64,000 nt of DNA from Verrucomicrobiia bacterium (lineage in GTDB: Bacteria > Verrucomicrobiota > Verrucomicrobiia > Opitutales > Cerasicoccaceae). Position numbers and translations under genes: made by a program. The notes below the pieces were generated by a model, which was not told the origin of the DNA, ran no database searches, and saw nothing but the letters and a program-made list of their open reading frames with translations. The DNA is taken from positions 313,136 through 377,135 of the forward strand of contig JAUIHT010000002.1 of assembly GCA_030432235.1 (NCBI GenBank). Reading direction: 5' to 3'. Shown piece after piece: positions 1 through 64,000 of the stretch (the first letter of the stretch is position 1; every line of letters starts with the position of its first letter).

Positions 1-1191
1 GCCGTCCTCAACGAAACCCTTCAGGGCATTCAATTGCCCCGGCTCCAGATAGCCGCCTGCCCCGGCCAGGTAAATGATCTCCGGTTGCGGTCCGCCCGCC
101 GGCGTCATGTCCGGCTGCAGCGGCACAATCTGGAAGGAACGGTGACCGGTCTCGGCGTCGGCCATGAGGGCGTTGGCCACGAAGTCCGCCTCGACCAGCT
201 TCTGCGGCTCCTCCGCCGCGGGCAGCACCAGGCCGACCGTCAGCGGTGGCGGCGCATCGAGCCAAAGCGCGTAGGTGTTGTCCAATGCGTAATCGTCCTG
301 CCCCTCCGGCGTCGTGAGAATGAGCATGGACGGCACGGGTCGGCCCCGCTCCACCAGAAAGGCCACCGGGCGCAGCTCACCCGGCGCGAGTGTCATCTCT
401 TCGCTGGCGAGGTTGCCCAGACTGAGCGTGGCGGTGATGGCCTCGTCGGAGAAGTTGCGCACGCGCGCGATGACGCGGAGCTGATTGCCCGGCGCGGGAA
501 AAACCTCCGCCGAGACGACCCCGACATTGTCCGGGGCTTCCTTGTGAATGGGTTGGAAGTCCAGCTCAATCCCCTGGGGCAACACCGGCCAGTCACTGCG
601 GGACCAGTCGCCCGCCTGGAAGTCCGAGAGAATAATCAGCCGGGCGGATTCCCCCTCCGGCACGAACGAGAGTGCTTCGCGCAGGGCCACAGAGGGATTC
701 GAACCGGTGATGACCGGCAACAGCTCGTCGAGGTCCGGCTTTTGTCCCGGTGCGGGGGCTTGGGCGGCCAGCGCGCCGTTGGCAAAAAACACCCAGCCGA
801 TGGGCGTGCGTTGCGATACCGAATCCAGCGCCTCATCGATAATGGCCTCGGCCCGCTCCCAGGCGCCCTGCGCGCTCATGCTGGCGGATGAATCGACGAC
901 AAAGATAACCGACTCGTTTGGCTCTTCAACAGCGCCCGCGACACCGGGCTCCACCCAGCGCGGCTGCGCCAGGGCAATCACGACCGCTGCAAAAAACAAC
1001 AGGCGGAGCAGCAAAAGCAGCCAGTCGCGCGGGCTGCGGCGTCCGCGCTGCGGCAGGGCCGAACGCGTGATGAACCGTACCGAGGGGAAACGCAGCGGCG
1101 TCGCGCGCTCTTTGTTGATCAAGTGGATCAGCAACGGCGCCAGCAAACCCGCCAGCCCGGCCAGAAACCACGGTGCGCCAAAGGTCAGCAT
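1..1191 (-). CDS. BatA/aerotolerance-type VWA membrane protein (3' end cut by window edge)
   Basis: The reading frame is open from the ATG at 1191 to the left edge, so 397 codons are visible and the C-terminus is missing. The N-terminus begins MLTFGAPWFLAGLAGLL and continues into a second hydrophobic stretch with the IHLINK and PLRFPSVRF segments typical of the BatA N-terminal domain. A membrane helix rich in Leu follows at about residues 61-78. A von Willebrand A fold starts near residue 95 and has an intact MIDAS start DSSAS (Asp100, Ser102, Ser104). The start overlaps the DUF58 stop as TGATG, so the two are probably translationally coupled. In moxR-DUF58-bat clusters these proteins are thought to work in envelope stress or in metal-dependent protein assembly; the exact role here is inferred. 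Confidence 0.9.
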   Translation of the reverse strand, partial: MLTFGAPWFLAGLAGLLAPLLIHLINKERATPLRFPSVRFITRSALPQRGRRSPRDWLLLLLRLLFFAAVVIALAQPRWVEPGVAGAVEEPNESVIFVVDSSASMSAQGAWERAEAIIDEALDSVSQRTPIGWVFFANGALAAQAPAPGQKPDLDELLPVITGSNPSVALREALSFVPEGESARLIILSDFQAGDWSRSDWPVLPQGIELDFQPIHKEAPDNVGVVSAEVFPAPGNQLRVIARVRNFSDEAITATLSLGNLASEEMTLAPGELRPVAFLVERGRPVPSMLILTTPEGQDDYALDNTYALWLDAPPPLTVGLVLPAAEEPQKLVEADFVANALMADAETGHRSFQIVPLQPDMTPAGGPQPEIIYLAGAGGYLEPGQLNALKGFVEDG

Positions 1192-2096
1192 CAGGCGGTG
1201 CGCTCCCGGTGTGAAAGATATCGAGCCAAGGTATAGGCGAGCGAGTCGGTGGTGGACACGCGCAGGGTGTCCACCTGTGCCTTGGCAAAGCCGTCGTCGA
1301 GTTTTTCCAAAAAGGCGCTCATGCCAGTGCGGTAACGCTCGCGGGCGGCCTCGGGCCAGGTGGTGATTTCACTGTCGGTCTCGCTGTCGAGGAAGCGCGT
1401 CACGGTCTGCTGCGGCAGGTCGAGTTCGTCCGGGTCGAGCACCTGAATCGCCAGCACGTCACAGTGGCGGAAGCGAAACTTAGCCAGCGCCTGCGGCAAG
1501 GTGTCCTCCGCCTCCAGCATGTCCGACAGGTACACCACCAATCCGCGCTGACGCAGCTGCGTGCTGAGCGAGGACAACATAGCCTCGTGTGCGGCAGCGC
1601 CTTCGGGCTGGGCGCGGATGAGCCCTTGGAGAAATCTTTCAAACTGCCCGCTGCGGTGGCCGGGCTCCAGCGCCTCACGCATCTCCCCGCCGTAAGCGAA
1701 GAGCCCGAGGTTGTCCCCCTGCCGCTGCGCCAGGTAGGCGATGCAGGCCGCCGCGATACGCGCGTAATGCAGCTTCGAACACGGTGCGCGCTCGCCCTGG
1801 TAGTCCATCGACGCCGAGGCATCGAGAAGCACGTAGCAGTTCATGTTGGTCTCCTCCTGGTAGACCTTCGTGTACAGCTTGTCCGACCGCGCCAGCACCT
1901 TCCAGTCGACGTACTTTAAATCTTCGCCCGGGGAGTAGTTGCGGTACTGCAGGAACTCCGTCCCGAAGCCGTGAAAGAGACTGCGGTGCATCCCCGACAA
2001 AAAGCCTTCCACCGCCGAACGCGCCATCAGCGCAAGGCTCCCCATCCCGGCGAGCGTCGCGGGGTCCAGAAGGTCACGATGGGAGGAGGTGGGCAT
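1191..2096 (-). CDS. DUF58 domain protein (MoxR-associated)
   Basis: This 301-residue protein has the DUF58 core YSPGEDLKYVDW at residues 54-65, followed by a VWA-like start LLDASASM with Asp92, Ser94 and Ser96. The family normally sits beside moxR and bat genes and is thought to act with the MoxR AAA ATPase. The ATG at 2096 (MPTSSHRDLL) is chosen because the frame upstream is low-complexity, and because a second copy of the same first 22 codons sits at 2560-2625 with its own ATG. The gene is therefore complete although its original 5' end was split off by an insertion. It overlaps the downstream batA start by one base. Confidence 0.93.
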   Translation of the reverse strand: MPTSSHRDLLDPATLAGMGSLALMARSAVEGFLSGMHRSLFHGFGTEFLQYRNYSPGEDLKYVDWKVLARSDKLYTKVYQEETNMNCYVLLDASASMDYQGERAPCSKLHYARIAAACIAYLAQRQGDNLGLFAYGGEMREALEPGHRSGQFERFLQGLIRAQPEGAAAHEAMLSSLSTQLRQRGLVVYLSDMLEAEDTLPQALAKFRFRHCDVLAIQVLDPDELDLPQQTVTRFLDSETDSEITTWPEAARERYRTGMSAFLEKLDDGFAKAQVDTLRVSTTDSLAYTLARYLSHRERTA

Positions 2097-2100
2097 GGGG
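2031..2100 (-). repeat. Direct repeat copy A (5' end of DUF58)
   Basis: These 70 bp cover the start codon and first 22 codons of the DUF58 gene. They match 2560-2629 at 65 of 70 positions by hand alignment. The pair brackets a 459-bp inserted segment, so this copy restores a complete DUF58 start downstream of the insertion. Confidence 0.9.
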
Positions 2101-2205
2101 ATTAGTCTCTCACAAAGGCCCAAAGGCGCGAATGTTTTACCACGAGGGTACCGAGATGAACCCATGAGACATTAAGGATACGAAAGATGCTTACATCGTT
2201 ATTTG

Positions 2206-2420
2206 AACCCCAACGGGGTTCCATCCGATAGCGAAGGGTTGAGTGAGCGAAGCGAATGAAACCCTGGCACAATGCACCCCACCAACCCATCAACCCCAAC
2301 GGGGTTGCATCGTCCTCGCACACAGACGTAATGCAACCCCGTTGGGGTTGGCAGGTAAACGCGCCTGAATACCCAGGGTTCAAGAACCCTTCGCTATGAG
2401 ATGAAACCCCGTTGGGGTTT
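2206..2420. repeat. Palindromic repeat cluster with CCCCAACGGGG core
   Basis: Four copies of an AACCCCAACGGGGTT-type palindrome lie near 2206, 2290, 2333 and 2404. The inner pair, CAACCCCAACGGGGTTGCAT and its exact reverse complement, forms 20-bp inverted arms at 2291-2310 and 2331-2350. The outer pair extends into flanks containing GATAGCGAAGGGTT and AACCCTTCGCTAT, again in inverted order with few mismatches. The unit is a larger inverted repeat inside the insertion that split DUF58. The last copy is followed by T residues and could also end transcription. No protein is supported here. Confidence 0.8.
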
Positions 2421-2439
2421 TTATGGGCGCAATCTAACA

Positions 2440-2625
2440 TCATTTCAATAAACGCCTCCTCAGCTCATCCATGGTGAGAAAACGCGCTTCACCGGATTTG
2501 ATTTTACGGCGACGTTCGGCGAGCACCTTACCGTACCAACCAGGCGACTTTGTGTCTTGCGCAAGGCTCCCCATCCCGGCGAGCGTCGCTGGGTCCAGAA
2601 GGTCACGATGGGTGGCGGTAGGCAT
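2440..2625 (-). CDS. Chimera: DUF58 N-terminus fused to an antitoxin C-terminus
   Basis: This frame of 61 codons starts with MPTATHRDLLDPATLAGMGS, the old DUF58 N-terminus. It then switches after residue 22 to SPGWYGKVLAERRRKI and SGEARFLTMDELRRRL. The second part looks like the C-terminal end of addiction-module antitoxins of the TIGR02574/PF09720 type, which share a W-x-x-x-L-x-x-R pattern and SGEA-x-F. No toxin gene is adjacent. The moxR promoter and the retained DUF58 start could express it, but it may be a non-functional remnant of an insertion. The frame and fusion are visible; the antitoxin assignment rests on motif resemblance. Confidence 0.5.
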   Translation of the reverse strand: MPTATHRDLLDPATLAGMGSLAQDTKSPGWYGKVLAERRRKIKSGEARFLTMDELRRRLLK

Positions 2626-2629
2626 GGGC
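2560..2629 (-). repeat. Direct repeat copy B (original DUF58 5' end)
   Basis: This is the upstream copy of the 70-bp duplication and includes an ATG at 2625. It lies on the moxR side, so it is probably the ancestral start of DUF58 and now begins the antitoxin chimera. Confidence 0.88.
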
Positions 2630-2650
2630 GGTGAGGCAGATTAGTTGTTT

Positions 2651-2670
2651 ACCACGGAGACACGGAGATT
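2651..2670. repeat. Iterated-word repeat, left arm (CCACGGAGACACGGAGA)
   Basis: ACCACGGAGACACGGAG abuts the stop codon of the small membrane-protein gene at 2670. The reverse complement occurs at 3039-3064, just before that gene's start, so the two inverted copies bracket it. Confidence 0.85.
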
Positions 2671-3032
2671 TAATTCTCAAGATTCCAATGACGCAGATCA
2701 CCGTATTTAGAGCGCCGTCTAAATATTAGAACGTTGGCAAGTGCCTTAGCAAAGGCTGCACCAGCAATTATCGAGTAGAAAAGTCCTGAGCCTGATAATA
2801 TAAGGAACAAAAGCAGTAGAGAGGATGCGACAAGTGCAACAATGACTCTCACTGATTCTGGAATACGAGCACGCCATGTCTTCAATATCCCCCCCATTGA
2901 TAGTGCAAAAATAAATAGGGCTACTGCGACTGAGGCATACAATGAAGATGAATTGTAATATGCCATATATCCGACAACAAATGAGGCCAATCCAAGAATT
3001 ATTCCGAAACCAACTGCTTGATTTACCTTCAT
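2670..3032 (-). CDS. Small membrane protein, unknown function
   Basis: The ATG at 3032 gives a 120-residue protein (MKVNQAVGFGIILGLASF). It has about four hydrophobic segments: residues 6-24, 30-48, 62-80 and 82-100. It ends in a basic tail with FRRRSKYGD. The frame continues upstream of 3032 but there it is Arg/Pro-rich antisense to moxR, so the internal Met is preferred. Base composition is clearly AT-richer than moxR and DUF58. The gene lies between moxR and the broken DUF58 start and is bracketed by inverted CCACGGAGACACGGAGA copies. Both features suggest a late insertion into the moxR operon. No family was recognised. Confidence 0.65.
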   Translation of the reverse strand: MKVNQAVGFGIILGLASFVVGYMAYYNSSSLYASVAVALFIFALSMGGILKTWRARIPESVRVIVALVASSLLLLFLILSGSGLFYSIIAGAAFAKALANVLIFRRRSKYGDLRHWNLEN

Positions 3033-3038
3033 TATAAA

Positions 3039-3064
3039 CCTCTGTGCTCTCCGTGTCTCCGTGG
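3039..3064. repeat. Iterated-word repeat, right arm
   Basis: CTCTCCGTGTCTCCGTGG is the reverse complement of the copy at 2651-2670. An extra CTCTGTG unit precedes it, so the word is reiterated with variation. Confidence 0.85.
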
Positions 3065-3097
3065 CAAAAAAACTCGCTGCCTCACAACCGCACTCCC

Positions 3098-4096
3098 CTA
3101 CATCCCTTTCAGCAGTTCGGCGATCAAGTCGTCGGACTTGATGCCTTCGGCTTCGGCCTGGAAGGTCGGGATGATGCGGTGGCGCAGGACGGGCGCGGCG
3201 AGCTCGCGAATGTCTTCTAACGACACGGCATAGCGGCCGTGCAGGAGGGCGCGGGCTTTTCCTGCCAACACGAGGGCCTGGGAGGCGCGGGAGCCGGCGC
3301 CCCACTTGATTTTCTCCTTGGCCAAAGTTGATGCATCACTGTGCGTGGGGCGCGAGGAGGCGGTCAGGCGGACGGCCGCCTCGGCCACCTCGGTGCTGAC
3401 GGGCACCTGGCGGACCAACTCCTGCAGGGCGACGACCTCCTCGCCGGAGAAGACCGCGGCAGGCTTTTCCTTCTTCGGGGACGTGGTGGCGGCGACCATT
3501 TTCACCTCATCAGCCACCGGAAGATAGTCCATGGTGATGTTTAAAAGGAAGCGGTCGAGCTGCGCCTCGGGCAGCGGGTAGGTGCCCTCCAGCTCGATGG
3601 GGTTCTGCGTGGCCAGGACAAAGAACGGCGGCGCGAGCGTATGCGTCTCCCCGGCGGCGGTCACCTGGCGCTCCTCCATGGCCTCGAGCAGGGCGGCCTG
3701 GGTCTTGGGCGGAGTGCGGTTGATTTCGTCGGCCAGCACGATGTTGGCGAAGATAGGCCCCTTGACGAAGCGGAAGCTGCGGTGCCCTGTGGCGGTGTCT
3801 TCCTCCACCACCTCGGTGCCCATGATGTCCGCCGGCATGAGGTCCGGCGTGAACTGGATGCGCTTAAATGATAAGGAAAAGGCCTCGGCCAGCGAACGCA
3901 CCAGCAGGGTCTTGCCCAGGCCCGGGACGCCGGTCAGCAGCGCGTGCCCCCGCGCCAGGATGCTGATAATCATCAGCTCGATGACCTCGTCCTGGCCCAC
4001 GACGGCCTTGGACAGCTCGGCCTTCAGTTTCTTGCGGGACTCGCCCACGCGAGCGACGATTTCCTCGCCGGAAAGATTTTCGGGTAACTGACTCAT
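3098..4096 (-). CDS. MoxR-family AAA+ ATPase
   Basis: The protein has 332 residues, the usual length for the family. Walker A is GVPGLGKT at residues 56-63 and Walker B is LADEINR at 121-127. The sensor region ATQNPIELEGTYPLPEAQLD is typical of MoxR, and the C-terminal lid domain is complete. MoxR ATPases act as chaperones with DUF58 and VWA partners in complex assembly and stress tolerance. It is the first gene of a minus-strand block moxR - insertions - DUF58 - batA. The ATG at 4096 (MSQLPENLSGEEI) fits family starts. Confidence 0.95.
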   Translation of the reverse strand: MSQLPENLSGEEIVARVGESRKKLKAELSKAVVGQDEVIELMIISILARGHALLTGVPGLGKTLLVRSLAEAFSLSFKRIQFTPDLMPADIMGTEVVEEDTATGHRSFRFVKGPIFANIVLADEINRTPPKTQAALLEAMEERQVTAAGETHTLAPPFFVLATQNPIELEGTYPLPEAQLDRFLLNITMDYLPVADEVKMVAATTSPKKEKPAAVFSGEEVVALQELVRQVPVSTEVAEAAVRLTASSRPTHSDASTLAKEKIKWGAGSRASQALVLAGKARALLHGRYAVSLEDIRELAAPVLRHRIIPTFQAEAEGIKSDDLIAELLKGM

Positions 4097-4396
4097 AAAC
4101 TAAGGGTAGTTAACAGGAAGATCGGGAAGGACGGAAAGACAAATCCGCCACCCACTTTCTACACTGCCTGCTAAACAGTCTATAGCTATGTCAGGCGTTC
4201 CCACCGGGAGGTTCCGGGAAAAGACAGGCTGGCCACAGAGCACACGAGGAAGACACCGAGCCCACAGAGGTTAAAGGCAGGACCTTTGCCGGGCAGAGTC
4301 GTGACACGGACAGTTTCAGTCTGACGAGAAAATCTACAACTGCATTCTTACTTTGACGAACGTTGGGAATCCATCCAAAATATCTATGAGCTGTTG
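4097..4396. other. Non-coding gap with repeat fragments
   Basis: The gap between moxR and the next plus-strand gene holds AACAGGAAGATCGGGAAGG at 4112, the same word family that forms a full palindrome at 48183-48254. It also holds CCACAGAG/GACACCGAG words at about 4231-4273. The divergent promoters of moxR and the downstream gene should lie here, but I could not define one. Confidence 0.6.
4112..4138. repeat. Iterated-word repeat half-copy (GGAAGATCGGGAAGG family)
   Basis: This 27-bp sequence differs from 48183-48209 at one position. Here only one arm is present, whereas at 48183-48254 both arms form an inverted repeat. Confidence 0.85.
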
Positions 4397-4855
4397 ATGA
4401 AGCCGAACGTAAAGTTACTATCCTTACTATCGGGAGCAGTATTTGGCCCGGCTCTTTTAATCGTTGCTTTACTAGTGATTGGGACAAGGAGCGGCATTAT
4501 TTCGTTCAACCCTGCGCCTACTAAAGCTAATGACACACAATTCCGCTACGCCGCACCCGTCTTTATCAATTCAATCCAAAGGGACTTTTATTATCTTGAG
4601 ACGCCTAAAACAGAGGTGTCGATAACAGACAAAGAGCGCATTCACCAAATTGTACGAAATCAATTTGGCATATCTGGAAAATTGGCCCCACCTAAGCAGT
4701 TCAGTATCGGGAAGATTCAGAGAAAAGGAAATCTGGCGATCGTATCTGTTTCCTACCATTACTCAAGCATAGCATCAGGTGCTGCGGTTGTACTCGTGGA
4801 ATTCAATGGCAAAGATTGGAAATTCGTAAAGAAGGAGCATACTTGGATCTCCTAA
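4397..4855 (+). CDS. Membrane-anchored protein of unknown function
   Basis: The protein has 152 residues from the ATG at 4397. A TTG codon directly before it is the only earlier start. One hydrophobic segment (about residues 6-30, LLSLLSGAVFGPALLIVALL) suggests a signal anchor, with the rest outside the cytoplasm. The C-terminal half, with IGKIQRKGNLAIVSVSYHY and FNGKDWKFVKKEHTWIS, looks like a small beta-rich domain of the kind found in lipoprotein-like DUFs. The gene is AT-rich compared with its surroundings, like the other accessory genes nearby. I do not recognise a family. Confidence 0.6.
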   Translation: MKPNVKLLSLLSGAVFGPALLIVALLVIGTRSGIISFNPAPTKANDTQFRYAAPVFINSIQRDFYYLETPKTEVSITDKERIHQIVRNQFGISGKLAPPKQFSIGKIQRKGNLAIVSVSYHYSSIASGAAVVLVEFNGKDWKFVKKEHTWIS

Positions 4856-5014
4856 AATAGGGTTATCAACAATCCTAGCCTATCCGGAATTGTTCTCTTG
4901 GAGTCTGCGCCTTACCCTCAGCCTTGTCTCCGCCGCTCGGCGTTTAGCATTGAAGCCAGGGGAAAGGTCACTTTGATACCTCAGACGACACCTTGCTCAC
5001 TATTGACACTGCTT

Positions 5015-6280
5015 ATGAAAAACGGCGGTTCTCGCAACGGCATCCCTTATTATAAAGTCCTCGGACTCGCGCTGGTCGCGCTGTTGGCCGGCTGCGCGAG
5101 CTTCAATCCCGTGCCCGTCGCCGAGATTGGTTTCAAGGAGCGCGCCCAATCCGAGACACAGGACTCCGTCACGGTCTCGACCGCCGTCCTGTCCGACGCG
5201 GAAACCGTGGAGCTGCTCGGCTACGACCTCAACGTCACGCGCCCGCAGCCCGTATGGGTCGAGGTGCAGAATAACACCGACGAGCTGTTTGCGATTCCCG
5301 GCATCGCGCTGGACCCCAGCTACTACCCGCCGCTGGAGCTGGCCTGGAAGGGCCACGGCTGGGTGGACTCAGAGCGGAACTTCGACATCGACAAGCACCT
5401 GTACCAGCTCGCGCTGCCCCGCGTCGTGCATCCGGGCGAGACCGTATCGGGCTTCATCTTCACCCAGCACCAGCAGGGCGCGAAGTTCGTCAACATTGAG
5501 CTCATCGGCGACAAAGGCGTGCACACGCTGCGCTTCGGCTTCCTCATCGAGCTGGAGGGCTTCCGCGGCGACTACAAAAAGGTCAACCTCGACGAGCTGT
5601 ATCGCGAAACCGGCTACAAGGATTTGCCCGACACCAAGGCGCTCATTGACTGGGTGTCCAACGACCTGCCGCCCGCCGTGCTCGGTGGCAACCGCAAGAC
5701 CGACGGTGACCCGCTGAACATCGTCCTCGTCGGCACGACCAAGGACGTCTTTTCCGCGCTCGTGCGGCAGGGCTGGAACCTGACCGAGAGCACCAGCACG
5801 GTGAGCGTCATCGACACCATCGGCTCGGCCGTCCTCGGCGCGAATTACCAGAACTCCCCGGTCTCGTCCCTCTACCTCTTCGACCGCAGGCAGGACGTCG
5901 CCCTGCAGAAGGCACGCAGCAACGTCAACCAGCGCAATCACATGCGGCTCTGGCGCGCCCCGGTCAACTACCAGGGCTTCCCCGTCTGGGCCGGGCAAAT
6001 CAGCCGCGACATCGGCGTCCGCCTCAGCTACAAGACCATCACCACGCACAAGATCGACCCCGATGTGGACGAGGCCCGCTGGTACCTGCTGCAGGACCTC
6101 TACTACTCGCAGAGCATGAACGAGTACGGCTTCGCCCCCGGCGTCGGCAAGCGCACCATCGACAACCCCGGCCGCAACTACACTGGCGATCCTTACTTCA
6201 CCGACGGCAACCGCCTCGTCGTCTTCCTCACCGAGCACCCCATCAACATCGACGCCATCGAGCGCATCGATGAGGAGTGA
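5015..6280 (+). CDS. Lipoprotein with LssY-like C-terminal domain
   Basis: The ATG at 5015 gives a 421-residue protein with a lipoprotein signal: hydrophobic LGLALVALLAGC and lipobox Cys27. Residues 30-230 form an unassigned extracellular region. From about residue 235 the sequence DPLNIVLVGTTKDVFSALVR leads to RNHMRLWRAPV, VWAGQISRDIGVR, HKIDPDVDEARWYLLQDL and a YFTDGNRLVVFL ending. This is the pattern of the LssY_C domain (PF14067), named from a Legionella secretion-associated protein; its biochemical role is unknown. The frame is open upstream of 5015, but that part lacks a signal. The next gene is about 90 bp downstream on the same strand. Confidence 0.75.
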   Translation: MKNGGSRNGIPYYKVLGLALVALLAGCASFNPVPVAEIGFKERAQSETQDSVTVSTAVLSDAETVELLGYDLNVTRPQPVWVEVQNNTDELFAIPGIALDPSYYPPLELAWKGHGWVDSERNFDIDKHLYQLALPRVVHPGETVSGFIFTQHQQGAKFVNIELIGDKGVHTLRFGFLIELEGFRGDYKKVNLDELYRETGYKDLPDTKALIDWVSNDLPPAVLGGNRKTDGDPLNIVLVGTTKDVFSALVRQGWNLTESTSTVSVIDTIGSAVLGANYQNSPVSSLYLFDRRQDVALQKARSNVNQRNHMRLWRAPVNYQGFPVWAGQISRDIGVRLSYKTITTHKIDPDVDEARWYLLQDLYYSQSMNEYGFAPGVGKRTIDNPGRNYTGDPYFTDGNRLVVFLTEHPINIDAIERIDEE

Positions 6281-6368
6281 GCATTAGTTTCAGCCAGATG
6301 ACAGGTTGGGCGCAGACTCCAGCTAACCGCGGCTTGAACAAAAATTAAATTCTAGGTATGGAATTGTT

Positions 6369-6776
6369 ATGAAATTTTCTATAGCCTGTTTTTTAGCGAT
6401 TAGTGCAACACTCACATATGTTGCATTCGCCAATAATGATTCCGCTCCGATGTCTACAGAGGCCAAGCATTGGCGTCATTTTAGTCAACCGGACGAAGGT
6501 CGAATTAAAGTAGAAGCCGTAGGCAACTTCAGGTTTCCAGGCACTTACTACATTCTTGAAGGAACAGGTCTGAAATACTTTTATGGAATCTGCGGCGGCT
6601 CTGGTGAGCAGGGAGACTTCGGCGGTGGTCCACCACGCATGTTTTCAATTATCAGAATAGTAGATGGAGAGAAAAAGCATATTAAAATCGACGCGAGTAG
6701 GCTAAAATTGGCGAGTGTTCCAGACTTCGAGTTACTTGAAGGAGATAGAGTAATCGCGAACGAAATTATTTTCTAA
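6369..6776 (+). CDS. Secreted protein with SLBB-like beta-grasp domain
   Basis: This 135-residue protein has a cleavable signal peptide (MKFSIACFLAISATLTYVAFA). The core reads VEAVGNFRFPGTYYILEGTG, then FYGICGGSGEQGD and a final LEGDRVIANEIIF. This order (G-x-V-x-x-PG-x-Y, a leucine-rich turn, a glycine-rich AGG-like stretch, and a closing GD-x-V-x-V strand) resembles the soluble ligand-binding SLBB domain of polysaccharide export proteins. It is much shorter than Wza-type exporters and would be a stand-alone domain. Composition is AT-rich. The family call is tentative. Confidence 0.5.
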   Translation: MKFSIACFLAISATLTYVAFANNDSAPMSTEAKHWRHFSQPDEGRIKVEAVGNFRFPGTYYILEGTGLKYFYGICGGSGEQGDFGGGPPRMFSIIRIVDGEKKHIKIDASRLKLASVPDFELLEGDRVIANEIIF

Positions 6777-7166
6777 AAGTCACCAGCAGCTTGCCCTACC
6801 CTGTGGGGCAACGGCAGCTTTCCTTTCGTCTGCGTCTCTGCCCTTATCTGAACGGATCTTCCGGTTAACGGAACGGTTCCGGTGAGGCCCGGAAGTCCCC
6901 GATATCCGGAAAATTCGCCCCGAGAGACGTAGAAGCGCCAACGGCGCGGCCCCATCGTAGCCCAAGGCAACGCCCTGGCCCCCCCGACACGAGATGGCCA
7001 GATGGCCGCAGGCCTGCCTCAACGGAACCGCCCACGAGTGAAGCAGGCCATCCTTCGACGGGCTCAGGACAGGTCAGCCTGCGGGGACGGGGGCCACGGG
7101 TTCATGGGGCGTTGCCCCATGCTACGTTGGACAAGGCCCTTGGCCTTGGGTAATCATTACACACCC
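6777..7166. other. Mosaic of dispersed intergenic repeats
   Basis: No credible gene is visible. The stretch strings together short dispersed motifs: GCGCCAACGGCGCGGCCCC near 6932 (its reverse complement recurs near 28295), TTCGACGGGCTCAGGACAGG near 7054, and the palindrome CATGGGGCGTTGCCCCATG near 7102 (recurring near 26492). Base composition is GC-rich, unlike the flanking AT-rich genes. It lies between converging genes. Confidence 0.7.
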
Positions 7167-7907
7167 TTATTTCAGAAAGAACTGTGCAGCTGTATCAAGT
7201 AGTGGATGGTATTCCAAAACCTTTGAACCTATCTTGTCTAAAAGCCTTAAATGACTCAACGCCAGCTGCCATGCCTCATCGCTCTTAATCTTTTCAACTT
7301 CATCTTCATTCAATGACATCTGCATTTCAGCAGCCTCGGCTAGCATGAACTTAATAGCCTTCTTCAATCCCTTTGCTCCATAAATTGCATATCTATCAAT
7401 TGAATCCTTACTAAGTCTGACATATTCCAGTAGAAGTTTTTTTAGTATATCGGGCGTATCCGACTTCTCGATAACCTTTCTTAAATTTTCTACACTCTCA
7501 TTTATTTCATCAATATCTGTGGCTCCTAGCTCGCCTTCTTGTGGTAATACTGTTGCACAAACCTCTAGCAAGGAAAGCTCAGCCTGAGATGGGCTTCGTA
7601 TAGCACTATTGTAGTTAGAAGTGTAGATGATATTATTTAAAGATTTAAGCCCACTTAATAAGACATTTCTCTGAGCATCACCTATTGGGGCAGCATTCAT
7701 GTCACTGATAAATCCTGAATATACTTCGTGGAGTCTTACGAGCCCTAACGTACAACTTAGTTTTAACCCAAAATCTCCCTCAACGTTAACTTCACCTTTC
7801 GAGATAAGATACTTGCGCAAGGTATCATTATAGTTACCTCCAGAACTAATTGATTTTAGTAACTCTAGTAAACGCCCTGCTGAATTATTGTATTTTACAG
7901 ACTCCAT
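7167..7907 (-). CDS. Unknown protein, AT-rich, probably acquired
   Basis: The ATG at 7907 starts a 246-residue, largely alpha-helical soluble protein without signal peptide or membrane segment. The C-terminal part is charged and helical (LNEDEVEKIKSDEAWQLALS). Composition is strikingly AT-rich compared with the surrounding 60% GC genes, and codon use differs. This suggests horizontal transfer. It shares no recognisable motif with known defence or regulatory families. It sits 50 bp downstream of the 3' end of the dehydrogenase gene, on the same strand. Confidence 0.65.
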   Translation of the reverse strand: MESVKYNNSAGRLLELLKSISSGGNYNDTLRKYLISKGEVNVEGDFGLKLSCTLGLVRLHEVYSGFISDMNAAPIGDAQRNVLLSGLKSLNNIIYTSNYNSAIRSPSQAELSLLEVCATVLPQEGELGATDIDEINESVENLRKVIEKSDTPDILKKLLLEYVRLSKDSIDRYAIYGAKGLKKAIKFMLAEAAEMQMSLNEDEVEKIKSDEAWQLALSHLRLLDKIGSKVLEYHPLLDTAAQFFLK

Positions 7908-7957
7908 TGAGAGTAGAATAAAGAAAGTTTATTCAGTAAAACCAGTCTAAATCCCAC

Positions 7958-9154
7958 CTACTCCACGGGCAGCTCTTTCACCTTCCACGGTAGGCCGTAC
8001 TTGTTCAAGCGGTCCATGAAGGGGTCGGGGTCGAGTTGTTCCATGTTCCAGACGCCGGTCTTGCGCCAGGTGCCGTCGACGATGAGCGAGGCGCCGATCA
8101 TGGCGGGGACGCCGGTGGTGTAGCTGATGGCCTGGCTGCGGACTTCCGCGTAGCACTCCTCGTGGACGCAGACGTTGTAGATGAAGACGCGCTTGGGCTG
8201 GCCGTCTTTTTTGCCGACGATGTCACAGCCGATGCAGGTCTTGCCCTTGGTGCGGGAGCCGAGCGAGGCCGGGTCGGGCAGAACGGCGCGGAGGAACTCG
8301 ATGGGCGCGACCTTGATGCCTTTGAACTCGATGGGCTCGATGGAGGTCATGCCGACGTTCTGCAGGACGTTCAAATGGGTCAGGTACTTTTGCCCGAAGG
8401 TCATCCAGAAGCGGATGCGTTTGAGGCCTTTGATGTTCTGCGAGAGGGACTCCAACTCTTCATGGTAAAGCAGATAGGAATCCTTGGGGCCGACCTCGGG
8501 GTAGTCGTAGACCTGCATGACGGACATGGCGTCGATTTCCTTCCACTCGCCTTCTTCCCAGTAGCGACCGTTCTGCGTGATTTCGCGGATGTTGATCTCG
8601 GGGTTGAAGTTGGTGGCGAAGGGATAGCCGTGGTCGCCGGCGTTGGCGTCGAGGATGTCGATGGTCTCGATTTCGTCGAAGAGGTGCTTCTGGGCATAGG
8701 CGCAGAAGATGTTGGTCACGCCGGGGTCGAAGCCACTGCCGAGCAAGGCCATGCGCTCGGCGGCGTTGTAGCGGTCCTTGTAGGCCCACTGCCACTTGTA
8801 CTCGAACTTCGCGGTGTCCAGCGGCTCGTAGTTGGCGGTGTCCATGTAGTCCACCCCGGCGGCCTCGCAGGCGTCCATCAGGACGAGGTCCTGGTAGGGC
8901 AGCGCGACGTTGATGAGCAGCTTGGGCTGCTCCTTCTTCAAAAACTTGATGGTGGCGGGCACGTCGTCGGCGTCCAGGGCGGCGGTGCGAATTTCGCGGC
9001 CCTGCAGCTCCTTGATGTCCGCAGCGATGGCGTCGCACTTGGACTTCGTGCGGGAAGCGAGGACGATTTCCGAAAAGTATTCGGGTAATTGGGCGCACTT
9101 GTGGGCCACGACGCCCCCGACTCCGCCCGCTCCGACGATGATGACTTTGCTCAT
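7958..9154 (-). CDS. Carboxynorspermidine synthase/dehydrogenase, saccharopine dehydrogenase family
   Basis: The protein has 398 residues, matching carboxynorspermidine dehydrogenase. The N-terminal Rossmann motif is VGAGGVGGVVAHKC (Gly8, Gly10, Gly13). GSGFDPGVTNIFCAYA and YDYPEVGPKDSYLLYHEELE are characteristic of this branch rather than true saccharopine dehydrogenases. The enzyme reductively condenses aspartate semialdehyde with putrescine or diaminopropane to carboxy(nor)spermidine. That product is then decarboxylated by NspC to give (nor)spermidine. No nspC gene is visible in the window. It diverges from the VTT protein gene across a repeat-filled gap. Confidence 0.88.
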   Translation of the reverse strand: MSKVIIVGAGGVGGVVAHKCAQLPEYFSEIVLASRTKSKCDAIAADIKELQGREIRTAALDADDVPATIKFLKKEQPKLLINVALPYQDLVLMDACEAAGVDYMDTANYEPLDTAKFEYKWQWAYKDRYNAAERMALLGSGFDPGVTNIFCAYAQKHLFDEIETIDILDANAGDHGYPFATNFNPEINIREITQNGRYWEEGEWKEIDAMSVMQVYDYPEVGPKDSYLLYHEELESLSQNIKGLKRIRFWMTFGQKYLTHLNVLQNVGMTSIEPIEFKGIKVAPIEFLRAVLPDPASLGSRTKGKTCIGCDIVGKKDGQPKRVFIYNVCVHEECYAEVRSQAISYTTGVPAMIGASLIVDGTWRKTGVWNMEQLDPDPFMDRLNKYGLPWKVKELPVE

Positions 9155-9181
9155 AAGTAAGAAGATGATTGGGTTTTATTT

Positions 9182-9257
9182 ATCCGCAGATAACGCAGAT
9201 GTACGCAGATAAGGATTTAACTGAAGAATAATCTGCGTCAATCTGCGTAATCTGTGG
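9182..9257. repeat. Iterated-word palindrome (CGCAGAT family) in a divergent promoter region
   Basis: The left arm 9182-9210 reiterates CGCAGAT (CCGCAGATAACGCAGATG and one more unit). The right arm 9231-9257 reiterates ATCTGCGT and ends ATCTGCGTAATCTGTGG. The arms are inverted with a loop of about 20 bp. The GTG start codon of the next gene (9254-9256) lies inside the right arm. Confidence 0.88.
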
Positions 9258-9970
9258 ACGAAAAAGTTCCATCCAAATCCCTCCTGGCCTCGAGCCGCCG
9301 CTTCTGGATACCGCTGCTCATCTGTGTGCTGGCGGTGCTCGTCGGGGGCGGGCTCGGTTTGGCCACCTCCGGTTTCGACCCCAAGGCGCTGGTGGCAACC
9401 GCCATGAAGCTGCTGGACTGGGTCGCACAGCTCCACCCCACCGTGCTCCTGCTGGCGCTGGCCATCCTGCCGTGCGTGGGGATGCCCGTCAGCCCCTTGT
9501 TGATTGCGGGTGGGCTCGCCTACGGCATCCCGGTCGGGCTGACGATCGGCTTCGTCGGTATCGCGCTGAACGACGCCCTCGCCTACCTGCTCGCAGCCTA
9601 CCCGCTGCGGCGGTTCATCGAGGGGCTGATTCACTCGCGCGGATGGAAGATACCCGAGATTCCGCAAAAGGAAGAGACGCGCATCATCATCGTACTCCGC
9701 ATCACGCCGGGGTTACCCTTGCCCATCCAGAATTATCTGCTGGGCATGGCCCGTGTGCCCTTCGGCAAGTACATGGTGCTCTCAATGCTGGCACAGTCCC
9801 TGCCCATCATCGCGTTTACCGTCACCGGCGGCTCGCTCTTCGAAGGCTCGTGGGGGCTCATCATCCTCGGTGTCATCCTCATCGTCGTGATGACGCTCAT
9901 TGCCAAAATCGCCTACGGGATGTTTGGCTCGAAGGTCAATTTAACCGCAGGGAGCGCAGAGAAAAAATAA
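9254..9970 (+). CDS. VTT-domain (TVP38/TMEM64, DedA-like) membrane protein
   Basis: This 238-residue protein has about six hydrophobic segments. It carries the VTT/SNARE-associated core: PCVGMPVSPLLIAGGLAYG, FVGIALNDALAYLLA, then RITPGLPLPIQNYLLGM. The family works in lipid scrambling and envelope homeostasis. GTG at 9254 is used because no ATG precedes the first helix. That GTG lies in the word repeat ATCTGCGTAATCTGTGG, and the last residues (LTAGSAEKK) are encoded by another iterated word, AACCGCAGGGAGCGCAGAG. Repeat DNA therefore encodes both ends of the gene. Confidence 0.85.
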   Translation: MDEKVPSKSLLASSRRFWIPLLICVLAVLVGGGLGLATSGFDPKALVATAMKLLDWVAQLHPTVLLLALAILPCVGMPVSPLLIAGGLAYGIPVGLTIGFVGIALNDALAYLLAAYPLRRFIEGLIHSRGWKIPEIPQKEETRIIIVLRITPGLPLPIQNYLLGMARVPFGKYMVLSMLAQSLPIIAFTVTGGSLFEGSWGLIILGVILIVVMTLIAKIAYGMFGSKVNLTAGSAEKK

Positions 9971-9975
9971 GATAT

Positions 9976-10050
9976 AACCACGGATTACACAGATGGCACG
10001 AATAGGCATTTATGTATTTTAATATCCGCGGTATCCGTGTAATCCGTGGT
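9976..10050. repeat. Iterated-word palindrome (ACCACGGATTACAC family)
   Basis: AACCACGGATTACACAGATG at 9976 is the inverted counterpart of GTATCCGTGTAATCCGTGGT at 10031-10050. The loop is AT-rich. It occupies nearly the whole gap between the VTT gene and xseA and ends 11 bp before the xseA ATG. Confidence 0.88.
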
Positions 10051-10061
10051 AAAAAAGTAAA

Positions 10062-11429
10062 ATGCCAAGCAAACTCGACAGCGCCCACGACCCCGCCACG
10101 CCGGAGACCATCCTCGGCATCGGCGAGCTGACGCGCCGCATCAAGTCGCTGCTGGAGGGAAACATACCGCCCTGCTGGGTACGCGGGGAAATCAGCAACC
10201 TCCGCAAGCAATCCAGCGGCCACATCTACTTTACGCTCAAGGACCGCGACAGCCAGTTGCCCTGCGTGCTCTTCAAGCAGGACGCCCTACGCTGCTCCGT
10301 CGACATGTCCGACGGCCGCCAGATCATCCTCTTTGGCAGCCTCAGCGTGTACGAGCCGCATGGACGCTACCAGTTCATCGGGCGTGAAGTCGTCGAGGAC
10401 GGCGCGGGGCGGCTCCAGGCGGAGTTTGAGCGGCTGAAAAAGAAACTCGCCGCCGAGGGGCTGTTCGAAAAGGAACGCAAAAAGCCCCTGCCGCGCTTGC
10501 CGCACACCGTCGGCATCGTCACCTCCCCCACCGGCGCGGCCTTGAAGGACTTTTTATCGATTCTCCGACGACGGCAGTGGAAAGGTCGCGTTATCATTCT
10601 GCCCGCCAAGGTGCAGGGCCAGGGCGCAGCGCAGGAGATCGTCAAGCAGATCGGCAATGCGCAAAAGCTCGGCGGCATCGACCTGCTGGTGGTCGGGCGC
10701 GGCGGCGGTAGCCTGGAGGACCTGTGGTGCTTCAACGAGGAAATCGTGGCCCGCGCGGTGGCCGCTTGCACCATTCCGACCATCTCCGCTGTCGGCCACG
10801 AGATCGACTTCACCCTGAGCGACTTCGCCGCCGACCAGCGCGCCGAGACGCCCTCCGCCGCGGCGGAGTTGATATCCAGCGCCTATCTGGAGTGCCTGGA
10901 GCGCCTGCGGGCCTGCGCCAAGGGACTGGCGGAAGGCCCCACACGTCTCTTCAATAATAGACGCAATCAATTAAAACTCCTCACCAGCCTTATGCGCGAG
11001 CACTCGCCGCGCCGTCGCATCGAGGAGAACAGCCTGAAGCTGGACGACCTTTCCAACCGCCTCGGCCACGCCCTGCGCGAGAGTTTACACGAACGCCGGG
11101 AAGCCATCGCGGCTTTGTCGACACGCCTGGCCCGGCACTCGCCCGAGCGACGCCTGGAGGTGGCTCAACTAAAGCTGAACGCCGTCAAGGGGCGCTATGA
11201 GCGCCTGCTGCAAAAGAGCCTCCAGCCTAAGGCGGAGCGCCTGACCGCCCTGCTAGGCCGCCTCGAATCCGCCAGCCTGCAAAAAGCGCTGGCCCGTGGC
11301 TTCGCCGTCGTGCGCGACGGCCAGGGCAACCTCGTCACGCGCCGCGCCGGGCTCAAAAAAGGAGATGCCCTCGCGGTTGATTTCGCCGACGGGGAAATCC
11401 ATGCGGAGATCACCCGCGCGGAGGATTGA
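10062..11429 (+). CDS. xseA: Exodeoxyribonuclease VII large subunit
   Basis: The protein has 455 residues. The N-terminal OB-fold shows WVRGEISNLRKQSSGHIYFT. The catalytic domain shows GIVTSPTGAALKD, ARGGGSLEDLWCFN-like GRGGGSLEDLWCFNEE, and SAVGHEIDFTLSDFAADQRA. A long coiled-coil region with SPERRLE repeats and a C-terminal GFAVV segment follow, as expected. With XseB (not seen here) it degrades single-stranded DNA. The stop TGA lies in a 21-bp stretch duplicated at 12129-12149. Confidence 0.96.
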   Translation: MPSKLDSAHDPATPETILGIGELTRRIKSLLEGNIPPCWVRGEISNLRKQSSGHIYFTLKDRDSQLPCVLFKQDALRCSVDMSDGRQIILFGSLSVYEPHGRYQFIGREVVEDGAGRLQAEFERLKKKLAAEGLFEKERKKPLPRLPHTVGIVTSPTGAALKDFLSILRRRQWKGRVIILPAKVQGQGAAQEIVKQIGNAQKLGGIDLLVVGRGGGSLEDLWCFNEEIVARAVAACTIPTISAVGHEIDFTLSDFAADQRAETPSAAAELISSAYLECLERLRACAKGLAEGPTRLFNNRRNQLKLLTSLMREHSPRRRIEENSLKLDDLSNRLGHALRESLHERREAIAALSTRLARHSPERRLEVAQLKLNAVKGRYERLLQKSLQPKAERLTALLGRLESASLQKALARGFAVVRDGQGNLVTRRAGLKKGDALAVDFADGEIHAEITRAED

Positions 11430-11431
11430 CC
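11411..11431 (+). repeat. 21-bp direct repeat, copy 1 (xseA 3' end)
   Basis: CACCCGCGCGGAGGATTGAC covers the last codons and stop of xseA. It recurs at 12129-12149 with one mismatch. The pair brackets the GyrI-like gene. Confidence 0.85.
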
Positions 11432-11470
11432 TCCCGATTAGCAACGATATCCAACGACAAGGGAACCGCA

Positions 11471-12100
11471 ATGACGCCGGAAGTGCCCAAGCTCGATTTT
11501 AAGCGTGAATTGAAGAGCTACTTTACCGCTCCCAAAGCCGATTGGCAGGAAATCACCTTGCCAGCCCACAATTACCTGATGATCGATGGGCAAGGTTCAC
11601 CCGGGGATTCCGAGGAGTACCAAAATGCCCTCAGTTTACTCTACCCCGTGGCCTACGGCACAAAGTTTTTTAGTAAAACCAAGCTATTGCGCGACTACAC
11701 GGTGCCGCCGCTGGAGGGGATTTGGTATGCCGACAACATGGAAGTCTATACTTCGGGCCAACGCGATCAGTGGCGCTGGACGCTCATGCTCCTGCTGCCC
11801 GATTGGATAAATTGCGGACATGTCGAGCAGGTCGCCGAAGCCCAAGGCCGCAAAAGACCCGGTCAGGACTTTAGCAAAGTGCGAATGGAGAAGTTTGAAG
11901 AAGGTTTATGCCTACAGCGTTTGCATATCGGCAGCTACGCCGACGAGGCCCCCGTGCTGCAAAACTTGCATCACGAGATTATGCCCTCCAAAGGCTATAC
12001 GTTCTCTGGCCCTCACCACGAAATCTACCTGTCCGATCCGCGACGCACTGCGCCGGAGAAGCTCCGAACCATTCTTCGTCAACCCGTTGAGCCTCTTTGA
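11471..12100 (+). CDS. GyrI-like small-molecule-binding domain protein
   Basis: The ATG at 11471 gives a 209-residue protein beginning MTPEVPKLDFKRELKSYF. An AAGGGA Shine-Dalgarno-like stretch precedes it, so it is preferred over the TTG at 11426. Motifs YLMIDGQGSPGDSEEYQNAL and LSLLYPVAYGTKFF, and the ending PSKGYTFSGPHHEIYLSDPR, are typical of the stand-alone GyrI-like domain (PF06445). These proteins bind or hydrolyse hydrophobic ligands. The gene lies between direct copies of the xseA 3' end and so looks inserted between xseA and the downstream exported protein. Confidence 0.85.
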   Translation: MTPEVPKLDFKRELKSYFTAPKADWQEITLPAHNYLMIDGQGSPGDSEEYQNALSLLYPVAYGTKFFSKTKLLRDYTVPPLEGIWYADNMEVYTSGQRDQWRWTLMLLLPDWINCGHVEQVAEAQGRKRPGQDFSKVRMEKFEEGLCLQRLHIGSYADEAPVLQNLHHEIMPSKGYTFSGPHHEIYLSDPRRTAPEKLRTILRQPVEPL

Positions 12101-12128
12101 ACCGACATTGATCTGCCAAAGCAGTGGT

Positions 12129-12149
12129 CATCCGCGCGGAGGATTGACC
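12129..12149 (+). repeat. 21-bp direct repeat, copy 2
   Basis: CATCCGCGCGGAGGATTGAC matches 11411-11431 at 20 of 21 positions. Here it sits just before the downstream gene's ATG, and its GGAGGA may act as that gene's ribosome-binding site. Confidence 0.85.
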
Positions 12150-12158
12150 CTTGCCGGG

Positions 12159-13088
12159 ATGAAAAATCTATTGCAAGCTGTGTGCATGGGCTTTCGGCGC
12201 AAAATGCTGATACTCCTGCTGGCCGGACTTATCTCCCCGCTCCTGCCGGCGGCTCCCGTCATGGATCAACCCATCGAGGCGGACACCCCCGGCGCGCTCC
12301 ATACGGAGCTGGAGACGTTGCGCAAGAAAGCGCCGAAGAAGCAGATGGCCGAGTTCGAGCAGTACGTCAGCGAGCTGCGGCAGGACCTCATCGACGACCC
12401 CTTCGTGCCGCGGGACGAAGTCGACGCGCGCCTGGTCCGGCAACTCACGGGCAAGAGCCCGAACGAGCTGCTCACCGACGACACCAACACCGCCGGGCTG
12501 GACGAGCCCTCCGAATACTGGAGCCTGCGCGAACAGGTCTACGCGGAACGCCTCGGTGAACTTTCCAAGGACCAGAAGCGAGCCCTGGAGACCTCCGACC
12601 TGCTGGAAGACGTCTACGTGTACAACTACCGTTTCGAGCTGGAGGGCAAGACGACCATCGATAAGGCCTACCTGGTTTTCCAGCTACGCAACGGCACCCA
12701 GGAATCCATCGACAGCGTGCGGCTGCGTGTCTTCATCCACCTGCCCAAAGGCTCCGAAAAGGAAGTCCTCAAGGCAAACCGCTACGTGCGCATCCCCAAG
12801 CCGGTCAGCCCCTGGGAGACCCGAACCGTCAAGCATGACATCACCAGCCTGATTCCGGAGGCTATCCGGCACGGCCACATCCAGAAGCGCAAGGACCTCG
12901 CCGTGGAAATGCGCCTGACCAATTTCCACACCAAAAGCCAGGATTGGGCCGTCACCTACTTCCCCTCCTATCGCATGCGCGAGCTCGAACGCACCGAGGA
13001 GGGCCTCAAGGAAGCACGCCTGGCCTTGGGCAAATCACAGGAGACTTCCGGCGACAGCGCCGACTCCATGATGATGATGGCGGAGTAG
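12159..13088 (+). CDS. Exported protein of unknown function
   Basis: The ATG at 12159 gives a 309-residue protein. A signal peptide is visible around MLILLLAGLISPLLPAAP; an alternative ATG at 12186 would shorten the N-region. The mature part is charged and helical, then has a beta-rich portion (YNYRFELEGKTTIDKAYLVF, LRLRVFIHLPKGSEKEV-like) and ends with Met-rich SMMMMAE. The open frame extends upstream to 11820, but that overlaps the GyrI-like gene in another phase and is not used. If the insertion is ignored, the gene would directly follow xseA. I do not recognise a family. Confidence 0.7.
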   Translation: MKNLLQAVCMGFRRKMLILLLAGLISPLLPAAPVMDQPIEADTPGALHTELETLRKKAPKKQMAEFEQYVSELRQDLIDDPFVPRDEVDARLVRQLTGKSPNELLTDDTNTAGLDEPSEYWSLREQVYAERLGELSKDQKRALETSDLLEDVYVYNYRFELEGKTTIDKAYLVFQLRNGTQESIDSVRLRVFIHLPKGSEKEVLKANRYVRIPKPVSPWETRTVKHDITSLIPEAIRHGHIQKRKDLAVEMRLTNFHTKSQDWAVTYFPSYRMRELERTEEGLKEARLALGKSQETSGDSADSMMMMAE

Positions 13089-13112
13089 ATGGTGCAGGCA
13101 TCGTGGTAACGC

Positions 13113-13138
13113 TTGACCTAACCCAAACCAAATATAAT
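13113..13138 (+). promoter_or_regulatory. Promoter-like sequence for the toxin-antitoxin pair
   Basis: TTGACC at 13113 and a perfect TATAAT at 13133 precede the antitoxin ATG at 13147. The spacer is 14 bp, shorter than the usual 17. Transcription from this -10 would begin about 2 bp before the ATG, so the mRNA would be almost leaderless. Confidence 0.45.
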
Positions 13139-13146
13139 CTATTGGA

Positions 13147-13362
13147 ATGCCTATCTTAACGATACCGGGTCACTATGACGGCCATGGAGTTACTTTGGAC
13201 GAGTCTGTAGCACTCCCCAAGGATACGCCCGTGCTCGTTACTGTTCTACCGTCTCCCGGTGAAGGGCTCGACTCGTTTCAGCGGCTTTCTTCAGCGGCGC
13301 TGGCAGCCTCTTATGACGAAGACGAAGTCGAATATACCGCGAATGACATCAAAGAGAAATGA
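13147..13362 (+). CDS. Antitoxin-like protein of a MazF/PemK-type module
   Basis: This small acidic 71-residue protein begins with a beta-rich MPILTIPGHYDGHGVTLDES and ends in a charged tail (YDEDEVEYTANDIKEK). The layout fits antitoxins that pair with PemK/MazF toxins. Its stop overlaps the toxin start as ATGA at 13359, which favours coupled translation. A strong -10 lies immediately upstream. The N-terminal part resembles short DUF104- or AbrB-like strands, but I cannot fix the family. Confidence 0.75.
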   Translation: MPILTIPGHYDGHGVTLDESVALPKDTPVLVTVLPSPGEGLDSFQRLSSAALAASYDEDEVEYTANDIKEK

Positions 13363-13694
13363 AGACCGGTAATGTTTGCCTGGCCGCTCTTCAGCAAGCT
13401 GATGGCCAGATGAAGCCCCGCCCGGTTATTGTTCTTCGTAGCGTTCCTCCCTATAACGACTTGCTGGTCTGCGCGGTTAGCTCCAAGCTCGGGCATCTTC
13501 AGGCCGGACTGGATGAAATCATTGGTGAACGGGATGAGGATTTTCGAGACAGTGGCCTGAAAGTGAGTTCTTTGGTCCGCCTTGGCTTACTGGCCACCCT
13601 CCCTGGAAAGGCCATCATGGGTGCGCTTGGAAACATCTCTGACGAGAGATTACTACGCCTGCGAAAACGTTTGGCGAAGTTTATCGATAGTTAG
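13359..13694 (+). CDS. MazF/PemK-type toxin (endoribonuclease)
   Basis: The 111-residue protein carries the PemK-like signature KPRPVIVLR at residues 19-27, then YNDLLVCAVSSKLG, LKVSSLVRLGLLATLPG and a C-terminal ISDERLLRLRKRLAKF. MazF/PemK toxins cut mRNA at short sequences and are neutralised by the co-encoded antitoxin. The start overlaps the antitoxin stop. The module sits between an exported-protein gene and a repeat-rich gap. Confidence 0.88.
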   Translation: MKTGNVCLAALQQADGQMKPRPVIVLRSVPPYNDLLVCAVSSKLGHLQAGLDEIIGERDEDFRDSGLKVSSLVRLGLLATLPGKAIMGALGNISDERLLRLRKRLAKFIDS

Positions 13695-14163
13695 GATACC
13701 ACCGAAAATCGCAGAAATTTTCAGAAAAACGGCCCAACCTAGCCAACGCTTCCAAGGCAGCCCAGAGTCCCAACCTAACTATTGGTGGGGTGTGCTAGTA
13801 TCGTGGGCATGAAAACGAAACACCCGGCCCGGCCGCCTTAGAGGAGGGACCTTATCACCGGAACGCCGAACCTGATTTTTGTGACGGGCACGCTGCGTTT
13901 CTTCACCGGCCTCACCCACTCGAGCGTGGCGCCGGGGCACCATGCGCCTTAAACGGAGGATGCGATCAGCAAGCCCGAAACGAAACTCGGAGGACGCCGG
14001 ACGGCTGTTCTTTGACACTTCTTGATACCACGCCCAGTCGGCTTGAGAAAGTCGATGCGCAGCATCGGGGATTCTTAAGGCCCTGCCTTAAGCGGGGGTC
14101 TGGGGCGAGTAGCCCCAGGTGCGTGACAATGAGAGGACAAGCCCCCTACGCTTAGGCGAGGCA
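13695..14163. other. Non-coding gap ending in a chain of hairpins
   Basis: No gene is supported. From 14053 to 14140 there are successive short palindromes: GATGC-GCA-GCATC, CTTAAGG-CCCTG-CCTTAAG and CTGGGGC-GAGTA-GCCCCAG. A diverged copy of the GTGCGTGAC element follows. Around 13870-13952 a frame ends HSSVAPGHHAP before a stop; it may be a protein remnant, but is too short to assign. Confidence 0.6.
14053..14140. repeat. Hairpin chain with a diverged two-stem element
   Basis: The last hairpin, CTGGGGCGAGTAGCCCCAG at 14100-14118, is followed by GTGCGTGACAATGAGAGGAC. This matches the recurring GTGCGTGACCGCACAGGACA except in the second half of its small stem. The chain lies at the 3' end of the Kef-type gene and may protect or terminate its transcript. 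Confidence 0.7.
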
Positions 14164-16515
14164 CTACTCCTCGTCCAGTACATCGGCTGGCTCCGGCTCC
14201 GCCTTGGTCACGCGCGGATGGTCCTCCTGCATACGGTGGATAGACTCCGCATTGCCGATGACGTAGAGCACGTCGCCAGCCTGAAGAATCTCCGTCGGCC
14301 CCGGTGCGGTGACGCGCGTCTCCTTGCGCTGTATCCCCAGAACAGTGATGCCGTATTCCCCGCGCAGGTGAGCCGAGGCCAGGGTCTGGTCGACCAGAAT
14401 GGAGTCACGCGGAATGAAAATCTTTTCCACTTCCAAGGTGGGGCGGACAAACGCGCTGGCGCCGTCGGAACGTTTTTCGGAAAGCATCTGGATAGCGTCC
14501 TCCGTCTGCGTTTCCTCACCGAACAGATAGATGCGGTCGAAGGGAAAGAGACGCGAAATCGGCTCGGGATCGTACAGCACCTGGCCGTTGCGCGAAAGCG
14601 CGATGATGGACGCACCGGTCTCCTCGCGCAGCTTCAGGTCCATCAGGCGCACCCCGCAGGCCTGGGACAGGGCCGGCAGCACCATCTCGCGCACCTTGAC
14701 CGGCCAGGGGTACTTGTTCGTGATTTCCTCCAGGGCATTGGCAGAGCGGACCTCGTCCTCCTCGCGGGCGCGCTGGTTGAAGCTCTGCATGAACAGGTAT
14801 TCCAGGCGGCTGTTGACGTTGATAAGCCGACGCCAGAAAAACAGCGACGCGCCGACGACCAACAGGGTAAAGGCGATCAACGCCACACCGCTCGGCAGGT
14901 ATTCCGCCGCCGCCGACAGGTAGATGCCACCCACCACCACGGCCAGCCCCGCCACACTGATGCTGGCAAAGATGTTCTGGATGCGCCCGCGCATGTACTG
15001 CTGGGCCGGCGCGGCTTGAAAAAGGCTATCCGCCACCAGCAGCACGATGGCGTTCAGATTGCGCAGGATGGCGATAACGAAGGGCAGGCAGAGCACTGCC
15101 GCCGCCATCCAGGTCACCGGGGGCAGCCACGCGCGCATGCTCCCCAGCTCTTCATGCGTGGCCATGTAGCGGTTGAAGACATACGTGCTCAGGATGATGG
15201 CGTTGAGCAGCAGGAAAAAGATGAGTATCTGCAGCAGCGGGCGCTTGAGCAGCTTCAGCAGCAGGTTTTTGCCCATGCGCATGCGCAGCTCGCCCATCAG
15301 GTTCTGGTAAAACTCGCCCGCCAGGCGCAGGCCCGGAGGCATCTTGCGCGACAGCCATTCGTAAATCGGGTCCGACCGCTGCGTCAGGAACAGGCTCATC
15401 AGCGTAGTCAGGACGGAGACCCCCACGGCCAGTGACATCAGACCGGCATCCGCCACCTTGGAACTTTGTGCCAGCGCCGCGATGATGAAGCTGAACTCAC
15501 CGATCTGCCCCTTCACCACGGAAGCCCTCAGGCTGGTGGCCGGTTGCTGCCCGCCCAGGAACAGCCCCAGCCAGACCGTGATGACCTTGGTCAGCACCAC
15601 CAGGACAGACAGAAGCAGGATCTGCCACCAGTGCTCCAGGAGGTTCAGCGGGTTGATCAACATACCCACCGAGACGAAGAACACCGCGCAGAAGACGTTG
15701 CGCAGCGGCGCGGTCACATGCTCGATGCGCTTGGCGAGGTTCGACTGCGAAAGGATGGAGCCCGCCAGGAACGCCCCCAGCGCCACCGACAGGTGCAGGT
15801 AAATCGCCAGGCTCCCCAACGCCAGCATAAGAGCCACCGACCAGATGGTGACCAGCTCGTGATCGTCGAAATGCTCCAGAGCCCTCAACAACCGCGGCGC
15901 GAAGACCCGCCCGGCGAAGTAGACCGTAACCGCGAAAACCGCGATGACGAAGGTCACCTTCCACATTTGCAGCATCTCCACCTTGCCGGAGACCGCCGCG
16001 CCGGAAAGCAGGACGAGGAGCGTCACCGCCAGGATGTCCTCGAGGATGAGAATGCCGACGGCCAGTTGCGCATGCGGCTGGTTCGTGCGGCCCAGGCTCT
16101 GCAAAACGGAAATGGTAATCATCGAGGAGCTGATGGCCAGCAGGGCCCCGAGGAAGAGGCCCTCGACACCGCCCCACCCCAACAGCGGCGCCATCTGCGT
16201 CCCCAGGAAAACCAACGCGATGGTTTGCAGGATGACCGCCAGCACCGCAGGCATGAACACCTGCCGCAGCCTCGCGATGTCGAACTCCAGCCCGATATAG
16301 AACATCAGGAAGACCACGCCGAGCTCGCTCAGTGAATTGACCGAATGGATGTCCGAGATCGGCGAGCGGTCCCACAGGTTTGGCCCGACCAGGAAGCCCG
16401 CCAGGACGTACCCGAGGAAGACCGGCAGCCGCAGCCGCTTGAACAGCAAGGTCACCGCGGCGGCGCACATCAACACCACGCCCAGGTCCGCTATCAAACC
16501 GCTGCTTTCTTCCAC
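14164..16515 (-). CDS. Kef-type cation:proton antiporter with two RCK_C domains
   Basis: From GTG at 16515 the protein has 783 residues. The N-terminal half is a 12-13 helix Na+/H+ exchanger domain with LPVFLGYVLAGFLVGP and ELGVVFLMFYIGLEFD. A later block of four to five helices (residues about 430-620) leads to two RCK_C (TrkA_C) domains. One has SRNGQVLYDPEP and FPFDRIYLFGEE; the other has GITVLGIQRK and AGDVLYVIGNAESI. No RCK_N Rossmann part is present. It likely exchanges K+ or Na+ for protons under ligand control. The frame is open further upstream to 16638, but that part runs through a terminator-like hairpin, so the start is placed after it; this start is uncertain. Confidence 0.85.
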   Translation of the reverse strand: MEESSGLIADLGVVLMCAAAVTLLFKRLRLPVFLGYVLAGFLVGPNLWDRSPISDIHSVNSLSELGVVFLMFYIGLEFDIARLRQVFMPAVLAVILQTIALVFLGTQMAPLLGWGGVEGLFLGALLAISSSMITISVLQSLGRTNQPHAQLAVGILILEDILAVTLLVLLSGAAVSGKVEMLQMWKVTFVIAVFAVTVYFAGRVFAPRLLRALEHFDDHELVTIWSVALMLALGSLAIYLHLSVALGAFLAGSILSQSNLAKRIEHVTAPLRNVFCAVFFVSVGMLINPLNLLEHWWQILLLSVLVVLTKVITVWLGLFLGGQQPATSLRASVVKGQIGEFSFIIAALAQSSKVADAGLMSLAVGVSVLTTLMSLFLTQRSDPIYEWLSRKMPPGLRLAGEFYQNLMGELRMRMGKNLLLKLLKRPLLQILIFFLLLNAIILSTYVFNRYMATHEELGSMRAWLPPVTWMAAAVLCLPFVIAILRNLNAIVLLVADSLFQAAPAQQYMRGRIQNIFASISVAGLAVVVGGIYLSAAAEYLPSGVALIAFTLLVVGASLFFWRRLINVNSRLEYLFMQSFNQRAREEDEVRSANALEEITNKYPWPVKVREMVLPALSQACGVRLMDLKLREETGASIIALSRNGQVLYDPEPISRLFPFDRIYLFGEETQTEDAIQMLSEKRSDGASAFVRPTLEVEKIFIPRDSILVDQTLASAHLRGEYGITVLGIQRKETRVTAPGPTEILQAGDVLYVIGNAESIHRMQEDHPRVTKAEPEPADVLDEE

Positions 16516-16593
16516 GCCCCTATGCAAAGCATTCTGCGGGCCCACTGCAACGATGAAGCACGGTGCGGAGCAGCCAACCGCACATTCCCAATC

Positions 16594-16620
16594 GAAAAGC
16601 CGCCCCCCGAAGGAGGCGGC
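16594..16620 (-). terminator. Terminator-like hairpin in the Kef-type gene leader
   Basis: On the minus strand GCCGCCTCC-TTCG-GGGGGCGGC forms a 9-bp stem with a UUCG loop followed by TTTT. It lies about 80 bp upstream of the proposed start of the antiporter gene, in the same orientation. It could be an attenuator, or it could end transcription entering from further upstream. Confidence 0.6.
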
Positions 16621-16641
16621 CTCTCGTATATTCCCCAATTT

Positions 16642-16658
16642 CCCCGGTGCTACCGGGG
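16642..16658. repeat. Perfect palindrome CCCCGGT-GCT-ACCGGGG
   Basis: A 7-bp stem with a 3-nt loop lies 22 bp from the terminator-like hairpin, in the divergent region between the Kef-type gene and the exported protein. It could be an operator or the first stem of a leader structure. Confidence 0.6.
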
Positions 16659-16747
16659 ATGATGAGAAGTATTAGAAGGACTCCATGCTTTGTCGATGGC
16701 AAATTGCACGATTGCCAAGCAGCGCAAATGTGACAAAATACCCCATC

Positions 16748-17731
16748 ATGCCCCTTCAATGCCTGTGTCGTTCCCTTTGTCTGATCATGTTTCTGGCCTG
16801 CCTGCGACTCACTGGGGCCGACTCGCTCCGGCTGATCAGCAACGAAGGGCTGGAAATTGACATCTACGGCGTCCTGGAAGCCCGCCCCGAGGGGCTCGTA
16901 ATCAAGACGCAGGCCAATAGCCCGCTCATTACCGTGGCCTGGGAAAAGCTTGATATGGAACACCTGCAGTTGGCCTATCCCGACGCCTACAACGGCTATC
17001 TGGACGCGAAGGAGTTCAACCGCCCCATCCTGCTGCGCCTGGGAGGCTTCGCCGGCATCCTCAGTTATGATGAGGCCATCACCCGGCTTTACCACGATTT
17101 GGAGCGCCAACGTTTTTACTCCCTGCCTGAAAATGTGAACTATCTTTTCGAGAGCGATCCGGACGTCATCAAGATGAAGGAGCGCGACTGGAGCCGCTAC
17201 GTTCGCGCCATGCGGGACTACCGTCGTGAGCTGCAGGACTTCCTCCGCGACATCTACCCGCGTGAGTCCATCATCATCGACGACGAGGGCAACCTCCACC
17301 GCAAGGAGCGCACCGACATCGTGGAGCTGGACAAGGGCGAGACCTCGCTCGGGGCCATTCTCAATTACCTTGCCGACACCCGGCATACCGTCTCGCGCGT
17401 CGGGCTGCTCTATCTGCGCGAGGTATCCAACTTCCCCGAGGACTTCCAGAAAACCATCGACGAGGTCGACGCCGGCGTTCCCAACAGTACCTTCAAGTAC
17501 GGCAACGCAAACCACATGAAGCTGCCCGGCCTGCTAAAGGAATCCCAGGCGGCCGTCGATCACCTCATGGAAGCCAAGAGCATCTATCGCGGCGAACAGT
17601 ACAAACTGGGAGAATTCTACAACTTCGTGTACGGCCAGGCAGAGGAGTCAGGCGCCACCTACTCGCGGAATAATATGTCCCGGTTGAACATTTCCGAGTT
17701 CCCACGGCTTGACTTTGAAAACGATCTTTAG
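16748..17731 (+). CDS. Secreted protein of unknown function
   Basis: The ATG at 16748 (MPLQCLCRSLCLIMFLACLR) starts a 327-residue protein with a clear signal peptide. The frame extends upstream to 16685 but without a signal. The first mature segment (SLRLISNEGLEIDIYGVLEA, then LITVAWEKLD) resembles the small beta-rich modules found at the N-terminus of many verrucomicrobial secreted proteins. The rest is helical and charged, with NYLFESDPDVIKMKERDW and LRDIYPRESIIIDDEGN. No enzyme motif is visible. It diverges from the Kef-type gene. Confidence 0.7.
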   Translation: MPLQCLCRSLCLIMFLACLRLTGADSLRLISNEGLEIDIYGVLEARPEGLVIKTQANSPLITVAWEKLDMEHLQLAYPDAYNGYLDAKEFNRPILLRLGGFAGILSYDEAITRLYHDLERQRFYSLPENVNYLFESDPDVIKMKERDWSRYVRAMRDYRRELQDFLRDIYPRESIIIDDEGNLHRKERTDIVELDKGETSLGAILNYLADTRHTVSRVGLLYLREVSNFPEDFQKTIDEVDAGVPNSTFKYGNANHMKLPGLLKESQAAVDHLMEAKSIYRGEQYKLGEFYNFVYGQAEESGATYSRNNMSRLNISEFPRLDFENDL

Positions 17732-17738
17732 TTTCAAC

Positions 17739-17767
17739 TTGGTCACAAAAAAACTTAATGGTAACAT
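17739..17767 (+). promoter_or_regulatory. Possible sigma-70-type promoter
   Basis: TTGGTC at 17739 and TAACAT at 17762 are 17 bp apart. They lie about 24 bp upstream of the next small gene's ATG at 17791. Confidence 0.35.
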
Positions 17768-17790
17768 AAACGAGACCGTTATTGTGTGAC

Positions 17791-18030
17791 ATGAGCGACC
17801 GCTTCCTACCCTCACTCGGACAACTACGCACCGCCTCGGAAGAGCTGCCGGATCCCGAAATCTGGCCGGAAGAAGAGTACATCGTGCCCATCGAGGGCTC
17901 GAAGAAAGTCCACCAGGTGGTCTTCAGCCGCATCAAGTTTTCCAGTCGCAGCAATGGCCGCACCTACCGCTGGGTTTACAACGGCAAGGTCCTCATCCGC
18001 ACCCGCAACTCCAGCCAGGATCTGGACTGA
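17791..18030 (+). CDS. Small conserved-looking protein, unknown
   Basis: The ATG at 17791 (MSDRFLPSLGQL) gives 79 residues. The sequence has a proline/acid-rich N-half (PDPEIWPEEEYIVPIEG) and a basic, beta-like C-half (VVFSRIKFSSRSNGRTYRWV). No membrane segment is seen. It precedes another small membrane-protein gene by 21 bp on the same strand, so the two may be co-transcribed. Confidence 0.6.
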   Translation: MSDRFLPSLGQLRTASEELPDPEIWPEEEYIVPIEGSKKVHQVVFSRIKFSSRSNGRTYRWVYNGKVLIRTRNSSQDLD

Positions 18031-18051
18031 TCATCAACGTATGAAGCGGAT

Positions 18052-18312
18052 ATGATATCGGGCCTGTTTCGCTGGATTTATCACGCCCGGCAGAACCGAG
18101 CGGCCCGTCGACGACTCGCCGGCAAGACACGCACCCGGCAGAACTGGCACCGCTTTTCCTACAACGTTTTCCGGCGCGCGCGCTCAGACAGCCGCAACCT
18201 GCGCGACTTGCCCACCCGCTGGGTGGCCTGGGGACTGGGCTTGCCTCTGGGGCTGTTCGCCCTCTGGTTTGTATGGCAGAGCATCGAAGCCATCGGCATG
18301 TTTCAACCCTGA
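18052..18312 (+). CDS. Small basic single-pass membrane protein
   Basis: The protein has 86 residues. The N-terminal 55 residues are very basic (RAARRRLAGKTRTRQNWHRF). One helix follows at about residues 57-80 (VAWGLGLPLGLFALWFVW). The basic part should stay in the cytoplasm. It sits between the small gene at 17791 and dgkA. I do not recognise a family. Confidence 0.6.
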   Translation: MISGLFRWIYHARQNRAARRRLAGKTRTRQNWHRFSYNVFRRARSDSRNLRDLPTRWVAWGLGLPLGLFALWFVWQSIEAIGMFQP

Positions 18313-18386
18313 CCGCTGCCCAATTAGACGCCGTTATGCAGTTGCAAAATTCCTGACGGTGCCTAGCCTGCCGCAAAAATCACGCC

Positions 18387-18821
18387 ATGCCCCCCTCTAC
18401 CGACGCATCACCTGACGACATCGCCAATAACGTCCGCGCAGACAAATCACGCGGCGGCCTGCAGCGCATCTGGAACGCCATGATGTATTCCTTCGAGGGC
18501 ATCGGCTCGTCCATGAAGCACGAGGCGGCCTTCCGGCAGGAGTTGATTTTATGCCTCATCCTCGCCCCCGTGGCCATCGCTTTGCCGGTCGGCTTTCTGG
18601 GCAAGGGCCTCATGATCGGCAGCTTGCTCATCGTCCTCATCACCGAGCTGCTCAACAGCGCGCTGGAGTGGACCATCGACTACATCTCGCAGGAAACCCA
18701 CCCTTACGCCAAGCGCGCCAAGGACATGGGCAGCGCAGCAGTCTTTTTCGCATTGCTCAATGTGTTGTGCACCTGGGTCTTCGTTATTCTGCAAGCCTGG
18801 GAAGACGGCAGCTTCTCCTAA
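18387..18821 (+). CDS. dgkA: Diacylglycerol kinase (DgkA type)
   Basis: The 144-residue protein is slightly longer than E. coli DgkA because of a hydrophilic N-terminus. Three membrane helices follow. The family signature ELLNSALEWTIDYIS is present, then HPYAKRAKDMGSAAV with the catalytic Glu and Asp-Met-Gly-Ser-Ala-Ala block. The enzyme phosphorylates diacylglycerol or undecaprenol at the membrane and recycles lipids from envelope synthesis. A small gene starts 12 bp downstream. Confidence 0.92.
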   Translation: MPPSTDASPDDIANNVRADKSRGGLQRIWNAMMYSFEGIGSSMKHEAAFRQELILCLILAPVAIALPVGFLGKGLMIGSLLIVLITELLNSALEWTIDYISQETHPYAKRAKDMGSAAVFFALLNVLCTWVFVILQAWEDGSFS

Positions 18822-18833
18822 AAAATCCGCCTC

Positions 18834-19076
18834 ATGGACGACGCGGAAAAGCTCAGCCAGCTCACTCTGCTTTGTGAGAAATTGGGGGCGGAAAAAGAGC
18901 AGGCCGGGACCATGGCCAGGCAACTCCTAAAGCGATCAGCCCAACTGGCGCGAGAGCGGAATATCACTGAGGTTGAGGCATTAGACTATCTCTTACGCTT
19001 GGTAAAAAGCGGGAGGGAGGGCGTCGCCCCCCCTCATTTCCCATCCCAAGGGGGCTCCAGCCGGGTGGAAAATTGA
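18834..19076 (+). CDS. Small soluble protein, unknown
   Basis: The 80-residue protein is predominantly helical and charged (LTLLCEKLGAEKEQAGTMAR, then VEALDYLLRLVKSGREG). It starts 12 bp after dgkA and so is probably in its operon. The helical pattern, with Lys/Arg-rich segments, could bind nucleic acid or a partner protein, but no motif decides this. The last 20 residues look disordered. Confidence 0.6.
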   Translation: MDDAEKLSQLTLLCEKLGAEKEQAGTMARQLLKRSAQLARERNITEVEALDYLLRLVKSGREGVAPPHFPSQGGSSRVEN

Positions 19077-19190
19077 AAAAAGCGCCATTTTCGCTGCTAT
19101 TTCTGTTGACGAAGGGGCTAAAAAGGCGTCTGCATAGAGAAGGTTAAGATAACTAACCTACCCAACCTATAACAATCGAATAACCTCATT

Positions 19191-19469
19191 ATGAATAAAG
19201 CAGAATTGGTCCTCGAAGTCCAGAAGAGCCTCGGTGGTGACACCTCCAAAGCAGGTGCTGAACGCGCCGTTGAAGCCGTCCTCGAAGCTATCAAGAAGGG
19301 CGTTAAGAAGGACAAGGCCGTCGCGGTCGTTGGTTTCGGCACCTTCTCGGTTGCCAAGCGCGCAGCCCGCACCGGTGTGAATCCTAAGACCGGCGAAAAG
19401 ATCAAGATTGCCGCCTCCAAGACTGTCAAGTTCAAGGCTGGCGCTGGTCTCAAGGCCGCCGTCAAATAA
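19191..19469 (+). CDS. HU-family DNA-binding protein
   Basis: The 92-residue protein begins MNKAELVLEVQKSLGGD. It carries the HU core VVGFGTFSVAKRAARTGVNP and GEKIKIAASKTVKFKAGAGL, which form the beta-arms and C-terminal helix. Such proteins bend and compact DNA and serve replication, recombination and transcription. A Rho-independent terminator lies 30 bp downstream. TTGACG occurs 85 bp upstream, but no good -10 is visible. Confidence 0.95.
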   Translation: MNKAELVLEVQKSLGGDTSKAGAERAVEAVLEAIKKGVKKDKAVAVVGFGTFSVAKRAARTGVNPKTGEKIKIAASKTVKFKAGAGLKAAVK

Positions 19470-19498
19470 GCTTACCCTGTACCCTTTACGGTTGGAAG

Positions 19499-19528
19499 GC
19501 CCGCGGTATCCCCGCGGGCTTTTCTTTT
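19499..19528 (+). terminator. Rho-independent terminator after the HU gene
   Basis: GCCCGCG-GTATCCC-CGCGGGC forms a 7-bp stem followed by TTTTCTTTT. Confidence 0.9.
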
Positions 19529-19530
19529 GG

Positions 19531-19549
19531 GTGCGTGACCGCACAGGAC
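19531..19549 (+). repeat. Dispersed element GTGCGTGACCGCACAGGAC
   Basis: The small stem GTGCG-TGAC-CGCAC plus AGGAC follows the HU terminator directly. The same element recurs at 26513, 45631, 57567 and 57588, and diverged at 14119. The remaining 265 bp up to 19814 carry no recognisable gene. Confidence 0.85.
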
Positions 19550-19814
19550 TGAGATGGGGCCATAGACAGGAAGAGATGGAAGCAATAGCACCAAGGGCGC
19601 GACACTAGAGCAGTTTACATAAAGTCGTAGCCGTTATCTGGTTGGTTCAGAGTACTGTCATCAAGGCTGAAAGCCTTATTCACCGTAGCAACTGAGGCCT
19701 TTCGTGTTCGGGATATCCTTCTATCATCCAAGCAATAGACTTCGATATTATGTAATATTTAAATTATTGACCTGCTCCCTTTGTGCACCCGATAGACGGG
19801 AAGGCTAATCCGAC

Positions 19815-21131
19815 TTAATAATCCTTTTCGTAACGCACGCCGTACGGGTCCTCGAAGATCAGGATGCCCAGTTGGCTGTCGACACCGACCCAGCGAACAT
19901 TCAGTTGCGGGTTAACGACCTCGCCGAGGCGATACTTTTCGCCGTCGAGAATCATCATGCCGCGACCCACGCCGCTCGGACGTATGCCTTCGATCCAAGT
20001 GCGCACCTCCGGGTCTCCCGAAGAACGCACCGCCTTGGGAGTCGGCTCAACATCGCGTGAGATTCCGGCGGCAGGCTCACTGGAGACCTTGACGGCCTCG
20101 GGTTCTTCCGGCGCCGGCTCTTTCTCCAGCCCCTCGGCGAAATCCGTGATCTCCTCGGTGGAAGCCTTTTCGGAAACCTGCTGGGTCAACTTGGCGGTCT
20201 TGCCCAGAAAGCTCTTGGGTTCGTCCGTGGCCAGTTGCGGCCCAGACGGCGCGGGCTCGGGCTCCGCCGGCGCGGCAGGCGGTGGTGGCGGCGCGGGTGC
20301 TTCCTGGACGGTTTCCTCGCCGTCCTTGAGCATGCCCAGGACGCCCCAGACGATAGTCCCAATACCGCCGACCAAAAACAGGAGGATAATGGCGGCGACA
20401 AAAATACCTTTCAGCGGACTCGTCTTGTGGGACTTTTCCGCCTCGATTTCCTCCTCCATCAAATCGGTGGCCGGCAGAATGGGCGGAGGCGCACTGCTCA
20501 ATGGCGACACCGGCGGCGGGGGCGCGGAGGCGGCACTTTCGACCTCGTCGTCATCCTTGCGAACCTTCATGCCGGGCGGCGGCATGGGCGGACGCGTCCC
20601 GGGGCCGGAGCCGCGCGGCTTTTCCTCCGGGGCACGCTTCATCGACGGCGGCGGCGGAACGGCAGGCTCCGGTGCGGGCTTGCTTAAATCTTCACTTGGG
20701 GACGGTGCGCCCGCCTCAACGATGGGGATCTTTTTAACTTTTGGAACCGGCGGCGTGACCGGCGGCGGTGCGGGTGCCTCGGCTGCGGGCGGAGGCGGTG
20801 CCTCTTCCGGTTCAGATGTCTTTTTCAGGCCCAGCTTGACCGGGGGCGCCTCGTCCGCGGGCGGCTCAGGTTCGGGAGCGGGCGGTGGAGGCGTGGCGGG
20901 TTCCGGGGCCGGTGCGGGTGCTTCCGATGCTTCAGGCGTAGCCGCCGCCTCTTCCTCCTTCTTCTTGAAAGACATGCGGAAGGGCTTCTCCGAGGAGGAA
21001 GACGCCTGGGGCTTGGGCTTCTCGGGAGCGGGCTGGGCAGGTTGAGGTGAACCGCCACCGCTCTTTTTCAACGAAAGCCGTTTCTTGGGCTTATCGTCGG
21101 AATTGCTTTCGGTATTGGATTCCTGACTCAT
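19815..21131 (-). CDS. Pro-rich single-pass membrane protein with PilP-like C-terminal domain
   Basis: The ATG at 21131 gives a 438-residue protein. The first 230 residues are disordered, Pro/Ala/Glu-rich and presumably cytoplasmic. One helix follows at residues 243-268 (GIFVAAIILLFLVGGIGTIV). The exported part ends in a compact domain (residues about 375-438) with GMMILDGEKYRLGEVVNPQL and LGILIFEDPYGVRYEKDY. This resembles the C-terminal homology domain of secretion proteins such as GspB/GspC or PilP. It overlaps the upstream GspB-like gene by 41 bp. The three genes ExeA-like, GspB-like and this one probably form one unit for a secretion or pilus system. The assignment is inferred from architecture. 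Confidence 0.7.
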   Translation of the reverse strand: MSQESNTESNSDDKPKKRLSLKKSGGGSPQPAQPAPEKPKPQASSSSEKPFRMSFKKKEEEAAATPEASEAPAPAPEPATPPPPAPEPEPPADEAPPVKLGLKKTSEPEEAPPPPAAEAPAPPPVTPPVPKVKKIPIVEAGAPSPSEDLSKPAPEPAVPPPPSMKRAPEEKPRGSGPGTRPPMPPPGMKVRKDDDEVESAASAPPPPVSPLSSAPPPILPATDLMEEEIEAEKSHKTSPLKGIFVAAIILLFLVGGIGTIVWGVLGMLKDGEETVQEAPAPPPPPAAPAEPEPAPSGPQLATDEPKSFLGKTAKLTQQVSEKASTEEITDFAEGLEKEPAPEEPEAVKVSSEPAAGISRDVEPTPKAVRSSGDPEVRTWIEGIRPSGVGRGMMILDGEKYRLGEVVNPQLNVRWVGVDSQLGILIFEDPYGVRYEKDY

Positions 21132-22083
21132 CGACAAACAGTATCTCGTTAGCGGCTATTTCCTTAATGCGAAGTTTGGTTTCGGAGTGCACCATGTCGT
21201 CTTTGCGATAGACTTGATTGTTCATTAACAATCGGCTGTGCACCCCTGCGACTTTAATACCCGTGATACGTGAAGATTCCAGAAAGGCCAGAACTTTCGG
21301 GTTGGGCTCGGCTCCGGCCACCGGCGCATCGGGCGGCGGCGCGGGCTCCGGCTCGGCCAGCTCTCCCGCCACGGCCACGGGTTGTTCAGGCATGACCGGC
21401 GGCGCGGGTTCCTTCTGCGCCACCGGCTCGGCAGCAGCCGTGGAGGCGGCATCCGGCGTGGAAACCGGTTCGGGCGCAGGAGTGGAGGCAACAGGTTCCT
21501 GCGGCGGTAAAACTTCTACCGGCGCTTGCTCCTGAGCCACAGCCACGGGAGCGGTAACGGCGGGTTGCTCCGGAACGGGCGCACGCACCTCGGGCGCTTT
21601 TTCCGGCGAAGGCGCCTGAGCCACCGTGGGGGTCGATTCCGGCGAGGGCGCCGTCTGAGGTGATGGTGCACTCTGCGGCGACGGCGCGGCCTTCACCAAA
21701 GATTCCTGCGCGGGCGTCTCGGGCACGACGACGGGCGCTTCCTGGGTGACTACTGGTTCGGGCTCAGACTCAGGCACAGCTTCGGCAGGCTCTTCGACGG
21801 CTGGTTTGGGCAAACTGATATGCACCGCGACGGATTCATCCGGCGGCTCTGCCGGGGCCTCTGGCTTGGGCGACATCAGGACGATGGTCAAGGCCACCGC
21901 CGCGACAATGCCAGTGACGAGAATGCCACCGCCGACCATCCAGGTCAGCGCCTGATAGCTCTTCTGCGTCTCCGCGTGCGTCGGACGCAACTCGCCCGGC
22001 TGACGCGGCGCAGGGCCATCCGGCGCGGGCGGACCATTGCGCTCGCGCTGGGCTTTCTTCAGGGCCTGGTTGATGAGTGACAT
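21091..22083 (-). CDS. GspB-like membrane protein
   Basis: This 330-residue protein starts MSLINQALKKAQRERN, the N-terminal signature of GspB/ExeB-type proteins. One helix is at residues 45-70 (ALTWMVGGGILVTGIVAAVA). A long Pro/Glu/Ala-rich linker leads to a C-terminal domain. That domain has NPKVLAFLESSRITGIKVAG, a QVYRKDDMVHSETKLRI core and an EILFVDESGIQYRK ending. GspA (ExeA) and GspB help assemble type II secretion secretins. The linker is much longer than in GspB of Aeromonas. It overlaps the next gene by 41 bp. Confidence 0.75.
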   Translation of the reverse strand: MSLINQALKKAQRERNGPPAPDGPAPRQPGELRPTHAETQKSYQALTWMVGGGILVTGIVAAVALTIVLMSPKPEAPAEPPDESVAVHISLPKPAVEEPAEAVPESEPEPVVTQEAPVVVPETPAQESLVKAAPSPQSAPSPQTAPSPESTPTVAQAPSPEKAPEVRAPVPEQPAVTAPVAVAQEQAPVEVLPPQEPVASTPAPEPVSTPDAASTAAAEPVAQKEPAPPVMPEQPVAVAGELAEPEPAPPPDAPVAGAEPNPKVLAFLESSRITGIKVAGVHSRLLMNNQVYRKDDMVHSETKLRIKEIAANEILFVDESGIQYRKQFRR

Positions 22084-22108
22084 TTTGGAAAAACGATAAC
22101 GGACTAAA

Positions 22109-22190
22109 TCTCACGCAGAGGCGCAAAGGCGCAAAGCATGACAGATGCCTTCTCTTTGCGTCTTGGCGTCTTGAGCGAAGCGGGCGTGAG
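22109..22190. repeat. Iterated-word palindrome (CGCAAAGGCG family)
   Basis: TCACGCAGAGGCGCAAAGGC at 22111 is inverted relative to CTTTGCGTCTTGGCGTCTTG at 22154, and GTGAG closes it at 22190. It lies in the gap between the ExeA-like and GspB-like genes. Confidence 0.8.
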
Positions 22191-22238
22191 TTGATTTCAT
22201 CCTTCTGGCTTTGTGTTCTTCGTGGTAGAAAAAAAATC

Positions 22239-23048
22239 TTACAGGCGTTTGATGTCGCGGACGGCCTTGGAGACATCCCACCAGTTGACCTCGTCGGAGT
22301 TGCGCACGTAGGCCGAAAGCAGGGACTTGTCGCAGAGGTTGTTGATGAGGCGCGGCGTGCCGTGGGTTTTACGGAAAATCTTGCGCAGCGCCCAGGAGGT
22401 GAAACGCGGGCGGCCGTTGCTGCCGCAGAGGGTCAGGCGATGATGGATGTAGGCGTCGGTCTGCGTGCGGTCCAGCGGCGTGAGGTCGTAGTGCACCAGC
22501 ACGCGCTGCCGGAACTGCCGCAGGCGCTTCTCCTGCAGCTTGGCCCGCAGCTCCGGCTGGCCCATGAGGATAATTTGCAGCAGCTTCTGGTCGTCCGTTT
22601 CCAGATTGGAAAGAAGCCGCACCTGCTCCATGACCTCGAAAGACAAGTTCTGCGCCTCGTCGATGATCATAACGATCTCACGGCCGTTATGGATGCGCTC
22701 GATGAGGGCATCGTTGAGCCGCCCGGTCAGATCGGCCTTGGCGCGCTTGGGAGCGGCCTCGCCCAGCTCCCGCAGCATGGCGGAGATGAGCTGTTGCTCG
22801 GAGATGCGCGGGTTGAGGATGAGGATCGTCTCGTAGCGCTCCTCGTCGAGCTCGTTCAGTAGCGCGCGGCAGAGCGTGGTTTTGCCGCAACCGACTTCTC
22901 CGGTGAGTACGATAAAGCCCTTGCGCTCGGCGATGCCGTAACGCAAATGCGACAACGCCTCCTCGTGGGCCGGACTGAGGTAGAGAAACTTCGGGTCCGG
23001 CGTCACGTTGAAGGGCATCTCTTGCAGACCGTAAAATTCCTGGTACAT
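22239..23048 (-). CDS. ExeA/GspA-like AAA ATPase
   Basis: The 269-residue protein starts with the ExeA pattern MYQEFYGLQEMPFNVTPDP and YLSPAHEEALSHLRYGI. Walker A GEVGCGKT is at residues 50-57 and Walker B MIIDEAQN at 127-134. The lid carries HGTPRLINNLCDKSLLSAYV. ExeA needs ATP to help assemble secretins through the peptidoglycan; here the usual C-terminal peptidoglycan-binding domain is missing. It starts the module with the GspB-like and Pro-rich genes and is separated from the former by a repeat palindrome. Confidence 0.88.
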   Translation of the reverse strand: MYQEFYGLQEMPFNVTPDPKFLYLSPAHEEALSHLRYGIAERKGFIVLTGEVGCGKTTLCRALLNELDEERYETILILNPRISEQQLISAMLRELGEAAPKRAKADLTGRLNDALIERIHNGREIVMIIDEAQNLSFEVMEQVRLLSNLETDDQKLLQIILMGQPELRAKLQEKRLRQFRQRVLVHYDLTPLDRTQTDAYIHHRLTLCGSNGRPRFTSWALRKIFRKTHGTPRLINNLCDKSLLSAYVRNSDEVNWWDVSKAVRDIKRL

Positions 23049-23120
23049 ACCGCCGAGTTGCCGCGTCGTGCGAGCAGATTGCTAGTTAAACGCCTAGCCA
23101 AGCAAACAGCCGACGCCCAC

Positions 23121-23157
23121 GCGAGCCCTTTTTCCGTCAATGGTTTGCGAAAAAAAG
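23121..23157. repeat. Direct repeat bracketing the DUF4132 operon, copy A
   Basis: GCGAGCCCTTTTTCCGTCAA followed by a TTGCGAAAAAAA part lies 1 bp past the DUF4132 stop. The same sequence with about four changes lies at 26281-26317. The halves CCTTTTT and AAAAAAAGG can pair, so each copy is a hairpin. Confidence 0.85.
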
Positions 23158-23158
23158 G

Positions 23159-25750
23159 TCACTTGCGCCCTATCTGGGAAAGGATCGTGCTATCTTTAAT
23201 CTTATCGTCAGCGGCCAGCAGGAAAGCCTTGGAAAGAATCGTAGCCAGTTTGCCATCACCTTCAAAGGGGAGGAATAGCTCGCTCTCTTTTTCACCGCGT
23301 GAAGGCGCTTTGACGATGCACAGATACTGGTCGTTGGGCTCCATCAGAATGTTGCCGCTGCCCAAGTGGATTTTATAGGTACGCACCTTGCCTTCCACGA
23401 TGAGGAACCTGTTATCCATCCTGCACTGCTTGGCGATTTTCAGCTTGGGCAAAAGCTTTTCGAGCAATTGCTGGCGCATGACGGCGGTTTCGCCCAAATC
23501 GCCGAATGAGTAGTCGTGCCAATAGGTACGGTGCCGCCCTTCGGGGCCACCATCGAACCAGTTCGGGTCGTTCCCCACGCTGGTCACGCCGACGAACAGA
23601 TCCACATCACGCAGGATTTCGCTCAGGACGATCGGGGGAATGGCATCCAACTTGAGTGGCTCCCCGGCATCACCGCGCCAGCCCGCGCCATACCCGCCAC
23701 CACCGGCATGGGCTGATACCTGAGTGTCGTCGATGCGGTAAAAACGAACCTGGTCGGTGATCAGGTAACGGAAAGCACCGGACTCGGTAACGTAGGCCTC
23801 GGTGTAGTCATCGCCCATACCCTCGATCCAGTACTCGGCGCGCAGTCCCCAGGCGGGTAGGAGCTTGAAGGCGGGAGGATATTCGTCATCCACCATCAGA
23901 CGCAGCTTGTTCTTCCAGCCCCGCACGGCGCAAAGGCTGTTGAACTGATGCTGCTTCAGGACATGTGAGGCAAAACGATTGGAATAGACATCCGTCGTGC
24001 GCTCGGCGTCAGTGAGCAGGTAAATCTCCCGGTGCGCCTGCTTGAACGGCTGCTGCACCAAGTGCTCGAAAAGCCAGTTACGCCACCTAATGATCTCCTC
24101 GGTATCGCTCTCGATGGGATGCCAGAGCGTAACCGTCGTATCGGCGGGCAAATCGGCAAGCTTCCCGTCCAATCCCGTCAGCGCCCCCTCGTACCAGATA
24201 GCGTTCACGGTTCCGCCCGTCGACTCCGCTTGGAAGCGCCAGATCAGACGCCGGGCAAAGACACCGACGACGGGATGGTTCAAGTAACGCTCCTCCCATA
24301 ACGCGAGGGGCCAGGACTTGTGCAGAAGGAACAGGTTATCCAGGCGCTCCTTTTGCGCCATGAGCATCTTTTCCAGATCCTTGGCGCTGCCTTTGATCTC
24401 CTTCAGGTCATCGGAGAAGTTTTCCTTCACCGCAGCGGGCACGGACTTCTGCGGCGCCCCATCCGGCTTGAGGAAGCTCAGCACCGGCTTGTTGCCAACG
24501 ACCTCCAGCACGGCGGTAAACTCGCCAAGCTTTTCCTCCAGCCGCCCGACATCCGTCAGGCCGTAGCTGGGCACGCTCATCTCCTGCAACTCCTCGGTGG
24601 AAACGCCGATGGCGTCGGCCAGCTTTTGTAGCGCTTTTTCAAGAGCCTTCTGGGCCATGCCGTTTTTCACCCGCACCTTCATCATGGCCAGTTGCGACAG
24701 CGCACACTGCGAGCCAATGTTGCCCAGCGCCCACACGCAGGCGTTGCCCAGACGTACGGCCCGCGGCCCCACCCCGGGGATCTTCTTGTAGGCGCTAACG
24801 CCCACTAAGCCGATGGCCCGCGTCAGCGCATCGTCATCCAACAGTCCGGCCATCCAGGCCAGGCCCTTAAGCGCATCCACATGGGCATCTTCCATCTCCA
24901 GAGGATGCAGTGGATACCCATAGTTCCTGTAGTGCCTGACACGATCTTCGGGTGCTGGTTTGTCCGCCAAAGGCAGCCACTCTATGAGCTTTTGAAGGAA
25001 CAGTTCCTGGCCGATGGATTCAATCAAGTCTTTGGATTGCTTGCACCACTTGCCTGAGGGTTTGCTGGGGCTGCTATCCTGCGCATGCAGGATGAGCTCG
25101 GCCCAACGCCTCTGTTGAGGCAGCGGAAGCTCATTGAAATAGAGAACAACCGCTCCAGCGAAAATCTCACCGTTGGCTCGAAGCTGCATCGCCGGAATCG
25201 TACTGTTCGAAAGCAGAATCTTTCCAAATTGATTGAGCTGACTCTTATGGTACGGGCGGGCATCCAACTTCCAAAGCTCATAAAAACGCGTCAAGATCCT
25301 GACCTGCGCTTCGGAAAAGATGCCGTGAGCTTTTAAGTAATTCTCCACCGTATCGCAAATGCCCTGGACCGGCAAATGGTACAGCTCATCCGGAAGCTCA
25401 TTTAAGAGTCGGAAAAGCTCGATAAACTGCTCTGGGCTAAATGGCAGATGTTGAGTCAGAAAGCGCTCTAAAATGTAAATCTGACGGAATAACACCTGGG
25501 AGTTCTCTGGGGAACGCTTGGCATCTATTTGCTGTCGAGCGGCCTGAAGAAGTATCTGAATTTTCTGCTCCCCAGAAAGCGCCTCAAGCAGTTGAAATGA
25601 TTTCGAAGCAGCCGCCCGGGCAGGTGTAAAACTAGAGCCCTTGCCAACCCTTTCATCTAGCAGAAAATTGTCAAACGGGGCTCGAATATCCGCATCCAAG
25701 GGATCCGGCTCTGAGCGATTCTTTTTGAATAGGTTGAGGAATGCATCCAT
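23159..25750 (-). CDS. DUF4132 domain protein (MolR/YehI-like)
   Basis: This 863-residue soluble protein has no signal. The first half is a helical HEAT-like region, including LGNACVWALGNIGSQCALSQ. The central DUF4132 block has ERYLNHPVVGVFARRLIWRF, LWHPIESDTEEIIRWRNWLF and QPFKQAHREIYLLTDAER, the conserved core of this family. The C-terminal block ends with LFVGVTSVGNDPNW and HLGSGNILMEPNDQYLCI, characteristic of the adjoining DUF7737 domain. Function is unknown; some DUF4132 proteins carry a WGR domain, which is absent here. It follows a smaller gene by 9 bp, and both lie between direct repeats. Confidence 0.85.
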   Translation of the reverse strand: MDAFLNLFKKNRSEPDPLDADIRAPFDNFLLDERVGKGSSFTPARAAASKSFQLLEALSGEQKIQILLQAARQQIDAKRSPENSQVLFRQIYILERFLTQHLPFSPEQFIELFRLLNELPDELYHLPVQGICDTVENYLKAHGIFSEAQVRILTRFYELWKLDARPYHKSQLNQFGKILLSNSTIPAMQLRANGEIFAGAVVLYFNELPLPQQRRWAELILHAQDSSPSKPSGKWCKQSKDLIESIGQELFLQKLIEWLPLADKPAPEDRVRHYRNYGYPLHPLEMEDAHVDALKGLAWMAGLLDDDALTRAIGLVGVSAYKKIPGVGPRAVRLGNACVWALGNIGSQCALSQLAMMKVRVKNGMAQKALEKALQKLADAIGVSTEELQEMSVPSYGLTDVGRLEEKLGEFTAVLEVVGNKPVLSFLKPDGAPQKSVPAAVKENFSDDLKEIKGSAKDLEKMLMAQKERLDNLFLLHKSWPLALWEERYLNHPVVGVFARRLIWRFQAESTGGTVNAIWYEGALTGLDGKLADLPADTTVTLWHPIESDTEEIIRWRNWLFEHLVQQPFKQAHREIYLLTDAERTTDVYSNRFASHVLKQHQFNSLCAVRGWKNKLRLMVDDEYPPAFKLLPAWGLRAEYWIEGMGDDYTEAYVTESGAFRYLITDQVRFYRIDDTQVSAHAGGGGYGAGWRGDAGEPLKLDAIPPIVLSEILRDVDLFVGVTSVGNDPNWFDGGPEGRHRTYWHDYSFGDLGETAVMRQQLLEKLLPKLKIAKQCRMDNRFLIVEGKVRTYKIHLGSGNILMEPNDQYLCIVKAPSRGEKESELFLPFEGDGKLATILSKAFLLAADDKIKDSTILSQIGRK

Positions 25751-25759
25751 GGCGCGCCC

Positions 25760-26188
25760 TCACCCGCCGACCAGCGACACGAGCTTCACGAAGGTGATTT
25801 CCGTATCGACCTTGACCGGAAACACCTCGTCCAGCTCATCCGCCTGCCGGTCGCCGATGAGCACGAAAAAGCCGTTTGAGTTGAAAGCCTTGCAGGCCAG
25901 CTCAAACTGCTTTTCCCAATCCACCTTTTGCCTCCGGCGCTGCTTGGCCGGCCCAATCTTGCTCGGCTTGGCATTGAGCTGCGCCTCCTGTTCCGTGGGC
26001 TCCACCAACAGCCGGGGCAACGGCCGGGAGGACTTTTCCTCAATCTTCTGGTTGTAGTCCTGGACCTCCTGGTAGATGCGCTGCCGGATAAGCTCCCGCA
26101 CGCTCAGGGACTCCGTCAGGCAATCCAGGGTCAGGGCCGGTGTTTTTTCGCGGCCCAGCCGCTCGTCGCTGATAGTAAGCAATGGCAT
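25760..26188 (-). CDS. Unknown protein encoded with DUF4132
   Basis: The ATG at 26188 gives a 142-residue protein (MPLLTISDERLGREKTPALT). An earlier ATG at 26239 is possible. The N-half contains LDCLTESLSVRELIRQRIYQ, which looks like a helical packing motif. A Lys/Arg/Gln-rich middle (PAKQRRRQKVDWEKQFELAC) follows, and the C-terminal GFFVLIGDRQADELDEVFPV looks like an alpha/beta segment. The gene stops 9 bp before the DUF4132 start, so the pair is a two-gene operon. I expect a partner role with DUF4132, but no function is known. Confidence 0.7.
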   Translation of the reverse strand: MPLLTISDERLGREKTPALTLDCLTESLSVRELIRQRIYQEVQDYNQKIEEKSSRPLPRLLVEPTEQEAQLNAKPSKIGPAKQRRRQKVDWEKQFELACKAFNSNGFFVLIGDRQADELDEVFPVKVDTEITFVKLVSLVGG

Positions 26189-26280
26189 GGGATAATAAGT
26201 GAGATTCGCGGTGCTCTTTATCGCACGCTCATCTGACATCAAGCAAGACCTAAGAGGACAGGCAAACCCGCCCCCGGCAG

Positions 26281-26317
26281 GCGAGCCCTTTTTCCGTGAA
26301 GGAGTTGCGAAAAAAAG
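26281..26317. repeat. Direct repeat bracketing the DUF4132 operon, copy B
   Basis: GCGAGCCCTTTTTCCGTGAA followed by TTGCGAAAAAAA is the second copy. It lies about 90 bp upstream of the first gene of the operon and has the same orientation as copy A. Confidence 0.85.
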
Positions 26318-26348
26318 TCGGCTCGGCAAGGTACGCGGAGCATTAACC

Positions 26349-26428
26349 AGGTAGCGCGGATTGTCCTCAATCCGCAGTTCCATCCAGAGAGGCAAACGCA
26401 TGCGGCTTAGGGACAAGCCGCGCTACCT
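26349..26428. repeat. Inverted pair AGGTAGCGCGG / CCGCGCTACCT
   Basis: Left arm AGGTAGCGCGGATTGTCCTC and right arm GGGACAAGCCGCGCTACCT are inverted variants of one word family. The loop is about 40 bp. Such GTAGCGCGG motifs recur in many verrucomicrobial gaps, which is established only as general experience. Confidence 0.75.
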
Positions 26429-26524
26429 TTCCCCTTTGCGCCCTTGGCGTCCTACGCGGTTAACGAGAAAGGGGCAGCGAGCAATGCGAGCGATGGGGCA
26501 ACGCCCCATAAATGTCCTGTGCGG

Positions 26525-27478
26525 TCACGCACCTGCCGGCCGCGTCACGGACATGGCCTCGCTACCCGCTTCATTATCCGTCTCCAAAATCACGAACACC
26601 TTGTAGGTGGCGGTGGCGCCCGGCTGGGTGAGCCCGTCGAGGGTCAAAAGCTCCAGCGCGGCTCCCGGCAATACGTTGGCGACCACCGAGGCGTCGTCCT
26701 CCACGTACTTGCTGCCCGGGGTGTACCGGATTTCGTACTCCTTCAGGTTGGCGTTGTCCGAGGCGTCCCAGACGAGCTTGGCCTTTTGCTCCGTTTCGTC
26801 CCAGATGGCGGAGGCGTTGACCGCGTCCGGCGTCGAGCCCGGCAGCGGAGTCAGCCGCGGCAGGCTGACGATGTACTCGCTACCCTCGGCGAACTTGGTG
26901 GGCACGGTCTGCCGGTACAGCTTGAGGATAGGGTAAATCTCGTCCTGGATGCGATTGCGGGCGCCGCGGGCGATTCTCTCGTCGCTGGCCGCAGAATTGT
27001 AAGCAGTATAAACATCCTGCAGCGCGGCAAGGGCCGACGTGAACATGGCGAGCGTATAATCCCCGATCAGCAGCAGGTCGTTGACGCCGTCGTTGATTTC
27101 TCCCCAGATGTTGGCGGCGTCTTCCAGCGGGCCCAGGATGCGCGCCTCCCCGACGGTCGGGCCAGGCACCTTGGGCAGCGCGTTCACATACTCGCCACCG
27201 TCATAGGTCACGCGGACTTGCGCGTTAAACTGCTCCAGTCGCGTCAACAGCGGCGGGATTTGCGCGTTCAAATTGCCCCGGGCGAACTCCCGCTGGTTGA
27301 GCTTGGCGGTGAGCTCCGTGCGCGCGTTGTCCAGCTCGTCCATCAGGTCGGTTAGCTGGTCAATGACAATGTTGCCCCTCAGGATAAGGTCGTTGCCAAG
27401 AGCTGTATTAACCGCAGTCCAGTGGGCGATAAACTCGTCCGTCGTAGGCAGGTAAGAAGAAGGTCCGGAGATAGGCAT
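26525..27478 (-). CDS. Unknown protein with fibronectin-III-like C-terminus
   Basis: The 317-residue protein begins MPISGPSSYLPTTDEFIAHW without a signal peptide. The first two thirds are helical, with a coiled-coil-like TDLMDELDNARTELTAKLNQ and IPPLLTRLEQFNAQVRVTYD. From about residue 215 a fibronectin-III-type fold is suggested by AKLVWDASDNANLKEYEIRY and a closing YKVFVILETDNEAGSEAMSV. The stop TGA is the central TGA of the dispersed element GTGCGTGACCGCACAGGACA. The function is unknown. Confidence 0.75.
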   Translation of the reverse strand: MPISGPSSYLPTTDEFIAHWTAVNTALGNDLILRGNIVIDQLTDLMDELDNARTELTAKLNQREFARGNLNAQIPPLLTRLEQFNAQVRVTYDGGEYVNALPKVPGPTVGEARILGPLEDAANIWGEINDGVNDLLLIGDYTLAMFTSALAALQDVYTAYNSAASDERIARGARNRIQDEIYPILKLYRQTVPTKFAEGSEYIVSLPRLTPLPGSTPDAVNASAIWDETEQKAKLVWDASDNANLKEYEIRYTPGSKYVEDDASVVANVLPGAALELLTLDGLTQPGATATYKVFVILETDNEAGSEAMSVTRPAGA

Positions 27479-27583
27479 GGTAAATAATTGTTATGGATTA
27501 ATCCTAGAAGAGAGGATTTTAGGGTACCCAGCGTTTCAATAATGCGTCAAGCCGAATAATATCACGGGAACATTGTTTTAGCT

Positions 27584-27994
27584 CTAAATGGATTTAAGTA
27601 AATTCACCTCCACGCCCTCGCCGTTATTCCCTCCAATTAGACTGTTTTGAGAAAACTCTACCCGCTTCGTAAACCTATCCAATGCGTTTGGTGACCATTC
27701 CACTCGATTAGGACAGCGTTCCAGCGCATTAGGGAAGCGTTCGAGTCGATTAGTAAGGCAATCCAGTCGGTTAGGAAGGCGTTCCAGCGCATTAGGGAAG
27801 CGTTCGAGTCGATTAGTAAGGCAATCCAGTCGGTTAGGATGCCGTTCCAGTCGATTAGGAAAGCGTTCGAGCCACTGGAACGCCTTCCTAACGCACTGGA
27901 CTCGTAAAATAATCGACTCGACTTGCGAAATAATCGCCTGGACTCGCATAATAATCCACTGGATTAACGTAATAATCGCCTGGACCGACAGCAA
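27584..27994 (-). CDS. Possible heptad-repeat protein encoded by the minisatellite (doubtful)
   Basis: The frame is 136 codons long and open without ATG (first possible start TTG at 27994). It encodes about 15 seven-residue repeats: hydrophobic ones first (VQAIISQ, VESIILR), then basic ones (NRLERFP, NALERLP, NRLDCLT). Seven residues correspond exactly to the 21-bp DNA unit, so the open frame is a by-product of the DNA repeat unless shown otherwise. Confidence 0.25.
   Translation of the reverse strand: MLSVQAIITLIQWIIMRVQAIISQVESIILRVQCVRKAFQWLERFPNRLERHPNRLDCLTNRLERFPNALERLPNRLDCLTNRLERFPNALERCPNRVEWSPNALDRFTKRVEFSQNSLIGGNNGEGVEVNLLKSI
27645..27987. repeat. 21-bp minisatellite with orientation switch
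   Basis: About 15 units of 21 bp, such as GGGAAGCGTTCGAGTCGATT and GTAAGGCAATCCAGTCGGTT, follow each other. A 63-bp triple unit is repeated exactly twice at 27721-27783 and 27784-27846. From about 27876 the units continue as inverted and diverged versions (reverse complement CCAGGCGATTATTACG and similar), so the array changes strand. No spacers are present. Confidence 0.9.
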
Positions 27995-28438
27995 AACCGC
28001 ATGGTTGCGCCATCTAGGTCAATCAGCGACCCGCCAAAGCCGCCGCCCTGCCCTCATAGAGCAAATCAACATTCAAAAAAGCGCCAAGGGCGCGGACCAT
28101 AACAGCCCAGGCTGTAGCGAAGTGAGCTTGCGAACGCAGCGCAGGCCTGGGACGAAGCAGCGTTTTAATATTTTTGAGCGCTGAAGGCGCGGCGCCAGTG
28201 CGCGGGGATAGCGCCGCACCTTCAGCGCTCAGCCCTTGTGGGGCAATGCTTTCCTGGGCCTGTGCTCGCTTCGCTCGCTCCAACCCAGGCTATGATGGGG
28301 CCGCGCCGTTGGCGCTATACGCGAGAGCTGCGTTGAATGTCGATTCGCCCTAAGTAGCGGAAAGCGTCAGCTTTTCGGCCCAGCGCCCCGCCCAATTTCG
28401 CAATACGGACGCCTCACGCGCCCCACCACCCCGAAAGG

Positions 28439-30610
28439 CTACTCACCCTGCTCAAGTGCCTTCCGGCAGAGTTCTAAACCCTTGCGTGTATTTTCTGTAC
28501 TGGGATGCCCCGCAGGCAGCTTAGCCTCAAAGATGGCTAAGGCCTGTTCTACTAGAGGCAAAGCCTCCCGGGTCTGCCCGCTTTCATACAAAAGAGATGC
28601 CAAATTGTTGTACCAAACGGCCACATCTGGATGGTCTTTGCCCAAAGTGACCTCACCAATGTCAATGGCGCGCCGAAAAAGCGGCTTGGCCTCAGCAGGG
28701 CGTCCGGTTTGTTTTAAAAGTTGGGCCAAATTGTTGAGCGTACCTGCATAACTACGCTGTGTTTCCGGCTCATTTGCCTCGAAGATTTCAATCACGCGGC
28801 GATAGAGTGGCTCGGCTTCAGCAATACGCTCGGTTTGCTTTAGAAGTAGGGCCAAATTATTGTACCAAACTGCTACATCCGGGTGGTCCTTGCCTAAAGT
28901 GGTCTCTGCTATATTGATGGCACGACGATAGAGCGGCTCAGCTTCCTCATACCGTCGAGTTTCCCGCAAGAGTTCAGCCAAATTGTTGTAATCGATGGCG
29001 ACATCAAAGTGCTCTCGGCCTAAAGTGGCCTCACCGATTTGAATAGCCCGCTGATAGAGCGACTCAGCCAGAATATAGGCTGCCCTTGCTTCGTGGTACA
29101 TACCTAAACATGAGAGCAGGCGGGCTGTTGCGGCGGGTTCTAAAGGAGAGATATTGTGCTCGCAGGCTTGAGTAGCGTGGGGCAGCAGAGGCGTTACCAC
29201 GGGCCAAGTGCGCACATCGTAGGTATCCTGTGGCATGGCTAGGTTTAGCCAGCGCAGGGCCTGGGAGAGGGTTTCGTCGCGCTGCTCGGGCGTCATTTGG
29301 GTGCGGGTGACGGCCATGAGCACGCGGTGCACGGTGAAGGCTTCGTTGTCCTCGGTGAATTTGGCCAGGCTGAAGGCGCAGAGCCGCCCGAGGGCCGCGC
29401 GGACGTCCCCGATGTTCTCCAGCAGGGGCTCGTCCGCTTCCTCGTCCGCCACTGTTTCCCCTTTGGCGGGCTCTGTTGGCTCTTCAAGTGACTGATTATA
29501 CTGCTCAAGCCTATCGATGAGGAAGCACGGGATGGGCTCGGGGGCGAACCAGGCGAGCACCCGCAGGAGGGCGGCGGCGTCGGGCCCGGCGGCGTCGATA
29601 CTGACCTGCCAGGTGACGGCGGCGGGCTCCCGAAAGGACGGGTTCGCGGGCTCAAACCAGAGCATCTCGTCCCCCTTGGCCGTGTCCCACTTGTGCAGGT
29701 ACTGGGCGAGGCTGAGGCGCTGCTCGTTTATCTGGGCGGCGGCCTGCTCCAGGCTCAGGGGCAGCCCGTCGAGCCGCTGGGCCAGCTCCGCGGCCTGCGC
29801 GGCGTCGTCCTTGGCCGGGGTGCGTTTCTCCGCCGTGCGCTTGAGCAGGAAGTCCGCCGAGTCTTTTGGCGACAGCAGGTCGATGGGCATGAGTTCGAAA
29901 GCGTCGCCGAGGTCGTCGAGGCGGGAGGTGGCCAGCACGCGCCCCCGTCCGAGCTGTGGCAGCAGCGCCTGCACGGCCGTGCGCGCCTCCGGCGTGTCGA
30001 TATTGTCCAAAATCAGCAGCCACTGGTCGTTGTCCTGAAACCATTGCAGGACCCGGTTGCGGGCGGCCGCCTGGTTTTGCTTCTCCTCCGCGGGAGCCTC
30101 CGGCACGAGCGTCTCCACCAGCTCGGCCAGCTCCTCGTCCAGCTTTTGCGGGCTTTCGGCGATGACCATCAGCCGCGCCTGGTAAGCCCAATGGTAGTGA
30201 GCCGCGTACTCGACCGCGAGCTGCGTCTTGCCAATGCCCCCGGCCCCGTGTACGGCGTCCAGCTTGTCCTTACCTACGACCGCGGACGACTTGCCCTGCT
30301 TGCCCAGCCGCCGATGCAGCTCCTTCATCGCCTCGGTGCGCCCGACGAAGTCGTCACCCCGCGAGACAATGGTGATGTTGGTCAGGGATTTTGCGGGGAG
30401 GGGCTCGGGCCAGAGCTTTTCGACATCAGGCTCTTCGGGCTTAGGTTTGATAAAATGCTCAAGAGCTTTCTTACCCAGCTCTCTAAAGAAACCTTGGAAA
30501 AAAAATCCGAGGGCAATTACGGCCATTGACACAATACCCCAAGGCGAAGTCAGCATATCCAGGATTGTTGACTCCTCAGCTTTAGCAATGAGTGGCAAAA
30601 GCGGCAGCAT
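28439..30610 (-). CDS. Membrane-anchored NB-ARC/TPR protein (STAND NTPase, NLR-like)
   Basis: The protein has 723 residues. A membrane helix (about 22-42, SPWGIVSMAVIALGFFFQGF) is followed by an NB-ARC NTPase: FVGR at 88-91, Walker A GAGGIGKT at 122-129, Walker B LLILDNID at 198-205, ATSR at 227-230 and GLPL at 282-285. A winged-helix region carries VHRVLM. From about 495 there are at least four kinesin-light-chain-type TPRs (VAWYNNLALLLKQ- and AEPLYRRAI-like). STAND proteins sense a ligand through repeats and oligomerise with ATP; several relatives serve in phage defence. An N-terminal membrane segment in place of an effector is notable. No defence gene is adjacent. Confidence 0.9.
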   Translation of the reverse strand: MLPLLPLIAKAEESTILDMLTSPWGIVSMAVIALGFFFQGFFRELGKKALEHFIKPKPEEPDVEKLWPEPLPAKSLTNITIVSRGDDFVGRTEAMKELHRRLGKQGKSSAVVGKDKLDAVHGAGGIGKTQLAVEYAAHYHWAYQARLMVIAESPQKLDEELAELVETLVPEAPAEEKQNQAAARNRVLQWFQDNDQWLLILDNIDTPEARTAVQALLPQLGRGRVLATSRLDDLGDAFELMPIDLLSPKDSADFLLKRTAEKRTPAKDDAAQAAELAQRLDGLPLSLEQAAAQINEQRLSLAQYLHKWDTAKGDEMLWFEPANPSFREPAAVTWQVSIDAAGPDAAALLRVLAWFAPEPIPCFLIDRLEQYNQSLEEPTEPAKGETVADEEADEPLLENIGDVRAALGRLCAFSLAKFTEDNEAFTVHRVLMAVTRTQMTPEQRDETLSQALRWLNLAMPQDTYDVRTWPVVTPLLPHATQACEHNISPLEPAATARLLSCLGMYHEARAAYILAESLYQRAIQIGEATLGREHFDVAIDYNNLAELLRETRRYEEAEPLYRRAINIAETTLGKDHPDVAVWYNNLALLLKQTERIAEAEPLYRRVIEIFEANEPETQRSYAGTLNNLAQLLKQTGRPAEAKPLFRRAIDIGEVTLGKDHPDVAVWYNNLASLLYESGQTREALPLVEQALAIFEAKLPAGHPSTENTRKGLELCRKALEQGE

Positions 30611-30690
30611 GGGCCGCTATTTCGTATCACAAAGCAGCAATGGGCAAGCTTATAGCCCTTCTATTTGCTCAGGGTACGGGTGGCGTAGGG

Positions 30691-30802
30691 CAAGTGTCGT
30701 GTGGCGAGGGACTGTGAGGCAGACGCGCGGCTTGCCTGTAGGCTGTGCTCTACCCTTTGCCTTTGGCATTTGCCACTCGCCCTGTGCCACTCGCCACTCT
30801 CT
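30691..30802. repeat. Iterated-word repeats (GTGGCGAG family)
   Basis: GTGTCGTGTGGCGAGGGACT near 30691 is inverted relative to TGCCACTCGCCCTGTGCCAC and a further CTCGCCACTC near 30772-30800. The word is present once on one side and three times on the other. It lies between the STAND gene start and the macroglobulin 3' end. Confidence 0.7.
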
Positions 30803-30808
30803 CCCCTA

Positions 30809-33800
30809 CTACTCCACGGTGACCTTGAACTCGGCGGAGTTGGCGCGGATTTCGGGGACGTACATGGCGTGGCCGAGGACGGGGAGCGCGGAGAAGGTGC
30901 CGGGGGTCTCGGCGCGGAGGGTGTAGCGCAGCTCCCAGTAGCCCTCGGGAAGCTTGTCCACGAAGGAGGCGATCTTGCGGTCGCGCAGCTCCTGGTAAAC
31001 CCAGCGTTGGCGGCCCACGTAGCGATCCTTGGCGTCCTCGGCGGGCAGGGCGATGTTGCCATCGGCGTCGTGCAGCACGCGCACCTCCTTGGCATAGAGC
31101 GATGCGCCGGATTGCAGCTCGGTGGCCTCGAAGCCGGCGGCCTTCAGGTCCTCGAAGACGAGGTACTCCAGGTTGTTTTTGGCCTGCACGACGAGCACGA
31201 CCTCCACGCGGTCGCCGGACTGCACCTCGGCACCGGATTGAATCTGCGTCTTCTCCTCGGCGTAACCGTCGAGCAGCGTGGGCACCGGACGGATGCGGTA
31301 GAAGTCCCGCTGGACGAAGACGACGTTCCCGGCGGGCGTGATGGGGTCCTCCAGAGTGAAGAAGTTCGCCCGGGCGGAGAAGTACAACGGAGCCGTTCCG
31401 CTTTGCCGCGCAAAGGTAATCGTGTTCGCGCCTTCGTTAAGTTTGCTGACGTCCACGGTAAACCGGCTCGGGGCCAGCGGACCGTGCCCGGCGGGGACGC
31501 TCTCGGTGGCGACCGTTTCTCCATTTAACGCGATGGTGTAATCAATGGCGGCATCGAGCTCGCCGGACTGCTTGAGGAAGTCGTTCAACGCAAGGATGGT
31601 GATGGCGGTGTCGCGGGTGTTGCTCCATTGCGCGCCGCGGCGATTCTGCACCAGCCAGTTGACCGCTTTGTCTGACAAAGCTTTGTCGCCGTGCGCGGCG
31701 AGCAGGGCCTTGACCGCGAAGGCCGTGGCCTCCACGCCGCCGTCGGACCAACGATAGTAAATGCCGTCGTTACCCCAGTGCGCGGTGGCCAGCTCGGCGG
31801 TGTTGCGGGGGTTGCCCGGAGCGATGATGCTGCCCTGCGGCGCGTCGTCCACGATGACGCCGTTCTGCAAATTGCGCGCCAGCGTGGCGGCCTCCTCCTC
31901 AAAGCCGAGGTTGACCGCCGCGAGTGTCAGCAGGGCGCGGGTGTAGGCGTTGAGCTGCTCCTTGCTCTTCCACAGCTCGGCGAAAGCCTTGGCCTCGAAG
32001 CGCGTCGGCGCGGGGTTGTCGTTGCCTTCGAAGCGGCTGGCCAGCGCATGCAGCATCCAGGCGGCGAGGTCGGGCTGGTTCTCGGTCTCGACCAAACGCT
32101 TGTCCAGGAACTCACGCCCGCGATCGAGCACGCCGTTGCGCACGGTGACGCCGCTTTGCTCGCAGAGCGTGAGACCCCACACGACGTAGGCCGACATGAA
32201 CGCATCGGAGTCGCCGCCCTTCCACCAGCCCCAGCCACCGTCGCCGTGCTGGAAGTCGTAGAGGCGCGCGAGGCCGTCGCCGACCATCTTTTTGAGATCG
32301 TAAAGATTATCTCCCCCGTCACCGGCCTGACGTCCCTCTTTCCCTCCGAAGGCACGCTCGACCACATCCTCCTCACTCAGGCCGAGGTCGGTCAAAGTCT
32401 TGGAGACAACGACGGCGGGCAGGAAGCGGCTCATGGTCTGCTCCACACAACCGTAGGGATACCCCGCCAGGTACGGCAGAGCATCCAGCATGGTGGCGGC
32501 AAGGCTGGGCGTGGCATAGATTTCAAAGCTCGCGCCCTCGGGCCGGAACGCAGGCATATCGAAGGGAACGGTGAGCGTGCCCGTGGTCATCTTGCCCGAC
32601 TGCGCCAGGAACTTGTCGATACCGTGTTCGAAGACCGGCAGCGGTTTCTCCATCGCATCGGCGTACTGCGTACCCTTCGCGGTCAGCGTCAGCTTGGGCT
32701 CACCGGGGTTGACCGCGCGCGCGGTGAAGTTGGCGCGTGACGATCCGTTAGCGGGCACGGTGAGACTTTGCGTCGCAGAGCCAAGCTCCAGCGCCTCACC
32801 GTCTTGCGCGAGGGAGACTTCCACCTGCATGTCGGTGTCGGTGTTGTTGTTGATGACACCGGAGAGGGTCACCTCGTCGCCGGTGACGAGGAAGCGCGGC
32901 ATCTGCAAACGCGCAATGAGCGGGAGCTTGGTTTTCATTTGCGCCGATGCCTGCCCCACTTTGCCGGGCAAAGCCAGGGCGCGCGCCTCGGCCTGCCAGG
33001 TGGTGAGGCTGTCGGGGAAAGTAACGTCTACGGTGGCGGTGCCATCGGGCCCGGTCATGACATTGGGCTGCCAGAAAACCGTCGCCCGGAAGTCGCTACG
33101 CACGACCACGGCGGGCTCCTCGCCCGCGACGGCGGCACCGGCGAAGTCCATTGCCAGCTCCGCGCCTGCGACCAGCTTGCCGGCTACAATCCCACGGCTT
33201 CGCGCCATCACTGGAGCCGCAGCCGGTGCCGGGGCATACGCAGCCGTCGACACGGACTCGGAAGCGGCATAGCCCAGATACATATCTTGATCACGCCCGT
33301 CCCGGTAAGCGGCACCCGCCTTCAACTCACGCTCATTGCGCGCGCCGGCGCGGCGGCGACTTTCCTCCATGGCCGGAGTCCAGAAGCTGCGGTCATACAC
33401 ACTGCTGTAGGTCTGGACGCTGTTGCCGCGCTTCTGGCCGTAGAAGAACTCACGCGGGTCGGGTGCGATTTGCGGCTGGATGTAGAGCACGGCCTCGTCG
33501 AAGAGCGACAGGGCCACCTCGGCAGACACAGGGTTGCCGTCGTGGTCGCGCGTCTCGACCGTAAGCGTACCTGTATCACGAGGCTGATACAGATCGGAAT
33601 TCGGCGTAATGGTAACGTCGAGGAACTGATCCACCGGCGGCACGACGGCCTCCTGGTTGTCCTGATAAAGCGTGTAATCCTGGAACATGGACGCGGCGAG
33701 GAAGACGTTGGGCACCCAGGCGTCGGTGACGTCGAGGTTGAGCAGCTTCACCGTGCCCTCCATGCGGACGATGCGGCTCTCCAGCAGGCCATCCGTCTCC

Positions 33801-36679
33801 ACCGTAAACCACACGGCGCGTCCCGCCGACGGCGCATTTATCATGACGGGCGCAGACTGCCCGGCGCGGAAGGAGTCGGCGTCGAAGATCAGTTTCAAAC
33901 CACCCTGGAAACCGACATCGAGCGTGGTTTCGTCGCAGGCCCAAACAGCGGTGTCGGCCTTAATCGGATAGCCATCTTCAGCCTGGCTGAACCAAGAGAA
34001 TTTGTAATAACCCGCCTTGGGCACCTCGAAGGAGAAAGTGGCCGCGCCGTCCTTGTCCGTCGTGATGGTCTGCGATGAGATTTCCTCCACGTCGTAGCCC
34101 TGGCGCATGAGACGCCACTCGGACGGCTCAAAGTGCCGGGAGAAGAGTCCGGTGGAGCGCTGGCGACGGCGGTACTCCTGCCCAGTGATTTCCTCACCCT
34201 TCGGCCCGATCCAAATCTGCTGCCACTCCTCGCGCGTGACGATGAGACGACCCGTGGCGGGAACGGGGTCGCGGTTGGCGTTGAGGCTCTTGATGTCGAT
34301 GCGGGCCTCCTCGCCGGGGCGATAGAGCTGACGCTGGGGTTGCAGAAAAACAAAGTACGGCTGGCGCGTTACGCGGATGCTCGCGTTACCGATAATCTCG
34401 CGGCGCGACTCATCGACCACGCGAGCCTCGACGGTGTACTCCAGGTCCTGTCGGTTGCCCGCCGGCGTCTCAATGGTAAAGGTAGCGCGACCGGTGTCGT
34501 CCGTGGTGAGTGTTTCACGCTGCACTTCCTGACCGGGGCCATAGTAGCCGCGCCAGCGCGATTGCTGGTCGTAGTACCAGGCATAGGGCCGGATGGGCTG
34601 CCACCACATATAAAATTGTTTCTGGCGTACAACGACCTCCACCTGCGCGTTGGCCACGGCGCCGCCAAAGTAGTAGTCCGCCTGCACCGTGACCGGCACG
34701 CGGTCGCCGAGGCGGAAGGCGGTCTGCGGCTCGCCGTCGGGACCTTCAGTGGAAACGGTCACCTTGAACTCCGGCAGCTTGTATTCCTCCAGGCGGAAAA
34801 GCTCCTCACTGCCGATCCAGTTGTTACCATGACGGAACTCCACGCGGAACATACCCAGCGGCATGTCCTTGGTCAGGGGCAGGTCGCCCCAGGTGCTGCC
34901 ATAGTCGTTGAGGCTGGCCTCGCCCTTGGCCACCTCGCTGCCGCGTGGATCGACGATGCGCCACTTGAGTGTTTCCCCGGCGGGCACACTGTAGGCGGAG
35001 AGGCTCTGGCGAATGCGCGCGGAGAACTTCCAGTGTACCGTGTCCTCGGGGCGGTAGGCCGGGCGGTCGGTAAAGGCATAGACGCGCCACTGGACGTCCT
35101 CAGAGCGGTAGCGGTGCCAGTACTGCTGGAGCATCGCCGGGCCCTCTTCCGTTTCGGCAAAAAGCATCCACTGCCAGTAATCCTCGCTCGTGGGAAACGG
35201 CAACGCCGCCAGGCCGTCCTCGTCCGTCTCCCCGTTGGCGGACTGCCAGGTGCGCCGGTTGTTTTGCTCGCGGGTAAACCAGGCGCGCAGCTTCGCGCCC
35301 TCCAGCGGTTGACCGCTTTCGGCCTGGATGGCCCAGGCGTGCAGGTTATCGCGGCCGGTCTTGGTCACCAGCGCCGCGCGAGTGACGAGCAGCCAGCCGT
35401 AGGTGGATTCGCCTTCACCCGAAGCACGCACCACGTAAAGCCCCTTGGGTAACCCCTTTGGCAAACGCACCTCCTGATTAAACACCTCGTACTCCTTCGC
35501 AAGTTCCCCATGGTAACTCCACACTGGCTCCTTACCTGACAGATTAACTCGCTCCCACCAATTCGAACTCTCCTGGTCGGATTCCGAGCCCGGAAAAGCA
35601 ATTTCATCCATGCTGACGGAAAAAACCTCAGCGCGAAGTCCACTGATGTTGCGCGTACGCACCGTGAAGCTGAGAGGCACCTCGGGCAGGAAGTTGTTCT
35701 GCACGATGACGGCCAGTTCCTTGCCGGTGATTTGCTCGACCTGCCTCTTGGCCTCGCGCCAGACAGGCGACTCACCTTCGGAATACTGGTCAAGGATTTG
35801 CCGGTAGTACTTGAGCGCCTCCTCGAAATCGGGCTTGGTAATCCAGTTGCCGTTTTCGTCGTAATGGGAGGCACCCTGCTGGGCCTCTACCGTAGCAAGA
35901 GCGAAGAGCCCGATATCGTAGTATTCAGTGTCCTTGCCCTGGGCGACAACCGTCTGCAGCAGTTCAATGCGACGCAGTTGCTGATAACCGTTGCCCTGGT
36001 TGCTGAGCGCATTGGCCAAGGCAAAGTTAAAGCGGGCCTTTCCACCGGGCGTTTGCGCCAAACGGATAGCGTTTTCAAGATAACCAACGGGAACCTGCGC
36101 CTGTCGCCAGCCGGAGTAATAATTGACGCGCCGCTGCCCCGGTAAGCCATTGGGCCAGTCGACGAGCTGTGTCATTATTGCCAGGTAACGCTCGCGGGCG
36201 GTATCGAGGTCGGTCGAGGCGGCCCACCAATCGAGGGCTTTTTGGAAATGCGGCCAGGCTTTCCCCCAGTTGCGCAAATCGTCATTGGCCCACCAGGAAT
36301 CACCCAGTGAGCGTTGAATCTGCGCCCACAACTCCGGAGGACGCGCGGTGGTTTCCTCTTTCTTCAGCTTGGCTGCCAGCTCGATGAGGATGTCACGCTG
36401 ATCCTGAATAAGCTTCTGGTCGCTCTGGTTGGTAGAGGCGAGGTTGCGCAGGGTGACGTCGGCTTGGATGTAGGCCAGCCGATCACGCTCATACGGGGTT
36501 AATTGCTCGTCCGGGCTGAGACTCCGAATGCAGCCCAGAGCTTTTTCGTATGAGCCCTCCTGAGCGAGGGCCTCAGCCTGCTCAATCTGAGCGTCAAAGC
36601 TGGATTTTTCGGCGTCAGTTTCTGCCGAAGCCAGCAGGGAGGATAAGAAAAGAAGAAGAACGGGGGCTATTTTCCACAT
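30809..36679 (-). CDS. Alpha-2-macroglobulin family protein with thioester
   Basis: This 1956-residue exported protein has signal peptide MWKIAPVLLLFLSSLLASAE. The first 330 residues are helical, with TPR-like spacing (EKALGCIRSLSPDEQLTPYE). The macroglobulin MG domains follow, including FTDRPAYRPEDTVHWKF and FLQPQRQLYRPGEEARIDIK. The thioester motif YPYGCVEQ has Cys1411, and the downstream alpha/alpha toroid has GDGGWGWWKGGDSDAFMSAY. Such proteins trap proteases or protect the envelope, often with PbpC, which is absent here. The C-terminus is complete. Length is within the family range (1500-2000). Confidence 0.94.
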   Translation of the reverse strand: MWKIAPVLLLFLSSLLASAETDAEKSSFDAQIEQAEALAQEGSYEKALGCIRSLSPDEQLTPYERDRLAYIQADVTLRNLASTNQSDQKLIQDQRDILIELAAKLKKEETTARPPELWAQIQRSLGDSWWANDDLRNWGKAWPHFQKALDWWAASTDLDTARERYLAIMTQLVDWPNGLPGQRRVNYYSGWRQAQVPVGYLENAIRLAQTPGGKARFNFALANALSNQGNGYQQLRRIELLQTVVAQGKDTEYYDIGLFALATVEAQQGASHYDENGNWITKPDFEEALKYYRQILDQYSEGESPVWREAKRQVEQITGKELAVIVQNNFLPEVPLSFTVRTRNISGLRAEVFSVSMDEIAFPGSESDQESSNWWERVNLSGKEPVWSYHGELAKEYEVFNQEVRLPKGLPKGLYVVRASGEGESTYGWLLVTRAALVTKTGRDNLHAWAIQAESGQPLEGAKLRAWFTREQNNRRTWQSANGETDEDGLAALPFPTSEDYWQWMLFAETEEGPAMLQQYWHRYRSEDVQWRVYAFTDRPAYRPEDTVHWKFSARIRQSLSAYSVPAGETLKWRIVDPRGSEVAKGEASLNDYGSTWGDLPLTKDMPLGMFRVEFRHGNNWIGSEELFRLEEYKLPEFKVTVSTEGPDGEPQTAFRLGDRVPVTVQADYYFGGAVANAQVEVVVRQKQFYMWWQPIRPYAWYYDQQSRWRGYYGPGQEVQRETLTTDDTGRATFTIETPAGNRQDLEYTVEARVVDESRREIIGNASIRVTRQPYFVFLQPQRQLYRPGEEARIDIKSLNANRDPVPATGRLIVTREEWQQIWIGPKGEEITGQEYRRRQRSTGLFSRHFEPSEWRLMRQGYDVEEISSQTITTDKDGAATFSFEVPKAGYYKFSWFSQAEDGYPIKADTAVWACDETTLDVGFQGGLKLIFDADSFRAGQSAPVMINAPSAGRAVWFTVETDGLLESRIVRMEGTVKLLNLDVTDAWVPNVFLAASMFQDYTLYQDNQEAVVPPVDQFLDVTITPNSDLYQPRDTGTLTVETRDHDGNPVSAEVALSLFDEAVLYIQPQIAPDPREFFYGQKRGNSVQTYSSVYDRSFWTPAMEESRRRAGARNERELKAGAAYRDGRDQDMYLGYAASESVSTAAYAPAPAAAPVMARSRGIVAGKLVAGAELAMDFAGAAVAGEEPAVVVRSDFRATVFWQPNVMTGPDGTATVDVTFPDSLTTWQAEARALALPGKVGQASAQMKTKLPLIARLQMPRFLVTGDEVTLSGVINNNTDTDMQVEVSLAQDGEALELGSATQSLTVPANGSSRANFTARAVNPGEPKLTLTAKGTQYADAMEKPLPVFEHGIDKFLAQSGKMTTGTLTVPFDMPAFRPEGASFEIYATPSLAATMLDALPYLAGYPYGCVEQTMSRFLPAVVVSKTLTDLGLSEEDVVERAFGGKEGRQAGDGGDNLYDLKKMVGDGLARLYDFQHGDGGWGWWKGGDSDAFMSAYVVWGLTLCEQSGVTVRNGVLDRGREFLDKRLVETENQPDLAAWMLHALASRFEGNDNPAPTRFEAKAFAELWKSKEQLNAYTRALLTLAAVNLGFEEEAATLARNLQNGVIVDDAPQGSIIAPGNPRNTAELATAHWGNDGIYYRWSDGGVEATAFAVKALLAAHGDKALSDKAVNWLVQNRRGAQWSNTRDTAITILALNDFLKQSGELDAAIDYTIALNGETVATESVPAGHGPLAPSRFTVDVSKLNEGANTITFARQSGTAPLYFSARANFFTLEDPITPAGNVVFVQRDFYRIRPVPTLLDGYAEEKTQIQSGAEVQSGDRVEVVLVVQAKNNLEYLVFEDLKAAGFEATELQSGASLYAKEVRVLHDADGNIALPAEDAKDRYVGRQRWVYQELRDRKIASFVDKLPEGYWELRYTLRAETPGTFSALPVLGHAMYVPEIRANSAEFKVTVE

Positions 36680-36864
36680 GGCGTATTATATTTGATATGA
36701 CATGCCAGCACGGCTTGCCATCACAATTACGCACCAAAAGACGGTTTCTTAGAAAATTAACGCGCGCGCAACATACGGAATAATTCGCGGCCAGGGAACC
36801 TCTTGCCTGTGCTGCTGACTTATTTGTCAGGAATTCGCCTCTCGCACGACTTAACCGGCAACCC

Positions 36865-37383
36865 ATGATCAACACTATGAAAAAACGATTCCGCAGTTTA
36901 TTCGCCCCATTACTCCTCGCCATCGTGTTCGCCGGGTGTGCCCAGGCCGAGCCGCAAGGCGATCCCTCGACCGTTTCCACCGAGCCCCAACCCGGCGTCC
37001 CCGAAGGCTGGGTGACCGACTACGCCGCCGCCCTCAAGCAGGCCAAGGCCGAGGGCAAGGATGTCTTCATCGACTTCACCGGCTCCGACTGGTGCGGCTG
37101 GTGTATCAAGCTCGACAAGGAAGTACTGGACACGGCTGCTTTTGAAAAGTACGCCAAGGAAAATCTCGTCCTGGTCTATCTGGACTTCCCTCGTGGCAAG
37201 CCGCAGGCTGATGCCCTGAAAGAGCAGAATGAGAAAATCGCCAAGCAGTATGGCATCCGCGGCTTTCCCACCATCGTCGTGCTCAACAGCGACGGCAATA
37301 AAGTCGGCCAGATGGGTTACATGAAAGGCGGTCCCGACGCCTTCATCCCCGCTCTGGAAAAACTGACCAGTAAGGACGCCTGA
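36865..37383 (+). CDS. Thioredoxin-fold lipoprotein (Thioredoxin_7 type)
   Basis: The 172-residue protein has a lipoprotein signal ending LLLAIVFAGC (Cys25). A thioredoxin-like domain follows with FTGSDWCGWC, active-site Cys77 and Cys80. Then come cis-Pro-type GIRGFPTIVVLN and a final GYMKGG. It probably reduces or isomerises exported proteins in the periplasm. An alternative ATG at 36877 would start MKKRFRSLFAPL. Neither start has a clear Shine-Dalgarno. A terminator lies 27 bp after the stop. Confidence 0.88.
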   Translation: MINTMKKRFRSLFAPLLLAIVFAGCAQAEPQGDPSTVSTEPQPGVPEGWVTDYAAALKQAKAEGKDVFIDFTGSDWCGWCIKLDKEVLDTAAFEKYAKENLVLVYLDFPRGKPQADALKEQNEKIAKQYGIRGFPTIVVLNSDGNKVGQMGYMKGGPDAFIPALEKLTSKDA

Positions 37384-37409
37384 GCCCATTACCCTCTTTT
37401 TTTTATTCT

Positions 37410-37444
37410 GTGCCGAGCCGCATGACGTGGCTCGGCACTTTTGT
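37410..37444 (+). terminator. Rho-independent terminator after the thioredoxin gene
   Basis: GTGCCGAGCC-GCATGACGT-GGCTCGGCAC forms a 10-bp stem followed by TTTTGTG. An A/T run on the other side may make it work in both directions for the converging HpsJ-like gene. Confidence 0.9.
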
Positions 37445-37475
37445 GTCTAGGGATCGTATCGCCAGGCGACACCGA

Positions 37476-38246
37476 CTACGGCCGCCGGTCCCGGCGAAAT
37501 CGCTCAAACAATCCCCATCGCCGCTCTTCCGGGGTGGTAAACTCCATCAAGTCCCGGTAGGGCCGAGTCAGACGCCAGAGCCCCAGCATCACAACCGCCC
37601 CGATCAAGAGCGAGAACGCGGCCTTGAGCCCGTCACGCCACAGCACCTTGGTCTTTTTGCGCATGTTTTTCCTCGCCTCCTCCAGGCTCCCTTTTTCCAG
37701 AGCCCGGATGCGCTCTGCCAGGCTGGCTTTGAGTTCGGCGGGATTTTCGTCCTGAAGCACATCGGGAGAAAACCGTAGCGGCGCGACAAATTGCAGAATC
37801 TCCGGGCGCGAGTGCAACTGCTCCAGCTTTTCCACGGCGTTATCGGTGTGACTGACGCGCTGTGCCGCCCAGGCCTGGTATTCCTTGTCGTACCCCCGGT
37901 GAATCCGAATCGTGCTGACCAGATTGAGCGGAAGTAAAAGCAACAGGAACATGCCAAAAAGCAGCGTCCCCCATCGCACCCCATTACGGATGCCCAGCGT
38001 CCGCGGATCAGGCGTCTCGCCCAAGGGCGCCAGCACCAACACCACACCGAGCAGGACCGGCCAAAAGTGCTCGGAAACCTTGCCCGTGGTCAGGTATTCC
38101 CACCCTGGGTTCATCAAATCCAGGGGCCAGACGACAAACAGCAAGTCCAGCAGGCCCAGAAGGACAAGCGCCAGGCCGGCCAAAATGGGTGCCCAACGCA
38201 GTTGATGCTGCTTGTCCGGAGGCAACGTGAGTTCGTCGATGGCCAT
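37476..38246 (-). CDS. HpsJ-like membrane protein
   Basis: The ATG at 38246 gives 256 residues (MAIDELTLPPDKQHQLRWAP). Three N-terminal helices surround LLDLLFVVWPLDLMNPGWEY and HFWPVLLGVVLVLAPL, a pattern found in the cyanobacterial HpsJ family (hormogonium polysaccharide secretion). A charged helical middle (EARKNMRKKTKVLWRDGLKA) and a last membrane helix follow. The stop of the CTERM-like protein lies 1 bp before this start, so the two genes form a unit. The HpsJ call is by motif resemblance only. Confidence 0.6.
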   Translation of the reverse strand: MAIDELTLPPDKQHQLRWAPILAGLALVLLGLLDLLFVVWPLDLMNPGWEYLTTGKVSEHFWPVLLGVVLVLAPLGETPDPRTLGIRNGVRWGTLLFGMFLLLLLPLNLVSTIRIHRGYDKEYQAWAAQRVSHTDNAVEKLEQLHSRPEILQFVAPLRFSPDVLQDENPAELKASLAERIRALEKGSLEEARKNMRKKTKVLWRDGLKAAFSLLIGAVVMLGLWRLTRPYRDLMEFTTPEERRWGLFERFRRDRRP

Positions 38247-38247
38247 A

Positions 38248-39159
38248 TCAACCGGCCGTCGCTCGGGCTTTACGGCGAAGGCGCACCCCATAATACGCCG
38301 CCACAATCAGGATGCCGTAGGCTGGGTTGACGTTGAAGGGTATCGCCGTCGGGGAAAGTGAGCTGATGGCGTCCTCGAAGGTCGGAGCATAACGCAAACC
38401 GTCGATGGACACAGCTACCCCGTCGCTGAGATTGACGCTGCGGATGCCCATGTTGGTCACATCGCTGTACAGGCTGGGGACATTATAAACGGCATCGGGC
38501 GTGCCGGAGGCCCCGGCATCGGGGTTCACCCAGAGCGAATAGCGGTCGTAGATGTTGCCGTTGGCCCCGGTTTTTTCCAGTTTGCCGACCAGCAGATACG
38601 TTTCCCCGGTGACCGCCTCGGTGCTGTAGGCGGCGTCGTTGTTGATCTGGCGTGTGCGCGCGAAGAAATCCAGGGGGCCATCACCGCTGCCTTCGTTGGC
38701 CTTGAGGCCCATGGAGGGCCCGCCGCTCGGCCCGATATTGCTGTACCAGATGCTGACGAAGTCGTTGTTGCCCAACGTGCCGGAGTCCACCCGCATGAGG
38801 AAGCTGGTGAAGATGGTGCCGTCGTAGGTGGTGTCGAAGGTCCGGGTCGCCATCCCGTCGTTGTTGCCGGTAATCTTCAGCGCCCGGCTGCCGCCGTCGA
38901 CCAGATCGCCGCCCACCACCTGATACTGGAGCGGATTGGAGGTCGTATCGACGATGGACTGACCACTCTGGCCCGTCCAAGCCCCGGCCCAGCCGGTACC
39001 GCCGTTGTTGCCCGCAATACTGCCCACCGAGTAGTCCTCAAAAGTGTCGACGGCAAAGGACAGCGCCTGCGCCTTGCCGGCAAGCGCGCACAGCAAAGCC
39101 GCCCAAGGCAAAACCGCCCTGAGACGAAGGGCACTTCGTCTCAAGCTACTAGGGGACAT
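38248..39159 (-). CDS. Exported beta-sandwich protein with CTERM-like tail
   Basis: The 303-residue protein has a signal peptide (residues about 12-33) and a lectin/LamG-like body starting FAVDTFEDYSVGSIAGNNGG, with TGWAGAWTGQSG. The C-terminus has a short motif PFNVNPAYG (residues 274-282), a hydrophobic stretch GILIVAAYYGV and the basic end RLRRKARATAG. That three-part layout matches exosortase-type sorting signals such as PEP-CTERM, but the motif is different. It precedes the HpsJ-like gene with a 1-bp gap. Confidence 0.8.
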   Translation of the reverse strand: MSPSSLRRSALRLRAVLPWAALLCALAGKAQALSFAVDTFEDYSVGSIAGNNGGTGWAGAWTGQSGQSIVDTTSNPLQYQVVGGDLVDGGSRALKITGNNDGMATRTFDTTYDGTIFTSFLMRVDSGTLGNNDFVSIWYSNIGPSGGPSMGLKANEGSGDGPLDFFARTRQINNDAAYSTEAVTGETYLLVGKLEKTGANGNIYDRYSLWVNPDAGASGTPDAVYNVPSLYSDVTNMGIRSVNLSDGVAVSIDGLRYAPTFEDAISSLSPTAIPFNVNPAYGILIVAAYYGVRLRRKARATAG

Positions 39160-39241
39160 ACTCTAAGCATCGGATGTTTAGTCCGATACTTTAGTCGAGG
39201 CAAGACCCCGATGCCCCGCCAATCCCTCAGACTGATCGCGC

Positions 39242-40330
39242 TCAGGCTTTGGCGTTTTTGTCGGTGCCGAACTGCGGATAGTAGTTCGGCACTTTCATAT
39301 TCCGCGGGGTGGGATTGCGGCGGTAGCCCTCGGTGTGTTTGCGCTCCGGCAGGACAATCGGCTCGTGAGGCACCCGCTCGTAGGGGATCTGGTCGAGCAG
39401 GTGGTGAATGCAATTGAGGCGCGCGAATTTCTTATTGTTGGCCTGCACCACGTGCCAGGGCGCGTAGGGGAAGTTGGTTTTGCGGAAGGTGCGCTCCTTG
39501 GCCCGGGTGTAGTCCTCCCAGCGAATGCGCGACTGGAGGTCCATCGGGCTGAGCTTCCACTGCTTGAGCGGATCGAGGATGCGGCACTGGAAGCGAAACT
39601 GCTGCTCCTCGTCCGAAATGGAAAACCAGTACTTGAGCAGCTTGATGCCGGAGTTAACCAGCATCTGCTCAAAGAGCGGCACGTCGTTGAAATACTGATC
39701 CACCTGCTCGGGCGTAGCAAAGCCCATGACGGACTCCACACCGGAGCGATTGTACCAACTGCGGTCGAAAAGCACGATCTCGCCGCCGGCAGGCAGGTGC
39801 GGAACGTAGCGCTGAAAGTACCACTGCGACTTTTCCCGGTCGCTCGGAGCCGGCAGAGCCACCACGCGGCAGACGCGTGGGTTGAGGCGCTGAGTGATGC
39901 GCTTGATCACGCCACCCTTCCCGGCAGAGTCGCGCCCCTCGAAGATGACCACCAGCTTGTAGCCGGTTTCCTGCACCCAGTCCTGCAGGCGCACGAGCTC
40001 GACCTGCAGGCGGCGCAATTCACGAAAATAAAAGCGGCGAAATTCAGTGCGCGCGTCCTCGCCCGGCAGGGGCATGCCCTTCTTGCGCTTGAGGTCCTCC
40101 TCGAAAAGGTCCTCCATATCGTGCTCCATCTCCTCGACCAGATCCTCCATCAGCTCGGTGTGAAGATCCTCGTACACCTGGTGTTCGAGCCCCAGGGACT
40201 CAGCCCGGGCCGCCTTCGAGGGGCGTTTTTTCGCCGGAGGCTTGGCCCCGGAGGCATGTTTCACGATGGATTTCTTTTTGGTTCCCGGAGAAGCCTCCCC
40301 GGGCGTGGAGCTCGTTTTTTTCTTGGCCAT
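39242..40330 (-). CDS. Polyphosphate kinase 2
   Basis: The 362-residue protein has an N-terminal Lys/Ala-rich tail of about 45 residues, followed by an acidic helical part. The PPK2 P-loop EGRDSAGKGG is at residues 131-140, the lid motif DRSWYNRSGVES at 189-200, and SISDEEQQFRF with YTRAKERTFRKTNFPYAPWH follow. PPK2 phosphorylates ADP or GDP using polyphosphate, or makes polyphosphate from GTP. The sequence is consistent with the single-domain class I. It faces rpmH across a divergent promoter region. Confidence 0.93.
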   Translation of the reverse strand: MAKKKTSSTPGEASPGTKKKSIVKHASGAKPPAKKRPSKAARAESLGLEHQVYEDLHTELMEDLVEEMEHDMEDLFEEDLKRKKGMPLPGEDARTEFRRFYFRELRRLQVELVRLQDWVQETGYKLVVIFEGRDSAGKGGVIKRITQRLNPRVCRVVALPAPSDREKSQWYFQRYVPHLPAGGEIVLFDRSWYNRSGVESVMGFATPEQVDQYFNDVPLFEQMLVNSGIKLLKYWFSISDEEQQFRFQCRILDPLKQWKLSPMDLQSRIRWEDYTRAKERTFRKTNFPYAPWHVVQANNKKFARLNCIHHLLDQIPYERVPHEPIVLPERKHTEGYRRNPTPRNMKVPNYYPQFGTDKNAKA

Positions 40331-40443
40331 GGCAGTGACAATACAATGAAGTAAAACAGCCTGCGGGCCGCTTGGCTCGAAAATTTTTACGCCTTCGCAA
40401 AATTGTTACAGTGCGCCCCGTCCTTTTCGAACGCGGATAGGCC

Positions 40444-40476
40444 TTGACAGTGGGCGCGGAATGGCCTTTTTTCTAC
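40444..40476 (+). promoter_or_regulatory. Promoter-like region of rpmH-rnpA
   Basis: A consensus TTGACA -35 at 40444 lies 74 bp upstream of the rpmH ATG. The -10 is unclear: TTTTTT at 40467 has the correct 17-bp spacing, but TTCTAC at 40471 is closer to the consensus. Confidence 0.5.
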
Positions 40477-40517
40477 CGCTTTTCTTCATTTCAGACTCAA
40501 CTTAAACCGATAAAACC

Positions 40518-40655
40518 ATGGGACCCACCTACAGACCCCACCGCGTCAAGCGCGTGCGCAAGTGCGGCTTTCGCGCCCGCATGAAAACCCGGGGCGGCCG
40601 CTCCGTTCTGGCCTCGCGTCGCCGCAAGGGACGCAAGCGCCTGACCCAGGTCTAA
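40518..40655 (+). CDS. rpmH: 50S ribosomal protein L34
   Basis: This 45-residue basic protein begins [20 protein letters not shown], then has [20 protein letters not shown] and the end RLTQV. That is the full L34 sequence pattern. It starts the conserved rpmH-rnpA-yidD-yidC block. In many bacteria dnaA and oriC lie beside it, but here the upstream neighbour is PPK2 and no DnaA box cluster is evident. Confidence 0.97.
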
Positions 40656-40661
40656 CGCGTC

Positions 40662-41036
40662 ATGACTGCGGGCGGCCAGAGATTCCGGCCCGTGCAGCAT
40701 CTGCGGACGCGTGCCGATTTCAACCGCCCGCGCGGACTCGGTTTTCAAGCCGACTGCGCGGGTTTTGTTTGCCGTATTTTGCCACCGCTGGACCCGTCCG
40801 CTCCACCACTGCGCCGCTTTGGCGTCATCGCCTCGCGCCGGGTCGGCAACGCGGTGGTCCGCAACCGCGCCAAACGCCTTTTCCGGGAGATTTTCCGGAA
40901 AAACCAAAACGCCCTGCCGGAGGCCTGCGACGTATTAATCATTGTCCGGGCCGGTTTTCAGAAGTACGATTACCACAATTTGGAAGCTCGTTTTCTGAAA
41001 GCCTGCCACCGGCGCCGCAAATCAGACATTTCATGA
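40662..41036 (+). CDS. rnpA: Ribonuclease P protein component
   Basis: The 124-residue protein begins 6 bp after the rpmH stop. It has the N-terminal [20 protein letters not shown] and the RNR motif [20 protein letters not shown], which contacts precursor tRNA together with the RNA component. The protein helps the M1 RNA mature tRNA 5' ends. Its stop TGA overlaps the yidD start as ATGA. Confidence 0.95.
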
Positions 41037-41326
41037 ACATACTGGCAAAAATCGCCGCCGCCCTCATCCGGCTCTACCAAGTCACGCTGTCGCCGCTCAA
41101 GCGACTGCTGCTGGGGCCGTACGCGGCCTGCCGCTTTCACCCGACCTGCTCCGAATATGCCCGGCAGGCGGTGCTGGAGCATGGCTTTTTCCAGGGTTCC
41201 TGGCTGGGCCTGAAGCGCCTTTTCCGCTGCCATCCCTTTCATCCCGGCGGCTACGACCCGATTCCGAGGGCGTGCTGCAGCCATCACGAGGACCCAAGCC
41301 CCCGCGTCGGGGAAGAAGCCGCCTGA
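41033..41326 (+). CDS. yidD: Membrane protein insertion efficiency factor YidD
   Basis: This 97-residue protein begins [20 protein letters not shown]. It contains the strictly conserved [11 protein letters not shown] and the [18 protein letters not shown] motif with conserved Cys and His residues. YidD is a small amphipathic protein at the inner membrane that helps YidC insert proteins. It overlaps the rnpA stop by 4 bp and is followed, 107 bp later, by yidC. Confidence 0.94.
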
Positions 41327-41432
41327 GGCATAGGTGAGCGCTCAGGACTAATAGAGGACGGCGACGCTGAGGCTCCCCGATTAAAAACTTGCGGGAGGGC
41401 GCGTTGTCTTTCATGCCTAACCGTTTTCACGC

Positions 41433-43412
41433 ATGGAGAAGAAGAACCTCATCATAGGCATCGTACTGATCGGCGCCTCCTTCGGCCTGATGTTCTATCA
41501 GGGCAAGCTTGCGAAGGAAGCCGCCGAGGAACAGCGCCAGAGCCAACAGGCCCAGGAACAACTCGCCGAGCAAGTCGCCGAAGCCGGCGAAAACGCACCC
41601 GCCGTCACAGAATCGACTAATGGCGATTCTGATGCACTGACAAATCTACTAGGGAGTCCGTCTAAAGATAAGCCGCTGGAAAGCATCGAACCGACAGTCG
41701 AAGAAAAGCTGTATGTCCTTTCCAACGAGTACATCCGCGTCACTTTTTCGACCTATGGCGGCTCCATCAAGCAGGTCGAGTTCGTCAACGAGCAGGCCAA
41801 CGGCACGCTGAAGTATCCTGAGACCCTGGACGGCACCGAGCCATACATCTTCAACGAAGGCGCATCCCTACCCGCGCTCGCCATCAGCCTCGATTCCGAC
41901 CCCGACGACAACAAGGATACACCGGAGGAATACGCCCCCCCCTACGAACTGGTCAAACAAACAGACTCAACCATACTTTTTTCCCTCCAAACAAAGACAG
42001 GCATCGTCTTTTATCGTGGCTACACCATCGACATTCCAAATGTCGGCGGCCCATTTGAATTCCCAGATCCCTATGTCATTCTGCATGAAACAAAAGTAGT
42101 TAACGAATCCATAACACCTTTAAACCTGACCAAGCTGTGGGTCAACGTCGGCACCGCCCCACCGACCAAGGGCGACGTCCGCCATGAATTCCTCAACTTC
42201 GGCTACTACGACGGTGACGACGCCGACTTCATCAAGATGGGTAAGTTCACCGGCAGCAAGGGCTTCCTCGGCTTCGGCGCCAGCTCTCCGCGCAAGGACT
42301 TCGAAGAGTCGGTCAGCCCACTGGTCTGGGCCTCGGTCAAAAACCAGTTCTTCGCCGCAGTCCTGACACCGGATACAGACAAGTTTGGCACCGGTGTTTA
42401 CGCCCGCCCGGAAGACCTTAGCGAGACCACCGACGACCCCGAACTGCAAAAGGGGCTCACCGGCAGCGTGGAGTTCAACCTCGGCATAATCGCCCCCGGC
42501 GCGGAACAGCTCCTGGGCATGCAATACTACGTCGGGCCAAAGGAATACGAACGTTTGGCCGAGCTGGGCAAAGATCAGGACGCCGTCATGCAGTTCGGTT
42601 TCTTCAGCGGCATCAGCAAGGTGCTGCTGCTGATCATGCTGTGGATTCACGGCCTCATCGTCCATCTTTCACCGACGTGGGCCTGGGGCTGGACCATCAT
42701 CACCATCACCGTCATCATCAAGGCCCTCCTGTGGCCGCTGACGCAGGTGCAGGTGCGCTCGGCCAAGCGCATGCAGAAGATTCAGAAGCCCCTGCAGGAG
42801 CTGCGCGAGAAATACAAGGACGACCAGCAGAAGATGATGCAGGCGCAGATGGAGCTCTTCAAGGAGCACCGCATCAACCCCGCCGCCGGCTGCCTGCCGC
42901 TCATCGTCCAGATTCCTATTTTCATCGGCCTGTTCTACGTGCTGCGTACCGCCTCCGAGCTGCGCTTCGCGCCCTTCCTCTGGATCAACGACCTGGCCCT
43001 ACCCGACACCGTGGCGGTCATCGCGGGCTTCCCCATCAACATCCTGCCGCTCTTCATGACCGCCGCCATGGTCGTGCAGATGCGCATGACCCCCACGCCG
43101 ACGACGGACAACCTCCAGCGGAAAATTTTCCAGTTCATGCCGCTTATCTTCCTGCTGTTCTGCTACCGGTTCCCGTCCGGCCTGGTGCTGTACTGGACCT
43201 GCCAGAACTTGATTTCCATTTTCCAACAGTGGCTGACCAATCGCCGCAAGGACGACGAAGACGAGCCACTCAAACCAGGCAAGCCCACCAAGCCCCGCAA
43301 GAAGGGCTTTATGGAACGCCTGCAGGAAGCACAGCAGAAACAGCTCGAGCAGCAAAAGGCCCTCAAGGCCAAAGGCGCCAGCCACACACCTTCCAAGAAG
43401 CGCAAGAAATGA
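41433..43412 (+). CDS. yidC: Membrane protein insertase YidC
   Basis: This 659-residue protein has an N-terminal membrane anchor MEKKNLIIGIVLIGASFGLM and a large beta-rich periplasmic domain (about residues 90-380) including YVLSNEYIRVTFSTYGGSIK. Five C-terminal helices follow, with ITVIIKALLWPLTQVQVRSA and the cytoplasmic loop MQKIQKPLQELREKYKDDQQ. Next come PAAGCLPLIVQIPIFIGLFY and YRFPSGLVLYWTCQNLISIF. The last 60 residues are a basic tail (PRKKGFMERLQEAQQKQLEQ) that may touch ribosomes. It inserts inner-membrane proteins. Confidence 0.97.
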   Translation: MEKKNLIIGIVLIGASFGLMFYQGKLAKEAAEEQRQSQQAQEQLAEQVAEAGENAPAVTESTNGDSDALTNLLGSPSKDKPLESIEPTVEEKLYVLSNEYIRVTFSTYGGSIKQVEFVNEQANGTLKYPETLDGTEPYIFNEGASLPALAISLDSDPDDNKDTPEEYAPPYELVKQTDSTILFSLQTKTGIVFYRGYTIDIPNVGGPFEFPDPYVILHETKVVNESITPLNLTKLWVNVGTAPPTKGDVRHEFLNFGYYDGDDADFIKMGKFTGSKGFLGFGASSPRKDFEESVSPLVWASVKNQFFAAVLTPDTDKFGTGVYARPEDLSETTDDPELQKGLTGSVEFNLGIIAPGAEQLLGMQYYVGPKEYERLAELGKDQDAVMQFGFFSGISKVLLLIMLWIHGLIVHLSPTWAWGWTIITITVIIKALLWPLTQVQVRSAKRMQKIQKPLQELREKYKDDQQKMMQAQMELFKEHRINPAAGCLPLIVQIPIFIGLFYVLRTASELRFAPFLWINDLALPDTVAVIAGFPINILPLFMTAAMVVQMRMTPTPTTDNLQRKIFQFMPLIFLLFCYRFPSGLVLYWTCQNLISIFQQWLTNRRKDDEDEPLKPGKPTKPRKKGFMERLQEAQQKQLEQQKALKAKGASHTPSKKRKK

Positions 43413-43452
43413 CGATCTTGCCAGTCCGGGTAGCTTCTGCTAACCTGTAGTC

Positions 43453-43638
43453 ATGTCAGTAAAGGAAATGGTCATGGAGCAAATCCGGGAAATGCCGGAC
43501 GACGCTTCCCCCGAAGACATCCAGGAGAAACTGCATTTTATCCTGGGCGTTCGGCAGGCTATGAATTCGATGGACAAAGGCCACGGTAGTTCCAAGGACG
43601 CAGTCAAAGCCAAGATCCCCCAATGGGCTGGACGCTAG
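43453..43638 (+). CDS. Antitoxin-like protein of a ParE-type module
   Basis: This 61-residue helical protein (MSVKEMVMEQIREMPDDASP) has EDIQEKLHFILGVRQAMNSM, which matches small helical antitoxins found with RelE/ParE toxins. It overlaps the toxin start by 16 bp. The pair lies immediately after yidC and before an unrelated gene. Confidence 0.75.
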   Translation: MSVKEMVMEQIREMPDDASPEDIQEKLHFILGVRQAMNSMDKGHGSSKDAVKAKIPQWAGR

Positions 43639-43919
43639 CATTCTCTCCAGAGTCGCTGATCGATCTGGAGAGTATAGTTACCTATATCGCGGAAGATAAT
43701 CCGGAGCGTGCGGAAAGCTTTGGCTACGAGCTCATCGAACAAACGGACATTCTCGAGCACTTCCCCGAATCGGGGCGCATTGTCCCTGAATTTAAGGATA
43801 CGACCGTACGTGAGCTGATTCATGGCGCGTATCGCATTGTTTACCGCATTCAGCACACATCCAGCCAAGTGGAAATTTTGCGCTTCTGGCATTGCTCACG
43901 GGACATTCCCCAACTGTAG
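43623..43919 (+). CDS. RelE/ParE-family toxin
   Basis: The 98-residue protein has the ParE-type order: FSPESLIDLESIVTYIAEDN, then AESFGYELIEQTDILEHFPE, GRIVPEFKDTTVRELIHGAY and RIVYRIQHTSSQVEILRFWH. ParE toxins inhibit gyrase and RelE relatives cut mRNA; which applies is open. It overlaps the antitoxin gene by 16 bp. Confidence 0.9.
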   Translation: MGWTLAFSPESLIDLESIVTYIAEDNPERAESFGYELIEQTDILEHFPESGRIVPEFKDTTVRELIHGAYRIVYRIQHTSSQVEILRFWHCSRDIPQL

Positions 43920-43999
43920 CCTGCATCAAACCGGATGGCTCAGAACATAAGCAGAGTCTTGTTGACTCATAAGCATCCGTCCGCCATCAAACGGGCTTG

Positions 44000-44386
44000 A
44001 TGCTGCAACGTCTCGGTAGCTGCCTGCTGTTAATGGCCCTGCTCGCCTCCCTGAATATCCACTGGGCGGCTCTGCAGGGCGTGGCCTGGGCCAACATGCT
44101 ACGCACCGAGAGCGAGCGCGTCGAAACTCTCCAGGAGGCCATCGAACGTACCTTTGGCGGCGACTACCCCTGCGAGATTTGCGTCACCGTCAAAGAGAAT
44201 TGGGAGACTCCCGCCGCAGGCGACCAAGCCCCCGGCGACGAGTCACTCACCAAGGTGAAGCTGTTACCGCTGACCCTGAGTCCGGTGCGTCTGGCACACA
44301 TCCATCGGGATGGCCAGCCCCTGGCTGATACACAGACCGGATACAGGCAGGTGAATCTGCCCGAGGTACCCCCTCCACGCGTCTAA
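44000..44386 (+). CDS. Small exported CxxC protein near a Met-rich outer-membrane protein
   Basis: This 128-residue protein (ATG at 44000; a TTG just before is possible) begins with a hydrophobic signal (LLLMALLASLNIHWAAL). It has a single CEIC motif in GGDYPCEICVTVKENW and a Pro-rich ending (PEVPPPRV). That layout resembles the small DUF2946-like proteins found with copper-related outer-membrane genes. A weak hairpin AGGATTTT/AAAATCCT follows its stop. The Met-rich outer-membrane gene begins 93 bp later. Confidence 0.6.
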   Translation: MLQRLGSCLLLMALLASLNIHWAALQGVAWANMLRTESERVETLQEAIERTFGGDYPCEICVTVKENWETPAAGDQAPGDESLTKVKLLPLTLSPVRLAHIHRDGQPLADTQTGYRQVNLPEVPPPRV

Positions 44387-44479
44387 GGATTTTTTATTTT
44401 TTTAAAATCCTCATTCGAAGACGGCTTACCCGCACAGGGCGGGGCTTTGCCGTGTATTCACCTGTAATTCCTTACCCGT

Positions 44480-45577
44480 ATGACTCTTTTTAAAACGGCC
44501 CGCGTGGCCACCGCATTGCTCACTCTTTCACTCAACGCGCTCGCTCAAGACGAGACCCAACCCGCCGCTACGGCGACCTACACGGTGGGACGCCCCGACG
44601 GCCACGCGCCTATCGGCGTGATGGGCGACCACGTCCACCGCAAAGGCGAGTGGATGTTTTCCTACCGCTACATGTACATGGACATGGGCACGAACTACAT
44701 CGGCGACTCCTCCGTCTCCACGCAGGATGTCTTCAACCAAGGCTACCTGGTTTCGCCCACGGAGATGTCGATGGAAATGCACATGTTCGGCCTCATGTAT
44801 GCCCTGACCGACGAGGCCACGGTCATGTTCGGCCTGCCCTACGTCATCAAGGACATGACGCACCAGATCGGCGGCCCGCCGCCCTTCCCGTTGCGCGGCC
44901 AGACCTTCGACACGCACAGCAGCGGCCTCGGCGATGCCAAGCTGACTTTGCTCTACAAAGTCTGGGAAGGCGACGCCCAGAACCTGCTGCTCAACGTCGG
45001 GTTCAGCCTGCCGACCGGCTCCATCGACGAAACCGGCTACATCCCGCTGCCTCCGCCCAACGGCAGCTCGCCCGTCCTGCCCTATCCCATGCAGTTGGGC
45101 TCCGGCAGCTTCGGCTTCATCCCCGGGCTAACCTACAACGGCCAGACTGACTGGCTTTCCTGGGGCGCACAGGCCAAGGGCACCTTGTGGATGAACGACA
45201 ACTCCGCCGACTACCGCCTAGGCAACACCTTCCTCGGCACCGCCTGGGTGGCCAAGCCCTGGACGGATTGGGTCAGCACGTCCTTCCGACTGGCCTACAA
45301 CCTCTGGGGCAATATCGACGGGGCCGATGCGCGTATCGGGCAGAACTCGCCCATGCCGGGCCTCAAAAGCGTGCCTACGGCTCAGCCCAACCTGCGCGGT
45401 GGCCAGCAATTGGACGTGCTCTTCGGCGCGAACTTCCTCCTGCCCCTGCCGGATGGCTTCCCGCTGGATTCCACCCGACTCGCGGTCGAAGGCGGCTTCC
45501 CCGCCTGGCAAAGCCTCGACGGTCCCCAGCTCGGCCAGGACTGGCAAATCACCGCCGGCCTACAACTGAGCTGGTAG
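44480..45577 (+). CDS. Met-rich outer-membrane beta-barrel protein
   Basis: The 365-residue protein has a signal peptide (residues 1-22). The mature N-terminus has HAPIGVMGDHVHRKGEWMFS and a Met cluster YRYMYMDMG. A second cluster SPTEMSMEMHMFGLMYAL follows, then alternating strands (GLGDAKLTLLYKVW, NLLLNVGFSLPTGSID) and a C-terminal aromatic strand WQITAGLQLSW. This belongs to a family of transporter-like barrels often encoded near copper genes. The Met clusters might bind Cu(I), which is inference. It is followed by a two-stem dispersed element. Confidence 0.75.
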   Translation: MTLFKTARVATALLTLSLNALAQDETQPAATATYTVGRPDGHAPIGVMGDHVHRKGEWMFSYRYMYMDMGTNYIGDSSVSTQDVFNQGYLVSPTEMSMEMHMFGLMYALTDEATVMFGLPYVIKDMTHQIGGPPPFPLRGQTFDTHSSGLGDAKLTLLYKVWEGDAQNLLLNVGFSLPTGSIDETGYIPLPPPNGSSPVLPYPMQLGSGSFGFIPGLTYNGQTDWLSWGAQAKGTLWMNDNSADYRLGNTFLGTAWVAKPWTDWVSTSFRLAYNLWGNIDGADARIGQNSPMPGLKSVPTAQPNLRGGQQLDVLFGANFLLPLPDGFPLDSTRLAVEGGFPAWQSLDGPQLGQDWQITAGLQLSW

Positions 45578-45604
45578 CACAGTGCGCCCACGCTTGCTAC
45601 GGAC

Positions 45605-45650
45605 CTGGGCTTGCGCAGCCCAGACCCGCGGTGCGTGACCGCACGGGACA
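45605..45650 (+). repeat. Dispersed two-stem element (full copy)
   Basis: CTGGGCT-TGCGC-AGCCCAG forms stem 1, then ACCCGCG, then GTGCGTGACCGCACGGGACA forms the small stem 2. About 30 bp including ACCCGCG match the copy at 57560-57586. It follows the Met-rich outer-membrane protein. Confidence 0.85.
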
Positions 45651-45752
45651 TTGAGGGCTGCGCCCTGCCTGGGCAACGTGTCCGCGCTTATCGGAAGCAA
45701 CTCCTGTTGCTTTGCGATAAGCGTGAACGGGGGCCTCTTTTTAGCTGCCACC

Positions 45753-45801
45753 TTTTGCCGCAAAGTGGCGATGGTGGAACGCCATCCCCTTTGCGGCAAA
45801 A
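45753..45801. repeat. 13-bp inverted repeat (TTTTGCCGCAAAG)
   Basis: TTTTGCCGCAAAG at 45753-45765 is exactly inverted at 45789-45801, with TGGCG/CGCCA pairing within the loop. A GATGCTCAGCATC palindrome follows near 45807. The gap 45578-45882 has no gene: only the two-stem element and these repeats. Confidence 0.8.
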
Positions 45802-45882
45802 ACACGATGCTCAGCATCGAAAGTGCAGGCATAGGCGGCGATGATATCGAGCAAAGCATGTTGCTGCCCTGAAATAGGAGGC

Positions 45883-46971
45883 TTATTCGGCCTTATAGCC
45901 CGTCACCCGCCATGCTTCCATATTACCTTCGGGATTGCGACCACTGCCAACAATCACACTTCCGTCATCACTCACCGCTCGAGCGACAAGCAACTTCCAA
46001 CCAGAAAGGTCAGTACCCGCCGCAATCAATACGTCCGTTAGGCGCCGCATCCCATTCTTGTCGTCCCATACGAAGGCTTGTTCGGAATCTCGCGAGTTTT
46101 CTTCTTCACGATAACCGACAACGATAGAGCCATCCGCATTTACTCCTAAGGCGGCACTCACGAACACTTTTCCGTTGATGTCCTCCAAATGGGCCATTCC
46201 ACTTCGTGAGGTCCAGCGAAACGCCTCACGAATAACATTTCGTTGAGGCGATACCGCAACCCCAACAACCACGGATCCGTCTGCATTTACAGCATGAGCT
46301 TCGGTGCCGCGTCCGGGCTTCAGAAAACCCAGTCCCTGCATTCCAGCATGTTTATTCCACCGGAAAGCCTCTTCACAAAAGGTAGAGTGCCCAAGGCCAA
46401 CAATAACGTTGCCGGTTGCACTCACACCATTGGCACGACTGTAGGTGACTCCACGCTTCAGGTCTCCCAAGCCAATCATTCCATCCTCCATAGTCCAACG
46501 GAAAGCCTCAAGGTGGTTTTTCTCAACCCAGCTATTTCCAACGATTACGTTTCCGTCAGCACTCACGTCGGATGCTTCACTGCGAAACATGCCAGGCGCA
46601 AGGTCCCCCAGGCCCAAAATTTCTCCACCAATAGTCCAACGAAAAGCTTCCACACCATTCGTCGAAGAGCCACTTCCGACAATAACTGTGCCATCCGCGT
46701 TTATGGCCGACGCATTTATTGTGTACCAGTTATCAGGCAACTCGCTGTGATTCATACCCACCATACCCTTGCCCTCGGTCCACAGGAAAACGTTATTGCT
46801 CGTTCCAGCAGAACTGTTGCCAACAACAACCGTACCGTTAGCACTTAAGTCAACGGCTGAACTTTCATATTTACCACCGGGCAAGTCTCCGAGTCCTTCA
46901 AAGGCCAGCTCCGCTTTGACTAAGGACACAGCCAAAACTGAGGCAACATAACAAAACGCTTGAATGCTCAT
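45883..46971 (-). CDS. HAF-repeat exported protein
   Basis: The 362-residue protein has a signal peptide (MSIQAFCYVASVLAVSLVKA) and about seven repeats of a GLGDLPGG...SANGTVVVGNSS...AFRWT type. Each has a variant of VSADGNVIVGNSW and EAFRWTMEDGMIGLGDL, typical of the HAF family. Such beta-propeller-like repeat proteins occur outside the cytoplasm in many Verrucomicrobia; the ligand is unknown. Codon use is somewhat AT-richer than the neighbours. No clear sorting motif is present at the C-terminus. Confidence 0.85.
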   Translation of the reverse strand: MSIQAFCYVASVLAVSLVKAELAFEGLGDLPGGKYESSAVDLSANGTVVVGNSSAGTSNNVFLWTEGKGMVGMNHSELPDNWYTINASAINADGTVIVGSGSSTNGVEAFRWTIGGEILGLGDLAPGMFRSEASDVSADGNVIVGNSWVEKNHLEAFRWTMEDGMIGLGDLKRGVTYSRANGVSATGNVIVGLGHSTFCEEAFRWNKHAGMQGLGFLKPGRGTEAHAVNADGSVVVGVAVSPQRNVIREAFRWTSRSGMAHLEDINGKVFVSAALGVNADGSIVVGYREEENSRDSEQAFVWDDKNGMRRLTDVLIAAGTDLSGWKLLVARAVSDDGSVIVGSGRNPEGNMEAWRVTGYKAE

Positions 46972-46999
46972 GTTTAGGCGATGTTAACAAGTGATAGAC

Positions 47000-48166
47000 T
47001 CAGACCATGAGTTGACATTGTTCCGCGGCGAGGCGGCGGGCTTCGGTGTCAGCGGCGATGATATCGTCGAGGGAGTCGGGGTCCTGAGCCGGGATAGCCT
47101 CGAGGGTGGCTTCGATCGTCTTGGCGATGTCGCAGTAGCCGATTTTGCCCGCGACAAAGGCGTCGACGGCAACCTCGTTGGAAGCGTTAAAGACGGCTGG
47201 CGCGACCCCCTCGGCGGCCATCGCCTCCATGGCCAGGCGCAGACAGGGGAAGCGGCCGTAGTCCGGCGGACGAAAGTCGAGTTGGAGTGCCTGGGTGAAG
47301 TCACACGGGGCATCGACGCCGGCAGCGCGCTCCGGGTAAAGCAGCGCGTGCTGGATGGCGAAAGTCATGATGGGCGGCGAGAGATGCGCCAGGACGGAGC
47401 CGTCGACATACCGTACCATGGAGTGGACGATGCTCTGCGGATGCACGACCACATCGATGGCCTCACGTCCCTTGCCGAAGAGCCAGTGCGCCTCAATGAC
47501 CTCAAGGCCCTTGTTGGCCATGGTGGAAGAGTCGATGGTCACCTTCGGGCCCATATCCCAGTTGGGATGCTTGAGCGCGGCCTCCAGCGTAACGGTCTCC
47601 ATCTGCGCAGCGGTGTAATCGCGAAAGGGTCCGCCGGAAGCGGTCAGGATAAGCTTTTCCACGTGCTCCATCTTCTCACCGTGCAAGCACTGGAAGATGG
47701 CGTTGTGCTCGCTGTCCATGGGCAGGATGCGCACGTTTTTTTCGCGGGCCTTGGCGGTGACGAACTTCCCCGCCATGACCAGAATCTCCTTGCTGGCCAG
47801 GGCGAGGTCCTTGCCACAGTTGAGCGCGGCCAGAGCGGGCTTGAGCGAGAGCGTGCCGACGACGGCATCGGCCACCATGTCGGCCTCCGGCAGGCAGGCT
47901 AGCTCTTCCAGGCCCTCCAGCCCGGCGTAAAAGACGGTGTCGGCGGCGAACTCCCCGCTGGCCCGAGCCTCGGCCAGAGCGTCGTCATCGAAGATACCCA
48001 CATGCTTGACGGCAAAGTCCTTTGCGATTTTCGCCAACGGTTTCCAGCGGCGCTTGCCCGCGATAGCAAGCAGCTTGAGGCGGTCCGGATGCGCCTGCAC
48101 GATACGCAGGGCATTCTCCCCGATGGAGCCCGTGGCCCCCAGTAAAACGAGATTCTTTGCAGTCAT
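47000..48166 (-). CDS. dxr: 1-deoxy-D-xylulose 5-phosphate reductoisomerase
   Basis: The 388-residue protein has the NADPH motif LLGATGSIGENALRIV and the catalytic segment MDSEHNAIFQCL, with LTASGGPFRDY in the flexible loop region and VDASSTMANKGLEVIEAHWL-like residues after it. It makes 2-C-methylerythritol 4-phosphate in the non-mevalonate isoprenoid pathway. It lies after uppS-cdsA in the common order, but rseP, which usually follows, is not here; a HAF gene follows instead. Confidence 0.96.
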   Translation of the reverse strand: MTAKNLVLLGATGSIGENALRIVQAHPDRLKLLAIAGKRRWKPLAKIAKDFAVKHVGIFDDDALAEARASGEFAADTVFYAGLEGLEELACLPEADMVADAVVGTLSLKPALAALNCGKDLALASKEILVMAGKFVTAKAREKNVRILPMDSEHNAIFQCLHGEKMEHVEKLILTASGGPFRDYTAAQMETVTLEAALKHPNWDMGPKVTIDSSTMANKGLEVIEAHWLFGKGREAIDVVVHPQSIVHSMVRYVDGSVLAHLSPPIMTFAIQHALLYPERAAGVDAPCDFTQALQLDFRPPDYGRFPCLRLAMEAMAAEGVAPAVFNASNEVAVDAFVAGKIGYCDIAKTIEATLEAIPAQDPDSLDDIIAADTEARRLAAEQCQLMV

Positions 48167-48182
48167 TCAGTACGTTTTATTA

Positions 48183-48254
48183 AACAGGAAGATCGGGAAG
48201 AACGGAAAGGATGAATTGACGATAGGACTTTCCGCTCTTTCCGATCTTTCTGTT
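48183..48254. repeat. Iterated-word palindrome (GGAAGATCGGGAAG family)
   Basis: AACAGGAAGATCGGGAAGAA at 48183 is inverted at CTTTCCGATCTTTCTGTT (ending 48254); the arms are 27 bp. It fills the gap between dxr and cdsA. Confidence 0.88.
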
Positions 48255-48259
48255 AGAAA

Positions 48260-49054
48260 TCAATTTAAATAGCTGATTAAAAGATAGCCCACGGGCGCGG
48301 TCAGGATGAGGCTGTCGGAAAGGTCAAACGCGCCCCCGATGCCGGGGATGACGTTGCCGGAGTCCTTCACACCAGCCTGGCGCTTGATGGCGGACTCGAT
48401 GAGGTCGGAAATAATCGCGATGGTACCGATGCAGGCGGCGGCGAAGCCCGCCTTGACCAGCCCGAAGCCCACCGGGTTGCCCTGCAGGAAGGCCAGCGCC
48501 AACAGGATACCGACCAGCGTCGAGGTCAGGATGCCGCCGGCAGCACCCTCGACAGTCTTACCCGGGCTGAGCAGCGGCGCGAGCTTGGTGCGGCCCCACT
48601 GTTTGCCGATGAGCAGCCCGCCGACGTCGGAGAACTTCGCCACGGCGATGACCCATACCGGCAGGAAGAGCGTGCCGTAATCGGTGAGCAGCATCCCGTA
48701 AAACTGGAACATGAACGGGATGTAAACCAGACCGAAGAGCGTAGGCAGGAACACCTTGTCGAAGTCCGGCTTGTACAGCACCATCACCGACAGAGCGATG
48801 ACCGCGACCACGAAGGCGTCGACCCCATGGGCGGCAGACAGGTAGTAGCTGCCCAGCAGCATCAGGGTGCCGAGAGCGACGCCGTAACGCTTCATCGGGC
48901 GCCGGCCCATTTTTTCCAGCAAGGTGTACAGCTCCCACTGCGTCAGGCCGGAAAGGACCACCAGCAGGATGACGCCGCCGAGGTTCCCCAGGATGGACAG
49001 CATCAGGATGACGCCGGCCCAGAGGCCGATAGTGCTGAGGATACGGCTCTTCAC
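48260..49054 (-). CDS. cdsA: Phosphatidate cytidylyltransferase
   Basis: This 264-residue protein has about seven membrane helices. The C-terminal signature is SAIKRQAGVKDSGNVIPGIG followed by GAFDLSDS, where the common HGG reads GIGG and DRxD reads DLSD, a divergence worth noting. It makes CDP-diacylglycerol from phosphatidate and CTP at the membrane. Its start overlaps the uppS stop by 4 bp. Confidence 0.9.
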   Translation of the reverse strand: MKSRILSTIGLWAGVILMLSILGNLGGVILLVVLSGLTQWELYTLLEKMGRRPMKRYGVALGTLMLLGSYYLSAAHGVDAFVVAVIALSVMVLYKPDFDKVFLPTLFGLVYIPFMFQFYGMLLTDYGTLFLPVWVIAVAKFSDVGGLLIGKQWGRTKLAPLLSPGKTVEGAAGGILTSTLVGILLALAFLQGNPVGFGLVKAGFAAACIGTIAIISDLIESAIKRQAGVKDSGNVIPGIGGAFDLSDSLILTAPVGYLLISYLN

Positions 49055-49866
49055 TGGCCCACAGAAGCTTCTTCGGCGGGTGCATGCGCCTGCACCTGCT
49101 CCCCGGTGCGCCCGTAACGGCGCTCACGGCTCTTGTAGCTTTCAAGGGCGGCTTCAAACTCCGCCCGGCCGAAGTCCGGCCAGTTCACTGGGCTAAAATA
49201 CATTTCGGAATAAGCGCATTGCAGGAGCAGGAAGTTGCTCAGGCGGGTTTCGCCCGAGGTGCGGATGAGCAGGTCGGGGTCGGGAATACCGTCGGTGTAA
49301 AGGAACTTGGTGAAGCCGGGCCAGTCAAGGCGCTTGGGGTCTTCGCGACCCTCACTGACGGCCTCGGCGTAAGCGCGCACGGCGTCCAGCACCTCGGTGC
49401 GCGAACCGTAGTTGAGAGCGACGTTCAACTGGCGGGCGGTGAAATTCTTGGTGGCCTCCAGCGCCTTGCGCAAGGGAGACTGGACGCGCTCGGGCAGCTC
49501 TTCGGGGCGGCCGATGACACGCAGCCGCACCTCGTTTTCCACCAGATCCTTGAGGTTTCGGCTCAGGAAAAGCTCCAGCAGTCCCATGAGCGCGGAAATC
49601 TCCTCCGCCGGGCGCTGCCAGTTTTCGACCGAAAAGGCGAACAGGGTCAGGTATTTGACGTCCCGGTCCCGCGCCGCTTTGAGGATTTCGCGGACATTCT
49701 CCACCCCGCGGCGATGCCCCTCGATGCGCGGCAGGCCCCGGTTTTTAGCCCAACGGCCATTACCGTCCATGATGATGGCAACATGGCGTGGGCCGTCCCG
49801 AAGGCTGGTGGAAGGTGTGTTCACGGTACTCGGTGGTCTGCTTTGCTGAGCAAAGTTAAGCCGCAT
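49051..49866 (-). CDS. uppS: Isoprenyl transferase (undecaprenyl diphosphate synthase)
   Basis: The ATG at 49866 gives 271 residues. The frame is open further upstream to 49932, where ATG codons at 49932 and 49902 are possible starts. The UPP synthase motif HVAIIMDGNGRWAK has the catalytic Asp34, then GHRRGVENVREI and the C-terminal DPDLLIRTSGETRLSNFLL. It condenses isopentenyl diphosphate to build the carrier lipid for peptidoglycan. It overlaps cdsA by 4 bp. Confidence 0.94.
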   Translation of the reverse strand: MRLNFAQQSRPPSTVNTPSTSLRDGPRHVAIIMDGNGRWAKNRGLPRIEGHRRGVENVREILKAARDRDVKYLTLFAFSVENWQRPAEEISALMGLLELFLSRNLKDLVENEVRLRVIGRPEELPERVQSPLRKALEATKNFTARQLNVALNYGSRTEVLDAVRAYAEAVSEGREDPKRLDWPGFTKFLYTDGIPDPDLLIRTSGETRLSNFLLLQCAYSEMYFSPVNWPDFGRAEFEAALESYKSRERRYGRTGEQVQAHAPAEEASVGQ

Positions 49867-49965
49867 TATGGCAGGTCCGCTTCCGGTTTCAATCGGAAAC
49901 ATCGCCGGGCCCCACAATCGGCGCGCTTGCATTTCCCGCGCGAAAGCTGATAATGGGTACCTAGA

Positions 49966-50190
49966 ATGCCTTTATACGAATACCATTGTGAAGATTGCGG
50001 CGACGATTTCGAGCTGCTGGTAACCGCTTCGACCCAGCCCAAGTGCCCCGCCTGTGGCAGTGAAAAGCTGGAAAAGCAGTTCTCGACCTTCAGTGCGGCT
50101 GGCGCGGGCGCCAGCACCGGCTCGTCAGGCCATGTCCACTCCGCCGGCTGCGGTTGCGGGCGCCCCCATGGCTCTTGCGGCCTGAACTAG
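49966..50190 (+). CDS. FmdB-type zinc-ribbon protein
   Basis: The 74-residue protein begins MPLYEYHCEDCGDDFELLVT and has the second pair in CPACGSEKLEKQFSTF, giving a four-Cys zinc ribbon as in the FmdB family. A Gly/Ala/Ser tail with a CGCGRPHGSCGL end adds more Cys residues. The family is found near metabolic or stress genes, and its role is not known. The TPR lipoprotein follows by 16 bp. Confidence 0.9.
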   Translation: MPLYEYHCEDCGDDFELLVTASTQPKCPACGSEKLEKQFSTFSAAGAGASTGSSGHVHSAGCGCGRPHGSCGLN

Positions 50191-50206
50191 GGCGAATCGG
50201 AAACCC

Positions 50207-51220
50207 ATGCGCCCCCACCCCCGCTTTTCGCCGGTCCGCCGGCTTTTTCCGCTTGGACTCGTCCTGCTGGCTACCCTGCTGGGCGGCTGCGCCTCATGGT
50301 TTGGCGACGAGGAGCCTCCGCCACGCCCGCGTCCGGCGGCCACCGCAGCGCCTGCCCCGGCCACAACACCTGCCCCTCAGCCGACGACGCCAGCACCCAC
50401 CCCCGCCCCGATGTCGGGAGCGAACGTAGCCCCGGCCACGATGGAAAGCACAACCCTGGCCGACAGCCGTCTGAAGCGCATCTACGACAAACAGCAGCGA
50501 GTCCTCGGTCAGTTGGAGGCCAACCCGGAGGACTTCACGAACGCCGAACGCGAACGCCTGATTGAGAATCTGCTGTCCGAATATCAGACGTACACCTACG
50601 AGAACCCCAATTTCGTCTACGGCTACATTCTCTACGGCAAGCTCCTGCGCCAGGTAGGCGACCGCGAAGGCGCCAACATAGCCTTTGCCAAGGCCAACCA
50701 GCTCGACCCTCAGATCGCGGTCGTCAAGCAGCAGTTGGGCAATTATCTGGCCGAGCAAGGTGACTGGGAAACGGCGCTGCGCTACTTCGCCTCCGCCGCC
50801 GAGCTGGAGCCGGACAACGCCCTCTACCAGTACCAGATCGGCGAGCTGCTTTACCAGAATCGCGAACGCATGCTGACCGTGAACGAGATGCCCCGGGCGG
50901 AATTCGACACGGAGATGCTCAAGGCCTTTCGCAAGGCCGCCGAGCTCGACCCGACCAACCGCACCTTCCTGATGCGCTTCGCCGAGGCGCAGACCGATGT
51001 CGCCTCACCGAACTGGGGCGGTACCTTGTACCTGTGGAACCAATTGGAGCCCGGCGCCGAAAGCGACCTCGAGCGCGATATCATCCGCCTGCAGAAGGCC
51101 CGCGCGCTCATCGAGATGGAGCGCACCGGCGAAGCCGAGTCCATCCTCATCATCGTCGATGAGCCACAGCTCGAAACCGCCCGCCAAGAACTGCTCCAGC
51201 AGGTGAAAGATGAAAGATGA
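50207..51220 (+). CDS. TPR lipoprotein
   Basis: This 337-residue protein has a lipobox LLGGC (Cys28) and a Pro/Ala-rich linker (residues 35-75, PAPATTPAPQPTTPAPTPAP). A TPR domain follows, with GKLLRQVGDREGANIAFAKA and ALRYFASAAELEPDNALYQY. The last residues VKDER and the stop are encoded by a reiterated word (GATGAAA) that continues past the gene, so repeat DNA reached the coding end. It may scaffold envelope proteins. Confidence 0.85.
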   Translation: MRPHPRFSPVRRLFPLGLVLLATLLGGCASWFGDEEPPPRPRPAATAAPAPATTPAPQPTTPAPTPAPMSGANVAPATMESTTLADSRLKRIYDKQQRVLGQLEANPEDFTNAERERLIENLLSEYQTYTYENPNFVYGYILYGKLLRQVGDREGANIAFAKANQLDPQIAVVKQQLGNYLAEQGDWETALRYFASAAELEPDNALYQYQIGELLYQNRERMLTVNEMPRAEFDTEMLKAFRKAAELDPTNRTFLMRFAEAQTDVASPNWGGTLYLWNQLEPGAESDLERDIIRLQKARALIEMERTGEAESILIIVDEPQLETARQELLQQVKDER

Positions 51221-51345
51221 AAGTAACAAAGTTGCTGTGTGCAAGGTCGCACCAACCATTGAACATACCATCCTCAATGAGGTGAAATACTGCACTCGCG
51301 CCTCTGCTTTCACTTTGTTACTTTAAACTTTGTTACTTTGTTACT
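51203..51345. repeat. Iterated-word repeats (AAAGTAACAAAG family)
   Basis: GTGAAAGATGAAAGATGAAA followed by GTAACAAAGTTG near 51203-51234 is inverted relative to TTTCACTTTGTTACTTTAAA with two further ACTTTGTTACT units near 51308-51345. The stop of the preceding gene lies in the left arm and the next start is 13 bp after the right arm. Confidence 0.8.
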
Positions 51346-51357
51346 AGCTTCGCTTCG

Positions 51358-51720
51358 ATGAACGAACCTATTCCAGCGCCGCCGCCTCACTTGGAAATGA
51401 CTTCCGACCAACGCCTCTGGGCGGTGCTCTGTCACGTGTCGTTGCTGCTGGGTGTGGGGATCATTCTGCCTATCATCGTCTATCTGGTGAAAAAGAGCGA
51501 CGATCAGGTCATCGCCACTCACGCCGCCGAGGCCCTCAACTTTCACCTGTCCTACCTGATCTGGACTTTCGTCTGCTTGCCTTTGGTGTTCATCGTCATC
51601 GGCATCCCCATGATTTTTGCCGTGATCATCGCGGAGTTCGTCCTCTGTATCGTGGGGACGATTAAAGCCGCCGACAATCAGCTCTACCATTACCCGCTGA
51701 CCATCCGCTTCGTGGGTTGA
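51358..51720 (+). CDS. DUF4870 membrane protein
   Basis: The 120-residue protein has the DUF4870 signature TSDQRLWAVLCHVSLLLGVG, then PIIVYLVKKSDDQVIATHAA, EALNFHLSYLIWTFV and a third hydrophobic stretch. The protein has about three membrane helices; its function is unknown. It precedes argA by 55 bp on the same strand. Confidence 0.88.
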   Translation: MNEPIPAPPPHLEMTSDQRLWAVLCHVSLLLGVGIILPIIVYLVKKSDDQVIATHAAEALNFHLSYLIWTFVCLPLVFIVIGIPMIFAVIIAEFVLCIVGTIKAADNQLYHYPLTIRFVG

Positions 51721-51774
51721 GGGCTATTTCCCGCTTTACGCGCCGCCACCTTGCCACGAAGCTAGCGGGCTTTC

Positions 51775-53079
51775 ATGAGTGACGACCCTCCACAGCGTTT
51801 GCAACCCGTCGACCTGCGCGGCGTCCTGCATTACGTGCCCCAGTTCCGCGACCAGACCTTCGTCATCGCGCTGGACGGCAGCGTGGTCGCGCATGAAAAC
51901 TTCCCCAACATCGTGACGGACATCGCCGTGCTCAAGAGCTTGGCCATCCGCGTCATCCTCGTGCACGGCATCGGCAAGCAGCTCAAGCGCTTGGCCGGGG
52001 AAACCAATACCGCCATCTCCGACGCCTATGGCTCCGGACCGACGGACGAGCCCACGCTCAAGCTCGCCATGCGCGCAGCGGGCGAAGTCGGCCACCTGAT
52101 CGACGGCCGCCTGCAACAGAACGGGCTGACCTCAGTTGAAGCCGGGCTGGCACGCGCCGTACCCGTCGGCCTGGTCGGCGGCATCGATCACCTGCAGACC
52201 GGCAAGCTCGACAAAGTCGACCTGGACCTGCTCGAGCGCCTCATGGGCCGCGACACCGTGCCGGTCTTCGGCCCCGTGCTCTTCGACCGCGATGGCGACT
52301 CGTTGCGGGTCAATTCCGACCTGCTCGCCTCGGAGCTGGCCGTGCGCCTGGGCGCCTCAAAGCTGATTTACCTGACGCCCCACCCCGGCCTCATCGCCGG
52401 CGGAGAAGTCCACCGCAACATCCCCGCCGAGGAGCTCGACGCCCTCCTGCAGAAGACCGAGGACGGCATCGACGAACGGCTGGCCAGCAAGGCCCGCCAC
52501 GCCCATGAAGCCCTGCGCCGCGGCGTGCCCCGCGCCCACATCCTCGACGGTCGCGTGGACGGCTGCCTGCTCATCGAGATTTTCGACAAGGTCGGCCTGG
52601 GTACGATGATCCACGCCAACGACTACCAGCAAATCCGTTCGGCCAAAAAGCGCGACCTGGAAGCCCTCCACGGCATCATTCGCAACGCCGCCCGGACCGA
52701 GGCCCTGCGCTACCGCACCCGGCAGTCACTCGAGGAAAACCTCGGGCACTTCTTCGTCTACGAGGTCGACGGCAGTCTCATCGGCTGCGTCAGCCTGGTG
52801 CCGTTGGACGACAGCGGCGTGGCGGAGCTAGGCGCGGTGCTGGTGCAACCCTTCTATCAAGGCAAGGGCGTGGGCAAGAAACTCGTCGAGTACTCGCTCA
52901 AGCAGGCCAAAGAGCGTGACTACCATAAGGTCATCGCGCTCAGCACCCAGACCTCCTCGTTTTTTACCGAGGTCTGTGGCTTCACCAACGGTTCCGTCGA
53001 CGAGCTGCCTCCGGCGCGCCGCCAAGCCTACGACGAGAGCGGGCGTAATTCCCGCGTACTCGTCAAAGTGCTCGACTGA
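51775..53079 (+). CDS. argA: N-acetylglutamate synthase (amino-acid N-acetyltransferase)
   Basis: The 434-residue protein has an amino-acid-kinase-like N-domain (residues 1-290; VILVHGIGKQLKRLAG, HAHEALRRGVPRAHILDG). The C-terminal GNAT domain has GCVSLVPLDDSGVAELGAVL and the acetyl-CoA motif QPFYQGKGVGKKLVEYSLKQ. This two-domain form makes N-acetylglutamate, the first step of arginine synthesis. The length matches ArgA. Confidence 0.93.
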   Translation: MSDDPPQRLQPVDLRGVLHYVPQFRDQTFVIALDGSVVAHENFPNIVTDIAVLKSLAIRVILVHGIGKQLKRLAGETNTAISDAYGSGPTDEPTLKLAMRAAGEVGHLIDGRLQQNGLTSVEAGLARAVPVGLVGGIDHLQTGKLDKVDLDLLERLMGRDTVPVFGPVLFDRDGDSLRVNSDLLASELAVRLGASKLIYLTPHPGLIAGGEVHRNIPAEELDALLQKTEDGIDERLASKARHAHEALRRGVPRAHILDGRVDGCLLIEIFDKVGLGTMIHANDYQQIRSAKKRDLEALHGIIRNAARTEALRYRTRQSLEENLGHFFVYEVDGSLIGCVSLVPLDDSGVAELGAVLVQPFYQGKGVGKKLVEYSLKQAKERDYHKVIALSTQTSSFFTEVCGFTNGSVDELPPARRQAYDESGRNSRVLVKVLD

Positions 53080-53102
53080 CTCCGTTCTCCGCGGGATTTT
53101 CG

Positions 53103-55889
53103 TTACTGAAGATCCCCAAGCTGCCGGGGATAACCGAAGTAGTAAGAGTCGCTCGTGGTGGGATTGCCCGAGCCGTCGATGGCCTCTTCGTCGGCTTCCA
53201 CCAGATAGTCAGGAGACGAGCCGGTGGGCGTGCCTGTGAAGTCGGGAACCGGGTCATAGGGGGGCGTGCCGGGCACGTAGAGCCGCGAGCGCCGCCAGTA
53301 CATGCCGGTGGCGAGATTATCGTACAGGCTCACGCCCGTGGAATGGTTGAGCAGGACGACCGGGGCGAAGCCGTTGTCGGGATTGGTCCCGCCGAAGTCG
53401 TTATCCTCGATAAGATTCGTGCCGCCCAGGCTGGGCAGGAACAAAGCGGCCTGCATGTAGGCGGTACGCACATCCTCACCCGTGCCACCGGTCGTGCTGC
53501 GAGCGAGACGCTTGGCGTTGATACCGGCGGAGCTTTCCGGATCGAAGAGATTTCCCGAGATGGTGTAGTCAGCGAACATGCCCGCCTCGCTGGGGCGCGA
53601 AGGCGGCGAATAGCTGGGAGAGTAGTTGGCAATCGGGGCCGCGCCGCAGCCGATAAACTCACAACCGCTGATGGTAACATCCTTGGCGCCGGGCGCCTGC
53701 GCGCCGCTCTTCTTCGGGTCGGCCAGAAAGTAGATGCCGTTGAAAGCGATATTCTCGAAGATGCTGTTCGTGACCGTGATGTCCTCAGTAGAAAGCACCA
53801 GGCCGCGTGCGATGCCTCCGTAGAAGACGCAGTCCGTGACGCTGACGGTGGCCAGCGAACTGGTGCGGTACATGTATTCGTTGACAGCCAACCCGGCGGG
53901 CAGGCCGTCGAAGGTGATGGTGAGTACGTTGCCGGCGCGCGATGCGCTGGTGACGGTAGCCGTGTATATCGAGCTTCCCGACAGGTACGGCGTATGCAGG
54001 TTGGTGCCGATCTTGACAAACGCGTACGTGTCGCCCGCCTGTGGCGCGGGCCCGGTGAAGGAGCCGTCCGCCGGCGTGCCGGTGACGGTGTAGGGGCTGG
54101 AGGTCGGGATGGTTCCAGTCAGCTTGATGAACTTGGTGGCATGGACATTGATCGAGTCGTCCCCGTTGCCACTGAGAATGCAGTCGTCGAAACTGATGTC
54201 CCCGGTGCAGAGGCTGAGGAAGAGACCGTCCTTGGCGGTGGAGAGCAACTGCCCGTCCGACGGGAGAATATCCACGCGAGTAAAGGCCATATTGATGCAC
54301 TCGCTGGCCTTCAGACCCATGCCGGAGTTGCTGCCCAGGGTGACGTCGCGCATGGTGACGTCATCGCACTGGTAAGCCGACATGGAAGGCGGACCGTAGG
54401 GTCCCCGGACCGAACCGCCGCTGGGGTGATGCAGGAGCACCTTGGAGCCCTCAAGCTGGGCCATGGTGTAATCCAGATGATCCGTGCGGTGCACGTTAAT
54501 CCCGCTGGAGCTGATGTTGGAACGTACCGTCAGGGAGTAAACCGAGGTGGTGACCCCGCCGTCAGTCACGTTGTCCAGTTCCCAGTCTATGAAGTTGGTG
54601 TGACTCTTGTCGCGCACGGAGATGTTCATCAACGGCAGCCCGGTACTGGCGTCCATGTCGGAAATCCCGCAGACGGTCCAGGCGTCGTTGCCCAGCTCCA
54701 GCGGCGGCCCCTCGACGGTGACGTCGAACGACCACTGCTGGTTGTAATTGGTGATGGGCGTCTCCTCGGTCACCTCGCCCACGGTGCCGACGGTAAACGA
54801 GGGCCGCTCCCATTCGATGAAGAGATTCTTCAGGGTGAGGCCGTCGCAGTCGTTGAAAAAGAACGGCGAAACCATGGCGTAATTGGGCGAGTACCCCGAG
54901 GCCGCTGCCGTACTGCTTTTGACCAGCAGCCGGGAATCCGAGCCCTCGATGACGAGATCGTCGATTTCCTCCAAGTGGCAGGCGTACAGATAGGCATTGC
55001 CGTCTTCGGGCACGTAATCGGCGTCCGTCTCCGTGACGATGTAGTCACCGGTGGGAAAGAGCACGATGGCATGGTCGCCGTAGCTTTCGGCCGCCGCAAT
55101 CGCCTGGCGGATGCCCTCGCTGTCATCACCGGAGTCTCCCGCCACGGCGGGATAGGCGCCATGCGCACTGTCGGTAACATCGAATATCTCGCCCCAAACC
55201 TCGTTGAAGGTTTCGCCGACCAGAACGTTGTCGATGGAGATACTGCCCACGCCGCCGTAGACGTTCGACTGGCGCAGCAGAAGCACATCGTAGACGAACT
55301 GGGAGCTGTTGTCGTCCGAAACGATGCTGGTGGACGCTTCCGATGTGGGGTCCACCCAAAGGGTCAGCTCCTTGGTCGTGGTATCCAGTTTGATGACCAC
55401 GGTGTAGTCCGTGTTGACCGACAGGCTACCCGTCGTGTCCACCGGATGTATCCAGGCATAGCTGACACCGAGCGTAAACGTGCTGCTGGTGACCCGCTGG
55501 ATAAAGACGCGGCCGCGCCGGTTACCCGCCCAGTCACTGAAGCTGAGGAAATACTCGCCGTCACCTGCGGAGGGAACGCTGCTGACATTGATGTCGAAGC
55601 GGGCGTAAATCTCGCTGGTCGGCCAGCTCTGCACCTGCCCCTGGCTGTCCAGCCGACGCAAGAGGCGCGCCATGGTGTCATTCCTGGATGAGCCTATCCA
55701 GGCCTTGCCGTAACCGTCGGCGGAAATCTCGGAATTATTTATCCAACTGAACCACAAGTCATCGGACACGGAGGACAGATAACCTGAGGAATACGACATG
55801 GGATCGCCAAATCCAAAGCTGCGCTGGGGCAACAATGCGAGGAGTATTGAAACAACGAAGACACTATAGGGGTATTTTAACAGGGGCAT
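53103..55889 (-). CDS. Exported right-handed beta-helix protein
   Basis: This 928-residue protein has a signal peptide (MPLLKYPYSVFVVSILLALL). Residues 30-230 are a beta-sandwich-like domain with YASGKAWIGSS-type repeats. A pectate-lyase-type beta-helix follows from about residue 240 (GIRQAIAAAESYGDHAIVLF, CDGLTLKNLFIEWERPSFTV, repeated DGLFLSLCTGDISFDDCILS and ITVTNSIFENIAFNGIYFLA). The catalytic type is unclear and polysaccharide binding or cleavage is possible. A small helix domain ends at 928. It converges on argA. Confidence 0.85.
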   Translation of the reverse strand: MPLLKYPYSVFVVSILLALLPQRSFGFGDPMSYSSGYLSSVSDDLWFSWINNSEISADGYGKAWIGSSRNDTMARLLRRLDSQGQVQSWPTSEIYARFDINVSSVPSAGDGEYFLSFSDWAGNRRGRVFIQRVTSSTFTLGVSYAWIHPVDTTGSLSVNTDYTVVIKLDTTTKELTLWVDPTSEASTSIVSDDNSSQFVYDVLLLRQSNVYGGVGSISIDNVLVGETFNEVWGEIFDVTDSAHGAYPAVAGDSGDDSEGIRQAIAAAESYGDHAIVLFPTGDYIVTETDADYVPEDGNAYLYACHLEEIDDLVIEGSDSRLLVKSSTAAASGYSPNYAMVSPFFFNDCDGLTLKNLFIEWERPSFTVGTVGEVTEETPITNYNQQWSFDVTVEGPPLELGNDAWTVCGISDMDASTGLPLMNISVRDKSHTNFIDWELDNVTDGGVTTSVYSLTVRSNISSSGINVHRTDHLDYTMAQLEGSKVLLHHPSGGSVRGPYGPPSMSAYQCDDVTMRDVTLGSNSGMGLKASECINMAFTRVDILPSDGQLLSTAKDGLFLSLCTGDISFDDCILSGNGDDSINVHATKFIKLTGTIPTSSPYTVTGTPADGSFTGPAPQAGDTYAFVKIGTNLHTPYLSGSSIYTATVTSASRAGNVLTITFDGLPAGLAVNEYMYRTSSLATVSVTDCVFYGGIARGLVLSTEDITVTNSIFENIAFNGIYFLADPKKSGAQAPGAKDVTISGCEFIGCGAAPIANYSPSYSPPSRPSEAGMFADYTISGNLFDPESSAGINAKRLARSTTGGTGEDVRTAYMQAALFLPSLGGTNLIEDNDFGGTNPDNGFAPVVLLNHSTGVSLYDNLATGMYWRRSRLYVPGTPPYDPVPDFTGTPTGSSPDYLVEADEEAIDGSGNPTTSDSYYFGYPRQLGDLQ

Positions 55890-56156
55890 GCAGGGTCTCT
55901 AATATCCCCCGTTCGACACTGTCAATTTTAATCGACCACATGATATATCTAATAATACAGCAGAACTTGTCATAGAATCGTTTATTGCCATTCCCTGAAA
56001 CGCAGAGACATGCGAGACTCAAGGCCGTGCGGTCCCGCAAGATGACTCGGGCAAGGGACGACGCCGGATGTTACTTTGGCCAAGGTTACCATGGACAAAA
56101 CGACATCAGCTACGTTTATTCTACTCCCGCAGGTTGAAAATTCAGAGGAAGTGGCA

Positions 56157-57533
56157 ATGATTCCAATTCAAACGACCGTTTACATGGCCCGATCCCACAT
56201 TTTCCATCCCGACTTCCCTTTCGCACCTCGCAAGGCACCCATTTTCTACGGATGGATCATCCTGGGCGCCAGTACCTTGGGGGTGGCCAGCAGCATTCCG
56301 GGGCAAACCGTGGGCGTGGGCCCATTCAAGGAGCCACTGCAGATGGCGCTGGGGCTGACCAGTATGCACATGTCCGTGGCCTACCTGATAGGGACCACGG
56401 GCGGCGGCCTGCTGCTACCCAAAATCGGGGGCATCTTTGACCGCTTCGGGGCCCGCCCCATGGGCTTTTACAGTCAAATCGCCTTTGCCCTGGCCCTGTT
56501 TTTCATGGCGGGCTGCGATCACATCTACCACTACCTGCACCCGGAGGGCACCCCCTGGCCCTGGCTCGCCTTTGCCCTCGTTTCGCTGGGCTTTTTTCTC
56601 ATTCGCTTCATCGGCCAGGGAGTGGTCACGCTAACCGCGCGCGCCCTCATCGGCAAGTGGTTCAACGTCTATCGCGGCATGGCCAGCGCCATCGGCGGAA
56701 GCTTCACGGCGATCTTTTTTGGGTCGGCCCCGGCGATACTCTACGGTCTTAAGGAGCTCGCCGGCTGGCGCGGGGCCTGGGTCGTCTGCGGACTATTCAT
56801 GCTGGTGGTGATGTCCCTTCTGAGCTGGCTGCTCTTTCGCGACAACCCCGAGGAATGCGGCCTCGTCATGGACGGTAAAGCACCACCGCCCGAGCCTGCG
56901 GGAAAAACCGACCCCGAGTTGACCGTTCATCGTGAATTTACCGCGGAGGAAGCCATCCGCACTTATCCGTTCTGGGTGTTTACCGCGGCATTCTGCCTGA
57001 ACGGCATTTACGCCACCGCCTTCAACTTTCATGCCTCGGATATCGCCCGGGAAAACAGCATGACCGAGGGGGCCTTTTTCGGACTTTTTCCCTACATGAT
57101 GATGATCAATATCCCGATCGGCTTCCTCATCGGGTGGCTGACCAGCAAGGTGAGACTGCGCTATTGCCTCGCCATCATGGCTGCGAGCATGGGAATAAGC
57201 GCGGCAGGCATCACGGCCCTTGCCTCCTTCCCCGGAAAGGCCGCTTTTGTCATTGGCGGAGGCATCGCCTGGGGGTGCTTCGGCACGCTCATGTCCGTCA
57301 TGTACCCACGCTTTTTCGGGAGACGCCACCTGGGCAAAATCAGCGGCTGGTCGATGCTGGCACTGGTACTGGCCAGCGCGGTAGCGCCACTGCTGTACAG
57401 CCTGTCCCTGGAGTTTACCGGCAAATATGCCCCGGCCAGTTGGGGAGTGGTCGCCGCCGCCGTCGTCATCTTTATCGCCTCCTTCCGAGCCGACAATCCG
57501 CAACGCAAGTTAGCCAAAGAGGAAACGCTCTAA
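56157..57533 (+). CDS. MFS transporter (OFA-like)
   Basis: From ATG at 56157, with GAGGAAG immediately upstream as ribosome-binding site, the protein has 458 residues and about 12 helices. Motifs include FYGWIILGASTLGVASSIPG, GPFKEPLQMALGLTSMHMSV and IGGIFDRFGARPMGFYSQIA (the MFS loop 2-3 signature). A middle loop has FRDNPEECGLVMDGK. The substrate may be an organic acid by family resemblance. The first codon of the longer frame at 56076 is TTG and lacks such a site. Confidence 0.88.
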   Translation: MIPIQTTVYMARSHIFHPDFPFAPRKAPIFYGWIILGASTLGVASSIPGQTVGVGPFKEPLQMALGLTSMHMSVAYLIGTTGGGLLLPKIGGIFDRFGARPMGFYSQIAFALALFFMAGCDHIYHYLHPEGTPWPWLAFALVSLGFFLIRFIGQGVVTLTARALIGKWFNVYRGMASAIGGSFTAIFFGSAPAILYGLKELAGWRGAWVVCGLFMLVVMSLLSWLLFRDNPEECGLVMDGKAPPPEPAGKTDPELTVHREFTAEEAIRTYPFWVFTAAFCLNGIYATAFNFHASDIARENSMTEGAFFGLFPYMMMINIPIGFLIGWLTSKVRLRYCLAIMAASMGISAAGITALASFPGKAAFVIGGGIAWGCFGTLMSVMYPRFFGRRHLGKISGWSMLALVLASAVAPLLYSLSLEFTGKYAPASWGVVAAAVVIFIASFRADNPQRKLAKEETL

Positions 57534-57540
57534 AGGCAAC

Positions 57541-57607
57541 CTAGGGCTACACGCCCCAGACCCGCGGTGCGTGACCGCACAGGACAAGTGCGTGGCCGCA
57601 CAGGACA
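57541..57607 (+). repeat. Dispersed two-stem element (full plus tandem second stem)
   Basis: CTAGGGC-TACAC-GCCCCAG forms stem 1, then ACCCGCG, GTGCGTGACCGCACAGGACA at 57567-57586 and a second GTGCGTGGCCGCACAGGACA at 57588-57607. The last element has thus been duplicated in tandem. It lies after the MFS gene and before dapB. Confidence 0.85.
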
Positions 57608-57693
57608 ATCTTGAATCAGCCTCCGATTCCAAACCCAAGCACTCCGCACAATCGGCCTTGCCAGTGGGCGCGGTGGCGCAATGCTTAATCGCC

Positions 57694-58428
57694 ATGTCTT
57701 TAAAAATCCTACTCAACGGCTGCCAGGGCCGCATGGGCCAGGCCATCATCGCCGCCGCTCCCGAAGCCGGCGCGGAGATTGTCCATGCCTGTGATCAAGG
57801 TGACGAACCCGCCGGCGGCATCGCCGATTGCGACGCGGTCATCGATTTTTCCTTCCACGGGGTCACGCCCCGTATCGCCGCCTTGGCCGCCCAGGGTGGC
57901 AAGCCACTCGTCATTGGCACCACCGGCCATACCGAGGAGGAGCGCACCGTCATCCTGGAGTACACCAAGTCCATCCCCATCGTCTGGGCGGGTAACTACT
58001 CCGTGGGCGTCAACACGCTCTTCTGGCTGGTCAAGAAAGCCGCCGCCATCCTCGGGCCCGACTACAACACGGAAATCGTCGAGATGCATCACCGGCACAA
58101 GCTGGATGCCCCCAGCGGCACCGCCGAGCGCCTGATCGAAGTCGTACGCGAGGCGCGCGAACTTTCCGCCGACCAGGTTCGCCACGGTCGCTCCGGCGAG
58201 GTCGGGGCACGGCCGCAGGACGAAATCGGCGTCCACGCCCTGCGCGGCGGCAGCGTGGTGGGCGAGCACGAAGTCATCTTCGCCGGTGAGGGCGAGAAAG
58301 TCACCTTGGCCCACAGCGCGGGCGACCGCAAAATCTTCGCCATCGGAGCCCTCCGCGCCGCCCATTGGGCCGTTTCTCAACAGCCCGGCCTCTACCGCAT
58401 GGAAGACGTCCTGGGCCTGACGGATTGA
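57694..58428 (+). CDS. dapB: 4-hydroxy-tetrahydrodipicolinate reductase
   Basis: The ATG at 57694 gives 244 residues (MSLKILLNGCQGRMGQAIIA), with the NAD(P)-binding loop GCQGRMGQAI. Next come GTTGHTEEE, the substrate motif HHRHKLDAPSGTAERLIEV and GEHEVIFAGEGEKVTLAHSA. It reduces the dihydrodipicolinate precursor in lysine and diaminopimelate synthesis. Upstream codons exist in frame but run through the dispersed element. Confidence 0.95.
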   Translation: MSLKILLNGCQGRMGQAIIAAAPEAGAEIVHACDQGDEPAGGIADCDAVIDFSFHGVTPRIAALAAQGGKPLVIGTTGHTEEERTVILEYTKSIPIVWAGNYSVGVNTLFWLVKKAAAILGPDYNTEIVEMHHRHKLDAPSGTAERLIEVVREARELSADQVRHGRSGEVGARPQDEIGVHALRGGSVVGEHEVIFAGEGEKVTLAHSAGDRKIFAIGALRAAHWAVSQQPGLYRMEDVLGLTD

Positions 58429-58438
58429 ATATCTCTTT

Positions 58439-58535
58439 ACCACGAAAAGAACGAAACTCACGAAATCTTTTCAGGTTAGCTTTCGTGTCTAGGCGCTCCC
58501 CTTAAAATCTGAGTTTCATCTGCGTTAATCTGTGG
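58439..58535. repeat. Iterated-word repeats (CACGAAA and ATCTGCGT families)
   Basis: ACCACGAAAAGAACGAAACT and CACGAAATC near 58439-58467 partly pair with TTTCGTGTCT near 58481. A different word follows: TCATCTGCGT then TAATCTGTGG, ending at 58535. The tlyA start GTG (58532-58534) lies inside that second word. Confidence 0.82.
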
Positions 58536-59287
58536 CTGAAAATAATCCTTCTTCGCGCGCCGATGCACTGCTGGTCTCCCAGGGACTGGCCGAAACGCGC
58601 TCGCAGGCACGACGACTCATCCTCGACGGCCGCGTGGCAACCGCAGCCGGGGAAGCCGTCACTAAACCCGCTCAGACACTGCCCGCTGACGCATCCCTGC
58701 GGATCGTCGGAGGCGAACCTTTTGTCAGCCGCGCAGGAGAGAAACTGGAGGCTTTTCTGAAAAGGTTTCCCGTCGAGATCGAAGGCAAGGAAGCCCTGGA
58801 TCTGGGAGCCTCCACCGGCGGTTTTACCGAATGCCTGTTGCGTCGCGGAGCCAGCCACGTGACCTGTGTGGATGTCGGCCACGGGCAGCTCCATCCGCGC
58901 ATTGCCAGTGACCCACACGTGCTAAACCTCGAGGGCCTGAACGCCCGTGAACTCCACAACGCCGAGCTCCCGCACAGCGATTACGATCTGGTCGTGATGG
59001 ACCTCAGCTTCATTTCGTTGACACTGATCCTGCCTGTGGCCTGGCCCCGGCTGCGCCGGGGCGGAAGCCTCATCGCGCTGGTCAAGCCGCAGTTCGAGGC
59101 TGGCAAGGACGCCCTCAAGAAGGGCCGCGGCGTCATTCGCGACCCGAGCATCCATGCCCAAGTACTCTCTGATATCAAAGCGTTTGCCGGCGTACTGCCA
59201 GCAGCAAAACTCATCGGTGAATGCCCCTCCCCCATCAAAGGAGCCGACGGTAATCGCGAATTCCTACTCGGCTGGTCAAAAACCTGA
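58532..59287 (+). CDS. tlyA: TlyA family rRNA methyltransferase/hemolysin-type protein
   Basis: The 251-residue protein has an S4 RNA-binding domain (SSRADALLVSQGLAETRSQA, RRLILDGRVATAAGE) and a FtsJ-like methyltransferase with LDLGASTGGFTECLLRRGAS and the SAM region HVTCVDVGHGQLHPRI. TlyA 2'-O-methylates rRNA. No ATG occurs before the S4 domain, so GTG at 58532 is the only sensible start. That GTG lies in the repeat word AATCTGTGG, as in the VTT gene at 9254. Confidence 0.92.
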   Translation: MAENNPSSRADALLVSQGLAETRSQARRLILDGRVATAAGEAVTKPAQTLPADASLRIVGGEPFVSRAGEKLEAFLKRFPVEIEGKEALDLGASTGGFTECLLRRGASHVTCVDVGHGQLHPRIASDPHVLNLEGLNARELHNAELPHSDYDLVVMDLSFISLTLILPVAWPRLRRGGSLIALVKPQFEAGKDALKKGRGVIRDPSIHAQVLSDIKAFAGVLPAAKLIGECPSPIKGADGNREFLLGWSKT

Positions 59288-59651
59288 CTCAAAAGCTGCC
59301 ACTGCACCTGTTTTTCCTGTTTTTTGCAGGTTTTGTGTAGAGTAGAGTCTCTAGGCAGATTTCACTTAACCTATTAGAATATAAATCCTTACGCGTGTTG
59401 GGAATGCATTATCATAAGTTGTGCTGATACTCAAAAAAAGCTCAACTTTTCAGTTGCACGGTGAAACTACAATTCACATTCTATTAACAACTTTTTTCTC
59501 CTCAACCCTACCCCCCGGACTGGCCCGTTGCTTTTGTGAGCGCGGGCCGGTCGTTTTATACCACGGTCGCTTGGGTCTGGAAAACGATCTGCTGCCACGA
59601 AAGACTTCTATTTCGAATCGGTAATAGAAGGATGTACTCCCGGCGAGTAGC
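59288..59651. other. AT-rich non-coding gap
   Basis: No gene is recognisable. A weak hairpin (ACCTG at 59306 and CAGGT at 59327, then TTTTG) follows tlyA and could end transcription. The remainder has no clear repeat family. Confidence 0.5.
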
Positions 59652-61457
59652 TCATGCCATCAGGCCTTCATGCGACTCCAGACGCTTGATCAGGGTGTCG
59701 ATGGACTCGCGAAAGTACTCCTTGCTACTGTGGATATCCCACAAGCCCGTAGTGGCCGCGTACTCGTTCTTGGTGAAGCCCGAATCGCCACACAGCACCT
59801 CCCAGCGTGGTAAGATAAATTCGGTTTTCTCCAGCTCTCCCTTCAGCTTGTTGAAGACTTTGAGGTAGGTGTTTTTATAAACGGGATAATAACCGCCCCG
59901 GACGAAGCCCGGCCCCAGCCGGAATTCAGCGGTAGCCTCCGTCAGGTCGGGCGCGACAATCCAGTAAATCCGTTCAAAGGCAGTCAGCTGCTCCAAGCGC
60001 CGGATCAGCTTCATCCGGTTCTCCAGGATACCTGTGTACAGCTTCACCAGTTCCCGGTTTGGTCGCTTCAGAGGTTTCAATTCCGGGGTGATATCCCGTC
60101 CGGTGCAGCCGGCAAAACCCGACTTGATGGGGCCGTGGGCGCGAATGATGTTATCCCCGAACAGAAACCAGCCGGCGATGACCATCACCCGCGGCTTCTC
60201 CATGGTGAAATCCTTAAACTGCGGGAATTTCTCTTTGAACAAAAACCGGCGAAATCCGAATTCCTCAATCTCGTCGATGGGGCTTTGCCTGAGGAAATTC
60301 AAGGGGGCAAACTCGGCATAGGCGTTGAGGCCCCGGTCCTTCATTTGCATCCTCACGTAGGCCAGGTGACTGTTACCAATCACCAGGATGGGCTTGTCGG
60401 AAACCGTCTGCGTCTGGCGGGCATCGCTGAAGCCTTCTAGCAGGGCTTCCTCGCAGTCCACATCCTCGTTTCCAATCAAAGCGTTCGGCGCAGGAGCCTG
60501 CTCCGGGGGCGGCGTGTCCGCGTTCATGGCAAAGTAAGCCTTGGAAAACAGATCCATGACGGTTTCGACGGAATCGCTCCTGACCGCCCGGAAATTATCC
60601 TCGAAGAAAGAAGAGCGGGCCGCCGGGTTGTTGACTATCTCGAAGGAGGGGAAATAGTCCGCGAAGTTGTTCTCCTCGGCGAAATCACCCGCCACGGCAC
60701 GCAGCACGGACTTCGAATAGATGGAGGACTGCAGCACGTGCCGGTCGACCGCCGTCGCCGTCAGCGGGACGGGCGAGACGGTGAGCAGGAGCTTGAAATC
60801 CGCGCCTTCGCGAACCTCGCGGATGGCGTCGCAGAAGCCCTGCAGGTCTGCCATGATTTCCGGGTACTTGAAATTGACAAACTCATACCGGTCCGGCTCA
60901 TAGCTACCGGCTACCACGCCCGGAGCGGAAGGCAGCACCGTCTGGCACGCCTTTATCCTCCAGGCTTCCGTCAGCCCCAGGGTAAAGACCAGGATATCGA
61001 GATTCTTCAAGGCCTGCCGCACCGCCTCCAGGTGCTGCTGCCGCAGGCTTTTGACCGTGTCGCCGTCGCTAATCGGCTCCGCAAAAACATTGGGCCGGAG
61101 CGGATCGGTAAAACCGTTCTTCGCTTCCCAGGATGCCTCGGAGCACTCCCGACGGCCCAGCACCTCCTCGACGAGTTGCCGCGCCTGCTTGACCGTATAG
61201 ATGTTGCCGTAGTTGGCCGAGAAATGCCGCGCCTTGATGTTTTCGCTGGTGTCGTAGAACGGGACGTTGAAACTGCGCGCCCTTAGCCATCGGGCGATAT
61301 GCTGCGCGAAGCAGCTGCCCATGGTCACGATGGTATCCGTAGCGTGAATTTCCCACGCGGGGCTGTGAATGCCGTTGAGGCTGAGGGGGTCCGAGTTTTC
61401 GACGCCGTGTTTCCAGAACCGCTTTTTGCCAATGTTGGTGTAGGGGCTCCTGGCCAT
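59652..61457 (-). CDS. GSCFA domain protein
   Basis: This 601-residue protein has the founding motif TIVTMGSCFAQHIARWL (GSCFA) near residues 43-59. Next come ANYGNIYTVKQARQLVEEVL, ILVFTLGLTEAWR and TVSPVPLTATAVDRHV with the SGNH-like fold. A second, C-terminal SGNH-type part has ILVIGNSHLAYVRMQM and VIAGWFLFGDNI. GSCFA proteins are SGNH-hydrolase relatives, likely acting on polysaccharide decorations; the substrate is not known. Two hydrolase-like domains in one protein are notable. Confidence 0.88.
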   Translation of the reverse strand: MARSPYTNIGKKRFWKHGVENSDPLSLNGIHSPAWEIHATDTIVTMGSCFAQHIARWLRARSFNVPFYDTSENIKARHFSANYGNIYTVKQARQLVEEVLGRRECSEASWEAKNGFTDPLRPNVFAEPISDGDTVKSLRQQHLEAVRQALKNLDILVFTLGLTEAWRIKACQTVLPSAPGVVAGSYEPDRYEFVNFKYPEIMADLQGFCDAIREVREGADFKLLLTVSPVPLTATAVDRHVLQSSIYSKSVLRAVAGDFAEENNFADYFPSFEIVNNPAARSSFFEDNFRAVRSDSVETVMDLFSKAYFAMNADTPPPEQAPAPNALIGNEDVDCEEALLEGFSDARQTQTVSDKPILVIGNSHLAYVRMQMKDRGLNAYAEFAPLNFLRQSPIDEIEEFGFRRFLFKEKFPQFKDFTMEKPRVMVIAGWFLFGDNIIRAHGPIKSGFAGCTGRDITPELKPLKRPNRELVKLYTGILENRMKLIRRLEQLTAFERIYWIVAPDLTEATAEFRLGPGFVRGGYYPVYKNTYLKVFNKLKGELEKTEFILPRWEVLCGDSGFTKNEYAATTGLWDIHSSKEYFRESIDTLIKRLESHEGLMA

Positions 61458-61519
61458 TGGGAATTTTTCGTTCTAAATCACGTAAAAAGTGTGCCCCGCC
61501 CCATCGTCCGCGAACCGCC

Positions 61520-63058
<1,539 letters not shown>

Positions 63059-63077
63059 GATGGGTAAAATCTTTTGG

Positions 63078-63142
63078 ACCACAAAACTTCACGAAAACAC
63101 ACGAAAAAGAATCCTTTCGTGAATTTAGTTTCTTTCGTGGTA
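63078..63142. repeat. Iterated-word palindrome (CACGAAA family)
   Basis: ACCACAAAACTTCACGAAAA and CACACGAAAAAG near 63078 are inverted by CTTTCGTGAATTTAGTTTCT and TTCGTGGTA near 63114-63142. It fills the gap between guaA and the small zinc-ribbon gene. The same word appears at 58439. Confidence 0.85.
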
Positions 63143-63148
63143 TTAAAA

Positions 63149-63382
63149 TTAGAACTTCAAACGAGCATTTTCAAAACCACATTGCGGACAAGGGGAAACT
63201 TCCTTCTGGCGTGAATCGGTGTAGAGTTCGCCGCATTTGATGCAATGAAAGGTAACCCGCTCCCGCGCCGCCTGGTAGACGCGTTTATCCCGGTTCTCGT
63301 AGAAGATCCAGAGACCGAAGATCAACGCCGACCCCGCCCCGACGTAGAGCAGTGCAAACCAGGAAAAGTCGATGGAGATCAT
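63149..63382 (-). CDS. Small membrane zinc-ribbon protein
   Basis: The protein has 77 residues: a membrane helix (residues 5-27, DFSWFALLYVGAGSALIFGL), a basic linker (NRDKRVYQAARERV) and two CxxC pairs (CIKCGELYT and CPQCGFENAR) that form a zinc ribbon. The ribbon should be on the cytoplasmic side. It follows rplQ across repeats and precedes guaA. Its function is not known. Confidence 0.75.
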   Translation of the reverse strand: MISIDFSWFALLYVGAGSALIFGLWIFYENRDKRVYQAARERVTFHCIKCGELYTDSRQKEVSPCPQCGFENARLKF

Positions 63383-63386
63383 TTGA

Positions 63387-63494
63387 GCTAAAAGTCTAAA
63401 GCCAAAAGTCGAAAGTCGAAAGTCGAAAGCAGTGCAGGGAGGCGGAATACAAATATGCTATGAGCTTTAGACTTTTGGCTTTAGACTTTCGACT
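63387..63494. repeat. Iterated-word palindrome (GTCGAAA / AGTCTAAAG family)
   Basis: AAAAGTCTAAAGCCAAAAGT then three GTCGAAA units at 63408-63429 are inverted by TTTAGACTTTTGGCTTTAGA and CTTTCGACT (63466-63494). The first arm has more GTCGAAA units than the second, so unit number varies between arms. Confidence 0.85.
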
Positions 63495-63499
63495 GAAAT

Positions 63500-63535
63500 G
63501 AAAAGCCCGCGCGCCGGGGTGCGGACATGCGGGCT
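63500..63535 (-). terminator. Rho-independent terminator after rplQ
   Basis: On the minus strand AGCCCGC and GCGGGCT form a 7-bp stem around a GC-rich loop and are followed by TTTTC. It lies 22 bp after the rplQ stop. Confidence 0.8.
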
Positions 63536-63557
63536 GAAAGGGGTCGAAGCGAGGCCC

Positions 63558-64000
63558 TTATTCCTTCTTGGGCTCTTCTTCCTTGGCTTCGGGCTCGGCC
63601 TTGGGCTCCTCGGCGGCAGCTTCGGCAGCGGGCGCTTCCTCAGCCTTTGGCTCTTCAGCCGGGGCTTCGGCGGTGGCGACGGCGGCCTCTTCCGCTTCAG
63701 CGGCAGGAGCTTCCTCGGCCTTCTTGGCAGCCTTCTTGGACTTGCCCTTGGCAGCAGCAGGCTTGGCCTTGCTCTTCTTGGCGTAGCCCTGGTCGTCGCC
63801 AGCCACCAGTTCGATGATGGCGATTTCGGCGGCGTCGCCGACGCGGGTACCGAGCTTGTAAATGCGGGTGTAGCCGCCCTGGCGGTTGACGAACTCGTTC
63901 ACGCGCTCGTCGAAGAGCAGCTTAACGGCGTCCTTGTCACGCACGCGGGCGATGGCAAGGCGGCGGAAGTGCAGCTTCTTGGCGGCGTCTTCGGTGGCGT
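63558..64000 (-). CDS. rplQ: 50S ribosomal protein L17, 5' end beyond the window, with long acidic/Ala tail
   Basis: The frame enters from the right edge with KKLHFRRLAIARVRDKDAVK, then LLFDERVNEFVNRQGGYTRI and DAAEIAIIELV, which is the C-terminal half of L17. The N-terminal half lies outside the window. After the normal end, about 75 residues of Ala/Glu/Lys/Pro-rich sequence follow (KPAAAKGKSKKAAKKAEEAP, repeated EEPKAEEAPAAEA). L17 is a large-subunit protein near the exit tunnel. The added tail is not part of the typical L17. Confidence 0.93.
   Translation of the reverse strand, partial: ATEDAAKKLHFRRLAIARVRDKDAVKLLFDERVNEFVNRQGGYTRIYKLGTRVGDAAEIAIIELVAGDDQGYAKKSKAKPAAAKGKSKKAAKKAEEAPAAEAEEAAVATAEAPAEEPKAEEAPAAEAAAEEPKAEPEAKEEEPKKE

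Follow-up and report, generated by a model that had tools for sequence, protein, structure and literature searches.

An antitoxin remnant between two copies of a DUF58 gene start in a verrucomicrobial genome points to insertion of a toxin-antitoxin operon with long target duplication

Introduction

How does a segment of DNA come to lie between two copies of the start of a gene while the gene itself stays intact? The question is raised by a locus in a 64-kb stretch of a Verrucomicrobiia genome (order Opitutales; this whole stretch is the window hereafter), in which the first codons of a DUF58 gene occur twice, on either side of 459 bp. In a preliminary description, drawn up from the letters of the window, it was proposed that the intervening segment had entered the DUF58 gene and had either carried or created a copy of its 5' end.

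The question reaches beyond a single gene. Toxin-antitoxin and restriction-modification systems are often grouped as addiction modules, and how toxin-antitoxin modules move outside plasmids, prophages, transposons and integrons is not settled; where empty and filled sites can be paired, the junctions lend themselves to counting and testing. In a large survey of type II toxin-antitoxin systems, these genes were called exceptionally mobile, and one Thermus strain was described in which a module lies inserted within an operon; neither direct repeats nor target duplication is mentioned there (PMC2701414). Restriction-modification systems have been reported to insert with long target duplication in Helicobacter pylori (Nobusato et al. 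2000, as described in PMC1643837 and PMC3031569), and all types of restriction-modification systems can insert with long, variable duplications (PMC3031569). A literature search that reached a minority of subscription journals found no paper that connects long target duplication with toxin-antitoxin modules.

Results

All parts of the locus (moxR, both copies of the DUF58 start and the DUF58 gene) read on the minus strand, in the order moxR (4096-3098), an inverted-repeat cassette (3085-2631), the upstream copy (2628-2559), 459 bp, and the DUF58 gene (2096-1191). The features are as follows.

3098..4096, minus strand: moxR, the upstream neighbour of DUF58 (PF07726, E 1.6e-63)
2631..3085, no strand: separate cassette with 38-bp inverted repeats (I2) of the CACGGAGACACGGAG type and a 120-aa membrane ORF
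2559..2628, minus strand: upstream copy of the 70-bp target, with an ATG at 2625
2440..2625, minus strand: 61-aa fusion ORF, DUF58 codons 1-22 followed in frame by an antitoxin C-terminus
2440..2558, minus strand: putative inserted PF09720 antitoxin remnant (C-terminal half), with no toxin gene after it; aligns with the complete antitoxin of locus L050
2206..2419, no strand: palindromic REP-like element of AACCCCRACGGGGTT units, in the place expected of a toxin gene; inverted repeats I1 and I3-I5
2030..2099, minus strand: downstream copy of the 70-bp target, holding the true DUF58 start and first 22 codons; 66/70 against the upstream copy
1191..2096, minus strand: ORF of the intact DUF58 gene, 301 aa, the preserved host gene (PF01882, E 8.8e-43, 146 bits)

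The direct repeat on which the preliminary description was built is real, with positions 2030-2099 and 2559-2628 agreeing at 66 of 70 bases (four differences) at a spacing of 529; the coordinates given earlier were shifted by one base and yield 65 of 70. When all 64 kb of the window were scanned with a sliding frame, this repeat ranked as the strongest bracketing repeat of its type (score 58), and the only other one is much weaker, with a score of 31 (28599-28686, its other copy lying 252 bp further on). The duplicated target begins 3 bp before the DUF58 ATG, and the start codon is present in both copies. A test for further duplicated sequence, upstream of the ATG and reaching into the inverted-repeat cassette, gave no convincing result. 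The downstream copy does open an intact DUF58 gene, as had been claimed, and orthologues of this gene were found in genomes of the same family. Compared with Rfam, the region gave no match.

Two direct copies at a distance of 529 bp are also what would be left by an ordinary tandem duplication of a 529-bp unit, composed of the DUF58 start and its upstream region, that had later diverged, had a scrap of antitoxin already lain upstream of the gene. A duplication of that kind should, however, have left the 459-bp segment ahead of the first copy as well, where the upstream-only similarity is weak (reached by 45 of 1000 shuffles) and where the sequence is that of a different inverted-repeat cassette. 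Since a relative with a filled site (locus L007, below) also shows an insertion and not a tandem repeat, we regard tandem duplication as very unlikely.

What lies between the copies points to a toxin-antitoxin operon. In the upstream copy, MPTATHRDLLDPATLAGMGSLA is followed in frame by QDTKSPGWYGKVLAERRRKIKSGEARFLTMDELRRRLLK; the ORF runs from the ATG at 2625 to a stop at 2440, and the antitoxin-like C-terminus ascribed to it earlier is borne out by a match, after codon 22, to positions 17-53 of the 54 in PF09720 (Unstab_antitox; E 2.9e-4), whose 21.2 bits fall narrowly below the curated cut-off of 23.3. Neither a toxin ORF nor a trace of a toxin was found between the two window copies. As the N-terminal half of the antitoxin and the toxin are both gone, the window copy is most simply a relic of a toxin-antitoxin pair, and the identity proposed for the module depends on 38 codons together with the analogy to locus L007. 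It is possible, judging from its open frame, that the 61-aa fusion ORF, which starts at the copy of the DUF58 start codon, yields a residual toxin-binding peptide.

Roughly half of the 459-bp spacer belongs to the REP-like element, and partial copies of this AACCCCRACGGGGTT-palindrome element occur on other contigs of the same genome. Given that it lies within the segment, and the inverted-repeat cassette beside it, one of the two might have been the mobile agent and have carried the antitoxin scrap along; the moxR-DUF58 gap of relatives indeed holds inverted-repeat cassettes with different cargo. The window cassette, however, sits between moxR and the upstream copy, as a neighbour outside the duplicated segment, and the toxin-antitoxin insertion at L007 has no REP-like element between its copies. 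We therefore consider it quite improbable that either element was the agent.

Comparison with relatives separates empty from filled sites. DUF58 loci were sought and fetched in 28 genomes; for twelve relatives, all of other genera than the window genome, its nearest relative included, the junction between moxR and DUF58 was inspected. A single DUF58 start follows moxR in 11 of the 12 (L002-L006 and L008-L013), which provides the empty site that the preliminary description led one to look for; relatives with an old tandem duplication and no empty site, which it had named as the arrangement that would count against it, were looked for and not seen. The remaining relative (L007, in genome G005 of another genus of the family; L050 of the survey below is the same place) carries what appears to be a complete antitoxin and toxin pair at the same DUF58 start. 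Here moxR is followed by an ORF, then by CCATGCCCACCACCGTTAAAGACCTCCTCGATCCCGC, by a 577-bp insert, and by the same 37 bp, which open an intact DUF58 gene. The insert opens with 44 bp, continues with a 68-aa antitoxin that scores above the PF09720 cut-off (55.6 bits) and a 103-aa ORF that shares one base with the antitoxin stop, and closes with 15 bp. With no Pfam match and no useful match among solved structures, the 103-aa ORF is called a toxin by analogy, from its size, its position and its resemblance to the ParE-type toxins of other loci. The site is empty in three congeners of L007. In one of them, L008, the empty site (GAGAATATAATCCCATG) corresponds to what precedes the first copy at L007 (GAGAAAATAATCCCATG), so the outer flanks of L007 are ancestral, as target duplication predicts. 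A long direct target duplication flanking an insert, beyond the lengths known from transposons, is thus found both in the window (70 bp, 66/70) and at L007 (37 bp, exact).

These two loci also bear on whether the copies could be the attL and attR sites of an integrase-borne element that has since been mostly deleted. SXT-type elements integrate at the 5' end of a gene (SXT at prfC), supply it with a new start and carry an integrase, and known elements that enter gene 5' ends in this way would account for a replacement start such as that of DUF58. Yet L007, the intact counterpart, holds an antitoxin and a toxin only, with no integrase, and the duplication lengths differ between the two sites (37 versus 70 bp) and vary across the other loci described below, so that site-specific integration appears very unlikely. 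The resemblance to SXT-type elements is that the host gene is rebuilt after an insertion at its 5' end; unlike them, the loci studied here show neither an integrase nor a fixed attachment core.

The sequences of the copies indicate that the two insertions did not descend from one event. The window copies agree at 62 of their first 66 coding bases, whereas each of them shares only 38-40 of 66 with DUF58 of G001 and of G005; at L007 all 37 bp are the same in the two copies. The window duplication is therefore younger than the split from the nearest relative, and of the two origins first considered for the extra gene start, carried or created, the second is the one that fits. Because the copies within a genome are far more alike than either is to any relative's gene, the insertions were independent, each duplicating its own target. 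Read from these sequences, the window and L007 insertions are separate and took place after the genera had split, unless gene conversion has kept the copies alike. In both genera the duplication begins 2-3 bp before the same DUF58 ATG.

In our view it is probable that a toxin-antitoxin operon inserted just inside the DUF58 gene, duplicating about 70 bp of its target, and later decayed. The earlier claim of an insertion that left the host gene intact stands, with the amendment that the insert is best described as a decayed toxin-antitoxin pair together with a REP-like element that either arrived later or resided alongside it.

Sequence around PF09720 loci was retrieved from genomes of the order, and direct repeats on the two sides of the antitoxin were sought at a threshold score of at least 25. 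Such repeats were found at 20 of 104 PF09720 loci versus 1 of 817 control positions, the controls being positions that overlap one another in 20-kb stretches of genomes of the order; the sole control match falls in repeated, coding-like sequence of ATPase type. Among other gene families, bracketing repeats were detected at 6/30 Phd/YefM antitoxins, 2/23 PIN-domain toxins, none of 30 glyoxalase control genes and 4/30 GxxExxY genes (PF13366), at least one of these four being the inverted-repeat element itself. The GxxExxY figure means that long duplications may not be confined to toxin-antitoxin genes. A single-protein scan covering five loci found bracketing repeats at none of them.

At first about one-fifth of toxin-antitoxin loci seemed to have long target duplications, a share that shrank once the junctions had been read. 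At six loci (L071, L094, L178, L181, L200 and L204) the repeats have, by eye, attC-like ends; these loci, set aside as target duplications, are probably integron cassettes to judge from those ends. They were removed by junction reading, the automatic core-motif test being too strict to flag them. The attC-like bracketing of toxin-antitoxin pairs at these six loci suggests that integron cassette arrays exist in the order. Also set aside were L081 and L125 (CACGGAG-type repeats), L139 (a terminator-like hairpin) and L133 and L156 (other repeats). At L118 (genome G180), the thyX start recurs as a 42-bp copy, beginning at the ATG, right after nuoN and upstream of an antitoxin gene; it was rejected as a simple 5'-end duplication, the downstream thyX having kept its ancestral promoter, and is a more complex rearrangement.

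That attC-like ends turned up in the same scan raises the question of whether the window repeats, too, are attC sites and the antitoxin a cassette gene. The window repeat is DUF58 coding sequence, however, present at a single gene start in relatives, and no attC-like end (AAC...GTT core) is visible at the window junctions; to an integron origin of this locus we accord almost no probability. Some survey loci do resemble integron toxin-antitoxin cassettes in that minimal promoter-antitoxin-toxin units lie between repeats; the repeats of integron cassettes are attC sites, whereas those at DUF58, hisC-hisB and nuoN are host coding sequence.

Seven cases at gene ends lie at or above the threshold (L050, L051, L056, L082, L084, L127 and L298), of which L082 and L084 are the least certain. 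Set against the controls, 7 of 157 toxin or antitoxin loci versus 1 of 817 gives a Fisher p of 1.7e-5, which is a guide only, as the seven were curated after the data had been seen and the controls overlap.

The best second case of a target-duplicating insertion is that between hisC and hisB in genome G011 (L056). There the 85-bp end of hisC recurs before hisB, and the 591 bp between the copies consist of 42 bp, a PF09720 antitoxin, a ParE-type toxin (PF05016) and 4 bp; at the empty site, seen in nine relatives, hisC runs straight into hisB. Since the second copy holds the hisB start codon and the first copy gains a new stop from the insert, with HisC ending in ...ESWLS, both genes are kept whole in G011. 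Further duplications were found at the 3' ends of nuoN (80 bp, with an insert of 568 bp), of an alpha/beta hydrolase gene (78 bp) and of an aminotransferase gene (33 bp), this last at the locus of a PIN-domain toxin. Matches to ParE_toxin were obtained for the toxins of L056 and L127.

The length of the duplication thus varies between sites (37, 70, 78, 80 and 85 bp), and the cleanest inserts (DUF58, hisC-hisB and nuoN) extend 42-44 bp upstream of the antitoxin start and 4-15 bp beyond the toxin stop. The minimal inserts examined contain antitoxin and toxin ORFs only, with no transposase or integrase gene, and terminal inverted repeats did not exceed the shuffled level in the 12 inserts compared. 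The tight ends could reflect the true unit of movement or later trimming.

Discussion

In this study, we examined how the start of a DUF58 gene came to be duplicated around an inserted segment, and the history that we propose begins with a type II toxin-antitoxin operon that encoded a PF09720 antitoxin and probably a ParE/RelE-type toxin. A fragment of little more than this operon may have been joined into a break with widely staggered ends, the least certain step of the model, and fill-in of those ends would copy the target; template switching during break repair would be an alternative route of joining. The downstream duplicate and the remaining gene would then make up a complete DUF58, the upstream duplicate being left as a stub. 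Selection would keep only those insertions that leave the host gene whole, and an addiction module that punishes its own loss would protect the insert. In the window, the module would later have lost the toxin and the N-terminal half of the antitoxin, and the REP-like element would have come in. The likeness to type II modules of the PF09720/ParE-RelE kind differs between the two filled sites, with an antitoxin C-terminus in the window and a complete pair at L007; unlike such modules, the window copy is without the toxin and the N-terminal half of the antitoxin.

The closest parallel is the insertion of restriction-modification systems in H. pylori, as that work is described in later papers (PMC1643837, PMC3031569). 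Shared features are an addiction-type module, no evident transposase, a long and variable target duplication, and an empty site in relatives. According to the same descriptions, the H. pylori case concerns restriction-modification genes and strains of one species, whereas in the present case the module is a type II toxin-antitoxin pair, the duplication lies at gene ends and the insert is hardly longer than the operon. The original description was of inserts that are restriction-modification systems, and those found here appear to work alike with an antitoxin and a toxin as cargo.

A broader proposal is that type II toxin-antitoxin operons themselves constitute a mobile unit of about 560-600 bp, scarcely exceeding promoter, antitoxin and toxin, that enters gene ends via long target duplication, without a dedicated recombinase, by the same route as restriction-modification systems. 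We put it forward tentatively, giving it somewhat less than even credence. If it is true, the duplication rebuilds the host gene and also permits precise loss of the insert by recombination, and long target duplication would be an insertion signature common to toxin-antitoxin and restriction-modification modules. The window locus is a decayed example, and the interest lies in its intact counterpart, L007, and in the wider pattern.

The moxR-DUF58 gap has a further peculiarity. Inverted-repeat cassettes of the CACGGAGACACGGAG type are also found there at L002, L006, L008 and L009, with differing cargo, and across the window and these relatives the cassettes carry a membrane ORF, a GxxExxY gene, another ORF, or almost nothing, as if the gap were an insertion hotspot for inverted-repeat cassettes.

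Follow-up and report, generated by a model that had tools for sequence, protein, structure and literature searches.

The window analyzed here, a 64,000-nucleotide stretch of the genome of a Verrucomicrobiia bacterium, carries on its reverse strand an open reading frame (38248–39159) for an exported protein whose C-terminus has the layout of a sorting signal. To which sorting class does this tail belong, which enzyme would process it, and what could be the role of the HpsJ-like protein encoded by the next gene? With a probability of roughly 0.7, we propose that the protein (referred to as the cargo) is an exosortase substrate with an HpsJ partner of its own, processed by an unlinked, CrtA-like exosortase encoded on another contig, C37. 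The computed basis of this reading comprises tail anatomy, gene pairing, co-distribution, orthology and the clade membership of the exosortase. For the features discussed see Table 1.

Table 1. Features of the cargo–HpsJ pair and of the second locus on contig C37 (positions in the window unless locus L035 is given).
Feature	Position	Strand	Basis
Exported protein, predicted to be an exosortase substrate, with a C-terminal sorting tail of PF type	38248–39159	-	ORF; PFE_CTERM match; orthologues
Signal peptide, residues 1–32, cut after AQA	39064–39159	-	read by eye
Motif PFNVNPAYG, residues 274–282	38314–38340	-	translation; P, F, G invariant in aligned tails
Short hydrophobic stretch ILIVAAYYGV	38284–38313	-	translation
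Basic cluster RLRRKARA	38260–38283	-	translation
HpsJ_like_A-type inner-membrane protein, 256 aa	37476–38246	-	NCBIfam scores, hydropathy, structure model
PF-tail protein	L035 7680–8429	+	PFE_CTERM
C37 exosortase	L035 8426–9343	-	TIGR04178; between PF-tail gene and HpsJ
Second HpsJ	L035 9340–10236	-	HpsJ_like_A

The cargo comprises 303 residues and starts with ATG according to the ORF list and its translation. Its signal peptide is of the ordinary type, with a basic n-region, a hydrophobic core and AQA (by eye); hydropathy places the hydrophobic segment at residues 13–27. The C-terminal end reads TAIPFNVNPAYGILIVAAYYGVRLRRKARATAG. Sequence and hydropathy together give a signal peptide, a motif, a hydrophobic stretch and a basic C-terminus, the three-part layout of an exported, sorted protein that the first-pass annotation had described. 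All three tail elements that it listed are present, and the chain runs a few residues beyond RLRRKARA, where it had placed the end. Pro-Glu-Pro, the motif of PEP-CTERM tails, is absent from the tail, which reads PFN instead. A structure model of the cargo, folded alone, was of low confidence (pLDDT 34) with a helix at residues 279–302.

The motif had been taken for an unfamiliar, possibly new one. This had to be abandoned, as the motif is covered by the NCBIfam model PFE_CTERM (NF050011), to which tails of relatives score above the cut-off of 24 bits (L057, 33.3 bits; L061, 32.2 bits). The cargo itself matched at residues 272–298 with 19.2 bits (E = 0.0013) and, in a search of the genome, with 22.5 bits, both below the cut-off; two tails of relatives also score below it (L058, 15.9 bits; L064, 20.1 bits). 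No other NCBIfam model matched the cargo up to E = 10, a Pfam search gave no match and a PDB search with a cargo profile returned none. P, F and G are invariant in 11 of 11 aligned PF-type tails, which sit on five cargo families lacking detectable homology to each other. A hidden Markov model built from the nine tails of other genomes was run against 415 ORFs, i.e. those of the window and of the second locus; its top two matches were the tails of this genome (E = 1e-7 and 4e-4), with the following ORF at 0.04. A chance resemblance was rejected on this result. On the basis of its sequence we classify the tail as a borderline member of the PFE_CTERM class.

The next gene encodes the HpsJ-like protein, as had been noted before. 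It scores 71.8 bits with the HpsJ family NF038305 (cut-off 60) and 133.8 bits with HpsJ_like_A (NF050013), under the cut-off of 140. The stop codon of the cargo gene and the start codon of the downstream hpsJ read TGA-T-ATG, leaving a gap of 1 nt. Hydropathy predicts four membrane segments. AlphaFold2, given the window protein together with 46 relatives, produced a confident model (pLDDT 91.5), in which two long helices (residues 81–143 and 169–226) form a hairpin in addition to the membrane helices. The basic character of the C-terminus (10 Lys/Arg within 32 residues) points to an N-in/C-in topology, which would place the hairpin in the periplasm. A Foldseek search with this model gave no match at E ≤ 0.001, so that no solved fold was convincingly alike, and a PDB search with an HpsJ profile yielded merely weak, coiled-coil-like matches (E ≥ 0.18). 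To our knowledge, no role has been established for HpsJ.

No exosortase gene lies within the window. The genome (G000; 5.72 Mb, 42 contigs) contains seven exosortase-type genes, all above the cut-off of the general model TIGR04178, and the exact motif pattern of the cargo occurs once. Another protein with this type of motif was found by a genome search with PFE_CTERM (C37:1241309, 25.7 bits, above the cut-off; 22.8 bits as protein). It carries the motif IPFNPSPFLG, ends in IPFNPSPFLGLGLVGGFFAWRVRRAKK... and is encoded beside one of the seven exosortase genes, the cognate candidate. Both outcomes that the first-pass annotation had named as refuting its idea, no further bearer of the motif in the genome and no sortase-like gene, are thereby contradicted. 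A second HpsJ_like_A gene follows at C37:1242453 (142.8 bits in the genome search; 141.9 bits as protein, above the cut-off). PEP-CTERM proteins also occur near this locus. The best specific model for the C37 exosortase, cyanoexosortase A (TIGR03763), gives 48.6 bits, far under its cut-off of 150, and the model of the cyanoexosortase A-associated protein (TIGR04153) gives no match on it. Residues Cys176, Arg221 and His239, which we take to be catalytic, correspond to positions invariant in six exosortases.

The motif and a matching sortase were also sought among relatives. HpsJ_like_A was found in six of the 273 genomes of the order (three of 88 genera; 18 genes) and in four of 387 genomes of a phylum sample, all from the family of the window. 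At E ≤ 1e-6, a model built from the 11 tails detected PF-tails in these six genomes, and the 267 others gave no match. The 11 tails match by construction; seven further tails from outside the model, in four of the six genomes, are all C-terminal and of PF type, giving 18 PF-tail proteins in the carriers. A search of the family in which every candidate was scored recovered PF-tails in five of ten genomes, the HpsJ carriers. Fisher's test gives 1.8e-12 by genome and 9e-6 by genus, these values using a threshold picked after the hits were seen, ignoring kinship and referring to six carriers from three genera. At E ≤ 0.01 the model marked 16 genomes, ten of them without HpsJ_like_A. The extras in the eight loci inspected (L077–L083, L093) and in L098, an additional match in the genome of the window, were discarded as PEP-CTERM-like tails or matches off the PF end; L084–L086 lay outside this inspection. 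Exosortase-model matches are common (TIGR03763 at E ≤ 1e-8 in 48 of the 273 genomes, the 150-bit cut-off being reached in none), whereas PF-tails at E ≤ 1e-6 are restricted to genomes with HpsJ_like_A and an adjacent CrtA-like exosortase. Because of this co-distribution we name the CrtA-like enzyme as the likely exosortase partner of PF-tails.

Most hpsJ genes of the carriers are arranged as in the window. Ten of the 18 come immediately after a co-directional PF-tail gene, at gaps of 1–200 nt; six adjoin an exosortase, with exactly one such locus per genome, and two, both from G008, adjoin neither. Conversely, seven of the 18 PF-tail proteins are encoded away from any HpsJ match, and one more (L035) has the exosortase gene, not hpsJ, as its neighbor. 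Each carrier keeps two to four diverged HpsJ copies (18–32% identity to the window copy). In a tree with 25 of 49 cyanobacterial rows, the window copy forms one clade with those of L056, L058 and L065 (95/92), and L057, L059, L060 and L062 form another (100/100). Support is weak (83/29) for a grouping of the exosortase-side copies within the family to which the window belongs; one such copy from G008 falls elsewhere. With the tails removed, the cargo bodies fall into the same two families as the HpsJ clades, with no match between families; the cargo shares 46–48% identity with its orthologues in L056, L058 and L065. In these three loci the pair lies beside rnpA/yidD/yidC; in the window one gene lies between. 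Judged by sequence and gene order, the window pair is orthologous to the pairs of these three relatives, and the HpsJ paralogues are each seen to keep their own cargo family across species, as would be expected of a dedicated adaptor. A literature search, with subscription journals mostly outside its coverage, found nothing on PFE-CTERM or on HpsJ–cargo pairs.

Several other proteins drew our attention. One cargo family (L057, L059, L060, L062, L094, L095) weakly resembles thioester domains (Pfam TED on L057, 18.2 bits, cut-off 22) and might represent thioester adhesins sorted by an exosortase. A 495-residue, Asp-rich repeat protein of G008 (L061:4210–5697) has a PF-type tail and is paired with HpsJ. 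In the window, an exported protein presumably of the HAF-repeat type (45883–46971, minus strand) has no sorting tail; its homologues in G008 end in PF-type tails (L100, 40% identity; L092). A 1956-residue, alpha-2-macroglobulin-like protein (30809–36679, minus strand) contains a GCVEQ thioester-type motif (by eye).

To place the C37 enzyme we scanned contigs with the exosortases and obtained 67 loci, nearly all cyanobacterial. The others are three from Verrucomicrobiota (L111, L171, L175) and one each labelled Alphaproteobacteria (L174) and Gracilibacteria (L136); the CrtA-like genes of the latter two may reflect transfer or mislabelled bins. An HpsJ gene was present within the fetched DNA of 52 of the 67 loci, three of these from Verrucomicrobiota. 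We built a tree of 39 exosortases, with 22 of 64 cyanobacterial rows sampled and the CrtA rows taken from a search with an Opitutales query. In it, the exosortases encoded next to HpsJ join cyanoexosortase A (97/93), and 11 further enzymes, the six remaining exosortases of the genome among them, stand apart. The cyanoexosortase-A-like clade now extends to a few Verrucomicrobiota. The link of this clade to PF-tails is not universal, because among 26 genomes carrying a CrtA-like gene, of which 25 are cyanobacterial and one bears another label, just three had a PFE_CTERM match, adjoining the exosortase in one of them (L208). PF-tails as a general signal of cyanoexosortase A were rejected on this count. 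In none of eight cyanobacterial HpsJ neighborhoods (L208–L215) was a PF-tail gene directly beside hpsJ. Two exosortases are about 535 residues long (L067:4346–5965 and L209:3097–4692); the C-terminal part of the former resembles TIGR04153 (54.4 bits, cut-off 100), and the protein looks like a fusion with a TIGR04153-like domain.

Based on these results we propose the following course of events. The cargo would be exported via Sec and held in the inner membrane by its PF-type tail. The CrtA-related exosortase of C37 would then cut near the PF motif, and the cleaved body would be passed on to the cell surface. Sorting of the cargo by an exosortase is suggested by tail anatomy and co-distribution; for cleavage and surface transfer we rely on the known exosortase model, in which an exported protein stays anchored in the inner membrane by its tail until the exosortase cuts the tail off (see PMC12188702 and PMC3237569). 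HpsJ from the next gene would not leave the inner membrane, its helical hairpin reaching into the periplasm. We hypothesize that it most likely acts as a partner dedicated to its own cargo, handing it to the single shared exosortase.

The general form of this idea, in which HpsJ proteins are cargo-specific adaptors and each surface protein is brought by its own HpsJ to one Opitutales CrtA-like exosortase, is put forward tentatively. If true, both the tail and the pairing with an adaptor would decide on sorting. The main rival, a serious possibility, sees in HpsJ a subunit with a general function, belonging either to the exosortase machinery or to a linked polysaccharide pathway, and in its pairing with cargo just co-expression. 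Such a role would agree with the cyanobacterial arrangement, where HpsJ is found near the exosortase and not directly beside PF-tail genes, with the NCBIfam name of the HpsJ family (cyanoexosortase A-associated), and with the seven PF-tail proteins that have no HpsJ of their own. A general subunit, however, would need one copy, whereas the carriers keep several diverged ones, each with the same cargo family across species. This constancy makes the role of HpsJ a direct genetic question.

Some scores weigh against our reading: in the window, the tail and HpsJ each fall short of their curated cut-offs, and the C37 exosortase stays far below that of cyanoexosortase A. Concerning the processing enzyme, any of the six other exosortases of the genome, enzymes of the PEP-CTERM type, could act on the tail instead of the C37 enzyme. 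We regard this as unlikely. The number of exosortases and the PEP-CTERM proteins near the C37 locus speak for it; the restriction of PF-tails to genomes with HpsJ_like_A and the adjacent CrtA-like enzyme, at a time when exosortase matches are widespread in the order, and the position of the second PF-tail gene next to the C37 exosortase speak against it. Still less probable is a plain membrane anchor that undergoes no processing: the hydrophobic stretch and the basic end would fit it as well, but a generic anchor does not need invariant P, F and G in 11 tails on five unrelated-looking cargo families. Processing by the C37 exosortase is our preferred reading.

The proposed system combines features of several known ones. 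With PFE_CTERM it shares the PF motif, the hydrophobic stretch and the basic C-terminus, with relatives above the cut-off; it deviates in the third motif residue, which is Asn in the window and Asp (PFD) in the orthologues of genus g2. The exosortase clade, the HpsJ family and the adjacent HpsJ and exosortase genes correspond to cyanoexosortase A with HpsJ_like_A. In contrast to that system, the exosortase lies far under the specific cut-off and is not matched by TIGR04153, PFE_CTERM is rare among CrtA-bearing genomes, and HpsJ is multiplied and paired with cargo. Signal peptide, three-part tail and exosortase are common to the PEP-CTERM/EpsH system, which differs in its motif. For cyanoexosortase B of Nostoc punctiforme, PMC12188702 describes that deletion of the exosortase lowers the tail proteins in the exoproteome; there, unlike here, the enzyme is CrtB, the cargo is PEP-CTERM and the genes belong to an HPS locus. 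A parallel in gene order is GlyGly-CTERM/rhombosortase, with a rhomboid protease and another motif, where target and protease genes adjoin in most single-target genomes (PMC3237569). Rhombosortase pairs the protease with its target, whereas the system of the window pairs an accessory protein, not the protease, with most of its cargo.
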